From Alistipes sp. (GTDB lineage Bacteria; Bacteroidota; Bacteroidia; Bacteroidales; Rikenellaceae): a stretch of DNA of 46,133 nt. A model generated the notes under the pieces. The model worked only from the letters and a program-made list of their open reading frames with translations, had not been told where the DNA came from and made no database searches. The translations under genes and the position numbers were made by a program. The stretch lies in assembly GCA_017517705.1 (NCBI GenBank), contig JAFWYM010000033.1:1-46133 (forward strand), in the 5' to 3' direction. This document shows positions 1 through 46,133 of the stretch, piece by piece (position 1 is the first letter of the stretch; each line of letters opens with the position of its first letter).

Positions 1-95
1 ATACCATAATTTTTAGAAATTGATTTGACCGAGTAACCGTCTTCGAGCATCCTCATATATTTGAGTAATGCTACATAATCGTGTTTTTTGCGCAT
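1..95 (-). CDS. Transposase N-terminus, IS3 family OrfA-like helix-turn-helix (partial)
   Basis: The minus strand has an ATG at 95 and stays open to the window edge for 31 codons. The peptide starts MRKKHDYVALLKYMRMLEDG and continues with YSVKSISKNYG. This is the helix-turn-helix start typical of Bacteroidales IS3-family transposases: a short basic N-terminus, a leucine-rich first helix, then the turn and recognition helix. The C-terminal part is outside the window, so it cannot be told whether the transposase is intact. Its position about 40 bp inside an IS-like terminus supports the call. Confidence 0.7.
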   Translation of the reverse strand, partial: MRKKHDYVALLKYMRMLEDGYSVKSISKNYG

Positions 96-136
96 AATGA
101 AACCCCAAAAGTTTTTTGTCCAAACTTTCGGGGTCA
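1..136 (-). mobile_element. IS3-family insertion sequence, one terminus (rest lies off the window)
   Basis: Read on the minus strand, position 136 begins TGACCCCGAAAGTTTGGACA, which resembles the terminal inverted repeat of IS150-group IS3 elements. The transposase start codon follows about 40 bp inside. The terminal sequence can form a hairpin (CCCCgAAAGTTT with AAACTTTTGGGG) just ahead of the start codon, which in IS elements commonly protects the transposase gene from outside transcription. Only one end is present, so the target duplication and completeness cannot be judged. The family call rests on remembered terminus and N-terminus patterns. Confidence 0.7.
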
Positions 137-149
137 CTTCATTTGTTAA

Positions 150-269
150 GAGGTTGAATAAAAAGATGTAGTTTTAGGCATGCGAAGCCCGAAAAAGCGG
201 AGTTTACTTGGCGTAAATGAGCATTTTGAGGGCGAGCATAACGACAAAATACACTTTTTATTCAGCCTC
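150..269 (-). repeat. 120-bp palindromic repeat element, copy 1 (inverted relative to copies 2 and 3)
   Basis: This block runs from GAGGTTGAATAAAAAGATGT to the near-complementary end ACACTTTTTATTCAGCCTC. It matches, in reverse orientation, 41541-41660 (also 120 bp) and the two ends of 12085-12267. The two halves are imperfectly complementary along their whole length, so one strand can fold into one long hairpin. No plausible gene lies inside. It resembles a MITE or other non-autonomous palindromic element. It lies 13 bp from the IS3-family terminus. Confidence 0.8.
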
Positions 270-305
270 TTTTTTATTCTATCTGAACAATGTCCTACAC
301 GAGTG

Positions 306-336
306 TTGTTCGTTTCGTAAATTATTTTTAATTTTG
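306..336 (+). promoter_or_regulatory. Bacteroidetes-type promoter for the 639-1865 pair
   Basis: TTG at 306-308, a 20-bp spacer, and TAATTTTG at 329-336 fit the Bacteroidetes -33/-7 consensus (TTG, 19-21 bp, TAnnTTTG). Transcription would start near 340, at the base of a 7-bp hairpin, leaving a leader of about 300 nt before the first gene. Confidence 0.6.
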
Positions 337-339
337 TAG

Positions 340-638
340 TGCTATCCGCGTGATAGCAGACATATTGAAAGTGTTTTCGCGGTCCTACTATGAAAATGTG
401 GAAGTTTTCTTGACAACAGGGCGACGGACAACACTCATTTCTTGTATAGCTATGTGTGGCTATGCACAAATTGTGCATATACCCCATACTATCCAAGTGT
501 GGGGCATTGTATCGTTTGTTGTTGTCATAGGTCTTTCCACAACCTTCATAGTAATAAACGGGGAATCAACTCCACACTTTCTTATTTTATATAACCGCCG
601 CATAGGAGTTGATACGGTGAAGAACAACCTTTTATACT
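340..638 (+). promoter_or_regulatory. Long structured 5' leader or embedded structured RNA
   Basis: This 299-nt gene-free stretch is full of complementary segments. There is a 5' hairpin (TGCTATC/GATAGCA, 340-358). A segmented long-range stem pairs about 386-417 with about 521-552 (TACTATGAA, TGTGGAA and TGACAACA blocks). Inside it are a 19-bp palindrome (TATGCACAAATTGTGCATA, 461-479) and a hairpin at 482-504 (CCCCATA/TGTGGGG, with one G-U pair). A last 9-bp stem (ATCAACTCC 565-573 with GGAGTTGAT 605-613) ends 25 nt before the start codon. A 7-codon ORF (389-412) lies in the 5' arm of the long stem. I do not recognise a known riboswitch class. It could be a leader, or a separate small RNA that ends before 639. 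Confidence 0.5.
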
Positions 639-1145
639 ATGAAAAAAATTTTACTATTTGCTGTTGCTGTGGCATTTATTACTTCTTGTTCTTCTACAGA
701 GTATATTACTACCTCAACAACATACGACTATCGCGAGTCATCTGCTCGACTGCTTGAGGGTAGTTCGAACTTTATTGTGACGCCGACCATAGCCGACCTC
801 GAGGTGTCGAGCAAGAAGATTACACATATAGAGAAGGATGCTTTCGCCAACTTTACTGTGTCGCGCTCAGTTATAAATAATATTGCAGCATACAAGCGTA
901 TAGCACTTGGCAAGGCATCAAAAGCATACGATGCTGATATTCTGTTAGGTGCTGAGATCGATGTTGAGACTATTGACCAACATTTGGTTATTACCGTCAC
1001 GGGCTACCCCGCTGTCTACAAGAAGTTCCGTAATGCGACAGAGAAGGATTTGGAGTTGGTAAGAGATGTGCAGGAGATACGTAATAGTGGCAGTGTTATA
1101 GTCGATGCTCCCCAGCAAATTATGGATGTTAAGATAGTTAAGTAA
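639..1145 (+). CDS. Lipoprotein of unknown function
   Basis: This 168-residue protein starts MKKILLFAVAVAFITSC, a short hydrophobic signal ending in a lipobox with the lipidated Cys at residue 17, so it is probably anchored in the outer membrane facing the periplasm or surface. The mature part is alternating beta/alpha with no motif I recognise. A stretch GKASKAYDADILLGAEIDVE around residues 90-110, followed by strand-like VITVTGYPAVYKKFR, resembles small Bacteroidetes lipoproteins of unknown role. The ATG follows the structured leader. The next gene starts 3 bp after its stop, so the two are probably co-transcribed. Confidence 0.85.
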   Translation: MKKILLFAVAVAFITSCSSTEYITTSTTYDYRESSARLLEGSSNFIVTPTIADLEVSSKKITHIEKDAFANFTVSRSVINNIAAYKRIALGKASKAYDADILLGAEIDVETIDQHLVITVTGYPAVYKKFRNATEKDLELVRDVQEIRNSGSVIVDAPQQIMDVKIVK

Positions 1146-1148
1146 GCT

Positions 1149-1865
1149 ATGAGACGTATAATATTAATTTTCGCAGCTATCGCACTATCACTATCCACTG
1201 CCGAGGCGCAACAAGATGAGCGTTACTCGCAGGGTGTCTTTACTGAGACTACAACGGTAACTCATCATAAGATAGATAAACCCAAGAAAGAGAGGACTCT
1301 CCACGAAACGAAAAGCGGCTACCAACAACATACATCACTGAGTTGGTGGTGGACTCCGGAGGCTGGTCATGGTGCTCTTAGGCTTAGTTATATTGGAGGA
1401 TATCGTTTCGGCAACTACTTTTTTGCTGGCGCTGGTGCAGGAATAGATGTTGGAATATTAAATACCTACATACATGAATGGCATGGTGATTCTTATGGTT
1501 TAGGCGGCAGCTTATTACCATTACCCATGCAATCAATTGCAATACCGCTATTTGCAAACATTAAATGCTACTTTACGAAGAGAGGTGTAGCCCCACATCT
1601 CTCATTTTCGGCCGGTGCTCGTTTTTCCACTTTCAAGAAAGTAAAAAAATATGATACAAATGGTCGCCATATACAGACATTTAAGCATAGTGCTGTAGAT
1701 CCATTCTTCGAGTTGGCTGCCGGCATAAACTGCCGTATATCTGACAATAATAGTATAACTCTTCAGCTTGGATATTATACTCATAGAGTATTATACATTG
1801 ATCATAGTAATTATAGAGGAGAATGGGGACACGGTTTAGCATGTTCAATAGGTTTAACATTCTAA
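1149..1865 (+). CDS. Small outer-membrane beta-barrel protein
   Basis: The 238-residue product has an N-terminal signal peptide ending AEA-QQ (about residue 20). A polar linker is followed by amphipathic strands rich in aromatic residues and glycine (for example GALRLSYIGGYRFGNYFFAG) and a C-terminal strand ending in Phe, the usual barrel terminus. No enzymatic motif is visible, so 'outer-membrane beta-barrel, PorT/OmpA-barrel-like' is the furthest I would go. It follows the lipoprotein gene by 3 bp and ends just before a strong hairpin. From about 1440 to the end the gene is clearly more A+T-rich than its surroundings, which may mean exchange of the 3' half. Confidence 0.8.
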   Translation: MRRIILIFAAIALSLSTAEAQQDERYSQGVFTETTTVTHHKIDKPKKERTLHETKSGYQQHTSLSWWWTPEAGHGALRLSYIGGYRFGNYFFAGAGAGIDVGILNTYIHEWHGDSYGLGGSLLPLPMQSIAIPLFANIKCYFTKRGVAPHLSFSAGARFSTFKKVKKYDTNGRHIQTFKHSAVDPFFELAAGINCRISDNNSITLQLGYYTHRVLYIDHSNYRGEWGHGLACSIGLTF

Positions 1866-1885
1866 ACGAGTATCATCTACAGCAC

Positions 1886-1926
1886 AACAACAAAGCCATT
1901 CTCGTTGGGAGAATGGCTTTGTTGTT
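1886..1926. terminator. Bidirectional hairpin terminator between convergent genes
   Basis: An 18-bp near-perfect stem (AACAACAAAGCCATTCTC with its complement) and a 5-nt loop sits between the convergent beta-barrel gene and the alcohol dehydrogenase gene. It can serve both strands. Confidence 0.8.
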
Positions 1927-1952
1927 ACAGATTGTATATTTCCAGTGTTACC

Positions 1953-3122
1953 CTACTCGCACATCTCGAATATGCGCTCTACGTCCGCGGGGGTGAGCGT
2001 CTTGAAGCCCTTGATGTCGCCATAGCGGCACGCCTTCTTGGCCATAAGCGGGAAATCCTCGCGCTTGATGCCTACCTCCTTGAAGGTGCGCTGAAGGCCG
2101 AGGGTGTCGAACAGGAACTCGGCCGTTAGGCGTATGCTCTCCTTGGCGATAGCCATCTTATCCTGCGAAGCATCTATGCCAAAGACATTTACGCCATACT
2201 GCACATACTTATCCACCGTAGTCTCGTCCAAGCAGTACTCCATCCATCGTGGCGTGAGGATGGCAAGGCCGAGGCCGTGCGTAATGTCGTATATGGCCGA
2301 TAGCTCGTGCTCCATAGGGTGGCAACTCCACGCCTTTCGTTTACCTCCGTTGATGAAGCCGTTGATGGCCCACGACGATGTCCACATGAGGTTGGCGCGT
2401 GCCTCGTAGTTCTCGGGCTCGCGAAGGGCTATGGGTGCGTACTTGACGATGGTCTTGAGCATGCCCTCCATAAAGCAGTCGAGCATAAACAAGTCCTCCT
2501 GAGTGTTAAAATACACCTCGATGATGTGAGACATCATATCCGCAGCACCGCAGGCCGTCTGATAGCGGCTTACAGAGTAGGTAAGCGTAGGGTCGAGGAA
2601 CGACACGCGGGGCTGCAATGCCGGAGCAAGGCGGCCAAGCTTATCGCCCGTAGCGAGGTTGGAGATAACGCCTCCCGAGTCCATCTCCGAGCCTGTGGCC
2701 GAGAGCGTAAGGATGGTGACAAGGGGTAATGCTCGCTCGATAGGCTTGGCGTTAGCACCGAAGAACTCCCACGGGTCGTGGTCGACATAGGCACCGGCAG
2801 CCATAAACTTAGCAGCATCGATTGTCGAGCCACCGCCCACGGCAAGGACTACATCCACGCCCTGCTCCTTGCAGATGCGCACACCCTCCCTTACCGACTC
2901 AATACGGGGATTTGGCTCGATGCCCGAGAGTTCAAATACATCCAGCCCCGCATTAGATAACTCGTTTATAACCTTGTCGTAGAGGCCTATACGCTTAATG
3001 GAGCCACCTCCATAGGTCAACAATACGCGCTTGCCGAACTGGCTGAGCTCCTTGCCGAGATTGCCCAGCTGATTTTCGCCGAAGTATACCTTCGTGGGGA
3101 TATTGTAAATAAAAGAATTCAT
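1953..3122 (-). CDS. Iron-containing alcohol dehydrogenase (butanol dehydrogenase/YqhD type)
   Basis: This 389-residue protein is predicted to reduce aldehydes to alcohols with NAD(P)H in the cytoplasm. The start at MNSFIYNIPTKVYFGEN fits family length (about 385-390) and the typical N-terminus; an upstream in-frame extension to 3188 would run through the promoter, so I reject it. Visible motifs are GGGSTIDAAK (nucleotide-binding loop, about residue 95) and family metal ligands with the right spacing: Asp and His in DMMSHIIEVYFN, then two His 14 residues apart in HPMEHELSAIYDITHG. It is transcribed alone, divergent from nusB, and ends at a strong terminator. The substrate cannot be read from sequence. 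Confidence 0.93.
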   Translation of the reverse strand: MNSFIYNIPTKVYFGENQLGNLGKELSQFGKRVLLTYGGGSIKRIGLYDKVINELSNAGLDVFELSGIEPNPRIESVREGVRICKEQGVDVVLAVGGGSTIDAAKFMAAGAYVDHDPWEFFGANAKPIERALPLVTILTLSATGSEMDSGGVISNLATGDKLGRLAPALQPRVSFLDPTLTYSVSRYQTACGAADMMSHIIEVYFNTQEDLFMLDCFMEGMLKTIVKYAPIALREPENYEARANLMWTSSWAINGFINGGKRKAWSCHPMEHELSAIYDITHGLGLAILTPRWMEYCLDETTVDKYVQYGVNVFGIDASQDKMAIAKESIRLTAEFLFDTLGLQRTFKEVGIKREDFPLMAKKACRYGDIKGFKTLTPADVERIFEMCE

Positions 3123-3152
3123 AATGCGGTCAATTAATATGGTTACGATACG

Positions 3153-3183
3153 CAAAGATAGGATTTTTTTTATATCTTTGCAA
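3153..3183 (-). promoter_or_regulatory. Promoter of the alcohol dehydrogenase gene
   Basis: On the minus strand, TTG (3183-3181), 20 bp and TATCTTTG (3160-3153) match the Bacteroidetes consensus. The -33 side overlaps the nusB-side -7 box, so the two divergent promoters share DNA. Confidence 0.65.
3173..3180 (+). promoter_or_regulatory. -7 box of the nusB promoter
   Basis: TATCTTTG at 3173-3180 lies 40 bp before the nusB start. No good -33 TTG is seen at the usual distance. Confidence 0.55.
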
Positions 3184-3220
3184 CGCATTTTTGCAATTAA
3201 CAGATAGAGTTCATTAGACC

Positions 3221-4156
3221 ATGTTGAGTAGAAGATTGCTCAGAGTGAAGGTTGCGAAGAACCTTTACGCACATCTTAAGTCAGGCTCCGATAACCTTAA
3301 GGCTTCGGAGAAAAATCTCGTTGAATCTATAGATAAAGCATACGACCTATATTTCCAGATGATGTCACTCATCGTGGAGGTGGCACGCTATGCTGAGTCA
3401 CGCATCGAGATAAACAAGAATAAGAAGCTTCCAACGTACGAGGATTTGAATCCCAACCGTCGTTTCGTGGATAATGCCGTAGTTCACCTTATCGCAAATA
3501 GCGACTCGGTGAACGATATCCTTGCAAGCCGCAAGCTATCGTGGGCACCATACGCCGATGCGGTGAAGGATGTATACAACAGAATGGTCGAGTCGGAGTA
3601 TTATAAAAGGTATATGTCGGCATCTATATCGACATTCTCGGACGACCGTCGCTTCGTGGAGGAGTTCTACACCGCACTTGAGGAGGATGAGGCACTCAAC
3701 GACTTGGTGAACGACATGTCGTTGTTGTGGACCGACGACTACGGCTTTGCGCTCTATATGGTAGTGCGCACGGTACAGAATTTGAAGCAGAGCCACACTG
3801 AGGTTAAGGTGTTGCCCAAGTTTAAGAGCGACGACGACCTCGCATTTGCCAAGAGCCTATTTGTTAAGGCTTTGGTTAACTACGAGGATAATCAGGATAT
3901 TGTCGACCGCTATACGAGCAACTGGGATGTTGAGCGTGTGGTGTTTATGGATAGCCTCATTATCTCGATTGCCGTTGCCGAGTTGATGCACTTCGAGTCG
4001 ATACCCGTGAAGGTCACGCTCGACGAGTGGATAGACATCGCAAAGTACTACTCGTCGCCAACAAGTAGTACATTTGTAAATGGCGTTCTCGACAAGATTG
4101 TAGCCGACCTACAGCAGGATGGTCGTATCAAGAAGAGTGGCCGCGGCCTGCTATAA
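3221..4156 (+). CDS. nusB: Transcription antitermination factor NusB (long Bacteroidetes form)
   Basis: The 311-residue product opens MLSRRLLRVKVAKNLYAHL, the Bacteroidetes NusB N-terminus. The C-terminal half carries the helical NusB core, with a conserved stretch around DSLIISIAVAELMHFESIPV and a later EWIDIAKYYSS segment. It is about twice the length of the E. coli protein because of an N-terminal helical extension, which is normal in this phylum. NusB joins NusE/S10 in antitermination complexes on rRNA operons. It is followed by a DUF1573 gene (8-bp gap) and then yajC, a common Bacteroidetes order. Confidence 0.93.
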   Translation: MLSRRLLRVKVAKNLYAHLKSGSDNLKASEKNLVESIDKAYDLYFQMMSLIVEVARYAESRIEINKNKKLPTYEDLNPNRRFVDNAVVHLIANSDSVNDILASRKLSWAPYADAVKDVYNRMVESEYYKRYMSASISTFSDDRRFVEEFYTALEEDEALNDLVNDMSLLWTDDYGFALYMVVRTVQNLKQSHTEVKVLPKFKSDDDLAFAKSLFVKALVNYEDNQDIVDRYTSNWDVERVVFMDSLIISIAVAELMHFESIPVKVTLDEWIDIAKYYSSPTSSTFVNGVLDKIVADLQQDGRIKKSGRGLL

Positions 4157-4164
4157 TTATCGGT

Positions 4165-4614
4165 ATGACGCGTAGAGCTCTCATATTGATTGTCGCTGCC
4201 GTGGTTGCTGTTGGGCTATTCCTTACGGCGCGCATTGTAGACTCCACTGCTGACAACAAAAGTAGAACGACAGCCGAAGAGGCGTGCGACTACATCACAG
4301 CAGAGGTTATGAAGAGTGGTGAGTGCGAGGTGTTCGTCGACTTTGGGGTTGTGCCCTATGCTACGACCGCGACACAGCACATACGACTTGTAAACGGCAG
4401 CACGGAGCCATTGGTACTTGTGGACTACACGACGCAGTGTAAGTGCATGTGGCTCGAGTTCGAGCGAGAGCCTATTGCCGTGGGAGAGAGTGCCGACATA
4501 GTGCTACACTTCGACTCGCGCGGTGAGTGGGGCATAGTTGGCAACTACATGGAGATAGTCACCTCGCGCGACGATAGACCCATAGCAATTTGGATAGGTG
4601 CTGAAATAGAGTAA
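4165..4614 (+). CDS. DUF1573 domain protein, membrane-anchored or secreted
   Basis: A 149-residue protein with an N-terminal hydrophobic segment (residues about 6-21) that could be a signal anchor or signal peptide. The rest is an immunoglobulin-like DUF1573 fold: strands around FVDFGVVPYATTATQHIRLV, the Cys pair in TTQCKCMWLEF, then a PIAVGESADIVLHFDS strand typical of the family. The biochemical role of DUF1573 proteins is unknown. It lies 8 bp after nusB, probably in the same operon. Confidence 0.85.
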   Translation: MTRRALILIVAAVVAVGLFLTARIVDSTADNKSRTTAEEACDYITAEVMKSGECEVFVDFGVVPYATTATQHIRLVNGSTEPLVLVDYTTQCKCMWLEFEREPIAVGESADIVLHFDSRGEWGIVGNYMEIVTSRDDRPIAIWIGAEIE

Positions 4615-4638
4615 ATATTTATCCATAAGGTGAATATT

Positions 4639-4668
4639 TTGCGGAGATAATAAATTTGTGTATCTTTG
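4639..4668 (+). promoter_or_regulatory. Promoter of yajC
   Basis: TTG at 4639-4641, 19 bp, then TATCTTTG at 4661-4668. The gene starts 52 bp further on, so yajC probably has its own promoter besides read-through from nusB. Confidence 0.65.
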
Positions 4669-4719
4669 CGTTGATGTACTTAAAGAGTGCAAACAAATAA
4701 ACATTAAACAATAAAGATT

Positions 4720-5115
4720 ATGAACTTACTTTTTATTCAAGATGAGGCTCCCGTAGCTGTGGAGGATGTTGCAGTTGTCGAGTCTCAGGCAACAACAGAG
4801 GTCCCTGCTGAGGATGTTGCTGCCGAGTCACAGCCCGCAACTGGTGGCGGTTACACCTTCTGGATTATGATTGTTGCGATGATTGCCATTATGTACTTCT
4901 TCATGTGGCGTCCCGAGTCTAAGCGCCGCAAGCAGATGGAGAACTTCCGCAAGGGCTTGAAGAAGGGCGACAAGGTTATCACGGCAGGTGGTATCTATGG
5001 TGTTGTTAAGGAGGTACACGACACATCGCTCCTTATCGAGGTTGACAGCAACGTTACGCTTCGCATCGACAAGAATATGGTTGTTGGCGACCCCGCAACG
5101 GGCGTACGTCAGTAA
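4720..5115 (+). CDS. yajC: Preprotein translocase accessory subunit YajC
   Basis: This 131-residue protein has a single transmembrane helix (about residues 44-60, FWIMIVAMIAIMYFFMW) followed by RPESKRRKQMENFRKGLKKG and GDKVITAGGIYGVVKE, the conserved YajC cytoplasmic region. YajC associates with SecDF and the SecYEG translocon. The acidic Ala/Glu-rich segment before the helix is common in Bacteroidetes YajC. The start is set by the upstream promoter. A strong hairpin follows. Confidence 0.95.
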   Translation: MNLLFIQDEAPVAVEDVAVVESQATTEVPAEDVAAESQPATGGGYTFWIMIVAMIAIMYFFMWRPESKRRKQMENFRKGLKKGDKVITAGGIYGVVKEVHDTSLLIEVDSNVTLRIDKNMVVGDPATGVRQ

Positions 5116-5130
5116 TTAGACTATATTAGA

Positions 5131-5172
5131 AATAATAACGAGACCTGTATTATACGGGTCTCGTTATTATTT
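5131..5172 (+). terminator. Terminator after yajC
   Basis: The stem AATAATAACGAGACC pairs with GGGTCTCGTTATTATT across a short loop, and T-rich sequence follows. It starts 15 bp after the yajC stop. Confidence 0.8.
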
Positions 5173-5264
5173 TATTTCTGGCGTGAAGTCATTTACAACT
5201 CCACCCACTACTTAATATGTCATCAAGATATAGCTATAGCCATTTTTGGCGATAATAGAGTGGC

Positions 5265-5315
5265 ACAACCCCCATTTATGAGGGTTGTTTCTTTTATAAT
5301 ATAGGTGTAATTTTG
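5265..5315 (+). promoter_or_regulatory. TonB-receptor promoter overlapped by an inverted repeat
   Basis: TTG (5285-5287), 20 bp and TAATTTTG (5308-5315) match the consensus. The -33 TTG lies inside the right arm of a 7-bp inverted repeat, ACAACCC (5265-5271) and GGGTTGT (5282-5288). This could be an operator or a terminator-like hairpin for incoming transcription. The GTG start codon is only 4 nt after the -7 box. Confidence 0.6.
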
Positions 5316-5319
5316 CGGC

Positions 5320-7569
5320 GTGAAAAGATTATTAATAATACTTGCGCTCTGTGTAGCATTTCCTGCCGTGGCATTCGAGCCCGTAGACACGCTCTTTCGC
5401 GATATCGAGCAGGTGGAGATTACCGCCTCGATTAAGGGCGAGGGTGAGCGACGTATGCCTGTGTCGGCGACGACGATGTCGATGCTCAAACTCGAAGAGC
5501 GTGGCGTGTCGTCCGTCAAGGATCTTACGGCCATAGCCCCCAACTTCTACCAGCCCGATTACGGCTCGTCGATAACATCATCTATCTACGTGCGAGGCTT
5601 CGGCTCGCGTATCGACCAGCCCGTGCTCGGCATTACCATTGATGGCGTGCCAATGATGAACAAGAACGCCTACGACTTCGACTTCTACGACATTCGTCGT
5701 GTGGAGTTGCTCCGTGGCCCTCAGGGAACGCTCTATGGTCGCAATACCTCGGGGGGCGTGATGAACATAACGACACTATCGCCCTTGGCATGGCAAGGAC
5801 TACGTGCTATGGCCGAGTACTCGACATATACGTCCTATCGCGCCTCGCTGGCATACTATGCCAACCCCAAATATAACCTCGGCATCTCCATGGCCGCAGC
5901 CTTCAACCACGATGGCGGCCATTTTCGTAACACCTACACCGACGAGATGTGCGACCGTGGCAATAGTGCCTCGGCACGACTGCGCGTGCAGTGGCATAAA
6001 GGTCGTTGGAGCCTCGACAACAGTCTCACGGCAGGCTATACCGACGAGGGTGGCTATGCCTACCACCACTACGACCCCACTACGGGCATCACCGAGGATG
6101 TCGCCTACAATGACCCCTCAGGCTACAAACGACTGACGATAAACGAGGGTTTTGTAGCTCGCTACACGGGAGAGAAGATTACACTATCGAGTGTCACAAG
6201 CTATCAATACCTCGATGATGCCATGACCCTCGACCAGGACTTCTCGCCACGCTCGATGTTCACGATGCAGCAGATGCAGCGCGAGCATACCATCACCGAG
6301 GAGGTGGTCATCCGCAATGCCGACCGTAACGATAGATGGCAAAGGCTCTCGGGCGCCTTTCTCTTTGCTAAGTGGCTCGACATGTCGTCGCCCGTACGCT
6401 TCAAGGAGGATGGCATCAACGAACTTATTCTCAACAATATTAATAAGGGTATACACTCCAAATTTCCCGACAACAATTTGCTCTTTGGCACCGACAGCTT
6501 TGTCATCGCCAGCGACTTCCGCATACCCACATATGGTGCTGCGCTCTACCACCAGTCGGAGTACACGTTAGGTCGTTGGATACTCACTGCCGGCTTGCGT
6601 TTCGACCTCGAATACACATCTATGGATTATAACTCCAATGCCATCATACCCTATCGCTTCGATCTTTTTATGTCCGAATTCGAGGATCTGCATAGCGAGT
6701 TTAAGGGTCGCGAGGAGCAACTATTCTTCAAGATATTGCCCAAGATTGCTGCCGAGTACCACATGGGCATAGGCTCGCTATATGCCACCGTCACACGTGG
6801 ATATAAGTCGGGAGGCTTCAACACGCAGATATTCTCCGACATTCTGCAGGCAAAGATGATGAACGACATGATGGTCGACTTGGGCATCAACCTCGACTCT
6901 GCCGTGGGCACTACGACATACGACTCTGCGGCAGCAACGCGCTATAAGCCCGAGACGAGCTGGAATTTCGAGTTGGGCACACACCTCGAACCTGTTAAGG
7001 GCTTCAACCTCGACCTCTCGACATTCTGGATCGAGTGCTTCGACCAGCAGGTCACAGTGCTCCCTGCAGGTAAGAGCACGGGACGTATGATGTCTAACGC
7101 AGCACGTGCCCGTAGCTTCGGTGTCGAGATAAGCGCAGAGTACGGTTACGAGGGCTTCGCCATACGTGGAGACTATGGCTATACCAACGCACGCTTCCGC
7201 GAGTATGACGATGGCACGGCCAGCTATGCCGGCTGCCGCATACCCTACTCGCCCGAGCATACCGCCGCACTCACTGCCTCATACACCTTAACCTTCAACC
7301 ACCCTACCCTCCGACAACTCACCTTCGCAGCAGATTGGCGTGGCATAGGCTCGATATATTGGAATGAGGCAAACACCATACACCAACCATTCTATATGAC
7401 GCTTGGTGCTCAGGTGGCACTAAAGATGAAGAGCACTACACTCACACTCTGGGGGCGCAACCTCACGAATACCGACTACAACGTCTTCTACTTTAAGTCC
7501 GTAGGCGAGGAGTTTTATTCTAAGGGTAGGCCCCTACAAGTAGGCGTACGATTAAACATTAACATTTAA
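5320..7569 (+). CDS. TonB-dependent outer-membrane receptor
   Basis: This 749-residue receptor has a signal peptide (MKRLLIILALCVAFPAVAF), a plug domain (about 30-150, with SSVKDLTAIAPNF, IYVRGFGSR and RRVELLRGPQGTLYGRNTSG) and a C-terminal 22-strand-type barrel with the terminal strand ending VGVRLNINI. It lacks the carboxypeptidase-like N-terminal domain of SusC proteins and has no SusD partner, so it resembles siderophore, heme or vitamin receptors; the ligand is not evident. The start is GTG at 5320; the signal peptide needs this start and no ATG is near. A calycin-like lipoprotein and a DUF1294 gene follow as an operon. Confidence 0.93.
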   Translation: MKRLLIILALCVAFPAVAFEPVDTLFRDIEQVEITASIKGEGERRMPVSATTMSMLKLEERGVSSVKDLTAIAPNFYQPDYGSSITSSIYVRGFGSRIDQPVLGITIDGVPMMNKNAYDFDFYDIRRVELLRGPQGTLYGRNTSGGVMNITTLSPLAWQGLRAMAEYSTYTSYRASLAYYANPKYNLGISMAAAFNHDGGHFRNTYTDEMCDRGNSASARLRVQWHKGRWSLDNSLTAGYTDEGGYAYHHYDPTTGITEDVAYNDPSGYKRLTINEGFVARYTGEKITLSSVTSYQYLDDAMTLDQDFSPRSMFTMQQMQREHTITEEVVIRNADRNDRWQRLSGAFLFAKWLDMSSPVRFKEDGINELILNNINKGIHSKFPDNNLLFGTDSFVIASDFRIPTYGAALYHQSEYTLGRWILTAGLRFDLEYTSMDYNSNAIIPYRFDLFMSEFEDLHSEFKGREEQLFFKILPKIAAEYHMGIGSLYATVTRGYKSGGFNTQIFSDILQAKMMNDMMVDLGINLDSAVGTTTYDSAAATRYKPETSWNFELGTHLEPVKGFNLDLSTFWIECFDQQVTVLPAGKSTGRMMSNAARARSFGVEISAEYGYEGFAIRGDYGYTNARFREYDDGTASYAGCRIPYSPEHTAALTASYTLTFNHPTLRQLTFAADWRGIGSIYWNEANTIHQPFYMTLGAQVALKMKSTTLTLWGRNLTNTDYNVFYFKSVGEEFYSKGRPLQVGVRLNINI

Positions 7570-7573
7570 ATAT

Positions 7574-8047
7574 ATGAACAACGTGAAAAAGATTTTCTCC
7601 TTGGCACTCAGTGCCATACTCCTTTTGTCGTGCGAGAATGGCGACAACAACAGCAACAACCTTCCGAATGAGCCCGAAGAAAAGAGCTGCTATACGGGCA
7701 CTATGCACGTAGATCAGAATGATGACAACGGCACGATATTTACTCAAGAGGGTGTCGAGGTTGACTATGAGATACACGACGCTGAGACTCTCAACTTCGT
7801 AATGCACGACGTTAAATTTTCAGAGAACATGCCCATCACGCTCAATGAGATGGTTATCGAGGGTGTTAGCTACACCAAGGATGGCGATGTATATACACTC
7901 TCGGGTGATGGTATAGTCCCCTACGTTCAAGGTCGTCCCTTCGAGATGTACACGCTCACGCAGATTGTCGGCACAATCACCGATGATGCGATGACCCTCT
8001 CGTTCCTCTGCGGTGAGTATCCCGTGACATACGAGGGCACAAGGTAA
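7574..8047 (+). CDS. Calycin-like domain lipoprotein
   Basis: 157 residues, with signal peptide and lipobox (LLLSC, lipidated Cys at about residue 20), then an Asn/Glu-rich linker. The beta-rich domain begins YTGTMHVDQNDDNG and shows the strand pattern of the Bacteroidetes calycin-like family (DAETLNFVMHDVKF, MPITLNEMVIEGV, GTITDDAMTLSF). In other Bacteroidetes such lipoproteins often lie beside TonB receptors, and I infer a ligand-capture or surface accessory role. It starts 4 bp after the receptor gene. The family call is from memory of the pattern. Confidence 0.75.
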   Translation: MNNVKKIFSLALSAILLLSCENGDNNSNNLPNEPEEKSCYTGTMHVDQNDDNGTIFTQEGVEVDYEIHDAETLNFVMHDVKFSENMPITLNEMVIEGVSYTKDGDVYTLSGDGIVPYVQGRPFEMYTLTQIVGTITDDAMTLSFLCGEYPVTYEGTR

Positions 8048-8054
8048 TCCCGCC

Positions 8055-8333
8055 ATGTGCTACGCCGTGTGCATATATCTGCTTATTGTCAATGCCATAG
8101 CCTTCACGGCCTATGGCATCGACAAACGCAGGGCACAGCAAGGCGCTCACCAACGCATTCCCGAACGCAAGCTGATACTCCTTGCCGCTATCGGCGGAAG
8201 CATCGGAGCATATTGTGCTATGCGCCTGTGGCGCCATAAGACACAACATATCAAGTTTCGCCTCGGCATACCAGCACTACTTGCTCTACATATATCCCTC
8301 GCAGTGTGGATTATGCTCAGCATCAGTAATTAG
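8055..8333 (+). CDS. DUF1294 small membrane protein
   Basis: A 92-residue protein with an N-terminal membrane helix (about 3-19), the family signature GIDKRRA...RIPERKLILLAAIGGS, then RHKTQHIKF and a second hydrophobic segment (about 73-90). This layout matches DUF1294 (YdzA-like), whose function is unknown. It starts 7 bp after the calycin-like gene and ends the operon before a hairpin at 8425. Confidence 0.88.
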   Translation: MCYAVCIYLLIVNAIAFTAYGIDKRRAQQGAHQRIPERKLILLAAIGGSIGAYCAMRLWRHKTQHIKFRLGIPALLALHISLAVWIMLSISN

Positions 8334-8424
8334 CAGCATTGCGTGCCATAGTATCACCGCCTTGCGACTGTTCGCCTTCTTCGTCATCCTTCTTCCTATT
8401 TATCCTTCCGCGGTCTAAAACGCA

Positions 8425-8461
8425 GAAGGGGCATACGGCAACCAAACCGTATATCCCCTTC
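8425..8461. terminator. Hairpin terminator between convergent operons
   Basis: GAAGGGG and a following CATACGG pair with CCGTAT and CCCCTTC around an 8-nt loop. It lies between the DUF1294 gene and the minus-strand lipoprotein gene. Confidence 0.65.
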
Positions 8462-8524
8462 AGGTGCCAACACAATGTCGGCAGTCAAACTTTATACTTA
8501 ACTATGCAATGGAAGATAAAGGTG

Positions 8525-9097
8525 TTATTCAACGATGATGGTGTCGTCTATCTCTATGCCCCAGTCGAATAGATCCGAGGCGCACTGCATCTCCATATTC
8601 GCAATTTTGGCACTATCGGCAGGTGCGCCACTTGTGAGTGCGTCGAAGAAGGCCGATGTCGAGCGATATGTACGCTTGATCTTATGCGAGAGGCAGTCGT
8701 AGAAGGCACGCTGCGCCTGGTGGTTTAGCCCCGCGGGTAGTATGCCATCAGCGACGAGCTGCGGGTAGGGAAAGATGTTGCGGAGGTTGTGCGGATCGGC
8801 ATTTAGCTCCTCAATGATGGTCGACACAACATATACCTCGACCGTGTCGCCACGACCAGGAAGCTCCACGAAGGTGGTATAGACGGGGTAGTCTATCTCT
8901 ATAGCCTCGACAACATCGCCGGCAAAGAGGTCGAACTCTGCCTCGGCGAGGTTATCCAAGTAGACCATATCGCGGTAAGCACGAACCTCGTTACGTAGCT
9001 TATCACGCTCCGCATCACCCCACTTTCTCTCCTTTGCGCATCCACCGACGAGCATAATGGCCACGATAGCCATAAGTGTAAGAATACTCTTTTTCAT
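8525..9097 (-). CDS. Lipoprotein of unknown function, partner of the ion channel gene
   Basis: 190 residues, beginning with a lipoprotein signal whose lipobox is VGGC (Cys at about residue 20), followed by a charged segment (AKERKWGDAERDKLRNEVRAY). The rest is mixed alpha/beta without a motif I recognise. It starts 3 bp downstream of the channel gene on the same strand, so the two are an operon. Whether they work together is open. Confidence 0.8.
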   Translation of the reverse strand: MKKSILTLMAIVAIMLVGGCAKERKWGDAERDKLRNEVRAYRDMVYLDNLAEAEFDLFAGDVVEAIEIDYPVYTTFVELPGRGDTVEVYVVSTIIEELNADPHNLRNIFPYPQLVADGILPAGLNHQAQRAFYDCLSHKIKRTYRSTSAFFDALTSGAPADSAKIANMEMQCASDLFDWGIEIDDTIIVE

Positions 9098-9100
9098 TAT

Positions 9101-9778
9101 CTAATCTGTTTTTGGTTTATCCCCACCCTCTGCAACTTGCGTGCCATCGTAGAGCGATGTTACGTATACCGTAAAGACGGGGAACATAGCCATGCCAAGA
9201 ATGGGTAGAAGGACGCATAGCGTCTTGCCGAGGGCCGTGACGGGGAATATCTCAGCGCCCACGGTCGTGAGGTTCATCCACGACCACCATAACGCATCGC
9301 CAAAGTTCGCCACATCATGGTTTACGGGGGCCTCATACTCGTAGAAGAGCAGCGCAGCAACATAACTCGAGAGTACCACCGTGGCGATGTATGCCCACAG
9401 TAGGCGTGTGGTACGACGCTCTATAAGCCAGCGTAGCGTGATATATAGTGCCATCACGGAGCGTAGCACCACCACCCCACTCATAACCATCTGTGCCGTA
9501 TGGCTGAGGTCAATGGCGAGATATACGGCGAGTGCATGGTACGGAATGGAGAGAAAGAGAATATAGGCATTACGCACAAAAAAGTGCATAGGCCGCTCCG
9601 CGTGTGCCATGAGCACGAAGAAGTCGAGACAATAGATGAGGCATACCACGGCCGAGGCTATGGTAAACCATGAGGTAAAGGCTTTGAGCTCGCGGTAGTA
9701 TATTATCTCGAGTGAGAGGGCCGCAAGGAGTAGGATGCTCGCTATAAGTGCAAGGATGTTGGTAGCACGTAGTAACAT
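9101..9778 (-). CDS. Ion channel family protein with non-canonical selectivity filter
   Basis: About 225 residues with roughly six hydrophobic segments. The last two flank a pore helix and filter: ALWWSWMNLTTVGAEIFPVT, then a final helix with GMAMFPVFTVYV. This is the layout of voltage-gated-like potassium channels, but the filter reads TTVGAEIFP where K+ channels have TVGYGD. I chose ATG at 9778; an in-frame TTG at 9808 would add 10 residues. The S4-like segment (VVVLRSVMALYITLRWLIERR) has only a few arginines. A lipoprotein gene follows. Ion specificity cannot be assigned. Confidence 0.8.
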   Translation of the reverse strand: MLLRATNILALIASILLLAALSLEIIYYRELKAFTSWFTIASAVVCLIYCLDFFVLMAHAERPMHFFVRNAYILFLSIPYHALAVYLAIDLSHTAQMVMSGVVVLRSVMALYITLRWLIERRTTRLLWAYIATVVLSSYVAALLFYEYEAPVNHDVANFGDALWWSWMNLTTVGAEIFPVTALGKTLCVLLPILGMAMFPVFTVYVTSLYDGTQVAEGGDKPKTD

Positions 9779-9924
9779 TTTTCGTGTGAGTTTAGTAGTT
9801 GCGAACAATAACTATGCCCGGCGATAATGCTACTTATTTTGCCAAATATTTGCGCGATTAGTATAAATGTGCTATTTTTACAAGACAAAAAGCGTACATA
9901 TATAATAACTTAATCATAACCTCT

Positions 9925-11814
9925 ATGACATTCAACCGATTATTTACGTGTGTCGCGATTGCAACCTTGGCCCTTCTTTTAGGTTGCGACGATAAGGTAG
10001 ACGACACAACAAACTCTGGCGATGCGACATTCTCGTTGGATAAGACCGAGTTTTCGTTCCCCGCGGCTGGTGGCGATGCTACTGTCGAGTACACCATCAC
10101 CAACCCTGTGCAGGGTGGCGTGGTGCTCACAAATTGCGAGGCCAGCTGGATTAAGAATCTCAGCACGGCAACCTATGGCTCTATTAAGTTTGACGTAGCA
10201 CCCAACTACACCGACAAGGTGCGCGAGACTACGATCGACGTAACCTACACAGGTGCAAATGGCTCGCATCATATAAAGGTTACTCAGGAGGCCTCGACCG
10301 ATGCTTTGTTTAGCTACAAGGTGGTATACAAGGCTCCACGAGAGCTGACCATCAAAATTACGCCCGCAGATAAGGAGACGGCTTATGTCTGTGGCATCCG
10401 TACCGAGGAATACATCAACTCGTTCAAACTGCAGAGCGACGTGGCTCTATTCAATGATCACATCCAGGCATTGAACGATGAGGCCCAGCGAAAGGGGCAG
10501 TCGTTGATGAATTATCTGCAGAACGTATCTTACACGGGCGTTGCCGAGGAGGTGTTGTTCGACGAGCTCATTCCCGCCACCTCTTATGTGGTCTTTAGCT
10601 ACCATATTGACCTTACGAATGCCCAAATTATTGGCGATATATACCGTGAGGTTATACGCTCGGGTGAGCCCGAAAAGGTAGATGTGGAGCTCGACATGAC
10701 GTTGGAGGTTAAGAATAACACCATAAATCAGATTATCACCTCGAGCGACGAGGAGGCATACTATTATACGTCATACTGGAAGGTTGACGATTTCTACTCG
10801 TATTATGCCTACCTGGGCGACCCAAAGATGGAGGAGGTATTCCCCGCAAAATGGAATGAGACAGTTGTCACCCAGCTATCGTTTGGTAAGTCTGTGAACG
10901 AAATTCTGGATGAGCTATGCCATAGGGGCTCAAAGAGCATCGAGAATAGTGGTCTGGCAAACTATACCGATTATGCCTTCTTCCTCTTTGCTGTCGATCC
11001 CGTTACGGGCTTCGTGGCCTCGGAGCCTATCATTCAGCAGGCCACAACAACGAGTGCCGTGGACTCGGGTGTGGTCATAGAGATTACCGTCGAGGATATC
11101 TTCGCCACAACGGCCAACGTATACTGGACTGCCGACACTGAGGGTGCAACCTTCGCACGTGGCTTCCTAACCAAGAATGAGTACAACACCTTGGGTAGTA
11201 ACGATGAGGAGCGCTTCGCTACCTTCCGCCAGCAGAGCGACAAGTATTCGTTCTATGTAGCCACAACAGAGACAGATATGAATCTCTACAACCTTACGCC
11301 TAATACTACATACGTAGCCTTCGCATACGGTGTAGATGGCGAGACTCCCAATACGCGCATCTATACTAAGGAGTTTACCACACTAAGCGGCGTTGCTGGT
11401 CAGTCGAACATAAACATGTCTTGGAGCGAGCATTATAACGCTGCAGAGGTCGCTGCTCTCGATGTCGAGCATTGGGGCGACTATGCAACAAAGGCCGACC
11501 ATGCTATTATACCCATGACCATTAGCGGTGTAACGACGGGCGATGACGTATATATTATGCTCTCGACATTCTCTATCGACTATTATGGTCAAGATGATTC
11601 ACAGTGGTTGCGCGACTTGGTATCCAACGAGGCGAACAAGGTTGACTGCTACGCACACTACAACATCGTTGCCAAGTACGAGTACGAGTATGTGCTTGTT
11701 GCGGTTGCTAAGGATGCAAACGGCAACTATGGCCAGCTCCTTAAGAAAGAGATATATCTCTATGAGAGCGACTCGGCAACAGCCGACAGCTATGTTTACG
11801 TAGAGAACGAGTAA
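9925..11814 (+). CDS. BACON-domain surface lipoprotein with repeated fibronectin-like regions
   Basis: 629 residues. A signal peptide ends in lipobox LLLGC (Cys at about residue 21). It is followed by an Asp/Thr linker and a BACON domain (about 35-125; FSLDKTEFSFPAAGGDATVE at the start, HHIKVTQEAS at the end). Then come about three beta-sandwich-like segments of 100-150 residues, each with a motif such as IPATSYVVFSYHID, LANYTDYAFFLFAVD or LTPNTTYVAFAYGVD, typical of fibronectin III-like domains. BACON domains are thought to bind glycans or mucin. No catalytic domain is visible. The gene is monocistronic, with a terminator 21 bp downstream. Confidence 0.85.
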   Translation: MTFNRLFTCVAIATLALLLGCDDKVDDTTNSGDATFSLDKTEFSFPAAGGDATVEYTITNPVQGGVVLTNCEASWIKNLSTATYGSIKFDVAPNYTDKVRETTIDVTYTGANGSHHIKVTQEASTDALFSYKVVYKAPRELTIKITPADKETAYVCGIRTEEYINSFKLQSDVALFNDHIQALNDEAQRKGQSLMNYLQNVSYTGVAEEVLFDELIPATSYVVFSYHIDLTNAQIIGDIYREVIRSGEPEKVDVELDMTLEVKNNTINQIITSSDEEAYYYTSYWKVDDFYSYYAYLGDPKMEEVFPAKWNETVVTQLSFGKSVNEILDELCHRGSKSIENSGLANYTDYAFFLFAVDPVTGFVASEPIIQQATTTSAVDSGVVIEITVEDIFATTANVYWTADTEGATFARGFLTKNEYNTLGSNDEERFATFRQQSDKYSFYVATTETDMNLYNLTPNTTYVAFAYGVDGETPNTRIYTKEFTTLSGVAGQSNINMSWSEHYNAAEVAALDVEHWGDYATKADHAIIPMTISGVTTGDDVYIMLSTFSIDYYGQDDSQWLRDLVSNEANKVDCYAHYNIVAKYEYEYVLVAVAKDANGNYGQLLKKEIYLYESDSATADSYVYVENE

Positions 11815-11834
11815 CACTATCGTAGCTTATTATC

Positions 11835-11866
11835 TAAGACCGCTCGGGAATACTCGGGCGGTCTTA
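11835..11866 (+). terminator. Terminator after the BACON lipoprotein gene
   Basis: Stem TAAGACCGCTCGGG with CTCGGGCGGTCTTA, followed by TTATTTG. Located 21 bp after the stop codon. Confidence 0.75.
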
Positions 11867-11900
11867 TTATTTGCACTACGAAGAAAAACGTCTCGATATT

Positions 11901-11930
11901 TTGTATATTACAAAAATAGGTGTATCTTTG
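11901..11930 (+). promoter_or_regulatory. Promoter of tRNA-Ala
   Basis: TTG (11901-11903), 19 bp and TATCTTTG (11923-11930) match the consensus. The mature tRNA begins 12 bp further on. Confidence 0.7.
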
Positions 11931-11941
11931 CCCCTGCAATT

Positions 11942-12015
11942 GGGGGTTTAGCTCAGCTGGTTAGAGCGCTTGCATGGCATGCAAGAGGTCGTGAGTTCGA
12001 ATCTCATATCCTCCA
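11942..12015 (+). tRNA. tRNA-Ala (anticodon GGC)
   Basis: A full cloverleaf can be drawn: acceptor GGGGGTT with ATCCTCC, D-arm GCTCAGCTGGTTAGAGC, anticodon stem CTTGC/GCAAG with loop ATGGCAT (anticodon GGC), and T-arm GTGAG-TTCGAAT-CTCAT. The third acceptor pair is G-U, the alanine identity element; pair 6-67 is a U-U mismatch. The 3' CCA is not encoded (A then CAGAT). A promoter precedes it and a strong terminator follows. Confidence 0.95.
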
Positions 12016-12023
12016 CAGATTAC

Positions 12024-12049
12024 AAAGACACCTTGCGGTGTCTTTTTTT
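12024..12049 (+). terminator. Rho-independent terminator of tRNA-Ala
   Basis: AAAGACACC-TTGC-GGTGTCTTT followed by a run of T. A textbook intrinsic terminator 8 bp after the tRNA. Confidence 0.9.
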
Positions 12050-12084
12050 GTTGAGGATTATGAGCCTTTCTCAGCAGAGGACAG

Positions 12085-12267
12085 GAGGCTGAATAAAAAG
12101 TGTATTTTGTCGTTATGCTCGCCCTCAAAATGCTGACGCATTTTCGTTTATATATTTACAATCCACCTAAATCCTCCTTTGAAAAGGAGGACTTTAAGGT
12201 AGATGCTAAGTAAACTCCGCTTTTTCGGGCTTCACGAGCCTAAAACTACATCTTTTTATTCAACCTC
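12085..12267 (+). repeat. Palindromic repeat element, copy 2, expanded by an internal insertion (183 bp)
   Basis: Both ends match copy 3 (41541-41660) closely: GAGGCTGAATAAAAAGTGTA at the left and CTTTTTATTCAACCTC at the right. The central 10 bp of the 120-bp form are replaced by about 73 bp that hold another palindrome. It lies between the tRNA-Ala terminator and the gpmI terminator. The remaining bases of the 12016-12334 gap hold only those terminators. Confidence 0.85.
12161..12204. repeat. Nested palindrome at the apex of repeat copy 2
   Basis: ATCCACCTAAATCCTCCTTT pairs, with a few mismatches, with AAAAGGAGGACTTTAAGGTAGAT. This resembles a dispersed Bacteroidetes intergenic palindrome of the form ATC(C)nCCTAAA-TCC...GGA-CTTTAAGG. 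It sits at the centre of the larger palindrome and is absent from the other two copies. Confidence 0.7.
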
Positions 12268-12277
12268 CTAAAAAAAC

Positions 12278-12311
12278 GAGACCGACTAAAAAGTGTTTTT
12301 TGGTCGGTCTC
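12278..12311 (-). terminator. Terminator of the alaS-gpmI operon
   Basis: GAGACCGAC and GTCGGTCTC form a 9-bp perfect stem with A- and T-rich flanks, 24 bp past the gpmI stop. Confidence 0.75.
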
Positions 12312-12334
12312 AATAATGTTGCGTTGTAAGTCAA

Positions 12335-13861
12335 CTATTTGAACTCCACGAGCGATTCGCCGGTCATCTCGGCGGGCTTCTCGAGGCCCATAAGGTCTAG
12401 CACCGTGGGGGCTACGTCGGCAAGGATGCCATCCTTAACCTTAGCTACCCTATCCGATACAACGACGATAGGCACGGGATTAAGCGAGTGTGCGGTGTTG
12501 GGAGTACCATCGGCATTCACTGCGTTATCTGCGTTGCCATGGTCGGCAATCTGCACAACCTCGTAGCCATTAGCCTTAGCAGCCTCGACAACATCCTTGA
12601 CGCACTCGTCCACAGCCTTGACAGCTTTCTCGATAGCCTCGTAAACACCCGTATGTCCTACCATATCGCCATTGGCAAAGTTCAAGCAGATGAAGTCGTA
12701 CTTCTGCTCACCCAATGCCTCCACCAACTTATCCTTAACCTCGTATGCCGACATCTCGGGCTGGAGGTCGTAGGTTGCCACCTTGGGTGATGCTACAAGG
12801 ATACGATCCTCCTCGGCAAACTTATCCTCGCGGCCACCATTGAGGAAGAAGGTCACATGGGCATACTTCTCAGTCTCGGCAATACGTAACTGCTTCAGGC
12901 CCTGATTGGCGATATACTCACCTATAGTGTTAGGTACATTCTCCTTGTCGAACAAGATGTGCAAACCCTCGAACTTAGCATCGTAGGGTGTCATGCAACA
13001 GTAATATAACGGCATGGTGTGCATCCCCTCCTCGGGCATATCCTGCTGCGTGAGCACGATGGTGAGCTCCTTGGCGCGGTCGTTACGATAGTTGAAGAAG
13101 ATGACAACGTCGTTGGGCTTAATCGTGCCAATGGCATTACCCTCTGCATCCACATTTACGATAGGCTTAACAAACTCATCGGTAACGCCCTCGTCGTACG
13201 ACTTCTGCATAGCCTCAACCATGTTCGTTGCCTTATCGCCAACGCCATTAACAAGCTGGTCGTAGGCAATCTTCACACGCTCCCAGCGCTTATCTCTATC
13301 CATGGCGTAGTAGCGGCCAATAATCGAGGCAATCTTACCTGTAGACTTGGCCATGTGCTCCTCCAAGGCTGCAATAAAGCCCTTACCACTTCGGGGGTCG
13401 GTGTCGCGACCATCCATGAAGCAGTGAACGAAGGTGTTGGCTATGTCGTAGTGCTTAGCTATGTCGCAGAGCTTGAAGAGGTGGTCGAGTGACGAGTGTA
13501 CACCGCCATCCGACACCAAGCCCATGAAGTGTACATTCACACCCTCACGCTTGGCATACTCAAATGCAGCAACAACCTCCTTATTCTCGAGAATAGAGTT
13601 ATCGCGGCAGGCACGGTTGATCTTTACCAAGTCCTGATATACCACGCGACCTGCGCCAATGTTCAAGTGTCCAACCTCCGAGTTGCCCATCTGACCCTCC
13701 GGGAGACCTACATTCTCGCCATCGGTCTTAAGCTCAGCGTGGGGGTACTGCGCCGTCATAGCTTCGATATAGGCGGGGTGCATCGTGTATATGACATCCG
13801 ACTTAGTGTGGTCACCATTGCCCCAGCCATCCAATATCATCAATAAAACCTTATTACTCAT
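12335..13861 (-). CDS. gpmI: 2,3-bisphosphoglycerate-independent phosphoglycerate mutase
   Basis: A 508-residue cytoplasmic enzyme that interconverts 3- and 2-phosphoglycerate in glycolysis and gluconeogenesis with two Mn ions. Visible family motifs are the metal Asp in LLMILDGWG near the N-terminus, the catalytic Ser in [20 protein letters not shown] (about residue 65), the substrate region around [11 protein letters not shown], and the metal cluster [12 protein letters not shown] with [11 protein letters not shown] near residues 440-480. Full length for the family (about 510). It begins 26 bp after alaS on the same strand, so it is probably co-transcribed with it. Confidence 0.98.
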
Positions 13862-13887
13862 AGTGTTTTAATCTATTAACTCATCAA

Positions 13888-16503
13888 CTACTTAATCTTT
13901 GACATAATAATCTCGACAGCCTTGTCTACAGCATCCTGCAAGCCATCAGGGTTCTTACCACCAGCGGTAGCATAGTGCTTCTGACCGCCACCACCACCAT
14001 TCATCAGCTTAGCAGCCTCGCGTACCGTTGCACCGGCATCAACGCCCATAGCCACGATGTCGTCCGAGAGCATCACGTTAAGTGTAGGCTTGCCATCGAA
14101 GAGGTTGCCTACAACCATAACGAGGCGCTCCGAGATACGTGCTCGCAAAGCAAATGCCAAGTCCTTCATAACCTCGGGCGTGTTGTTGGCCGTGTGCGAG
14201 ATAAGCTGCACGCCATCACGCATAGGTGTATTCTTGGCAAGGCTTTCAGCAATCTGCACAACCTTCTCCTTACGCATCTCTGCTACCTCACGACTAAGAG
14301 CCTCGTTCGACTCCATCATCTTCTCGATAGCCTGCACGACCTTAGGGTTATGGACAAGATTCTCAAGCGACGTGATCATATCCTGCGCCGAGTAGATCAT
14401 AGCCTCTGCAGCCTCACCCGTGACAGCCTCGATACGACGTACACCTGCCGAGATGGCGCTCTCCGAGATAATCTTGAAGAAGCCGATAGTACCCGTTGCC
14501 GAGGTATGTGTACCGCCACAAAGCTCCGTCGAGGGGCCAAAGTTAACAATGCGCACCTTATCGCCATACTTCTCGCCAAAGAGCATGATGGCACCAGCAG
14601 CCTCAGCCTCAGCCATCGTAGCCTCGCGATTCTCCACAAGTGGGTAGTTTGTACGTATCATCTTGTTCACAAGGCGCTCAACCTCGCGTATCTCCTCGGC
14701 CGTAACCTTCTGGAAGTGTGAGAAGTCGAAGCGCAAGCCCATGGGGCCTACCATCGAGCCCTTCTGCTCTACGTGAGTGCCGAGAACGGTACGTAGCGCG
14801 TAGTCCACGAGGTGTGTTGCCGTATGGTTGTTTGCAGCCTTCTGGCGGGCATCCTCATTTACCACAGCACGGAACGTAGCCGCAGGATTCTCGGGCAACT
14901 GCTTGACGATGTGAATGATTAGGCCATTCTCCTTCTCCGTAGCCACAACGTCAATCTTCTCGTTGGCGCTCTCGATACAACCTATGTCGCCTATCTGACC
15001 ACCCGAGTTGCCGTAGAAGGGAGTGCGGTCGAATACGAGCTGGTATGTCACATTATTCTTGCTCTTCACACGGCGATAGCGGGCGATGTGTACATCTGCC
15101 GTGAGGGTATCGTAGCCGATAAACTCGCTCTCGGCAATGGCCATAACCTCCTGCCAGTCGTCGATATCCTGCGATGCAGCATTGCGCGAGCGCTCCTTCT
15201 GCACCTGTAGCTCCTTCTCAAACTCCTCGATGTCGACCTCTACACCCTGCTCCTTGGCGATGAGCTCCGTAAGATCGATGGGGAAGCCGTAGGTGTCGTA
15301 CAAAAGGAAGGCATCCTTACCCGAAATCTTACCTCCGGCCGACTTCTTGATAACGCCATCCAAGAGGTTGATGCCTGTAGCCAACGTGCGGAGGAACGAT
15401 GCCTCCTCCTCCTCGATAACGCGCTCGATGAGTGTCTGCTGTGCTACAAGCTCGGGGAACTGGTGGCCCATCTGCTTAACCAGTCCATCGACAAGCTTGC
15501 AGATGAAGGGCTCGGTGAAGCCGAGATATGTATAGCCATAACGTACGGCACGGCGTAAGATTCGACGGATGACGTAACCCGCCTTGGCATTTGCCGGAAG
15601 CTGACCATCGGCAATAGAGAACGATATGGCGCGAAGGTGGTCGGCAATAACGCGCATAGCCACATCGCACTTATCATCCTTGCCATACTCCTTGCCCGAG
15701 AGAGCAGCGATGCGTGCAATCGTAGGCTGGAATACGTCGGTGTCGTAGTTCGACTTCTTGCCCTGAAGAATCATACATAGGCGCTCAAAGCCCATACCTG
15801 TATCTACGTTCTTTGCCGGCAGCGGCTCCAATGAGCCGTTGGCCTTGCGGTTGAACTGCATGAATACAAGGTTCCAGATCTCGATAACCTGCGGGTGGCT
15901 CATATTCACCATCTCGCGGCCGGGAATCTTGGCCACCTCCTCATCATCGCGAAGATCGAAGTGTATCTCGCTGCAAGGGCCACAGGGGCCAGTCTCACCC
16001 ATCTCCCAGAAGTTGTCCTTCTTGTTACCGCGGATGATGTGATCCTCCGGTAGGAACTGCTTCCAATAGTCGTAGGCCTCCTGGTCGAAGGCTACGCCAT
16101 CCTCCTCGCTACCCTCGAATACGGTAGCATACATACGGCTCTTGTCGAGCTTATATACCTCGGTAAGAAGCTCCCATGCCCACTCGATAGCCTCCTTCTT
16201 GAAGTAGTCGCCATACGACCAGTTGCCGAGCATCTCGAACATAGTGTGGTGGTAGGTGTCGTGACCTACCTCCTCCAAGTCGTTATGCTTACCCGACACA
16301 CGCAGACACTTCTGCGTATCTGCTACGCGCGGCCAGCGACGTGGCGCATTGCCGAGGAAGATATCCTTAAACTGGTTCATACCAGCGTTGGTGAACATAA
16401 GTGTGGGGTCGTTCTTAACGACCATCGGAGCCGAGGCTACAATCTCGTGCTGCTTGGAGCGGAAGAACTCCAAAAATGCTTCTCTAATCTTGTTTGATTC
16501 CAT
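13888..16503 (-). CDS. alaS: Alanine-tRNA ligase
   Basis: At 871 residues this is full length. The class II catalytic domain begins with [17 protein letters not shown] and [18 protein letters not shown], with [20 protein letters not shown] and [12 protein letters not shown] further on. The editing domain has the HxxxH zinc motif in [14 protein letters not shown] and [12 protein letters not shown]. The C-terminal domain ends with a Gly-rich [15 protein letters not shown]. It charges tRNA-Ala and edits Ser and Gly mischarges. Divergent from the M23 peptidase genes; a tRNA-Ala gene happens to lie 4 kb away. Confidence 0.98.
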
Positions 16504-16542
16504 ATATCTTGAATATTATTTTATACCTATATTTTATAGCGG

Positions 16543-16573
16543 TTGCAAAATTACACAATTTACTTTAATTTTG
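16543..16573. promoter_or_regulatory. Overlapping divergent promoters of alaS and the M23 peptidase pair
   Basis: On the plus strand: TTG (16543-16545), 20 bp and TAATTTTG (16566-16573), driving the gene at 16618. On the minus strand: TAATTTTG at 16553-16546, 43 bp before the alaS start. The plus -33 box and the minus -7 box lie in the same 11 bp, so polymerase binding for one should exclude the other. Confidence 0.6.
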
Positions 16574-16617
16574 CATCGTTATTAGTGATATTTTTAAGAA
16601 ATTTTATTTTTCCTCAG

Positions 16618-17559
16618 ATGCGCAGTGCCGACCATAGTCGTAAGTTGAATCTTAAGGAGCGATGGCCTAAGGGTTATCTCTTGGGTGTTCGCCTGCTTGT
16701 TACCTTTGCTGTAGCTGTGGCGGCCAACATACTGATGTCTACATGGTTCGACACCCCTAAGATGGCTAAGATACGTCGCGAAAACCGACAGCTCGAAGCA
16801 CAATATAATATCCTGCAGGAGAAGATTCTCTCGGCCGAGCAGACGCTCAAGGATGTGAAACATCGCGACCAGTATGTCTATCGTCCGCTGCTTGGCATCG
16901 ACACGCTCAGCATCCCACAGGTATATGCCGAGTATAACGACTCGAAGTATGCCGATCTGCCCGATGGGGAGTATGGCGAGGCCATTGTCGCGGGCTGGAA
17001 GAATATAGACAGACTCACGCGCGAGCTATACTACGCATCGTTATCGCTCGACGCTACGCAGGAGCTGGCGGAGAATAAGGAGGAGTTTTCGACCATTATT
17101 CCCGCTATATGGCCTATCGACCGCACAAAACTTAACTATGTGAGCAGCCTATATGGTATGCGTCAACACCCAAAGTATGGCTATTGGCGTATGCATGAGG
17201 GTGTAGATCTCTCAGCTCCTAAGGGTACCCCCGTATATGCTACCGGCAACGCCGTAGTTCTACGCTCGGGCTGGCGTCCCGGTTATGGCGAACTCATAGA
17301 GCTTAACCACGGTTTCGGCTATAAGACGCGCTATGGTCACCTCTCGAAGCGCTACGTCAAGGCGGGCGATAGCGTCACACGAGGCCAGGTTATTGGCGAA
17401 GTTGGTAATACGGGTGTCTCTTCGGGATCACACCTCCACTATGAGGTGCGCTTCCGCGATAACACTGTAAACCCGATACACTACTTCAACAAGGATATGT
17501 CGCCCGAGGCGTATATCGACCTTATGGAGCAACTCGAGGAATCGACAAAAAAGAATTGA
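16618..17559 (+). CDS. M23-family metallopeptidase, membrane-anchored (first of a tandem pair)
   Basis: 313 residues, starting MRSADHSRKLNLKERWP. A longer in-frame start at 16543 would contain the -7 promoter box and is rejected. One transmembrane helix (about residues 22-40) is followed by a coiled-coil-like segment (about 48-80) and a C-terminal LytM/M23 domain: zinc residues His and Asp in MHEGVDLSAPKGTPV (about residue 198) and the last His in GSHLHYEVRF (about 280). It should cut peptidoglycan cross-bridges or peptides in the periplasm. Divergent from alaS, a common Bacteroidetes arrangement. Its paralogue follows after 4 bp. Confidence 0.93.
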   Translation: MRSADHSRKLNLKERWPKGYLLGVRLLVTFAVAVAANILMSTWFDTPKMAKIRRENRQLEAQYNILQEKILSAEQTLKDVKHRDQYVYRPLLGIDTLSIPQVYAEYNDSKYADLPDGEYGEAIVAGWKNIDRLTRELYYASLSLDATQELAENKEEFSTIIPAIWPIDRTKLNYVSSLYGMRQHPKYGYWRMHEGVDLSAPKGTPVYATGNAVVLRSGWRPGYGELIELNHGFGYKTRYGHLSKRYVKAGDSVTRGQVIGEVGNTGVSSGSHLHYEVRFRDNTVNPIHYFNKDMSPEAYIDLMEQLEESTKKN

Positions 17560-17563
17560 TTTA

Positions 17564-18508
17564 ATGGGAGATAGAGATAATATATCACGTAAAAGTTCAC
17601 GTAGACTACGTCGTGCTATGCCATACGTTCTGAACGTGCTGGTATGGGTGACTATGCTCTTTGGGTGGTGGACGGTGCTGGCCTTTGTTGTCGATATGCC
17701 CGCAGAGTATAAGTTGCGTCACTCTACGGACGATCTGAGGGTAGAGTATGCGAAATTGTCGGAGCGATACGACTCGCTCAATGTTGTGCTTGAGAATGTC
17801 GTTCGTCGCGATGAGAATGTATTTCGCAAGCTCTTCGAGTCGAATCCCTATGATCTAAGCGCTGATGTGGATAAGGCGCGCATCGCTCTCCGCGAGGAAT
17901 TGATGAATAAGGATAGCGAGGAGCTTATCACAATATTAGCTAATCGTATTGAAAGTGCTGAGCATCAAGAGCGTGAGATTGTTTATACTCATAACGAGTT
18001 AAAGTATCATATATCAAACGAAACGTTATCAATAAATTGTGTTCCCGGTATCCAACCTGTAAATAATAGACAGTTAACACTCCTTGCAGCTGGTAAAAAG
18101 CCTTTAATTAATCCATTTCATCGCGCTATGAGAGAGCACCATGGTGTAGATTATCTCGTGCCAGAAGGAACGGCAGTATTTGCTACAGCTGACGGAACGG
18201 TTAAGTCGCTCTCGGAGAAGAACACATCACACGGCAAGGCTATTACCATTGACCATGGCAATGGCTACGAGACGTCGTATAGTCACCTCTTGGATATTCG
18301 AGTTAAAAAGGGTCAGGAGGTTAAGCGTGGCGATATTATAGCCCTCTCGGGCAACAGCGGACTCTCGTTTGCTCCCCACCTCCACTACGAGGTGATATAT
18401 AACGACACGCGCGTGGACCCCGTACACTACTTCTTCCTCGAGCTCAATCCCGAGGAGTATCAGAGGATAATTCGCATTGCGCTATCAAGCATGCAATCAT
18501 TTGATTAG
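17564..18508 (+). CDS. M23-family metallopeptidase, membrane-anchored (second of the pair)
   Basis: 314 residues with the same plan as the preceding gene: a transmembrane helix (about 23-45), a helical linker, then an M23 domain with HHGVDYLVPEGTAVFATADG and APHLHYEVIYNDTRVDPVHY. All three zinc-ligand positions are present, so both paralogues look active. The segment from about 17,940 to 18,180, which joins the linker to the catalytic domain, is markedly A+T-rich with different codon choice, as if exchanged recently. The next gene starts 1 bp after its stop. Confidence 0.92.
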   Translation: MGDRDNISRKSSRRLRRAMPYVLNVLVWVTMLFGWWTVLAFVVDMPAEYKLRHSTDDLRVEYAKLSERYDSLNVVLENVVRRDENVFRKLFESNPYDLSADVDKARIALREELMNKDSEELITILANRIESAEHQEREIVYTHNELKYHISNETLSINCVPGIQPVNNRQLTLLAAGKKPLINPFHRAMREHHGVDYLVPEGTAVFATADGTVKSLSEKNTSHGKAITIDHGNGYETSYSHLLDIRVKKGQEVKRGDIIALSGNSGLSFAPHLHYEVIYNDTRVDPVHYFFLELNPEEYQRIIRIALSSMQSFD

Positions 18509-18509
18509 T

Positions 18510-19070
18510 ATGAGTGAAGTAAAGTTAATTCTACTCGACTTTGATGGTACGCTTGTCGACACTCGACGAGCAAACGCATTAGCCTATATCGCTACTCTCG
18601 AGGAGGCGGGTGTCACCATTAGCGAGAGCGAGTATTTATCGCGCTTTTACGGCATGCGTTGCATGGAGTTTATGCGCGAACTTGGCTTCGAGGATAAGGT
18701 GGAGATTGAGCGCCTACGACACCGTAAGATAGAATTATACCCAAATTACTTCAACTTTGTCACATTGAACGAAGCCCTATGGAACTGGTGCCAGATGATG
18801 CGGGCTATGGGTGTTAAAGTTTGGATTGTCTCTACAGGTCATATTGATAACATCACTAACGTGATGCGATACTTGAGATTAGAATCTGGCGTCGATGGTC
18901 TTATCACTGGAGATGATGTCGCTCGTCCGAAACCATACCCTGATGCCTTTTGTATGGCGATGGAGAGCGTAGGTGTGCAGCCCATGGAGACCATCATCTT
19001 CGAGGACTCGGAGATTGGGCTTGAGGCGGCACGTCGTAGCGGTGCGTCGTATGTGAAGATTGCGCTATAG
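18510..19070 (+). CDS. HAD-superfamily phosphatase (phosphoglycolate phosphatase/beta-phosphoglucomutase-like)
   Basis: 186 residues. HAD motif I is LLDFDGTLVDT (nucleophile Asp10), motif II is the Thr/Ser region VWIVSTGHI (about 110), motif III is RPKPYPDAF (about 142), and motif IV is IIFEDSEIGLEAARRSGA (about 163). The small alpha cap lies between motifs I and II. I chose the ATG at 18510; an upstream in-frame TTG would overlap the peptidase gene. The substrate cannot be assigned. It is the last gene of the peptidase operon. Confidence 0.9.
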   Translation: MSEVKLILLDFDGTLVDTRRANALAYIATLEEAGVTISESEYLSRFYGMRCMEFMRELGFEDKVEIERLRHRKIELYPNYFNFVTLNEALWNWCQMMRAMGVKVWIVSTGHIDNITNVMRYLRLESGVDGLITGDDVARPKPYPDAFCMAMESVGVQPMETIIFEDSEIGLEAARRSGASYVKIAL

Positions 19071-19162
19071 AAACAGCCTTTCTGTTGAAAAGATCTCATA
19101 CATTTTGGAGGTTTAGATATTTTTTTGTACTTTTATACATTGAATCCTCTAAAACTGATTAT

Positions 19163-19873
19163 ATGAAAAGGTTTATATTGACACTCTGCATGTTGGCATG
19201 CTCGGCATATACATTTGCTCAGGAGCCTATCTTGCCTACGAGCAATCCCATCAAGGAGTTTCTATCGAGTTTCTCGTCGATAAATGTCGATGCCCCCATC
19301 AAGTTGGAACTCATCAGGATTGGCCGTGACGAGGCGCCTTATATCATATACGACACAAAGGGTGTTGATACTTCAAAGTTCACGGTCGATGTGGACAATA
19401 AGACTAAGACCCTCAAGATTACGGAACGTACTGATCTCAAGCGTGTGAGTGTTACAGAGGTAAAGGTTTACTTTAGCGAGCTTACCGATATCTCTATCTC
19501 TAAGGCTAATGTCACGGTGGAGGGTGTTATCGAGGCTGAGTTGCTCGATGTCTACATCTCGAACGATGCTCATTTTGTCGCAGAGATAGATGTATTAGAC
19601 CTGATGACTACTGTTGCGAGCAAGAGCAGAATCATGCTTATGGGCAATGCTCGCTACCAAACGGCCGATATAACCTCATCGGAGTACGATGCAGGGCGTC
19701 TAAAAACCATCTCTACGATTGCCGATGCGGCGCACAATGCTGTCGTGAAGGTCAATGCCGAGGAGCGATTGGAGGTTAAAACAGCAACAGGAGGTAGGAT
19801 ATTCTATACCGTTCGTCCTGTGATACTTAGAAGTGAGGTTACGCTATTTGGAGGCGAGATATCACAACTCTAA
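19163..19873 (+). CDS. GIN-domain (DUF2807) secreted protein
   Basis: 236 residues, with a signal peptide (MKRFILTLCMLACSAYTFAQ) followed by repetitive beta-strand sequence of the kind seen in GIN/DUF2807 'auto-transporter adhesin head' domains: FSSFSSINVDAPIKLELI at the start, then short strands such as SELTDISISKANVTVEG and DVYISNDAHFVAEI that could form a right-handed beta helix. The start is ATG at 19163; an upstream in-frame extension lacks a signal peptide. Function unknown; a surface or periplasmic location is inferred. Followed after 13 bp by the AddB-like gene. Confidence 0.8.
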   Translation: MKRFILTLCMLACSAYTFAQEPILPTSNPIKEFLSSFSSINVDAPIKLELIRIGRDEAPYIIYDTKGVDTSKFTVDVDNKTKTLKITERTDLKRVSVTEVKVYFSELTDISISKANVTVEGVIEAELLDVYISNDAHFVAEIDVLDLMTTVASKSRIMLMGNARYQTADITSSEYDAGRLKTISTIADAAHNAVVKVNAEERLEVKTATGGRIFYTVRPVILRSEVTLFGGEISQL

Positions 19874-19886
19874 TTCGTAGGTTTCT

Positions 19887-22724
19887 ATGCAGACATTTCA
19901 GCAGGAGTTGGCACGCACACTCCTTGATAGGTGCGGTGGAGATCTATCGCAGTTGGTCGTACTATTTCCATCGTTGCGAGCGCGTAGTTTCTTCCACGAT
20001 GCCGTATCGCAACTCGTGGATAGACCTATATGGCAGCCGTCGTGGATGTCGATAGACGATATCATGCAACGTGGCTCGGGGTTGGAGCGTGGCGAGCGTA
20101 TTCGTCTCATCAGCGAACTCTTCGAGGTGTACTCCAAGTACAACCAAGGTGAGACATTCGATCGTTTCTACTTCTGGGGCGATATGCTCATTTCGGACTT
20201 CGATATGATAGATAAGTATCTTATCGATGCTTCGCAACTACTGCGTAATATCACCGACATCAAAGAGATAGAGTCGGATTTATCCTACATTCAACCACAT
20301 CAGGAGCGCCTATTACGCTTCTGGAGCAGCGTTCTTCCGGAGGAGTCGCTGAGCGTTCATAAGCAGCGTTTCCTGAAGGTGTGGCGAACGCTACCCACCA
20401 TCTACGCGGAGTATCGCGAGCGTCTGCGTACGTTAGGGTTGGCATATCCGGGTATGATGTACCGTGAAACGGCTGAGCGTATACGTCGTGGGCAGCAGAT
20501 CGACATTCCCGATAAGCACTTCATCGTAGCTGGTTTCAATGCCCTATCAGAGAGTGAGAAGGTGCTATTTAACTATCTGGCTAAGAGTAATAAAGGAGCT
20601 GAGTTTTTTTGGGATTACGACAGCTACTATGTGGATAACAAAGAGCACGAGGCGGGAATGTTTCTTAGGAGCAACCTCGCTCAGTTTGGTCGTGCTGAGG
20701 GGACGACCATAGATAATTTTTCTAAAGTAAATAAGCACCTTAGAGCAACGGGCTGTGTGTCAAATATTGTGCAAGTTAAGCACGTAGCAGCCATACTAAA
20801 TAAGTTGCCCGAAGAGGAATTGGATAAGCGCACGGCCATCATCCTTACGGATGAGAATATGCTCGTGCCGTTACTTCACGCCCTGCCATCGAAGGTTAAG
20901 AAGGTAAATGTAACGATGGGTTACCCCATAAAGACGACGCTTGCCTACTCCTTTGTCGAGCGTCTCATAGCCTTGCAGTCGCATAGCCGTATTCGTCAGG
21001 ATGCCACAATATTCTATCATCAGGATGTCACGGGCCTGCTCACACACCCATATATCGTGGATTGCTGTGGTGGTCGAGCCAACCATTTCGTGTCGCACAT
21101 AACAAAAAATAAGATAACATCGGTTGAAGGTGTCATCTTTGAGGGTGAGGAGTTATTGTCACAATTATTTGCTTGTAAGTCGGAAGATTGGCTGTTGTTA
21201 TCTAAATATATTGTTGAAGTTATAGGTGCTGTGCTTGATGTTATGAGCACGGAGGATGTAGCACAATTGGAGTATCTACGAATTGTGATGGAGGAGGTGC
21301 GCAAGTTGGAGCTCTCGATCTCGCATTGCACACAGAAGCCTACATTAGATATTTATGTGTCGTTGCTGCGCCGCCATTTGCAGACGCTAACTATTCCCTT
21401 CGAGGGTGAACCGCTCGAGGGCGTGCAGATTATGGGTATCTTAGAGACTCGAAATGTAGACTTTAAGAATGTGATAATATTATCGATGACTGATGCCAAC
21501 TTCCCCGGCGACCGCACCGAGCAGCCATCGTTTATACCCTACGCCTTGCGATACGCCTATGGTCTACCCACGCCCGAACACCATGAGGCGATGTATGCTT
21601 ACTATTTCTACCGACTTGTACAACGTGCCGAGCGTGTAGATATGCTCTACTGCTCGAGGGCTGACGATAAGAGCACAGGAGAGCGTAGCCGATATATCTA
21701 TCAGCTTGATTATGAGTCGCCCTATAAGGTCGCTAAGCGCTCTGTGGGCGTCGACCTCGGTGTTAGCTCCGAGCAGCCCATCGAGAAGATTAAGGGCGAG
21801 GTAGAGCTGGCGGCACTTGCTCAATATCTCGATCCCAACTGCGAATATGGACTCTCGCCTACGGTGCTCTCGAAGTATGTAGAGTGCCCGCTAAGGTTCT
21901 ACTACCATAACATTGCCCACCTTAGATCGCCCGAAGAGTTGAGCGATACTATTGATTCGCTTACGTTTGGAAATATTCTCCACCTCTCTGTCCAGCAGCT
22001 CTACGAAGATGGTATTGTAGATAAGGAGAACCCATCGGCACTTATCAGCGCCATTAAGCCCGAGAGAGTAGAGGAGGTTGTCGATGGTGTTATTTGCGAT
22101 CTGCTGCAGAGTGGCAAGAGGGTTGCCGCGGATGAGTTCTCCGGCGAGACGGTGCTGGTGCGCGATATTATCATCAAGTATATTATGCGTGGAATTATGC
22201 ACTACGACTCCGAGCGTGATGGTTACACGATTGTAGGTTTGGAGAGGGATATAGCCTACGACTACCCCATTTCCGGGGGCCGTACCGTGAAGCTATCGGG
22301 TCGTGCCGACCGCATCGATAGGCTTGCTGATGGCACGATGCAAATTATTGATTACAAAACAAGTAGGCGTATTCATCTCGAGTGCCACAGCATCTCTGCA
22401 TTATTCAATGGCACTCCAGCTGACCGCATTGCCAACATATTCCAGACGCTGCTATACTCGATGATGCTGCACCGCAGCGAAGGTGTTGAGACGTTACCCT
22501 CGCTATTCTTTGTCACGAAGATGTTGTCGCCCGACTATAACCCCCGTATCATTGAGCGATCGACAAAAAGCGTTATTGAGCGCTACTCTGATGTAGCTGA
22601 GCTCTTTGAGGCGGAGCTGACTAATGTACTTGAGGAACTATACGACCCGACGATACCCTTCTATCAGGCGGAGGATGAGGCGGCGTGTGCCTATTGTGAT
22701 TTTAAAAAGATATGCAGACGATGA
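19887..22724 (+). CDS. PD-(D/E)XK nuclease, AddB-like subunit of a recombination nuclease-helicase
   Basis: 945 residues. The N-terminal region opens QTFQQELARTLLDR... and is helicase-like but inactive looking. The C-terminal nuclease has VKLSGRADRIDRLADG and MQIIDYKTSRR (about 805-830), the PD-(D/E)XK core. Four cysteines that could hold a 4Fe-4S cluster frame it: one in SKYVECPLRFYYHN (about residue 667) and three in CAYCDFKKIC at the very end (about 934-943). This is the AddB arrangement. It overlaps the AddA-like gene, so the two should form a heterodimer that processes double-strand breaks for RecA. Confidence 0.9.
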   Translation: MQTFQQELARTLLDRCGGDLSQLVVLFPSLRARSFFHDAVSQLVDRPIWQPSWMSIDDIMQRGSGLERGERIRLISELFEVYSKYNQGETFDRFYFWGDMLISDFDMIDKYLIDASQLLRNITDIKEIESDLSYIQPHQERLLRFWSSVLPEESLSVHKQRFLKVWRTLPTIYAEYRERLRTLGLAYPGMMYRETAERIRRGQQIDIPDKHFIVAGFNALSESEKVLFNYLAKSNKGAEFFWDYDSYYVDNKEHEAGMFLRSNLAQFGRAEGTTIDNFSKVNKHLRATGCVSNIVQVKHVAAILNKLPEEELDKRTAIILTDENMLVPLLHALPSKVKKVNVTMGYPIKTTLAYSFVERLIALQSHSRIRQDATIFYHQDVTGLLTHPYIVDCCGGRANHFVSHITKNKITSVEGVIFEGEELLSQLFACKSEDWLLLSKYIVEVIGAVLDVMSTEDVAQLEYLRIVMEEVRKLELSISHCTQKPTLDIYVSLLRRHLQTLTIPFEGEPLEGVQIMGILETRNVDFKNVIILSMTDANFPGDRTEQPSFIPYALRYAYGLPTPEHHEAMYAYYFYRLVQRAERVDMLYCSRADDKSTGERSRYIYQLDYESPYKVAKRSVGVDLGVSSEQPIEKIKGEVELAALAQYLDPNCEYGLSPTVLSKYVECPLRFYYHNIAHLRSPEELSDTIDSLTFGNILHLSVQQLYEDGIVDKENPSALISAIKPERVEEVVDGVICDLLQSGKRVAADEFSGETVLVRDIIIKYIMRGIMHYDSERDGYTIVGLERDIAYDYPISGGRTVKLSGRADRIDRLADGTMQIIDYKTSRRIHLECHSISALFNGTPADRIANIFQTLLYSMMLHRSEGVETLPSLFFVTKMLSPDYNPRIIERSTKSVIERYSDVAELFEAELTNVLEELYDPTIPFYQAEDEAACAYCDFKKICRR

Positions 22725-25700
22725 AGCGAGCAAAGATATTGAGTGCAAGTGCCGGGTCGGGTAAGACATATCAGCTGGCACTAAAATATATGTGCGATAT
22801 TATAGAGCGTCCGGAGTGCTATCGCAACATCCTTGCTGTAACCTTCACGAATAAGGCTACAGAGGAGATGAAGTCGCGCATATTGAAGGAGATACACATC
22901 CTCGCATCGGGTAAGAAGAGCAACTATATAGGCAACATATCTAAGGCTCTCGGCATATCGGAGGAGGCGATACGTTGCCAGGCTCTCAAGGCTCGCACAC
23001 GCATCCTCCACGACTTCTCGCGTTTCTCGGTGCTCACCATCGACCGTTTCTTCCAGCGCATACTTCGAGCCTTTATCAAGGAGCTGGGTCTCGACCTTAA
23101 CTACAACCTCGAACTCGATGCCACGCAGCTGCTAAAGCGTAGTGCCGATGCCCTTGTTGAGAGCATAAAGACGGATCAGGATGTCCGACGATGGCTACTC
23201 AGTTTCGCCGAGGAGCGCATTATCGAGGGTACACGTTGGGATATGCGTGATGACCTGAGTACGCTCGGCGAGCAACTCTTCAAGGAGAGTGGTGCCAAGC
23301 GCATGAATCTGTCGCTTAGCAAGGAGGATATTAGCAACGCTGTTAATGTTCTGGATGATATTAGCAAGCGTAAGGTTGAGTACATTAAGAGCTTAGGCGA
23401 GCAGGCATTATCCGTAATGGAGGAGTATGGTGTAGCGCCTGACGGATTCAAGGGTAAGAGCACGAGCTTTGTGCATTGCTTCGCGCGTTATGCCTCGGGA
23501 GAGCTTCAACCCGTAAGCGATAAGATGCGTAGCGCATGTGAGAATCGCAGCGTGTGGTATAATCCCAAGGATGCCTCGGGTGGTATCGTGACGGCCACAG
23601 AGCGACTTATCCCCATACTTCAGGATATAGTTGTGTCGGTAGATGATGCCATTAGAAGCAGGGCGACGGCAAAAATCATCAAGTCCGGCTATCGCAGCTT
23701 TGCACTGTTGGCCGACTTGCAGAAGAAATTAAAGGGTATATGTGAGAATGAGAATACGATGATTCTCAGCAAGACCAAGGATATACTCTCGGAGTTTATC
23801 ACCGACAACAACGCGCCGTTTATATACGAGAAGGTGGGCAATCGCTACGACCACTATATGATAGATGAGTTTCAGGACACATCAGTGCGCGAGTGGTATA
23901 ATCTATTGCCACTGCTGAAGGAGGCACTTGATTCGAACGAGGAGGCCTCGGTCTTTATCGTTGGCGACATCAAGCAGTCGATATACCGTTGGCGTGGAGG
24001 CGATTGGCGTCTGCTTAATAGCGTTGCTATCGACGACCTTGGCCATGAAAATACGGAGCTTATACCGCTGAAGGAGAACTATCGCAGTCTTGAGAATATC
24101 GTAATATTCAACAACAAACTCATCGAGAAGGTTGTCGCCTTGGATAACGAACGCATAAATAGCATCGTAAGCAAGGCTCTGCGTGCCGGGAAGATTAGTG
24201 CGAGTGCCCACGCATCGCTCTATGATATTTTGAAGCGAGCTTATGCCGACCATGAGCAGATGCCCGTGAGTGACGATACTGATAAGGGGTATGTGGAGGT
24301 GTGTGCCTACAATGCTAAATATGGTGCCTCGCCATTTATTGAGGCTATTGAGAGCGCCATAAGTCGAGGTTATAAGTATCGCGACATACTCATCCTTGTG
24401 CGTAAGGGTAGTGAAGCAGAGTTGGTGGCTGATATGCTCTTTGAGTATAAGGAGCGTAAGTTTAGCTCTGTAGGTGAGGTGGGCTTCAATATCCTACTGC
24501 CGGATAAACTCACACTCGAGAGTTGCGACATCGTGGAGTTTGTAATAGCCCTTCTACGCTTGGCGGTAAACCAACATAACGACGTCGAGCGTGGCGTATA
24601 TAACAGATTTCTCGGTCACGCCGTCGATCGACCCTTTGGCGATAGGGAGTATGAACTGTTTAATCGCATTATCCACCTCTCGCCTATGGAGGCATTCGAG
24701 CTCATCGTTGCAGAGTTTAAGCTCTATGAGCGTAAGCAAAGCATCGCCTTCCTGCAGGCCTTGCATGAGCAGATCATATCCTTCACAACGTCACGTATGG
24801 CAGACATACATCACTACCTGGCGTGGTGGGACGAGCGTGGCAAGATGGAGAGTATCAAGGTGGAGATGACAGATGACACTATCGAGGTTACAACAGTGCA
24901 TAAGGCCAAGGGCCTTGAACGTGCTGTGGTCATCGTTCCCAATGCGCGCTTTGGTCTGGAGCCCTCGCCCAACCTAAGCCCCACCGTGTGGTCTGACACT
25001 GCAGGATCCAAGATAGGCAACTTCCCCGTGATGTATGGTAAGAATATGGAGGAGTCTACCTATTCGGAGGACTACTACACGGAGCGTGTTATGAGCCATG
25101 TCGATGGTATCAATATCCTCTATGTTGCCATCACACGTGCATCGCGTGAACTATATATGTATATCCCCACGGATGAAAAGTGTGGTGTGCCCAGGGAGAA
25201 CTTTCCAACTACAACACCATTGATACTCAATGTATTACCCGAGATATGCTCCGCGCCCGAGCGATATATGGATGGTGAGGTTGTGGTGTGCGACAAATAC
25301 CGCTATGGAAGGCCTACCACGCATGTCGGCAAGCAAGATAAGGATGATGATACCGAATATGTGCTTCTCGATGACTATGTCACGAACGAGCCTATGGTGC
25401 AGATTCACTACCCTTCGTCGCGTTTCATCGAGGAGGGTATCAATCATATAGGCTCTTCGTTAAAAACGGGTATTCTTATGCACAAGGTGTTTGAGGGTGC
25501 TCGTGATGAGAGCAGCTTGCGTCAGGCCATACGCAGTATGAATCAGAATTGCGTGATAGACGCAAATGAGGCTATCACCCTACAACAAAAGGTGGATGAG
25601 GCACTTAATAACCCTAAAGTCAAGGAGTGGTTTAACGGAGACTGGGATGATGTAAGGGTAGAGACGGACATTGCCTTCAACAATAAGATGTCGCGTCGTC

Positions 25701-25885
25701 CAGATAGGGTGATGATCAAGGGTGACCGTGTTGTGGTTGTGGACTATAAGTTTGGTCGACACCATCGCGATAAGCACAACAACCAAGTTAGGCTCTATAT
25801 GTCGCTACTTGCCAAGATGGGATGCTACAAATCTATCGAAGGCTATGTCTGGTACGTTATGCTTGGCGATGTTATAGATGTTTAG
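22721..25885 (+). CDS. UvrD-family helicase-nuclease, AddA-like subunit
   Basis: About 1,054 residues. Walker A is SASAGSGKTYQLA near the N-terminus, motif II is MIDEFQDTSVREWYN (about 380), motif III GDIKQSIYRWRGGD (about 415), motif V VTTVHKAKGLERAVV (about 725) and motif VI LYVAITRASRELY (about 800). A C-terminal PD-(D/E)XK nuclease contains VVVVDYKFGRHHRDKHNNQV (about 1,005-1,025). The start ATG at 22721 overlaps the previous stop (ATGA); an in-frame ATG lies 9 bp upstream. It is a two-nuclease AddAB-type machine rather than RecBCD. The tight overlap implies coupled translation. Confidence 0.92.
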   Translation: MKRAKILSASAGSGKTYQLALKYMCDIIERPECYRNILAVTFTNKATEEMKSRILKEIHILASGKKSNYIGNISKALGISEEAIRCQALKARTRILHDFSRFSVLTIDRFFQRILRAFIKELGLDLNYNLELDATQLLKRSADALVESIKTDQDVRRWLLSFAEERIIEGTRWDMRDDLSTLGEQLFKESGAKRMNLSLSKEDISNAVNVLDDISKRKVEYIKSLGEQALSVMEEYGVAPDGFKGKSTSFVHCFARYASGELQPVSDKMRSACENRSVWYNPKDASGGIVTATERLIPILQDIVVSVDDAIRSRATAKIIKSGYRSFALLADLQKKLKGICENENTMILSKTKDILSEFITDNNAPFIYEKVGNRYDHYMIDEFQDTSVREWYNLLPLLKEALDSNEEASVFIVGDIKQSIYRWRGGDWRLLNSVAIDDLGHENTELIPLKENYRSLENIVIFNNKLIEKVVALDNERINSIVSKALRAGKISASAHASLYDILKRAYADHEQMPVSDDTDKGYVEVCAYNAKYGASPFIEAIESAISRGYKYRDILILVRKGSEAELVADMLFEYKERKFSSVGEVGFNILLPDKLTLESCDIVEFVIALLRLAVNQHNDVERGVYNRFLGHAVDRPFGDREYELFNRIIHLSPMEAFELIVAEFKLYERKQSIAFLQALHEQIISFTTSRMADIHHYLAWWDERGKMESIKVEMTDDTIEVTTVHKAKGLERAVVIVPNARFGLEPSPNLSPTVWSDTAGSKIGNFPVMYGKNMEESTYSEDYYTERVMSHVDGINILYVAITRASRELYMYIPTDEKCGVPRENFPTTTPLILNVLPEICSAPERYMDGEVVVCDKYRYGRPTTHVGKQDKDDDTEYVLLDDYVTNEPMVQIHYPSSRFIEEGINHIGSSLKTGILMHKVFEGARDESSLRQAIRSMNQNCVIDANEAITLQQKVDEALNNPKVKEWFNGDWDDVRVETDIAFNNKMSRRPDRVMIKGDRVVVVDYKFGRHHRDKHNNQVRLYMSLLAKMGCYKSIEGYVWYVMLGDVIDV

Positions 25886-25906
25886 TGTTTTATCTACAAA
25901 TATTCG

Positions 25907-25914
25907 TATATTTG
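25907..25914 (+). promoter_or_regulatory. -7 box directly before the ABC exporter gene
   Basis: TATATTTG at 25907-25914 lies in the 33-bp gap after the AddA-like gene. The GTG start codon begins 4 nt later, the same spacing as at 5308-5320. No clear -33 TTG is seen, so this promoter is less certain. Confidence 0.5.
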
Positions 25915-25918
25915 CACT

Positions 25919-27610
25919 GTGAAAGAGTTGTGGAGCATAATACCTCAGAGTTATCGTCGTCGTGCTATTGGTGTCGCTGCGACAATATTTCTGCGCGCTC
26001 TCCTCAACTTTGTTGGTGTGGCGATGCTTATTCCTGTGCTGACGCTTATTCTTGATGGCGACAGCTTCACCTCAAACGAATATCTGCGCAATATATATAG
26101 CTGGCTCGATGTTAACTCTTTCGAGTCGTTTGCCGTGATCGTATGTGTGGCTGTTGTCGCAGTTATCCTAATTAAGAATATCGCCATCCTTGGGCTCTAC
26201 CGTTGGGAGCGCAACTACATCTATGCACTATACCGCCATCTCTCGAAGGCGCTCTTTATATCATACCACCGACGAGGCTTTGGCTTTGTGAAGCAACAGA
26301 ACTCCGCAGTACTTACGCGCAATGTGAATGTCGTGAGTCTTATGTTTGTTGCAGGAGTATTAAAACCCATTGCCACAATCATTGGCGAGGTACTACTCCT
26401 TACGCTTATCTTCGTGGCATTACTCTGGTATTCGCCATTAGCAGCACTCCTTGCTGTGGGTCTGTTTCTGCCTATTGTCGCCATCTTCTATCTTGCGCTG
26501 CGTCGTAAACTACACGATATTGGCGAGCGGGAGAATGTTGCACAACGAACTAAGAGTCGTGTCGTTGCAGAGTGCTTCCGTGGTTATGCAGATGTTGAGA
26601 TAGGGGGTGCTTTCCCCTACATGTTCAAGCGTTTCGAGGCGGCAATGAACGAGGTTGTGTCGCTCAGAAAACGTAATGCCACCATCGGGATGCTTCCGCA
26701 GATGTTCACAGAGGTAGGCTTGGCCGTGGGGCTTGTTGCACTGGTTATGCTTAGTGTGCTCAACCATAGCGATAATGTTGCTCTGATGTTTGGTATCTTT
26801 GCGGTTGCGGCAATACGTCTGATACCCTCGGTGCGAGGTATCATGTCGAGTTGGAGCACGATACGATATAACAGATATGCCATCGACACGCTTGCGGATA
26901 TCGACGTGGCCGATGATGATAGTGTGGTGGAGAATGGCGAGCGTATGACGTTCGAGCGTACTATCGAGTTGCGTAACGTCGACTTCAGGTTCGAAGATGC
27001 CGATAGCAATACGATAAACGACCTGTCGCTCACCATCAATAAGGGCGAGCGCCTGGGTATTCGTGGCAGCTCGGGTGTGGGTAAAACCACCCTATTTAAT
27101 CTTATCCTCGGACTCTATCGCCCCACAAACGGCGAGATACTTGTTGATGGTGTTAGACTCTCTGACGACAATATACGCAGTTGGCAAAATGCTATTGGCT
27201 ACGTATCGCAGTCGGTATTTATTGCCGATATGACCTTGGCCGAGAATATAGCCTTCGGATGCGATGTTAAGGATATAGACTATGAGCGTGTAAATAAAGT
27301 CATTGAGCTCGCTAACCTCAAGGAGTTTGTAGCATCGCTCAGCGATGGCGTCAATAGCCGTATCGGTGAGCAGGGCAGTCGTATATCGGGAGGCCAGCGC
27401 CAACGCATTGGCATTGCGCGTGCGCTATATAAGGGGTGCGATGTGCTCTTCTTCGACGAGGCCACATCGTCGCTCGATGACAAGACCGAAGAGAATATAA
27501 ACAACGCAATACGCAGACTATCGACCGATAATCGCTCACTGACGATTGTCGTTATCGCTCACCGCGATAGTTCGTTGGAGTACTGCGATCGAATCATAAC
27601 ACTTAGATGA
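25919..27610 (+). CDS. ABC transporter, fused membrane and ATPase domains (exporter type)
   Basis: 563 residues. The N-terminal half has about six transmembrane helices (within residues 20-290). The ATPase half has Walker A GSSGVGKTTLFNL (about 382), signature RISGGQRQRIGIARAL (about 488), Walker B DVLFFDEATSSLDD (about 507) and the H-loop His in VVIAHRDSS (about 545). This is a homodimeric half-transporter of the lipid/peptide exporter class, without an N-terminal C39 peptidase. The start is GTG, possibly leaderless. The next two genes overlap it and each other, which suggests that the exporter works with the kinase-like and peptidase-like proteins. Confidence 0.92.
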   Translation: MKELWSIIPQSYRRRAIGVAATIFLRALLNFVGVAMLIPVLTLILDGDSFTSNEYLRNIYSWLDVNSFESFAVIVCVAVVAVILIKNIAILGLYRWERNYIYALYRHLSKALFISYHRRGFGFVKQQNSAVLTRNVNVVSLMFVAGVLKPIATIIGEVLLLTLIFVALLWYSPLAALLAVGLFLPIVAIFYLALRRKLHDIGERENVAQRTKSRVVAECFRGYADVEIGGAFPYMFKRFEAAMNEVVSLRKRNATIGMLPQMFTEVGLAVGLVALVMLSVLNHSDNVALMFGIFAVAAIRLIPSVRGIMSSWSTIRYNRYAIDTLADIDVADDDSVVENGERMTFERTIELRNVDFRFEDADSNTINDLSLTINKGERLGIRGSSGVGKTTLFNLILGLYRPTNGEILVDGVRLSDDNIRSWQNAIGYVSQSVFIADMTLAENIAFGCDVKDIDYERVNKVIELANLKEFVASLSDGVNSRIGEQGSRISGGQRQRIGIARALYKGCDVLFFDEATSSLDDKTEENINNAIRRLSTDNRSLTIVVIAHRDSSLEYCDRIITLR

Positions 27611-28512
27611 TGTACTACGATTATATTATAGCCGGCCTGCGCCTGCGTACCGACATAGACCTTGTCGACGCGGGTATTCGGGGCTTTAGGCCCTTTGCTG
27701 TGGATGTTGAGGGCGACGCAAATTGTCTTGTTGAGCGTGTCGCGAGCATTGATGTTGACAGCTTGTGCGTGCGTCGTACTCTCTCGACATCGTATATTGC
27801 CGAGGCCAAGGCTAATAGTTCCTTCTCGCGCACAAAAACGGGATACCTCTACTCTATTCAGCGAGACAAGCCGGGCAGCCCTATGGTTCACTTTCATATC
27901 GAGCGAGATACGGGACATGTTATTACCGACATTGTAGCTACGGATAGCATCGATGTATCGATTATGCGATTTGGTATATGGGTGATGTTTGGCGTAGTGC
28001 TGGCATCACATAGCGCCATTGCTATACACTCATCTACCATCGTAGCCCGCGGTCGTGCTGTGCTCTTTTTAGGTGAATCGGGTACGGGTAAGAGTACGCA
28101 TACACGCCTCTGGCGCGAGCATATCTCTCATGCTAAGCTGCTGAACGACGACTCGCCTATCATACGCATTGTGGATGGCCAGCTGCGCGTATATGGCTCG
28201 CCCTGGAGTGGCAAGACCCCATGCTACAAAAATGAGGACTACCCTATTGCAGCCTTCTGTCGCTTGGTTCAGGCGCCACAGAACATGATACTACAGCAGA
28301 GTGTTATGCTCGCTATCGGAGCGATACTACCCTCGTGCCCTCCGATATTTGCCCACGACGAGTATCTACAGGATTGTATTTGCACGACATTGGATGCGGT
28401 GATAACAGATACGCCCGTCTTCCGCCTTGAGTGCCTACCCAATGCCGAGGCAGCAAAGTTATCGTATCTAACAACCATAATCTTAACCGAGGATGTTGCC
28501 AGAGATAGCTAA
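27607..28512 (+). CDS. HPr-kinase-like P-loop protein
   Basis: 301 residues. The N-terminal third is variable beta-rich sequence. The C-terminal domain has an HprK-type P-loop, FLGESGTGKSTHTRLW (about residue 155), followed by LLNDDSPIIRI (about 180) and the loop GSPWSGKTPCYKN (about 198), the pattern of HPr kinase-like proteins found in peptide-modification loci (for example the kinases in some lasso-peptide clusters). No HPr or PTS phosphocarrier gene is nearby, so a catabolite-repression role is unlikely. The start ATG overlaps the ABC stop (27607-27610). The substrate is unknown; peptide phosphorylation is inference. Confidence 0.82.
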   Translation: MMYYDYIIAGLRLRTDIDLVDAGIRGFRPFAVDVEGDANCLVERVASIDVDSLCVRRTLSTSYIAEAKANSSFSRTKTGYLYSIQRDKPGSPMVHFHIERDTGHVITDIVATDSIDVSIMRFGIWVMFGVVLASHSAIAIHSSTIVARGRAVLFLGESGTGKSTHTRLWREHISHAKLLNDDSPIIRIVDGQLRVYGSPWSGKTPCYKNEDYPIAAFCRLVQAPQNMILQQSVMLAIGAILPSCPPIFAHDEYLQDCICTTLDAVITDTPVFRLECLPNAEAAKLSYLTTIILTEDVARDS

Positions 28513-28954
28513 AGATAACATCGAGAGCCTTGTGCCTGTAGGCGAACAATTTAAGATTGTCGTCACGGGCTATAGCATGCTGCCGCTACTCGGCTATGGC
28601 CACGATACCATCGTTGTGCGCCGCACCGACGACACGGAGCCAATCATGGGGCGTATTGCTATGTTTCGTGCTAAGGATAGACATATCATCGTGCATCGTG
28701 TTGTAGCTGTTGATGGCGATAATATCACCTTTCAGGGCGATGGTAACACCTATCAGAGGGAGTACGGCAAGCGTAGCGATGTGGTAGGTGTTGTCGAAGA
28801 GGTCATTCGCGAAGATGGTCGCACGGTGAGTTGCACGACACCCCGCTGGCACCGCAGGGAGCGCATGTGGCTGTGGCAGCCTACGATTATTCGTCGCTAT
28901 GCGTTGGCCATCCTGCGCCGTATGGCAAACTATAAACGTAAAAATCAGCGATAA
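28493..28954 (+). CDS. S24/S26-family peptidase, ER/SipW-type signal-peptidase-like, no membrane anchor seen
   Basis: 153 residues. The nucleophile region is VTGYSMLPLL (Ser28), followed by IIVHRVVAVDGDN (His68) and FQGDGNTYQ (Asp83). A His in place of the usual bacterial Lys, plus the downstream Asp, matches the S26B (Sec11/SipW) type. No clear N-terminal transmembrane helix is present, unlike true signal peptidases. The C-terminus is basic and amphipathic (TIIRRYALAILRRM). It overlaps the kinase-like gene by 20 bp and ends 2 bp before ispF. I infer leader-peptide removal coupled to the ABC exporter; no precursor gene was found. Confidence 0.8.
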   Translation: MLPEIAKDNIESLVPVGEQFKIVVTGYSMLPLLGYGHDTIVVRRTDDTEPIMGRIAMFRAKDRHIIVHRVVAVDGDNITFQGDGNTYQREYGKRSDVVGVVEEVIREDGRTVSCTTPRWHRRERMWLWQPTIIRRYALAILRRMANYKRKNQR

Positions 28955-28956
28955 CT

Positions 28957-29436
28957 ATGGATATAAGAATAGGTCACGGTTTTGATGTTCACGCCTTGGC
29001 AGATGGCTTACGCTTGGTGCTTTGTGGCGTAGAGATACCGCATACGAAGGGGTGTGTAGCACACTCCGATGGCGATGTGGCGATACATGCTATATGTGAT
29101 TCATTGCTCGGAGCATTGGCTCTTGGCGATATAGGCAAGCTCTTCCCCGATAGCGACCCTAAATATAAGGGTATCGACTCAATGAAACTACTTCAAGTTG
29201 TCATTGATATAGTCCGTAGCAAGGGGTACAAAATCAGCAATGTAGACTGCACTATTGCAATGCAACGCCCTAAGTTGCGCCCCCATATCGACACTATGCG
29301 CGAGCGCCTATCTGTGACGCTCGGCATCGACGTTGATAGAGTCTCGGTCAAGGCTACCACCACCGAACACCTCGGCTTCGAGGGTCGCGAGGAGGGCGTG
29401 TCGGCCACGGCTGTCACACTGCTTGTTAGGGATTAG
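28957..29436 (+). CDS. ispF: 2-C-methyl-D-erythritol 2,4-cyclodiphosphate synthase
   Basis: 159 residues, full length. It converts CDP-ME 2-phosphate to MEcPP with release of CMP in the MEP isoprenoid pathway. Zinc ligands are in RIGHGFDVHAL (Asp and His near residues 8-10) and the His of VAHSDGDVAIHAICDSLLGA (about 42). The downstream GDIGKLFPDSDPKYKGIDS and the C-terminal TTTEHLGFEGREEGVSATAV are family hallmarks. It starts 2 bp after the peptidase gene, so it is read from the same transcript as the exporter cassette, although the functions look unrelated. Confidence 0.97.
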   Translation: MDIRIGHGFDVHALADGLRLVLCGVEIPHTKGCVAHSDGDVAIHAICDSLLGALALGDIGKLFPDSDPKYKGIDSMKLLQVVIDIVRSKGYKISNVDCTIAMQRPKLRPHIDTMRERLSVTLGIDVDRVSVKATTTEHLGFEGREEGVSATAVTLLVRD

Positions 29437-29452
29437 CGCGGAAGAGTCTGCA

Positions 29453-29559
29453 GTCGAGAGCAAGGCTTTAGCCCATATAGTAGGTATTAAGGATGGATGC
29501 TTGCATACATTACCAAATACCTACTATATGAAAGATAGCGGAGCTATCTGGCTCTCGAC
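29453..29559. repeat. Cloverleaf-forming element S0
   Basis: A 107-nt sequence with a perfect 9-bp outer stem (GTCGAGAGC 29453-29461, GCTCTCGAC 29551-29559). It encloses a small hairpin (GGC-TTTA-GCC, 29464-29473), a perfect 14-bp stem (ATATAGTAGGTATT 29475-29488 with 29516-29529, 27-nt loop) and a perfect 7-bp hairpin (AGATAGC-GGA-GCTATCT, 29533-29549). It is followed at once by ACAAAAAAA and the first tRNA-Leu core copy. The same architecture with unrelated sequence recurs at 29749-29853 and 30067-30171. Confidence 0.65.
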
Positions 29560-29566
29560 AAAAAAA

Positions 29567-29884
29567 GGAGCAGCCAACAGCTACTCCCAAAGTACTCGGA
29601 GCCGGGGTCGAAGCGCCGCGACTGAAAGTCGCAAGCTGGCGCGGATACCACAAAATAGAGGCGCAGACCGCAAGGTCGAGCAATAAACTATAACCCTATC
29701 CGCGCAACCGCCATCAAGTGAGCACCGCGGCAGAGTTGACATTCTTGAGTTGGCGAGATTGCCGAAGGCAAGCACATGTGAGATTATACTATTGTGGGCT
29801 TGCACACATATAATATTAATCGCACATGTGCAAGAACATCGTTCCTCGCCAACACCATCTACCATCCACCATCCACAAAAAAAA
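29567..29884 (-). repeat. Tandem repeat unit 1 at tRNA-Leu (318 bp)
   Basis: This unit begins with a 46-bp core (29567-29612) identical or nearly so to the tRNA-Leu terminator plus the last 20 bp of tRNA-Leu (30195-30240). It then continues with about 265 bp of unique non-coding sequence rich in stems: GCGACT-GAA-AGTCGC (29618-29632), GCGCGGATA/TATCCGCGC (29639-29647/29697-29705) enclosing GACC-GCAA-GGTC, and a cloverleaf at 29749-29853. It differs from unit 2 by about four substitutions and an 8-bp length change in a CCATCCA/A-tract. No gene is credible inside. Confidence 0.9.
29749..29853. repeat. Cloverleaf-forming element S1 within repeat unit 1
   Basis: A 105-nt sequence with a 9-bp outer stem (GTTGGCGAG/CTCGCCAAC). 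It encloses TTGCC-GAA-GGCAA, a 15-bp stem (GCACATGTGAGATTA, 29772-29786, with 29817-29831, one mismatch here but perfect in unit 2) and GAAC-ATC-GTTC. The order and sizes of the stems match S0, but the sequences do not. Confidence 0.6.
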
Positions 29885-30194
29885 GGAGCAGCCAACGGCT
29901 ACTCCCAAAGTACTCGGAGCCGGGGTCGAAGCGCCGCGACTGAAAGTCGCAAGCTGGCGCGGATACCACAAAATAGAGGCGCAGACCGTAAGGTCGAGCA
30001 ATAAACTATAACCCTATCCGCGCAACCGCCATCAAGTGAGCACCGCGGCAGAGTTGACATTCCTGAGTTGGCGAGATTGCCGAAGGCAAGCACATGTGAG
30101 ATTATACTATTGTGGGCTTGCACACATATAATATTAATCTCACATGTGCAAGAACATCGTTCCTCGCCAACACCATCTACCATCCACAAAAAAA
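29885..30194 (-). repeat. Tandem repeat unit 2 at tRNA-Leu (310 bp)
   Basis: Second copy of the unit, about 98-99% identical to unit 1. It begins with the 46-bp core at 29885-29930 and ends in an A-tract just before the third core, which belongs to the intact tRNA-Leu. The inner tetraloop is GTAA where unit 1 has GCAA; both are GNRA. The 15-bp cloverleaf stem is perfect here. Confidence 0.9.
30067..30171. repeat. Cloverleaf-forming element S2 within repeat unit 2
   Basis: The same structure as S1, offset by 318 bp. The long stem (30090-30104 with 30135-30149) is fully paired, because the base that mismatches in S1 is T here instead of G. Confidence 0.6.
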
Positions 30195-30215
30195 GGAGCA
30201 GCCAACGGCTACTCC
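30188..30215 (-). terminator. Terminator of tRNA-Leu
   Basis: On the minus strand, GGAGTAGCC-GTT-GGCTGCTCC followed by a run of seven T. It is 5 bp after the tRNA 3' end. Copies of this terminator are part of the two upstream-lying core repeats. Confidence 0.9.
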
Positions 30216-30220
30216 CACAG

Positions 30221-30306
30221 TACTCGGAGCCGGGGTCGAACCGGCACGGGCATTACTGCCCACAGGATTTTAAGTCCGGCGTGTCTACCTATTCCACCAT
30301 CCGAGC
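30221..30306 (-). tRNA. tRNA-Leu (anticodon UAA)
   Basis: An 86-nt tRNA with a long variable arm. Acceptor GCTCGGA pairs with TCCGAGT. The anticodon stem-loop is GGACTTAAAATCC with anticodon TAA, the variable arm is TGGGCAGTAATGCCCG, and the T-arm is GCCGG-TTCGACC-CCGGC. The discriminator base is A. The 3' CCA is not encoded. Its last 20 bp plus terminator recur twice downstream as the core of the tandem units. Confidence 0.95.
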
Positions 30307-30330
30307 CACTCAGTCTTCTTTAAGACGGTG

Positions 30331-30360
30331 CAAATGTAGTAATTTTATTTAATTCTGCAA
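30331..30360 (-). promoter_or_regulatory. Promoter of tRNA-Leu
   Basis: On the minus strand: TTG (30360-30358), 19 bp, TACATTTG (30338-30331), 24 bp before the tRNA. The TTG is a Leu codon at the very end of miaA, so this promoter overlaps the upstream coding region. Confidence 0.65.
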
Positions 30361-31287
30361 AATCTTAGCATCAATATACTCAATTATCGCCTCTACATTA
30401 TCGGGTGCGTACCATCCTATTGATGTGTCACGACGAAACCACGTAAGTTGGCGCTTGGCATAGTGGCGCGAGTTACGTTTTATAAGCTCTATCGCCTCGT
30501 CGAGTGTCGTCTTATGGTCGAAGTAGTCGAAGAGCTCACGGTAGCCCACGGTTTGCAGGGCATTAAGGTGGCGCTTGGGGTACATCGCACGTGCCTCCTC
30601 GATAAGGCCATCCTCGACCATGATGTCTACACGTCGGTTGATGCGGTCGTAGAGGATGTCGCGGGGCATATCGGTGCCTACCTTTATTATATTAAAGGGG
30701 CGCACGGCCTTTATGCCATGGCGCTGCGCGGAATATGGGCGGCCCGTTGTGAGGCACACCTCCAGGGCACGCATGACACGTGAGGGGTTGTGTATGTCGA
30801 CGCTCTCGGCATAGTCGGGGTCTAAGCATCGCAGCTGGTCTACGAGAGCCTCGAGGCCGTCGTTATCAAGGCGCTGGCGCAGGCTCGCGCGTAGCGTGGC
30901 ATCGGCCTCGGGGAGGTTATCCATGCCGTCACATAGCGCCTGAATATATAATCCTGAGCCACCCACAGCTATGACATAGTCGTTCTCGGCAAAGAGTCTT
31001 TCGAGGAGTGCAAGGGCCTCGACCTCGTACTTGCCACAGTTGAACTCCTCCTCCACGTCGCGGTCGGCGATGAAGTAGTGTTGTGCGGCAGCCTGCTCCT
31101 CGGCGGTAGGCTGTGCAGTACCTATAGGTAGGCCACGATAGAACTGGCGCGAGTCGGTGGATATTATGGGGGCGCGATAGTGGCGGGCAAGAGAGATCGC
31201 GAGTGCCGTTTTACCCGAGCCTGTGGGGCCCACAACCACAATAAGAGCACCTCGTTTAGTATTCGTCGTCGTAGTTGTCATCGCCAT
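30349..31287 (-). CDS. miaA: tRNA dimethylallyltransferase MiaA
   Basis: About 312 residues. It transfers a dimethylallyl group to A37 of tRNAs that read UNN codons, which includes the neighbouring tRNA-Leu(UAA). Visible motifs are the P-loop VVVGPTGSGKTALAISLA near the N-terminus, STDSRQFYRGLPIGTAQP (about 45) and the RQLTWFRRD region near the C-terminus. Start codons ATG at 31287 or 31281 are both possible; either makes the gene overlap the upstream ORF3-like gene by 26-32 bp. The N-terminus carries a run of threonines (TTTTTNTK) imposed partly by the overlapping frame. Confidence 0.95.
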   Translation of the reverse strand: MAMTTTTTNTKRGALIVVVGPTGSGKTALAISLARHYRAPIISTDSRQFYRGLPIGTAQPTAEEQAAAQHYFIADRDVEEEFNCGKYEVEALALLERLFAENDYVIAVGGSGLYIQALCDGMDNLPEADATLRASLRQRLDNDGLEALVDQLRCLDPDYAESVDIHNPSRVMRALEVCLTTGRPYSAQRHGIKAVRPFNIIKVGTDMPRDILYDRINRRVDIMVEDGLIEEARAMYPKRHLNALQTVGYRELFDYFDHKTTLDEAIELIKRNSRHYAKRQLTWFRRDTSIGWYAPDNVEAIIEYIDAKILQN

Positions 31288-31762
31288 CAAACTCGTTGTA
31301 GTCGCTCATCATCTCCTCGAAAATGGAGCCCGACTCCTCCGTAGCCTCGGGGTCGTACTGGTCGGGCACGGGGGCATGCTCGAAGGCTACGCGCGGGTAT
31401 GTGAGGTCGCCAGCAGGGCGTTGCATGTCGATAAGCTCGAGATAGTAGGAGCGATTGTTGAGCATGTCGAAGGTGTAGATAAGGCGGTCGTGAAAGTCGC
31501 TGTTCACCTCCATGAGTTGCACCTTATCCATACAGCGGGGTGCTCCCGGAACATCATCGCCCATATCTATCTCCGAGAACTCCTCGATGGGACGCCACTC
31601 TTGATCGGCCTTAAAGATAGATACCATGCAGTCGTCGTAGCGCAGGGCGCGGAGGATGAAGCGATGAAACTCTGTGAGGGTCATGTCGGGATATACCTCA
31701 AAGTCGCGAACGAAGTTATCGCTCTCATCGCTAAGCATACGATATTTAAAGACTATATTCAT
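31256..31762 (-). CDS. Plasmid pRiA4 ORF-3-like / IS1096 TnpR-passenger family protein
   Basis: 168 residues. The N-terminal region MNIVFKYRMLSDESDNFVRD and LTEFHRFILRALRYDD, followed by MVSIFKADQEWRP, matches the pRiA4 ORF-3-like fold, and the C-terminus is strongly acidic (DYNEFDGDDNYDDEY). Despite the family name there is no sign of a transposon here; such genes sit next to miaA in other Bacteroidetes as ordinary chromosomal genes. Function unknown. Its 3' end overlaps the miaA start. Confidence 0.82.
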   Translation of the reverse strand: MNIVFKYRMLSDESDNFVRDFEVYPDMTLTEFHRFILRALRYDDCMVSIFKADQEWRPIEEFSEIDMGDDVPGAPRCMDKVQLMEVNSDFHDRLIYTFDMLNNRSYYLELIDMQRPAGDLTYPRVAFEHAPVPDQYDPEATEESGSIFEEMMSDYNEFDGDDNYDDEY

Positions 31763-31797
31763 AATCGAACGTTGGTGTTAACATATTCTTACCACTA

Positions 31798-31805
31798 CAA
31801 ATGTA
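31798..31805 (-). promoter_or_regulatory. -7 box for the ORF3-like/miaA operon
   Basis: TACATTTG on the minus strand (31805-31798), 36 bp before the ATG at 31762. Confidence 0.5.
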
Positions 31806-31866
31806 ATACATATATTTAGATAATATAGGGATAGACAATAAAAATATGAATAAAAGTTCAAAAAAA

Positions 31867-31897
31867 TTGGTTGTCATCAAAAAAGATATTATATTTG
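31867..31897 (+). promoter_or_regulatory. Promoter of rho
   Basis: TTG (31867-31869), 20 bp and TATATTTG (31890-31897). The transcript would start near 31901 and have an 85-nt leader. Confidence 0.65.
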
Positions 31898-31926
31898 CAG
31901 AGCAAAAAGAATACGTATCCACGTGT

Positions 31927-31960
31927 CCCGAGTGCACCGTATATTGTGGCGCTGTTCGGG
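31927..31960 (+). promoter_or_regulatory. Hairpin in the rho leader
   Basis: CCCGA (31927-31931) pairs with TCGGG (31956-31960), with inner GTGC/GCGC pairing and a 3-nt bulge. Rho genes are often autoregulated by attenuation in the leader; a role here is inference. Confidence 0.35.
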
Positions 31961-31985
31961 TAATGCGAAAATCAATATTAGAAAT

Positions 31986-33710
31986 ATGCAAGATTTAACA
32001 GCGTTGGAGGGTAAGACCATTCTCGAATTGCGCGAAATAGCGAAGGTTTTGGGAATAACACCCTCGAATATGAAGAAGAAGGAGTTGCTCGAGAAGATCG
32101 TTGCGGCAGCCTCTGGTGTGGCAGCGAGCGAGCAGAGTGAAGAGGAGCAACTTGCAGAAGTTCCCGTAAAGCGAGGACGTAGGCCGAGAATGATGAGCGT
32201 GAAAATCGGAGGCAATAATGACAGTATAGCGCCATCAGCGAATGTTGATGCCGAAAGTAAGCCCGTCGTAGAGGAGAGCACCGACATAGAGGTGGTTGCA
32301 ACTCCTGTGATTGAGGAGCCTACGGCCTCTGAGAAGCCCCAGCCCAAGCGTCGTGGACGTAAGCCTAAGTGGATGCTGGAGGCTGAAGCTCGTGAGCATG
32401 AGGAGCAGCATGCCGATAGCGTAGATATTGCGAACGAGGGTGTCGATATACCTACTGATGATAATGAGACCTTTGATGGCGAGGGTGATGGTGATGATGA
32501 TAACGTGCTTGACGGCGATGTGCTCTTCGATGGTGAGTATGAGGATGACGACGAGGAGGGAGAGTTCGAGGAGTCGATAACGAAGGATGACTTCACCGCG
32601 GAGATTGAGGGTGAGGGCGTCTTGGAAGTTATGCCCGATGGCTTTGGCTTCCTACGCTCGGCAGACTACAACTACCTTAACTCGCCCGATGACATCTATG
32701 TCTCTCCCTCGCAGATTAAGCTTTTTGGTCTCAAGGCCGGTGATACCGTAAATGGCACGATACGCCCACCGAAGGAGGGCGAGAAGTATTTCCCGCTGGT
32801 ACACGTAAACCTCATCAATGGTCTGAAGCCCGACTATATCCGCGACCGCCAGCAGTTTGAGTACCTGACGCCACTATTCCCGAGCGAGAAGTTCAACCTC
32901 TCGGCCGGCGGCCATAATACCAAGTCAAATCGTATTATCGACCTCTTTGCCCCTATCGGCAAGGGTCAGCGTGCGCTTATCGTCGCACAACCCAAGACGG
33001 GTAAGACGATGCTCTTGCAGTCGATAGCCAACGCCATTGCCGACAACCATCCCGAGGTATATATGATAGTGCTTCTGATTGATGAGCGTCCCGAGGAGGT
33101 CACCGAGATGGCACGCCACGTGAAGGCTGAGGTTGTAGCCTCGACCTTCGACGAGCAGGCATCGCGCCATGTGAAGGTTGCAGAGATGGTCTTGGAGAAG
33201 GCTAAGCGTATGGTGGAGTGTGGCCACGATGTGGTCATCTTCCTCGACTCGATAACACGTCTGGCACGTGCCTACAACTCTGTGCAGCCCGCCTCTGGCA
33301 AGGTGCTCTCAGGAGGTGTCGATGCCAATGCCCTGCATAAGCCCAAGCGCTTCTTTGGTGCTGCACGAAATACCGAGGAGAAGGGCTCGCTGACAATCAT
33401 CGCCACGGCGCTTATCGACACAGGTTCGAAGATGGACGAAGTCATCTTCGAGGAGTTCAAGGGCACGGGTAACATGGAGCTTCAGCTCGACCGCAAGTTG
33501 GCGAACAAGCGTATCTACCCCGCTGTCGATGTTGTGGCCTCGGGAACACGTCGCGAGGATCTGCTCCTTACGCCGAGCGTCATGCAGCGCACATGGATTC
33601 TGCGTAAGCATCTTGCGGATATGACCCCCGTGGAGGCCATGGAGTTCCTGCAGAAGCAGATGAACCTCACGAAGGACAACGACGAGTTCCTTGCAACGAT
33701 GAATCAGTAA
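31986..33710 (+). CDS. rho: Transcription termination factor Rho with acidic insertion
   Basis: 574 residues. The N-terminal Rho helical region ([20 protein letters not shown]...) occupies residues 1-45. A disordered insertion of about 150 residues (about 50-205) follows, with basic patches ([18 protein letters not shown]) and a long Asp/Glu-rich tract. Then come the RNA-binding cold-shock-like domain ([20 protein letters not shown]) and the ATPase (Walker [13 protein letters not shown] at about 335, Walker B region [16 protein letters not shown]). The start is ATG at 31986; a longer in-frame start is rejected because the family N-terminus begins here. Such insertions occur in Bacteroidetes Rho. 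Confidence 0.97.
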
Positions 33711-33724
33711 AACCCGATAATGAT

Positions 33725-34498
33725 ATGACAAAGAGAATATTTACCCTCGGTGTGGCGTTATGTTTTGTGTTTAGCGCCTCAGCATGGGGGCCTAAAGGTC
33801 ACGACACGGTGGCATATATCGCCGAAAAGCACCTGTCGAAGAGGAGCCTCAAGAGAGTGCAGGAGGTGTTGGACGGCAACTCGCTGGTCTATGTGGCCAA
33901 CTGGCTCGACAATGCCAGTCATACGGATGAATATGCCCACACCAAGACGTGGCACTACGTTAATGTCGACCCCGAGGAGGGTAGCTATGCTAACTCTGCT
34001 AAGGAGCCTAAGGGCGATGTTGTAGTTGCAATCAATGGTATCGTCGAGCGCCTGAAGAGTGGTGAGCTGAGCACTGACCAGGAGCGTGCCGAGCTGATGA
34101 TGCTCATACACCTTGTGGGCGATATGCACTGCCCCATGCACGCGGGCTATAAGAGCGATCGCGGTGGCAATGGCACGCAGGTTAAGTACTTCGGCAAGCA
34201 GCGCAAGTTACACTCGGTATGGGATAGCGAGATTGTAGAGTCGGCGCACCGCTGGGGTTACAGCGAGTGGCAGGAGCAGGTTGACCGCGCCACGAAAAAG
34301 GAGCAGAAGAGCATAGCGCAGGGTACGCCTAACGAATGGATCGAGGAGACTGTTGCCCTTGCTCGCGATATATATGAGCGTTCGACAACGGGCGAGAATC
34401 TCTCGTACGACTATGTTGCATACTACACCCCGATAATCGAGCAGCAGTTCCTCAAGGGAGGTATTCGTTTGGCTGCACTACTCGAAGATATATACTAA
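33725..34498 (+). CDS. S1/P1-family zinc nuclease, secreted
   Basis: 257 residues. The signal peptide ends SASA, so the mature protein begins WGPKGHD: Trp1 and His6, exactly the first zinc ligands of P1 nuclease. Further ligands appear in YVANWLDNAS, HTKTWHYVNVD, MMLIHLVGDMHCPMHAGY and LHSVWDSEIVE. The enzyme should cut single-stranded nucleic acid or release 3'-phosphate in the periplasm or outside the cell. It follows rho by 14 bp. A palindromic hairpin lies downstream. Confidence 0.93.
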   Translation: MTKRIFTLGVALCFVFSASAWGPKGHDTVAYIAEKHLSKRSLKRVQEVLDGNSLVYVANWLDNASHTDEYAHTKTWHYVNVDPEEGSYANSAKEPKGDVVVAINGIVERLKSGELSTDQERAELMMLIHLVGDMHCPMHAGYKSDRGGNGTQVKYFGKQRKLHSVWDSEIVESAHRWGYSEWQEQVDRATKKEQKSIAQGTPNEWIEETVALARDIYERSTTGENLSYDYVAYYTPIIEQQFLKGGIRLAALLEDIY

Positions 34499-34525
34499 TA
34501 GTTCGGGGCGGACATTAGAGTGATA

Positions 34526-34606
34526 AGGGAGATTAGGCGGGTTAAAGAGTTTAGGGATAGCGTTATCGGCAGAAGCGCCAAACTCTTTAATCTCCTTAAT
34601 TTCCCT
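34526..34606 (+). terminator. Long imperfect inverted repeat after the S1/P1 nuclease gene
   Basis: Left arm 34526-34552 and right arm 34580-34606 share AGGGA, ATTA and TTAAAGAGTTT blocks in inverted order (about 20 of 27 pairs), then AATTTTT. It could act as a terminator or be a dispersed palindrome. The rest of the 34499-34794 gap shows only the promoter at 34725. Confidence 0.5.
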
Positions 34607-34724
34607 AATTTTTCGACCAATTTCCAATGCTCTTCTACCCCGATTCTCACGTCCGAAAGCTAACATATATCACCTTTAGAAAAAATTATTTCGAAAAAGT
34701 GTAGGTTGTTTGCAAAAAAATGTG

Positions 34725-34732
34725 TACATTTG
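34725..34732 (+). promoter_or_regulatory. -7 box of the four-subunit oxidoreductase operon
   Basis: TACATTTG, 62 bp before the first start codon. A TTG at 34706-34708 is slightly too close (16 bp) for a standard -33 box. Confidence 0.5.
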
Positions 34733-34794
34733 TTTGGTTAATTCCGCATTAAGAGAAAACCAGAACTATTAACAACAATAAAAACTACTGTCTT

Positions 34795-35022
34795 ATGGCA
34801 AAAATCAAAGGAACAGTTGTTGTCGATACGGAGCATTGCAAGGGTTGCGGTGTATGTGTAGCATCGTGTCCTACTAAGACGCTCGGTTTGTCGACCGAAG
34901 TGAACGGCAAGGGTTACCCCTTCGCTATGATGGTTGAGCCGGATTCTTGTACTGGTTGCGCTTCATGCGCTATCATCTGTCCGGATAGTTGTCTAACGGT
35001 GTATCGCCAAAAATTCGAGTAA
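34795..35022 (+). CDS. 2-oxoacid:ferredoxin oxidoreductase, delta (4Fe-4S ferredoxin) subunit
   Basis: 75 residues with two 4Fe-4S motifs: CKGCGVCVASCP (about 19-30) and CTGCASCAIICP (about 52-63). It should carry electrons from the thiamine-diphosphate site to free ferredoxin. It is the first gene of a tight four-gene operon (delta-alpha-beta-gamma; gaps 3, 4 and 5 bp). Confidence 0.92.
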   Translation: MAKIKGTVVVDTEHCKGCGVCVASCPTKTLGLSTEVNGKGYPFAMMVEPDSCTGCASCAIICPDSCLTVYRQKFE

Positions 35023-35025
35023 ACT

Positions 35026-36120
35026 ATGGCAGAGAAAGAGGTAAAACTTATGAAGGGCAACGAGGTGATTGCTCACGCAGCAATTCGCTACGGTTGCGAC
35101 GGCTATTTCGGCTACCCCATCACTCCGCAGTCGGAGGTTATGGAGACACTTATGGAGCTTAAGCCTTGGGAGACTACCGGTATGGTTGTGCTTCAGGCCG
35201 AGAGCGAGGTATCTTCAATCAATATGCTTTACGGCGGTGCCTCTACAGGTAAGCGCGTGATGACATCATCGTCATCGCCCGGTATCAGCCTTATGTCTGA
35301 GGGCTTGAGCTACCTTGCAGGTGCCGAGCTTCCCTGCGTCATCGTAAACTGCCAGCGTGGTGGTCCAGGCCTTGGTACCATCCAGCCTTCACAGTCTGAC
35401 TACTTCCAGGCTTGTAAGGGCGGTGCTCACGGTGACTTCCACCTTATCGTTTTGGCTCCTAACTCGGTTCAGGAGATGCACGACTTTGTGGCTGACGCCT
35501 TCGATCTTTCGTTTAAGTATCGTAACCCCGCAATGATCTTGGCTGATGGTTGTATCGGTCAGATGATGGAGAAGGTTGTGTTGGCACCCCAGCGTCCTCG
35601 CAAGACTAATGAGGAGATCGCTGCCGAGTGCAAGAGCTGGGCATTGCTCGGTAAGACTGACGACCGCGAGCGTAACGTAATCACGTCACTCGAGCTTAAG
35701 TCGGAGGTTATGGAGGTTAACAACCAGCGCCTCCAGGCTAAGTACGCCGCCATCAGGGAGAATGAGGTGCGCTATGAGGCTATCGAGTGCGACGATGCTG
35801 AGTATGTTATCGTAGCCTTCGGTTCGTCATCACGTATCTGCTCTGCTACGGTTGAGATGGCTCGTGCTGAGGGTATCAAGCTCGGTTTGTTGCGTCCTAT
35901 CACACTCTACCCCTTCCCCACAAAGGCTATCGCTGCTCTTGCTGAGCGCGGCGTGAAGGGCTTCCTCTCGGCTGAGCTTAACGCAGGCCAGATGGTTGAG
36001 GACGTACGTCTTGCAGTAAATGGCAAGGCTCCAGTTGAGCACTTCGGTCGTATGGGTGGTATGTTGTTCTCACCCGACGAGGTACTTAAAGCAGTTAAAG
36101 AGAAACTTATAAATCGATAA
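35026..36120 (+). CDS. vorB: 2-oxoacid:ferredoxin oxidoreductase, alpha subunit (VorB-type)
   Basis: 364 residues. The pyrimidine-binding domain includes GCDGYFGYPITPQSEVMETL at the N-terminus and a conserved SSSPGISLMSEGLSYLAGAE (about 82-101), then a transketolase C-terminal-like domain (GLLRPITLYPFP). This type is usually annotated as the 3-methyl-2-oxobutanoate (branched-chain) dehydrogenase subunit VorB, but 2-oxoglutarate enzymes are closely similar, so the substrate call is moderate. It works with the beta, gamma and delta subunits encoded beside it. Confidence 0.88.
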   Translation: MAEKEVKLMKGNEVIAHAAIRYGCDGYFGYPITPQSEVMETLMELKPWETTGMVVLQAESEVSSINMLYGGASTGKRVMTSSSSPGISLMSEGLSYLAGAELPCVIVNCQRGGPGLGTIQPSQSDYFQACKGGAHGDFHLIVLAPNSVQEMHDFVADAFDLSFKYRNPAMILADGCIGQMMEKVVLAPQRPRKTNEEIAAECKSWALLGKTDDRERNVITSLELKSEVMEVNNQRLQAKYAAIRENEVRYEAIECDDAEYVIVAFGSSSRICSATVEMARAEGIKLGLLRPITLYPFPTKAIAALAERGVKGFLSAELNAGQMVEDVRLAVNGKAPVEHFGRMGGMLFSPDEVLKAVKEKLINR

Positions 36121-36124
36121 GACT

Positions 36125-36892
36125 ATGGCAGAGGTTGAAATCAAAAAGGAGAATTTGGTATTTAGTAAGTCTAAGCTTATCCTACCTAACGTAATGCACT
36201 ACTGCCCCGGCTGTAGCCACGGTACGGTTCACAAACTCGTTGCCGAGGTTATCGAGGAGATGGGTTTGGAGCACGACACCATCGGCGTATCGCCCGTGGG
36301 CTGCTCGGTATTTGCATACAACTATATTGACATTGACTGGGCACAGGCTGCTCACGGTCGTGCTTGCGCTGTTGCTACAGCCATCAAGCGCGTGAACCCC
36401 GAGAAGATGGTATTCACATACCAGGGTGATGGCGATATGTCGGCCATCGGTACGGGTGAGACTATCCACGCTGCTGCACGCGGTGAGAACATCGTGGCCA
36501 TCTATATCAACAACGCTATCTATGGTATGACCGGTGGGCAGATGGCGCCTACTACCCTCTTGGGTATGAAGACCGCAACGACACCCTATGGTCGTGATGC
36601 TAAGCTCAACGGCTATCCCTATAAGATCGCCCAGATGTTGGCTCACCTCGATGGCGTATGCTACGTTACACGTCAGACTGTTCACACTCCCGCAAATGTA
36701 CGCAAGGCGAAGAAGGCTATCCGCCACGCATTCGAGAATGCTATGGCAGGCAAGGGCTTCAGCCTCGTGGAGATTGTAGCTACATGTAACAGCGGTTGGA
36801 AGCTGTCGCCCGTTGCTGCTAACGAGTGGCTCGAGCAGAATATGTTGCCTTTCTATGAGCCCGGTGATTTGAAGGACACAACTAAAGAGTAA
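36125..36892 (+). CDS. 2-oxoacid:ferredoxin oxidoreductase, beta (thiamine diphosphate) subunit
   Basis: 255 residues. It has the TPP/Mg-binding signature QGDGDMSAIGTGETIHAAAR (about 100-119), followed by the Asn residues in IYINNAIYGMTGGQMAPTT, and the N-terminal MHYCPGCSHGTVHKL. It decarboxylates the 2-oxoacid and forms the acyl-CoA together with alpha. It starts 4 bp after the alpha gene. Confidence 0.9.
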   Translation: MAEVEIKKENLVFSKSKLILPNVMHYCPGCSHGTVHKLVAEVIEEMGLEHDTIGVSPVGCSVFAYNYIDIDWAQAAHGRACAVATAIKRVNPEKMVFTYQGDGDMSAIGTGETIHAAARGENIVAIYINNAIYGMTGGQMAPTTLLGMKTATTPYGRDAKLNGYPYKIAQMLAHLDGVCYVTRQTVHTPANVRKAKKAIRHAFENAMAGKGFSLVEIVATCNSGWKLSPVAANEWLEQNMLPFYEPGDLKDTTKE

Positions 36893-36897
36893 GCATT

Positions 36898-37443
36898 ATG
36901 AAAGAGACAATAATCATTGCAGGTTTCGGAGGACAGGGTGTCCTCACTATGGGTAAGATCTTGGCTTACTCTGGTATTATGCAGGATATGGAGGTTACTT
37001 GGATGCCTTCATACGGTCCTGAGATGCGTGGTGGTACCGCCAACGTTACCGTTATCCTCTCGGATAAGCCCATCTCGTCGCCTATCGCTCACGAGTTTGA
37101 CTGCGTAGTGGTGCTCAACCAGCAGTCTATGGATAAGTTCGAGGCACAGGTTAAGCCCGGTGGCGTTCTTATCTACGACACTAACGGTATCACACACCAC
37201 CCCACACGTACCGACATCAGCGTTTACCAGATTGACGCTACTGCCGAGTGCGCACGCTTGGGTCAGTCTAAGTTGTTCAACACGATGATTCTCGGTGCTT
37301 ACCTCAAGGTACGCCCCGTAGTTAAGATGGAGAACGTCATGGAGGGTCTTAAGAAGACCTTGCCCGAGCGCGCTTGGAAGATGCTTCCTCAGAACGAGGA
37401 GGCCATCAAGCACGGTGGCGAGATCATCCGTCAGATTCGCTAA
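36898..37443 (+). CDS. 2-oxoacid:ferredoxin oxidoreductase, gamma subunit
   Basis: 181 residues. The N-terminal Gly-rich motif IIIAGFGGQGVLTMGKILAY and the following SYGPEMRGGTANVTVI are hallmarks of the gamma domain that binds CoA. Last gene of the operon, with an intrinsic terminator 24 bp downstream. Confidence 0.92.
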   Translation: MKETIIIAGFGGQGVLTMGKILAYSGIMQDMEVTWMPSYGPEMRGGTANVTVILSDKPISSPIAHEFDCVVVLNQQSMDKFEAQVKPGGVLIYDTNGITHHPTRTDISVYQIDATAECARLGQSKLFNTMILGAYLKVRPVVKMENVMEGLKKTLPERAWKMLPQNEEAIKHGGEIIRQIR

Positions 37444-37467
37444 TTCTTGGCGTGATACTCACGATAT

Positions 37468-37504
37468 CCCGAGTGGGCTTCGGCTCGCTCGGGATTTCTT
37501 TTTG
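37468..37504 (+). terminator. Terminator of the four-subunit oxidoreductase operon
   Basis: CCCGAGTGGGC-TTCG-GCTCGCTCGGG with a UUCG-type tetraloop and TTTCTTTTT following. Confidence 0.88.
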
Positions 37505-37600
37505 TGACATAGCGGATGTAGAGTAGTTCTGAGATTATATCTTTAGATGCTCAACGACATTAATTCCTAATTAGGATAATGAGAATTAAGAAATAATTTG

Positions 37601-37608
37601 TATCTTTG
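37601..37608 (+). promoter_or_regulatory. -7 box of the small OMP gene
   Basis: TATCTTTG, 29 bp before the ATG at 37637. No clear -33 TTG. Confidence 0.5.
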
Positions 37609-37636
37609 TAAAACAAACCCTAAAAAGCATAATGTT

Positions 37637-38122
37637 ATGAAGAGACTCTTGGTTGCCCTTATCGCCACATTCATACTCATCCCTACGACCAACACTCTTT
37701 CGGCACAGGAGGAAGGCGACTTTCGCTTCGGTTTCCGCACGGGCTACTACTTTGGTACTAAGGCCTATGGCATAGGCATTTATGGCACCTATGGCATTAC
37801 GGATTGGCTGAATATTGAGCCTGGTGTCAACTATGTTGCCAAGGAGAAGAGTCTGTTTGATATCTATTGCGACTTCCAGATACCTCTTGAGATAGCCACA
37901 TACTGGCATATCTACCCTATCATCGGTATCAGTGCCAACGATATAAGCGAGAATAGTGGCGCTATAGATGGCTGGGCTGGAGGTGTGAATGCCGGCCTCG
38001 GGTTGAGTTATGAGATCAACGATCGCTGGAGCGTAAATGCTCAGGGTAAGTATATGTGGCGCTTCCCGACAGAGCACAGTAGTGCCATCATTCTACATAT
38101 AGGTATCGACTACAACTTCTAA
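37637..38122 (+). CDS. Small outer-membrane beta-barrel protein
   Basis: 161 residues. A signal peptide ends LSAQ (about residue 22). It is followed by alternating strands such as FRFGFRTGYYFGTKAYGIGI and GGVNAGLGLSYEINDRWSV, and the terminal strand ends HIGIDYNF. This is an eight-strand OmpX/OmpW-like barrel in size. The ATG at 37637 is preferred over an in-frame start at 37598, which would overlap the -7 box. It sits alone between the two oxidoreductase operons. Function unknown. Confidence 0.85.
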   Translation: MKRLLVALIATFILIPTTNTLSAQEEGDFRFGFRTGYYFGTKAYGIGIYGTYGITDWLNIEPGVNYVAKEKSLFDIYCDFQIPLEIATYWHIYPIIGISANDISENSGAIDGWAGGVNAGLGLSYEINDRWSVNAQGKYMWRFPTEHSSAIILHIGIDYNF

Positions 38123-38312
38123 GCTAACACCGCACAGCCACAAGCACCACACCCGGAGGTCTTAGCCGTGGCTATACGCCATTGGAGATGTATCAGACGC
38201 AATAGGAGCGTAAGTTCCTGTCAACTACTGATATATACTTACTATTCTTGGCAAGCTCTATTATTGGCAACCGTGTAGACGGCAACAAAAACTAAGCGCA
38301 GAATAACACATG

Positions 38313-38348
38313 CGAGGCCGTGCAATGATGCCCGGCCTCGTTGCCTTT
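38313..38348 (+). terminator. Hairpin after the OMP gene
   Basis: CGAGGCCG (38313-38320) with CGGCCTCG (38333-38340), then TTGCCTTTT. It is 190 bp past the stop, so it may terminate a longer 3' UTR. I see nothing else in 38123-38312. Confidence 0.5.
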
Positions 38349-38480
38349 TATGTCGGCATTGACCACATTTGCCCAACCTTACGACAGTTAATTTCTCGGC
38401 TACTACAGCGTCGAAAATAAAAAAGCACTTCGAGATGCAATTTATTTCGGTTTTTCGATACACCCTATTATAATTTTTAT

Positions 38481-38488
38481 TATATTTG
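38481..38488 (+). promoter_or_regulatory. -7 box of the korAB operon
   Basis: TATATTTG lies 144 bp before the korA start, giving a long leader of about 140 nt. Confidence 0.5.
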
Positions 38489-38512
38489 TATGAAATTATG
38501 GCGTACCACATG

Positions 38513-38574
38513 TGAGTATGCTGATTGGGCTATGGGTCGAGATGGCGCCCAAATTTGTAGGTTGCTGATACTCA
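38513..38574 (+). promoter_or_regulatory. Structured element in the korA leader
   Basis: TGAGTAT (38513-38519) pairs with ATACTCA (38568-38574) and encloses TTGGGC (38525-38530) with GCCCAA (38547-38552). The fold lies in the middle of the leader, about 58 nt before the start codon. I do not recognise a known riboswitch. Confidence 0.4.
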
Positions 38575-38632
38575 TAGCCAAAGATAGTAGAACGTATTAA
38601 ACTTATAACATAAAACTACAAACTACACTACA

Positions 38633-40474
38633 ATGGACAATGTAAACGTACAGCAGTTGCAGGATGTGGTTATCCGTTTCTCGGGTGACTCAGGTGACGG
38701 TATGCAGCTCACCGGAACACTCTTCTCGGATACATCAGCACTGTTCGGCAATGGTATCTCGACATTCCCTGACTACCCTGCCGAGATTCGCGCACCGCAG
38801 GGAACTGTAGCAGGTGTCTCTGGCTTCCAGGTACACTTTGGCTCAAGCCGTATCGACAACCCGGGCGACTATTGCGATGTTCTCGTTGCGATGAATCCCG
38901 CAGCCCTCATCGCCAACCGCAAGTGGCTCAAGCCCTCGGCTACGGTTATCGTCGATGGCGACACCATGACTGAGGAGAACATCAAGAAGGCGGGCTTCAA
39001 GACTATGGATCCCATCGCAGAGCTTGGCCTCGAGGGTTATAATGTCGTTATCCCCGATATCACGACAATGACTAAGGAGGCACTCAAGGATACTGGCATG
39101 GACAACAAGGCGATGGTTAAGTGTAAGAACATGTTCGCTTTGGGTATCTGCTTCTGGATGTATAATCGTCCCGATGACTTTGCTAAGAGCTTCCTCGACT
39201 CGAAGTTTGCAAAGAAGAACCCTCTCGTAGCTGAGGCTAACAAGAAGGTTATCGAGGCTGGATACAACTATGCTGCCAACACGCACCAGTTTGCTAACAA
39301 CTATACCGTAGCTCCCGCAGAGCTCGAGAAGGGTGTATATCGCTCGATTAATGGTAATACGGCTACGGCGTGGGGCTTCTGCGCAGCATCCGAGAAGTCG
39401 GGTCTCCCCCTCTTCTGTGGCTCGTACCCCATCACTCCCGCAACCGTAATCCTCGAGGAGCTTGCCAAGCGTAAGGATCTCGGTGTTAAGACCGTACAGG
39501 CTGAGGATGAGATTGCCGGTATCTGCACATCTATCGGCGCTGCCTACGCAGGTAACTTCGCTGTGACAACCACCTCAGGCCCCGGTATCTCGCTTAAGAG
39601 TGAGGCTATGGGCTTGGCTGTTATGGCTGAGCTTCCGTTGGTTGTTGTCGACGTACAGCGTGGTGGCCCCTCTACGGGTCTTCCCACAAAGACGGAGCAG
39701 AGCGACCTCAATCAGGCACTCTATGGCCGTAATGGTGAGTGTCCCATGGTAGTAATCGCAGCATCGTCGCCAAGCGACTGCTTCCACTACGCCTTCATGG
39801 CGGGTAAGATTGCCATGGAGCACATGACTCCCGTTATGTTGCTCTCGGACGGCTTCATCGCCAACGGCTCGGAGCCCTGGAAGATACCCTCAATGGCCGA
39901 CTACCCCGCTATCGTACCTCCCATCGTTGAGCCTCGCACCGAGGGCGAGTTTATGCCCTACGCTCGTAACGAGAAGCTCGCACGTGGCTGGGCATTCCCC
40001 GGCAAGGAGGGTCTTGAGCACCGCATCGGTGGTTTGGAGAAGGATCACCTGAAGGGTAGCATCTCGCACGACCCGAAGAACCACCAGGAGATGGTCACAA
40101 CACGTAAGCGCAAGGTTGAGCTTGTGGCTGAGGAGTTGCCCGAGTTGGAGGTATTCGGTGCTAAGGAGGCTGACGTATTGGTTATTGGCTGGGGTGGCAC
40201 ACGTGGTCACTTGCACAGCGCCGTTAAGCAGCTTCAGGATGAGGGCAAGAGCGTAGCTCACCTCCACTTCAACTACATCTACCCCTTGCAGAAGGGTGTG
40301 GCCGACATTCTCAAGCGCTACAAGCGCATCGTCGTGTGCGAGTTGAACGAGGGTCAGTTTGCAGGCTACCTACGCCAGCAGTTCTGCGACGTAGTCATCG
40401 AGTCGTTTGGCAAGACTGAGGGTCAGCCCTTTACTGTTGTCGAGCTCAAGGATAAGATTAACTCAATGTTGTAA
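38633..40474 (+). CDS. korA: 2-oxoacid:ferredoxin oxidoreductase, fused gamma-alpha subunit (KorA)
   Basis: 613 residues. The N-terminal gamma domain (VVIRFSGDSGDGMQLTGTLF, then DYPAEIRAPQGTVAGVSGFQ) is fused to the alpha domain (SGLPLFCGSYPITPATVIL, AVTTTSGPGISLKSEAMGLA at about 307-326, then a C-terminal domain with YIYPLQKGVADIL). This two-gene layout with the beta gene next is typical of 2-oxoglutarate:ferredoxin oxidoreductases, which make succinyl-CoA and reduced ferredoxin. It has no ferredoxin subunit. A long structured leader precedes it. Confidence 0.92.
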   Translation: MDNVNVQQLQDVVIRFSGDSGDGMQLTGTLFSDTSALFGNGISTFPDYPAEIRAPQGTVAGVSGFQVHFGSSRIDNPGDYCDVLVAMNPAALIANRKWLKPSATVIVDGDTMTEENIKKAGFKTMDPIAELGLEGYNVVIPDITTMTKEALKDTGMDNKAMVKCKNMFALGICFWMYNRPDDFAKSFLDSKFAKKNPLVAEANKKVIEAGYNYAANTHQFANNYTVAPAELEKGVYRSINGNTATAWGFCAASEKSGLPLFCGSYPITPATVILEELAKRKDLGVKTVQAEDEIAGICTSIGAAYAGNFAVTTTSGPGISLKSEAMGLAVMAELPLVVVDVQRGGPSTGLPTKTEQSDLNQALYGRNGECPMVVIAASSPSDCFHYAFMAGKIAMEHMTPVMLLSDGFIANGSEPWKIPSMADYPAIVPPIVEPRTEGEFMPYARNEKLARGWAFPGKEGLEHRIGGLEKDHLKGSISHDPKNHQEMVTTRKRKVELVAEELPELEVFGAKEADVLVIGWGGTRGHLHSAVKQLQDEGKSVAHLHFNYIYPLQKGVADILKRYKRIVVCELNEGQFAGYLRQQFCDVVIESFGKTEGQPFTVVELKDKINSML

Positions 40475-40503
40475 TAACACCACTTAATAATACAGAGAAA
40501 ACT

Positions 40504-41535
40504 ATGGCAGATTTTAAGTATACACCCGCTGATTTCAAGAGCGATCAACAGGTAAAGTGGTGTCCCGGTTGTGGCGACCACGCCATCCTTAACGCTGTTC
40601 AGCGTGCTATGCCTGAGGTGGCAGATGCCCTGGGCAAGCCTCATAACAAGTTCACGTTCGTGTCGGGTATCGGCTGTTCGTCGCGCTTCATCTACTACAT
40701 GAAGACCTTCGGCTTCCATACCATCCACGGCCGTGCTAACGCTGTCGCTACAGGTATCAAGACGGCAAATCCCGACCTCTCGGTATGGGTATGTACGGGT
40801 GATGGCGACTCATTGGCTATCGGTGGTAACCACTTCATCCACGCCATCCGTCGTAACATCGACCTTAACGTCATCCTGTTCAACAACGAGATCTACGGCC
40901 TTACTAAGGGTCAGTACTCGCCTACCACGAAGCTCGGCAAGGTCACTAAGACATCGCCCTTCGGCACAGTAGAGAAGCCCTTTACGCCCGGTGAGTTGGT
41001 TATCGGCGCTAAGGGTACATTCTTCGCACGCACCATCGACCAGGAGGTCATGCTCACTAAGGAGTGCTTGCTGGCAGCTGCTAAGCATAAGGGTATGGCT
41101 GTTACCGAGGCGTTGGTCAACTGTATGATTTTCAACGATAAGACTCACGCATTGTTTGCAGGCGACAAGGCTACGCGCGAGGAGAACACCATCCATCTCA
41201 AGCATGGCGAGAAGATGCTCTTTGGCAAGGATAAGCAGAAGGGCTTGGTATTCGAGAATATGCGTCTGAAGGTTGTCACCATCGGCGAGGATGGCTACAC
41301 GCTTGACAATGTGCTCACACACGATGCTAAGTGCGCTGATACGACACTCCACTCGATGTTGGCCGCTATGAAGTACCCCGAGTACCCTGTGGCTGTGGGC
41401 GTCATCCGCGATGTTGACGATGAGAATGTCTACGATGCAAAGGTTGCCGAGCAGGTTGAGACCGTCAAGGCTACCGCTAAGATTAAGTGCGTAGACGACC
41501 TCTTGCGTTCGGGTCAGACGTGGGAGATTAAGTAA
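40504..41535 (+). CDS. korB: 2-oxoacid:ferredoxin oxidoreductase, beta subunit (KorB)
   Basis: 343 residues. The N-terminal CPGCGDHAILNAVQRAMPEV, GIGCSSRFIYYMKTFGFHTI and HGRANAVATGIK, then the TPP/Mg site CTGDGDSLAIGGNHFIHAIR (about 99-118) and FNNEIYGLTKGQYSPTT. The conserved Cys residues may hold a 4Fe-4S cluster, as in known beta subunits. It starts 29 bp after korA. A copy of the 120-bp palindromic repeat begins 5 bp after its stop, before the terminator. Confidence 0.93.
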   Translation: MADFKYTPADFKSDQQVKWCPGCGDHAILNAVQRAMPEVADALGKPHNKFTFVSGIGCSSRFIYYMKTFGFHTIHGRANAVATGIKTANPDLSVWVCTGDGDSLAIGGNHFIHAIRRNIDLNVILFNNEIYGLTKGQYSPTTKLGKVTKTSPFGTVEKPFTPGELVIGAKGTFFARTIDQEVMLTKECLLAAAKHKGMAVTEALVNCMIFNDKTHALFAGDKATREENTIHLKHGEKMLFGKDKQKGLVFENMRLKVVTIGEDGYTLDNVLTHDAKCADTTLHSMLAAMKYPEYPVAVGVIRDVDDENVYDAKVAEQVETVKATAKIKCVDDLLRSGQTWEIK

Positions 41536-41540
41536 TCAAT

Positions 41541-41660
41541 GAGGCTGAATAAAAAGTGTATTTTGTCGTTATGCTCGCCCTCAAAATGCTCATTTACGCC
41601 AAGTAAACTCCGCTTTTTCGGGCTTCGCAAGCCTAAAACTACATCTTTTTATTCAACCTC
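41541..41660 (+). repeat. 120-bp palindromic repeat element, copy 3, in the korB 3' UTR
   Basis: GAGGCTGAATAAAAAGTGTA at the left end and CATCTTTTTATTCAACCTC at the right, with imperfect complementarity along the full length. Same length as copy 1 and opposite orientation. It sits between the korB stop and the terminator hairpin, so it is probably transcribed as a 3' UTR hairpin. Confidence 0.85.
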
Positions 41661-41670
41661 CTAACAAAAC

Positions 41671-41702
41671 GGGGATGACAAAAAAGTAAATTTGTCATCC
41701 CC
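41671..41702 (+). terminator. Terminator of korAB
   Basis: GGGGATGACAAA with TTTGTCATCCCC, a 12-bp stem with a short A-rich loop, then ATTATTTTG. Confidence 0.8.
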
Positions 41703-41783
41703 ATTATTTTGTGTAATCAGGTAAACAGCACCACGGGGCAGAATTTCTTGTCAGAAGTCGTGAGATGTGGTGCATCACAAAAG

Positions 41784-41827
41784 AGACTACCACGAGATAG
41801 TACACTTAGTACAGCCCGTGGTAGTCT
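41784..41827. terminator. Hairpin downstream of the pseudouridine synthase gene
   Basis: An 11-bp perfect stem (AGACTACCACG/CGTGGTAGTCT) with a 22-nt loop, 54 bp past the minus-strand stop at 41881. Minus-strand sequence after it is T-rich. The rest of 41536-41880 holds only the repeat and the korAB terminator. Confidence 0.6.
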
Positions 41828-41880
41828 ACTTTTAGGGATGTGCCGCAGATTGCGACTTATCACAAGAATATCACAAGAAA

Positions 41881-43104
41881 TTACTCGTATTGGCCGGTCT
41901 TAAGGCGCATAACCTCATCCTTGGTAAGAAAGCGCCATGCACCACGCTTGAGGTTCTTCTTCGTTAGACCTGCATAGTACACGCGATCGAGCTTCTGGAT
42001 GTTATAGCCGAGGTGTTCAAACATACGACGCACGATACGGTTGCGGCCCGAGTGAATCTCCACGCCCACAGTGCGCTTATCCTCCGAGGCATAAGCTACC
42101 TCATCTGCAAAGATGTCGCCATCCTCGAGAGTGATACCCTCGGTGAGTGTATCCATATCGGCACGTGTAAGAGGCTTGTCGAGGGTCACCTGGTATATCT
42201 TCTTCTTACGATTCGAGGGGTGCGTCAGCTGGCGTGTGATGTCACCATCGTTGGTTATAAGGAGCAATCCTAACGAGTTCTTATCGAGGCGACCTACGGG
42301 GTAGACACGCTCGGTGCAGGCATTCTTCACAAGATCCATCACCGTCTTATCGGCATGGGGATCATCGAGCGATGTGACATAGCCCTTAGGTTTGTTGAGC
42401 ACGATATATACATTCTTCTCACCCTGAAGGCGCTCATCGTTGAAGCGCACCTCGTCGGTGGGGAGTATCTTTGTGCCGAGCTCCGTTACGACAACGCCAT
42501 TTACCGAAACAACACCCGCGAGGATGAAGTCATCCGCCTCACGACGTGAGCATACGCCCGACTGCGAGATAAAGCGATTAAGGCGTATTGCGCCATCAAC
42601 CTTATTGGGGTTATACTTAGGGTATGTGCGGGGCTTGTCCTCCCTATTGGGTGTAAATGTGCGCTTTGCGCCACCCTTGAAGCCTGCGCGGCTATCTGTA
42701 GAGGGACGACCTCCAGCCTTGGGTTTGAAGCTACCCGCAGGCTTACGACCGCGCTCATTTCTATCCTCGCGATTGAAGGTACGCTCACCATGCTCTACGT
42801 GGTCGAAGCTACGCTCCTCACGGTTGAAGTTACGCTCACCACGCTCTGCGTTACGACGGGGGCGCTGCTCATACTCAGGACGCAGGCGGTTGTCAGCGGT
42901 GAAGTGGGGGTTGTACGACGTACGCTGTGTGGTACGCTTCTGTGTGTTCGCCACGCGGGGGCGAAACTCTCTCTCTCCCTCGTTGTCGGCCTCACGGCGA
43001 GGACGGGGACTACGCTCAACGCGCTCCGCAGAGCTTACACGCTGACGCTTATCGCGGGCAAAGCGCGAAAGGTTAGCTGTTGAGTCTGTGTTGTTGTTTT
43101 TCAT
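41881..43104 (-). CDS. RsuA/RluB-family rRNA pseudouridine synthase with long disordered N-terminus
   Basis: 407 residues. Residues 1-165 are low complexity, dominated by Arg, Glu, Asn and Ser with repeated RNFNREER/RTFNREDR-like units. An S4 RNA-binding domain follows (IRLNRFISQSGVCSRREADD, about 172-220), then the synthase domain with the catalytic Asp in YPVGRLDKNSLGLLLITNDG (about 270) and GRNRIVRRMFEHLGY near 360. It isomerises uridine in rRNA, probably 23S as RluB does. The basic tail could aid rRNA binding; similar tails occur in Bacteroidetes homologues. Confidence 0.92.
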   Translation of the reverse strand: MKNNNTDSTANLSRFARDKRQRVSSAERVERSPRPRREADNEGEREFRPRVANTQKRTTQRTSYNPHFTADNRLRPEYEQRPRRNAERGERNFNREERSFDHVEHGERTFNREDRNERGRKPAGSFKPKAGGRPSTDSRAGFKGGAKRTFTPNREDKPRTYPKYNPNKVDGAIRLNRFISQSGVCSRREADDFILAGVVSVNGVVVTELGTKILPTDEVRFNDERLQGEKNVYIVLNKPKGYVTSLDDPHADKTVMDLVKNACTERVYPVGRLDKNSLGLLLITNDGDITRQLTHPSNRKKKIYQVTLDKPLTRADMDTLTEGITLEDGDIFADEVAYASEDKRTVGVEIHSGRNRIVRRMFEHLGYNIQKLDRVYYAGLTKKNLKRGAWRFLTKDEVMRLKTGQYE

Positions 43105-43134
43105 CTCTCTGTAATTACTTTAATAAGTGTGCGA

Positions 43135-43142
43135 CAAAGGTA
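43135..43142 (-). promoter_or_regulatory. -7 box of the pseudouridine synthase gene
   Basis: TACCTTTG on the minus strand (43142-43135), 30 bp before the ATG at 43104, with a TTG 18 bp upstream. Confidence 0.55.
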
Positions 43143-43205
43143 ACCATTTTTTTTGATATCCAAGTTTTTTGCAATATCTATGCCACAAAATTTGACAAAA
43201 TGTAC

Positions 43206-43213
43206 TACCTTTG
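43206..43213 (+). promoter_or_regulatory. -7 box of the MATE gene
   Basis: TACCTTTG ends 19 bp before the ATG at 43233. This rules out the longer reading frame that begins at 43080. Confidence 0.55.
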
Positions 43214-43232
43214 TCGCCTCAAAGATGTGATT

Positions 43233-44570
43233 ATGAATAGAGAGATACTACGTTTAGCCATCCCCAACATTATATCGAACATCACGGTACCCCTTATGGG
43301 TATTGCCTCGACATTCATAGCCGGGCGTGTGGCTGGTGCGGATGGCGCTACGACCATAGGCGCATTGTCTATCGGTGTGGCAATCTTCAACTTTATATAT
43401 TGGAACTGCTCCTTTATACGCATGGGCACAAGTGGCCTCACAGCACAGGCTTATGGCGCAGATGACAGACGCGAGTACAGCCTCATGCTGTGGCGTGCCG
43501 TGTGCGTAGCCCTCGCCGTAGGCATCCTCGCCTTTGCGTTGCAGTGGCCTATTGGCGAGTTCTCGCTGTGGTTTATGTCCACGGGCGATGCTGGTAGCCG
43601 GGCGATGATTGCAGATTACTTCTATACGCGCATCTGGGCTGTGCCCGCAGGCATCCTGCTCTTTGCGTTCAATGGCTGGCTTACGGGCATGCAAAATGCC
43701 GTAGCACCAATGTGCGTGGCTATATTTGTCAATATCCTGCACGTGGGCTTCAGCTACCTCTTCTCGATTGTTGGCAGCTGGGGGCTTAGTGGCATAGCTT
43801 TGGCCTCGGTCGTGGCACAATGGTCGGGCGTTGCGGTTATGGTCATTATCATCCTACTACTCTACCGCCATCGCCTGGTCAAGGTAAAGCTACGCGATGT
43901 GGTGGATATTGCTGCCATGCGACGCTTCTTCCAGATAAATAGCGACATCATCATTCGTACCTTCTGCCTTGTGGCGGTATACACATTCTTTACTAAAGCA
44001 TCAGCTGATATGGGCGATAAGAACATATTGGCAGTCAATACCATACTGCTACAACTATTCACCCTCTTCTCGTATATGAACGACGGCTTTGCCTATGCTG
44101 CTGAGGCACTCACCGGCCGCTATATAGGTGCCCGCGATGGTGCGTCGCTGCGTCGCTGTGTGAAGCTATGTGTGGTATGGTGCTTCGTGGTGTCGTTTCT
44201 CTACGTGGGTGTATACGTAGGTTGGTGGCGCGACATATTCACGCTACTTGTCGACTCCGACACAAGCAATGTCGAGGAGCTCATAGCCGTTGCGGGCGAG
44301 TATATAGGCTGGGTCATTGCGATACCCATCGCCTGTGCCCTGCCATTTGTTATGGATGGCATCATGGTGGGCGCTACGCGCAGTCGCATCATGCGTGACT
44401 CAATGGTGCTATCGACAATCATCTATTTTGCCATCCTCTATGGCCTCGGTTGGCTTATTGGCAACAACGCTATATGGATGGCATTCACAACCTTTATGTT
44501 CGTACGTGGTGTCTTTCAATACTATATGTCGCACCGCCTCAAGGATATATATGCCGAGGCGGAGAGGTAG
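43233..44570 (+). CDS. MATE-family efflux transporter
   Basis: 445 residues, predicted 12 transmembrane helices. The N-terminus REILRLAIPNIISNITVPLM and TFIAGRVAGADGATTIGALS, and the internal repeat around WRDIFTLLVDSDTS, fit MATE (DinF-like) transporters, which use Na+ or H+ to export cations or drugs from the cytoplasm. The start is fixed by the promoter and the conserved N-terminal helix. It converges on the PTS-like gene with a 1-bp gap, leaving no room for a terminator between them. Confidence 0.93.
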   Translation: MNREILRLAIPNIISNITVPLMGIASTFIAGRVAGADGATTIGALSIGVAIFNFIYWNCSFIRMGTSGLTAQAYGADDRREYSLMLWRAVCVALAVGILAFALQWPIGEFSLWFMSTGDAGSRAMIADYFYTRIWAVPAGILLFAFNGWLTGMQNAVAPMCVAIFVNILHVGFSYLFSIVGSWGLSGIALASVVAQWSGVAVMVIIILLLYRHRLVKVKLRDVVDIAAMRRFFQINSDIIIRTFCLVAVYTFFTKASADMGDKNILAVNTILLQLFTLFSYMNDGFAYAAEALTGRYIGARDGASLRRCVKLCVVWCFVVSFLYVGVYVGWWRDIFTLLVDSDTSNVEELIAVAGEYIGWVIAIPIACALPFVMDGIMVGATRSRIMRDSMVLSTIIYFAILYGLGWLIGNNAIWMAFTTFMFVRGVFQYYMSHRLKDIYAEAER

Positions 44571-44571
44571 C

Positions 44572-45633
44572 CTATCGCTTTAGGCGCATATCGCCATCCT
44601 TGACCCAGCCCAAGCGTTTCATGATGAGGTGGAAGAGGAGGCTGAGGAGTGCTGGAGCAACGAAATACAACCCTATGATTGAGGCGAGAAGCTCGCCATG
44701 GGGCATCGTTGCCGACATCGTATCCCAACAATTTATAGGGCCCACCAGTCCGGCAGTACCCATACCTGCACCCGCGGCATTGTTCGTCATGCCCAACACT
44801 ACGGTAGATATAGGGCCGAGGATTGCCGCCGTAAGCGTGGGCGCAAGCCATATTATCGGCTTACGCGCGATGTTACCCACCTGGAGCATCGAGGTGCCAA
44901 GACCCTGAGATATAAGACCTCCAATGCCGTTGTCCTTGAAGCTGATGACAGCAAAGCCTATCATCTGCGCACAGCATCCCGCTGTGGCAGCACCCGCAGC
45001 AAGGCCACCGATACCTATAGATATACATAGCGCAGCAGAGCTTATGGGCAGGGTGAGGATGCAACCCACAGAGACAGATACCACAATACCCATGATGAAG
45101 GGGTTGAGCGTCGTGGCCCTATTTATCACCTCGCCGAGCGACATCACCCACTCGCCAATGGGCACACAGCAGTACTTAGCAAAGAGGCCACCGATGACAA
45201 CAGCCACAAGCGGTGTGATGATGATGTCTACGGGCGTGCGCTTAGATACGAGCGTGCCCGCCTCGATGCCGACGATGGCTGCGAGGTATGCACCTATGGG
45301 ATTACCCGCAATGTCTCCCGCAGCACCCCCGAGGGTGTAGCCCATGGCACCAACAGCCACAGCCGATATGGTCACCAGAGGGTCGCGCTTGAGTCCCAAG
45401 GCTATGGCGAGGCCTATGGCACCGCCCACAACGAGGTCGGTCTGCAATAGCCGTGCAATGTCGGCAAGAAACTCCATACCCTCGACCTTGGCTATCTGAG
45501 CCACGATAGTACCGATGATAAGCGAGCCGAAGAGACCCATAGCCATATAGCTCAGGGCATCGACAATGTAAGTGTTAAAAAGGCGGCTGATGACACCCGC
45601 ACCTTTGCTGTTTCTCTGCGAAATACTTGCCAT
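44572..45633 (-). CDS. PTS sugar transporter subunit IIC-like membrane protein (orphan)
   Basis: 353 residues with about ten hydrophobic helices and long Gly/Ala-rich stretches (GGAIGLAIALGLKRDPLVTI, SIGIGGLAAGAATAGCCAQM, GMTNNAAGAGMGTAGLVGPI). This pattern fits the EIIC_2 family. No EIIA, EIIB, HPr or EI gene is in the window, so a phosphotransfer function is doubtful; it may be a stand-alone transporter. Predicted inner-membrane location. The gene is monocistronic and converges on the MATE gene. Confidence 0.85.
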   Translation of the reverse strand: MASISQRNSKGAGVISRLFNTYIVDALSYMAMGLFGSLIIGTIVAQIAKVEGMEFLADIARLLQTDLVVGGAIGLAIALGLKRDPLVTISAVAVGAMGYTLGGAAGDIAGNPIGAYLAAIVGIEAGTLVSKRTPVDIIITPLVAVVIGGLFAKYCCVPIGEWVMSLGEVINRATTLNPFIMGIVVSVSVGCILTLPISSAALCISIGIGGLAAGAATAGCCAQMIGFAVISFKDNGIGGLISQGLGTSMLQVGNIARKPIIWLAPTLTAAILGPISTVVLGMTNNAAGAGMGTAGLVGPINCWDTMSATMPHGELLASIIGLYFVAPALLSLLFHLIMKRLGWVKDGDMRLKR

Positions 45634-45704
45634 AATATTGAAGGTATTTATTATATCTCTGTCGCGTTAGGGTCAACGTCTCCCATCATGTGGGATTTTA
45701 TATG

Positions 45705-45712
45705 CAAATATA
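45705..45712 (-). promoter_or_regulatory. -7 box of the PTS IIC-like gene
   Basis: TATATTTG on the minus strand (45712-45705), 71 bp before the ATG at 45633. The leader holds a small TCCC/GGGA hairpin. Confidence 0.5.
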
Positions 45713-45789
45713 CTATTTTTTTTTGAGAATGCTACGATTCTCAACGAGGAGTGAGTAGTGAGTAGTGAGTAATTTTATAGCATGCGCTT

Positions 45790-45925
45790 AGTAACACGAG
45801 TAACAGGAGTAACAGTAGTAACAAGAGTAACAAGAGTAACAGGAGTAACAGGAGTAACACGAGTAACAAGAGTAACAGGAGTAACAGGTACCCCCACCCC
45901 TGTTACTCTTGTTACTCCTGTTACT
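45790..45925. repeat. 9-bp minisatellite with inverted tail
   Basis: Eleven tandem units of AGTAACANN (45790-45888; variants end CG, GG, GT or AG) are followed by TACCCCCACCCC and then about three units in inverted orientation (TGTTACTCT..., 45901-45925). The inverted tail can pair with the forward array. A reading frame translates as Val-Thr-Arg/Gly repeats but has no RBS and is not a gene. The gap 45634-45789 has only the promoter above and an AGTGAGT microrepeat at 45751-45770. Confidence 0.9.
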
Positions 45926-45975
45926 ATTGGAGCGTTAGCGGGTAGAGACGACCGAGGCGTGGCTGTCGCTGCCAG

Positions 45976-46131
45976 AGATTCTTCGCTCCGCTTAGGATGG
46001 CATGGTAATGGGCAGCCTAAGTGTCATTCTGAACGCAGTGAAGAATCTGGAAGCGACAATGGAACAAAAAGAGGCAAAGTCTCCTCGCGGGCAGATCCTT
46101 CGACTCCGCTAACGCTCCGCTCAGGATGACA
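45976..46131. repeat. Dispersed intergenic palindromic repeats
   Basis: Three related arms: 45976-46002 (AGATTCTTCGCTCCGCTTAG...), 46022-46048 (TGTCATTCTGAACGCAGTGA...) and 46093-46131 (AGATCCTTCGACTCCGC...GGATGACA). The middle arm is inverted relative to the other two, so the pairs can form hairpins. One frame gives the HSERSEES peptide often seen in spurious ORF predictions from this kind of repeat. The element may continue past the window edge. Confidence 0.75.
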
Positions 46132-46133
46132 AC

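Follow-up and report, generated by a model that had tools for sequence, protein, structure and literature searches.

Cloverleaf-bearing repeats behind a tRNA-Leu gene of Alistipes look like an apparently undescribed kind of small, nearly gene-free mobile cassette

Several described systems resemble the array reported here. Integrons, and the attC arrays without an integrase known as CALINs, share with it tandem cassettes that end in an imperfect, covarying, foldable site, a module order that varies between relatives and, perhaps, occasional gene cargo; the R' and R'' boxes of integron attC sites read GTTRRRY and RYYYAAC. In elements that target tRNA genes (ICEs, IMEs, satellites and tycheposons), a copy of the tRNA 3' end on the far side likewise restores the gene, and units accrete in tandem. 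REP/BIME elements with their RAYT and IS200/IS605 elements with a Y1 transposase are also short, palindromic and intergenic, and are recognised as a folded single strand, while MITEs are also short, non-coding and foldback, and are presumably moved in trans. Here we describe a region within a 46,133-nt stretch of Alistipes sp. DNA (the window, meaning that whole stretch), in which three cloverleaves, S0, S1 and S2, are the hearts of small, nearly gene-free units behind tRNA genes of gut bacteria; these units look like an apparently undescribed mobile cassette kind.

The region reads on the minus strand. The host gene, tRNA-Leu(taa) (30220..30306, called by ARAGORN and by Rfam as a tRNA), ends in a 21-nt segment, TTCGACCCCGGCTCCGAGTAC (30220-30240; our repeat family D2), which is repeated further on. 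Unit 1, 310 nt long, runs from the TTC of the tRNA T-loop to the end of a small hairpin (29931..30240), and comprises the tRNA 3' end, the intrinsic terminator of tRNA-Leu (30194..30216), the S2 cloverleaf (30067..30171), a spacer holding a degenerate inverted copy of the tRNA 3' end (30028..30066), a conserved covarying domain made of GGTT, a 9-bp stem and an inner hairpin (29957..30027; 84.2 bits with our model R1) and the small hairpin (29931..29956), immediately ahead of the first copy of the tRNA-Leu 3' end, again TTCGACCCCGGCTCCGAGTAC (29910..29930). The last bases of this spacer together with the first GG of the domain match read GGCGG, to be compared with GCCGG on the 5' strand of the host T-stem. 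The same series then recurs in unit 2 (29613..29930, 318 nt), with a second terminator copy (29884..29906), the S1 cloverleaf (29749..29853), a spacer with a degenerate inverted copy of the tRNA 3' end (29710..29748), a second covarying domain (29639..29709; R1, 83.2 bits) and a small hairpin (29613..29638). A second copy of the 3' end (29592..29612) and a third terminator copy (29566..29588) lead to S0 (29453..29559), which has no domain and adjoins the end of the open reading frame that we take to be ispF; the name miaA used below is likewise our assumption. The general plan is thus tRNA 3' end, terminator, cloverleaf, inverted 3'-end copy, 'TT', covarying domain, small hairpin and next 3'-end copy, with the cloverleaf in the middle of each full unit. 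The two repeats are 99% identical over 300 nt and may be a plain tandem duplication, and we read S0 as the putative remnant of a third unit of another sequence type.

An initial annotation of this DNA had described each cloverleaf as followed by an A-tract that starts a repeated 'tRNA-Leu core'. That description had to be replaced: read on the minus strand, the tract proves to be the T-run belonging to the tRNA-Leu terminator (30216-30194) and to its copies, and the repeated core is not a tRNA and consists of the 21-nt 3' end (TTCGA...GTAC) plus other sequence. A tRNA or pseudo-tRNA reading of the repeats was rejected, since in this region ARAGORN finds one tRNA only, at 30306-30220 on the minus strand, and Rfam agrees. 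The 71-nt covarying domain, present in both full units and absent from that annotation, is the best conserved part of the family. The window's other tRNA gene, Ala(ggc) at 11942-12016, has no R1 match beside it; an Ala(ggc) unit exists in another genome (locus L045).

The cloverleaves themselves were described correctly. Each has a 9-bp outer stem, a 5' hairpin, a 15-bp central stem (with one mismatch in S1) and a 3' hairpin. Their RNA minimum free energies range from -44.5 to -51.0 kcal/mol (z -6.6 to -8.9, on either strand), and in all six folds none of 200 dinucleotide shuffles was as good. S1 and S2 differ by one base, which is paired in S2 and unpaired in S1. S0 and S1, which were said to have a fold and no sequence in common, indeed share no 8-mer and a single 7-mer, TGCAAGC on the minus strand. 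Taken alone this match is at chance level (at least 7 nt in common in 855 of 2000 shuffles); it lies in the central-stem loop region of S0 and S1, as it does in the central-stem loop of S2, and 86 of 110 unit spacers contain GCAAGC, whereas 20 shuffles gave 2.9 on average and never more than 10.

The further claim that structure is kept while sequence diverges was borne out in other genomes, and the two outcomes that would have counted against the annotation, shuffles folding equally well and a lack of covarying homologues, were looked for and did not occur. Thirteen S1-type cloverleaves, S1 and S2 among them, retain the fold, with 94.5% of cells paired, 12 of 35 pairs changed on both sides, and a covariation score of 0.260 compared with 0.108 in shuffles and at most 0.084 when partners were slid. 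A second measure, of further pair types, did not exceed shuffles (256 of 500 reached the observed value). The thirteen were picked by a regular expression that specified the outer stem and a GCAAG motif, so that outer stem and loop were not free to vary, and the outer stem shows no covariation in this set chosen by that very stem; the expression gave 18 rows, five of which were excluded (two plus-strand readings, L055, L067 and L186). Moreover, at the same tRNA-Leu/ispF locus in another genome (L107), a 96% relative of S0 occupies the centre of the first unit, the position of S1 and S2 in the window, with a cut S1-type cloverleaf behind it. As the window has S1-type, S1-type and then S0, module order is reversed between the two, despite near-identical terminator, spacer and domain. 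Judged from these sequences, cloverleaf modules of one shape and different sequence appear to substitute for each other. The foldback arm ends in a cloverleaf in some units, as in the window, and in a plain hairpin in others (eight folds).

The part made up of spacer and domain also matches two further contig ends of the window's genome, one of them behind a tRNA-Thr gene. A pattern scan of genomes recovered 42 stretches, 41 from metagenome assemblies of Alistipes sp. or Rikenellaceae and one labelled 'Clostridia' (a 4,859-base contig). An alignment of 48 domains shows the 9-bp stem in three main sequence forms, together with the inner hairpin. Seven of 16 pairs have changed on both sides and 98.8% of cells pair, falling to 27-44% when partners are slid by one to three columns; the paired percentage and the conserved columns of R1 are biased upward, because R1 was built from sequences preselected for part of the conserved pattern, for GGTTG and for complementarity at 7 or more of the 9 stem bases (the truncated row L011 was excluded). 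An attC reading of the domain was rejected on inspection by eye of the same alignment, in which only one stem type has a sequence, GTTGAGC, that agrees with GTTRRRY, while GTTGCGC and GTTGCGG fail to fit and no partner box was seen. The domain was found in 78 of 151 genomes of the genus, in 30 of 150 genomes of a family sample (3 of 22 genera) and, under strict filters, in 1 of 393 genomes of an order sample, which is the window's own. In these large searches the filters were stricter and only a few candidates were scored in each genome, and the tallies count the window's own genome and incomplete genomes; the genomes with matches among the 42 loci are metagenome assemblies, and the further genomes are mostly incomplete. 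Variants of the domain were also seen: close tandem copies within one unit, with no intervening unit sequence, at L188 (up to three), L183, L165, L168 and L197; about 130 nt inserted within the domain loop, with the stem intact, on the minus strand of L055 (about 650-790); and, at L204-L209 in other genomes of the genus, a short domain without the inner hairpin (stem plus TTTATT loop).

The domain is closely associated with tRNA genes. Across the 42 loci, 42 of 47 domain places have a same-strand tRNA upstream, 41 within 600 nt and one (L063) at 1783 nt. The five others comprise four near contig ends (L056, two in L066, and L071) and one behind the 3' end of tmRNA (L073, read by eye and then labelled tmRNA in the first-unit analysis). 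At 25 of the 47 places the domain is followed by at least 19 of 22 nt of the upstream tRNA's own 3' end. When distinct domain rows from all loci were pooled, the host tRNA's own 3' end stood behind 81 of 163 (at most 4 mismatches), another 13 matched some tRNA 3' end with no host found in the stretch, and 69 had no recognised tRNA 3' end behind them. Some of these 69 are last units, with only about TTCGANTCC left before unrelated DNA (for example at Met loci), and others are cut by contig ends, decayed or had their start missed by the search patterns.

The 110 first units span 23 tRNA labels plus tmRNA; they were collected through domain matches, so that domain-free sites are under-sampled. 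The domain is placed between 'TT' and a further 'TTCGA', which often starts another 3'-end copy, and the tRNA itself is whole. The 5 nt ahead of the domain's TT match the host T-stem at 4.18 of 5 positions on average, compared with 3.08 when shuffled (maximum 3.30; none of 2000 shuffles reached the observed value). Within the last 75 nt of the spacer lies an inverted copy of the 3' end of the host, and in 98 of 110 units its score exceeds the mean obtained with other tRNAs. In addition, when 41 units (at most two per tRNA kind) were folded as single-stranded DNA, all 41 beat the mean of their own 20 shuffles, with a median z of -6.9 and a worst of -3.6. The unit can thus be described as folding back on the gene that hosts it.

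Direct repeats of the tRNA 3' end and occupied and empty sites, as in tRNA-targeted integrative elements, are both present. Alleles one unit apart were found cleanly at two tRNA loci, Pro(ggg) (L126 occupied, L188 and L198 empty) and Leu(taa) (L144 occupied, L138 empty). In both, the flank that follows the last 3'-end copy in the occupied allele directly abuts the tRNA in the empty one, and the terminator inside the unit differs from the one outside it; the L144 unit has a different hairpin where the usual domain would stand. A Pro(cgg) pair (L050 and L060) is less clean, as junction-adjacent sequence differs too. Among 30 loci retrieved by way of MiaA, 20 have tRNA-Leu(taa), with the domain behind it in 4 of the 20, the window included; the others comprise the L144 variant unit and loci with no full unit, L157 being cut at the tRNA end. 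At tRNA-Pro(ggg) in L188 and L198, the domain-free sites still have the tRNA 3' flank and terminator as a long inverted repeat, and so represent solo foldback arms; in L198 GCTTGC lies near the centre.

The edge of the repeat is sharp. Similarity extends at most 1 nt to the left of the T-loop TTC in 102 of 104 rows, counting only rows in which 10 nt matched the host T-loop sequence with no more than 2 mismatches, and with the TTC of L013 misplaced. To the right it extends 9-12 nt in 26 rows, 21-23 nt in 29 and other lengths in 49. For the 21-nt class a 21-nt duplication and a block of identity look alike, as T-loop and tRNA end are almost always the same distance apart, and the 9-12-nt class argues against a fixed 21-nt target-site duplication. 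Exchange between hosts was seen at L205, where Lys and Gln loci end in each other's 3' ends. Domain identity, compared for the 66 of 110 units that carried a genome label, is 0.76 when the same tRNA is compared across genomes, 0.73 between different tRNAs of one genome and 0.72 in unrelated pairs; label shuffling produced a same-genome excess as large as this small one in 4 of 500 trials. Since identity is highest for the same tRNA, the units would mostly be lineages tied to one tRNA, with limited exchange, and hopping between tRNA kinds appears from these sequences to be rare.

The initial annotation had left open whether selection acts on a folded RNA or on DNA cruciforms. The DNA side of this proposal is favoured by the position of the cloverleaf beyond the tRNA terminator and by a scarcity of G-U pairs in the domain stem (4 in 955 pairs), compared with 56 in 660 in the acceptor stems and 38 in 450 in the T-stems of tRNAs at the same loci. 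This strong contrast is confined to the domain stem, because the G-U share in minimum free energy folds of 54 spacers (0.078) is near that of tRNA (0.108; shuffles 0.162). Selection on DNA shape and correction of palindromes by template switching both fit the scarcity, and RNA fits it poorly. A search of the window region against Rfam returned the tRNA alone at gathering score, with two sub-threshold matches (E 0.82 and 0.89).

We then considered which enzyme might act on such units. The initial annotation had suggested a recombinase or transposase substrate; a recombinase is plausible given insertion at the T-loop edge, while no dedicated recombinase or transposase was found. Enzyme families were searched in 20 genomes, 11 with arrays and 9 without a domain match. 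Tyrosine recombinases (PF00589) occur in 20 of 20, with and without arrays, and are the only class tested that occurs in all array-bearing genomes. Reverse transcriptase (PF00078) was found in 8 of 20, with none in the window's genome or in array-bearing G000, G059, G113, G124, G131, G038 and G051; serine recombinase of the resolvase/invertase type (PF00239) in 7 of 20, with none in the window's genome or in array-bearing G000, G059, G113, G124, G132, G131, G175, G038 and G051; and Y1 (HUH) transposase (PF01797) in 0 of 20, with 5 of 14 control genomes positive. These absences rule out a retroelement, a Y1 transposase or a serine recombinase as an enzyme resident in every array-bearing genome. 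In the case of G040 (11 domain matches, 98% complete), there are just two tyrosine recombinases, one XerC-like and one XerD-like. The best models for all four recombinases classified (two from G040, and one each from G000 and G051) are XerC or XerD, and the integron-specific models TIGR02249 and NF011946 fell far under cut-off for these four; the broad model NF040815 (XerA-type, 'site-specific tyrosine recombinase/integron integrase') passes its cut-off for the three XerD-like proteins among them. Candidates therefore include the Xer proteins, another kind of enzyme, or one that comes and goes. The units in the window (310 and 318 nt) are too short to encode an integrase of their own, and none was recognised among open reading frames at nine array loci, six proteins of which were put to Pfam. 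A carrier phage, virus or plasmid was rejected after searches of viral contigs with the domain patterns, of phages with the domain and of plasmids with a unit gave no match. Tyrosine recombinase matches also lie about 1-1.5 kb from tRNA-Leu(cag) arrays (L116, L123, L179, G059:C29, G113:C15 and G131:C146); the one classified in this group, at L116, is XerC-like, and the arrangement probably reflects old gene order.

Set against the systems described at the outset, the array differs from each. Unlike integron cassettes, the units are anchored on a tRNA T-arm and not on attI, the first unit holds the tRNA 3' end and terminator, the junction is TTCGA and not GTTRRRY, most units are gene-free, and no integron-specific integrase model passes in G040. 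Known tRNA-targeted elements differ in that the units here are mostly about 240-340 nt and non-coding, share a single domain among many tRNA kinds, contain the tRNA 3' end in inverted copy and have their edge at the T-loop. The REP and IS200/IS605 comparison fails on the lack of a Y1 match in the 20 genomes and on the tight linkage of units to tRNAs, and, in contrast to MITEs, the units are site-specific and flanked by the repeated tRNA 3' end, or by the first 9-12 nt of it, and not by a short random target duplication. A literature search with narrow sets of terms found no tRNA-foldback cassettes, which lends weak support to their absence from print. We regard them as apparently new in category because no family tested has these features and because they were not found in RNA, phage, plasmid, viral and paper collections.

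Taken together, these data lead us to favour, at a probability of roughly 0.58, the reading that the array consists of small palindromic DNA cassettes inserted in the tRNA T-arm, much like integron cassettes; that they move is what we infer from comparing genomes. We count for it the association with hosts, host-specific ends, occupied and empty sites, the sharp edge, module order, the Lys/Gln exchange, genes inside arrays, the G-U scarcity of the domain stem and the DNA folds, and against it the 69 of 163 rows without a 3' end, rare hopping, cargo at few loci, the lack of a carrier match, Xer-type recombinases in array-free genomes too and the lack of a dedicated enzyme. The substrate of a recombinase would be the unit in the form of a folded single strand or a cruciform; the enzyme would recognise the conserved domain, perhaps together with the TGCAAGC loop, and cross over at the TTCGANTCC of the T-loop. 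Because nearly all tRNAs, and tmRNA, have this T-loop sequence, insertion at many sites would be explained. In the first position only inserts with a matching tRNA 3' end would survive, later positions may carry genes, and the cloverleaf would be a structural part of the recombination substrate, kept by shape. More tentatively, and with doubt, tRNA genes might be platforms of integron-like cassettes, at which a host Xer-type or undescribed enzyme joins folded single-stranded units at TTCGANTCC, the first always a 'tRNA repair' and later ones able to carry genes.

The units might instead not be mobile at all, having arisen through in-place tandem duplication of the tRNA 3' flank and template switching, which would copy the flank back as a palindrome and keep palindromes perfect, with homologous recombination spreading or levelling the domain. 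This fits the 99% identity of the window's two repeats, the tRNA-specific flanks (spacer identity 0.60 between genomes for one and the same tRNA, compared with 0.51) and, through palindrome correction, the lack of G-U pairs; the Lys/Gln swap could be homologous recombination in the common domain, and empty alleles can also be explained by deletion between repeats. We nevertheless consider it rather unlikely, given one conserved domain in the same placement behind 23 tRNA kinds and tmRNA, the sharp T-loop edge, the conserved loop motif, and the presence or absence of single units whose inside terminator differs from the outside one (L126 against L188 and L198, L144 against L138). The strong RNA folds and their covariation would suit a structured RNA family encoded behind tRNA genes and selected as RNA. 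An RNA gene was rejected as the leading idea, and is improbable, as both strands fold equally well, G-U pairs are nearly absent from the domain stem (though whole spacers come close to tRNA in this respect), each cloverleaf in the window has a terminator ahead of it, Rfam matches at gathering scores are limited to the tRNA itself, and presence at the same tRNA varies between genomes. There is as little to be expected of a derivation from larger tRNA-targeted integrative elements, of which the units would be decayed ends or satellites, moved by an integrase that most of these genomes do not themselves hold: elements of this sort are classically marked by direct repeats of the tRNA 3' end, and several genomes hold tyrosine recombinases beyond two, but one domain is common to 23 tRNA kinds, viral contigs, phages and plasmids gave no match, and the nine array loci yielded no recognised integrase.

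The cloverleaves thus belong to a larger set of foldback cassettes at the T-arms of tRNA genes, which we have seen so far in three genera, all from one family. If the cassette reading is right, there would be a second cassette platform beside integrons, sited in one of biology's most conserved loops, in which a foldback copy of the host gene repairs the damage of insertion, a single short DNA signal is able to exploit nearly any tRNA gene, and shape, not sequence, can be the conserved trait.

Gene cargo was found at two loci, with two weaker cases; most units are gene-free. At L192 a GIY-YIG open reading frame (PF01541) lies between the tRNA and the first domain, and an 81-aa frame without a family between the first and second domains; at L212 a DUF4932 frame lies between the first domain and further copies, which were read by eye. 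The weaker cases are a CAT-family frame between two Lys 3'-end copies at L187 and two lipoprotein-like frames ahead of a distant Ser 3'-end copy at L178. The L187 acyltransferase is only possible cargo, because relatives of about 56% identity occur near tRNA-His in other genomes. Finally, a second intergenic repeat (TTTACAATCC...AAACC...) was seen at L030:1646-1725 and near units in L038, L044, L069, L168 and L192; at Met loci it often follows the last domain at a distance of about 29 nt, it is also found at Leu(tag) loci, and it may be a non-coding cassette filling.
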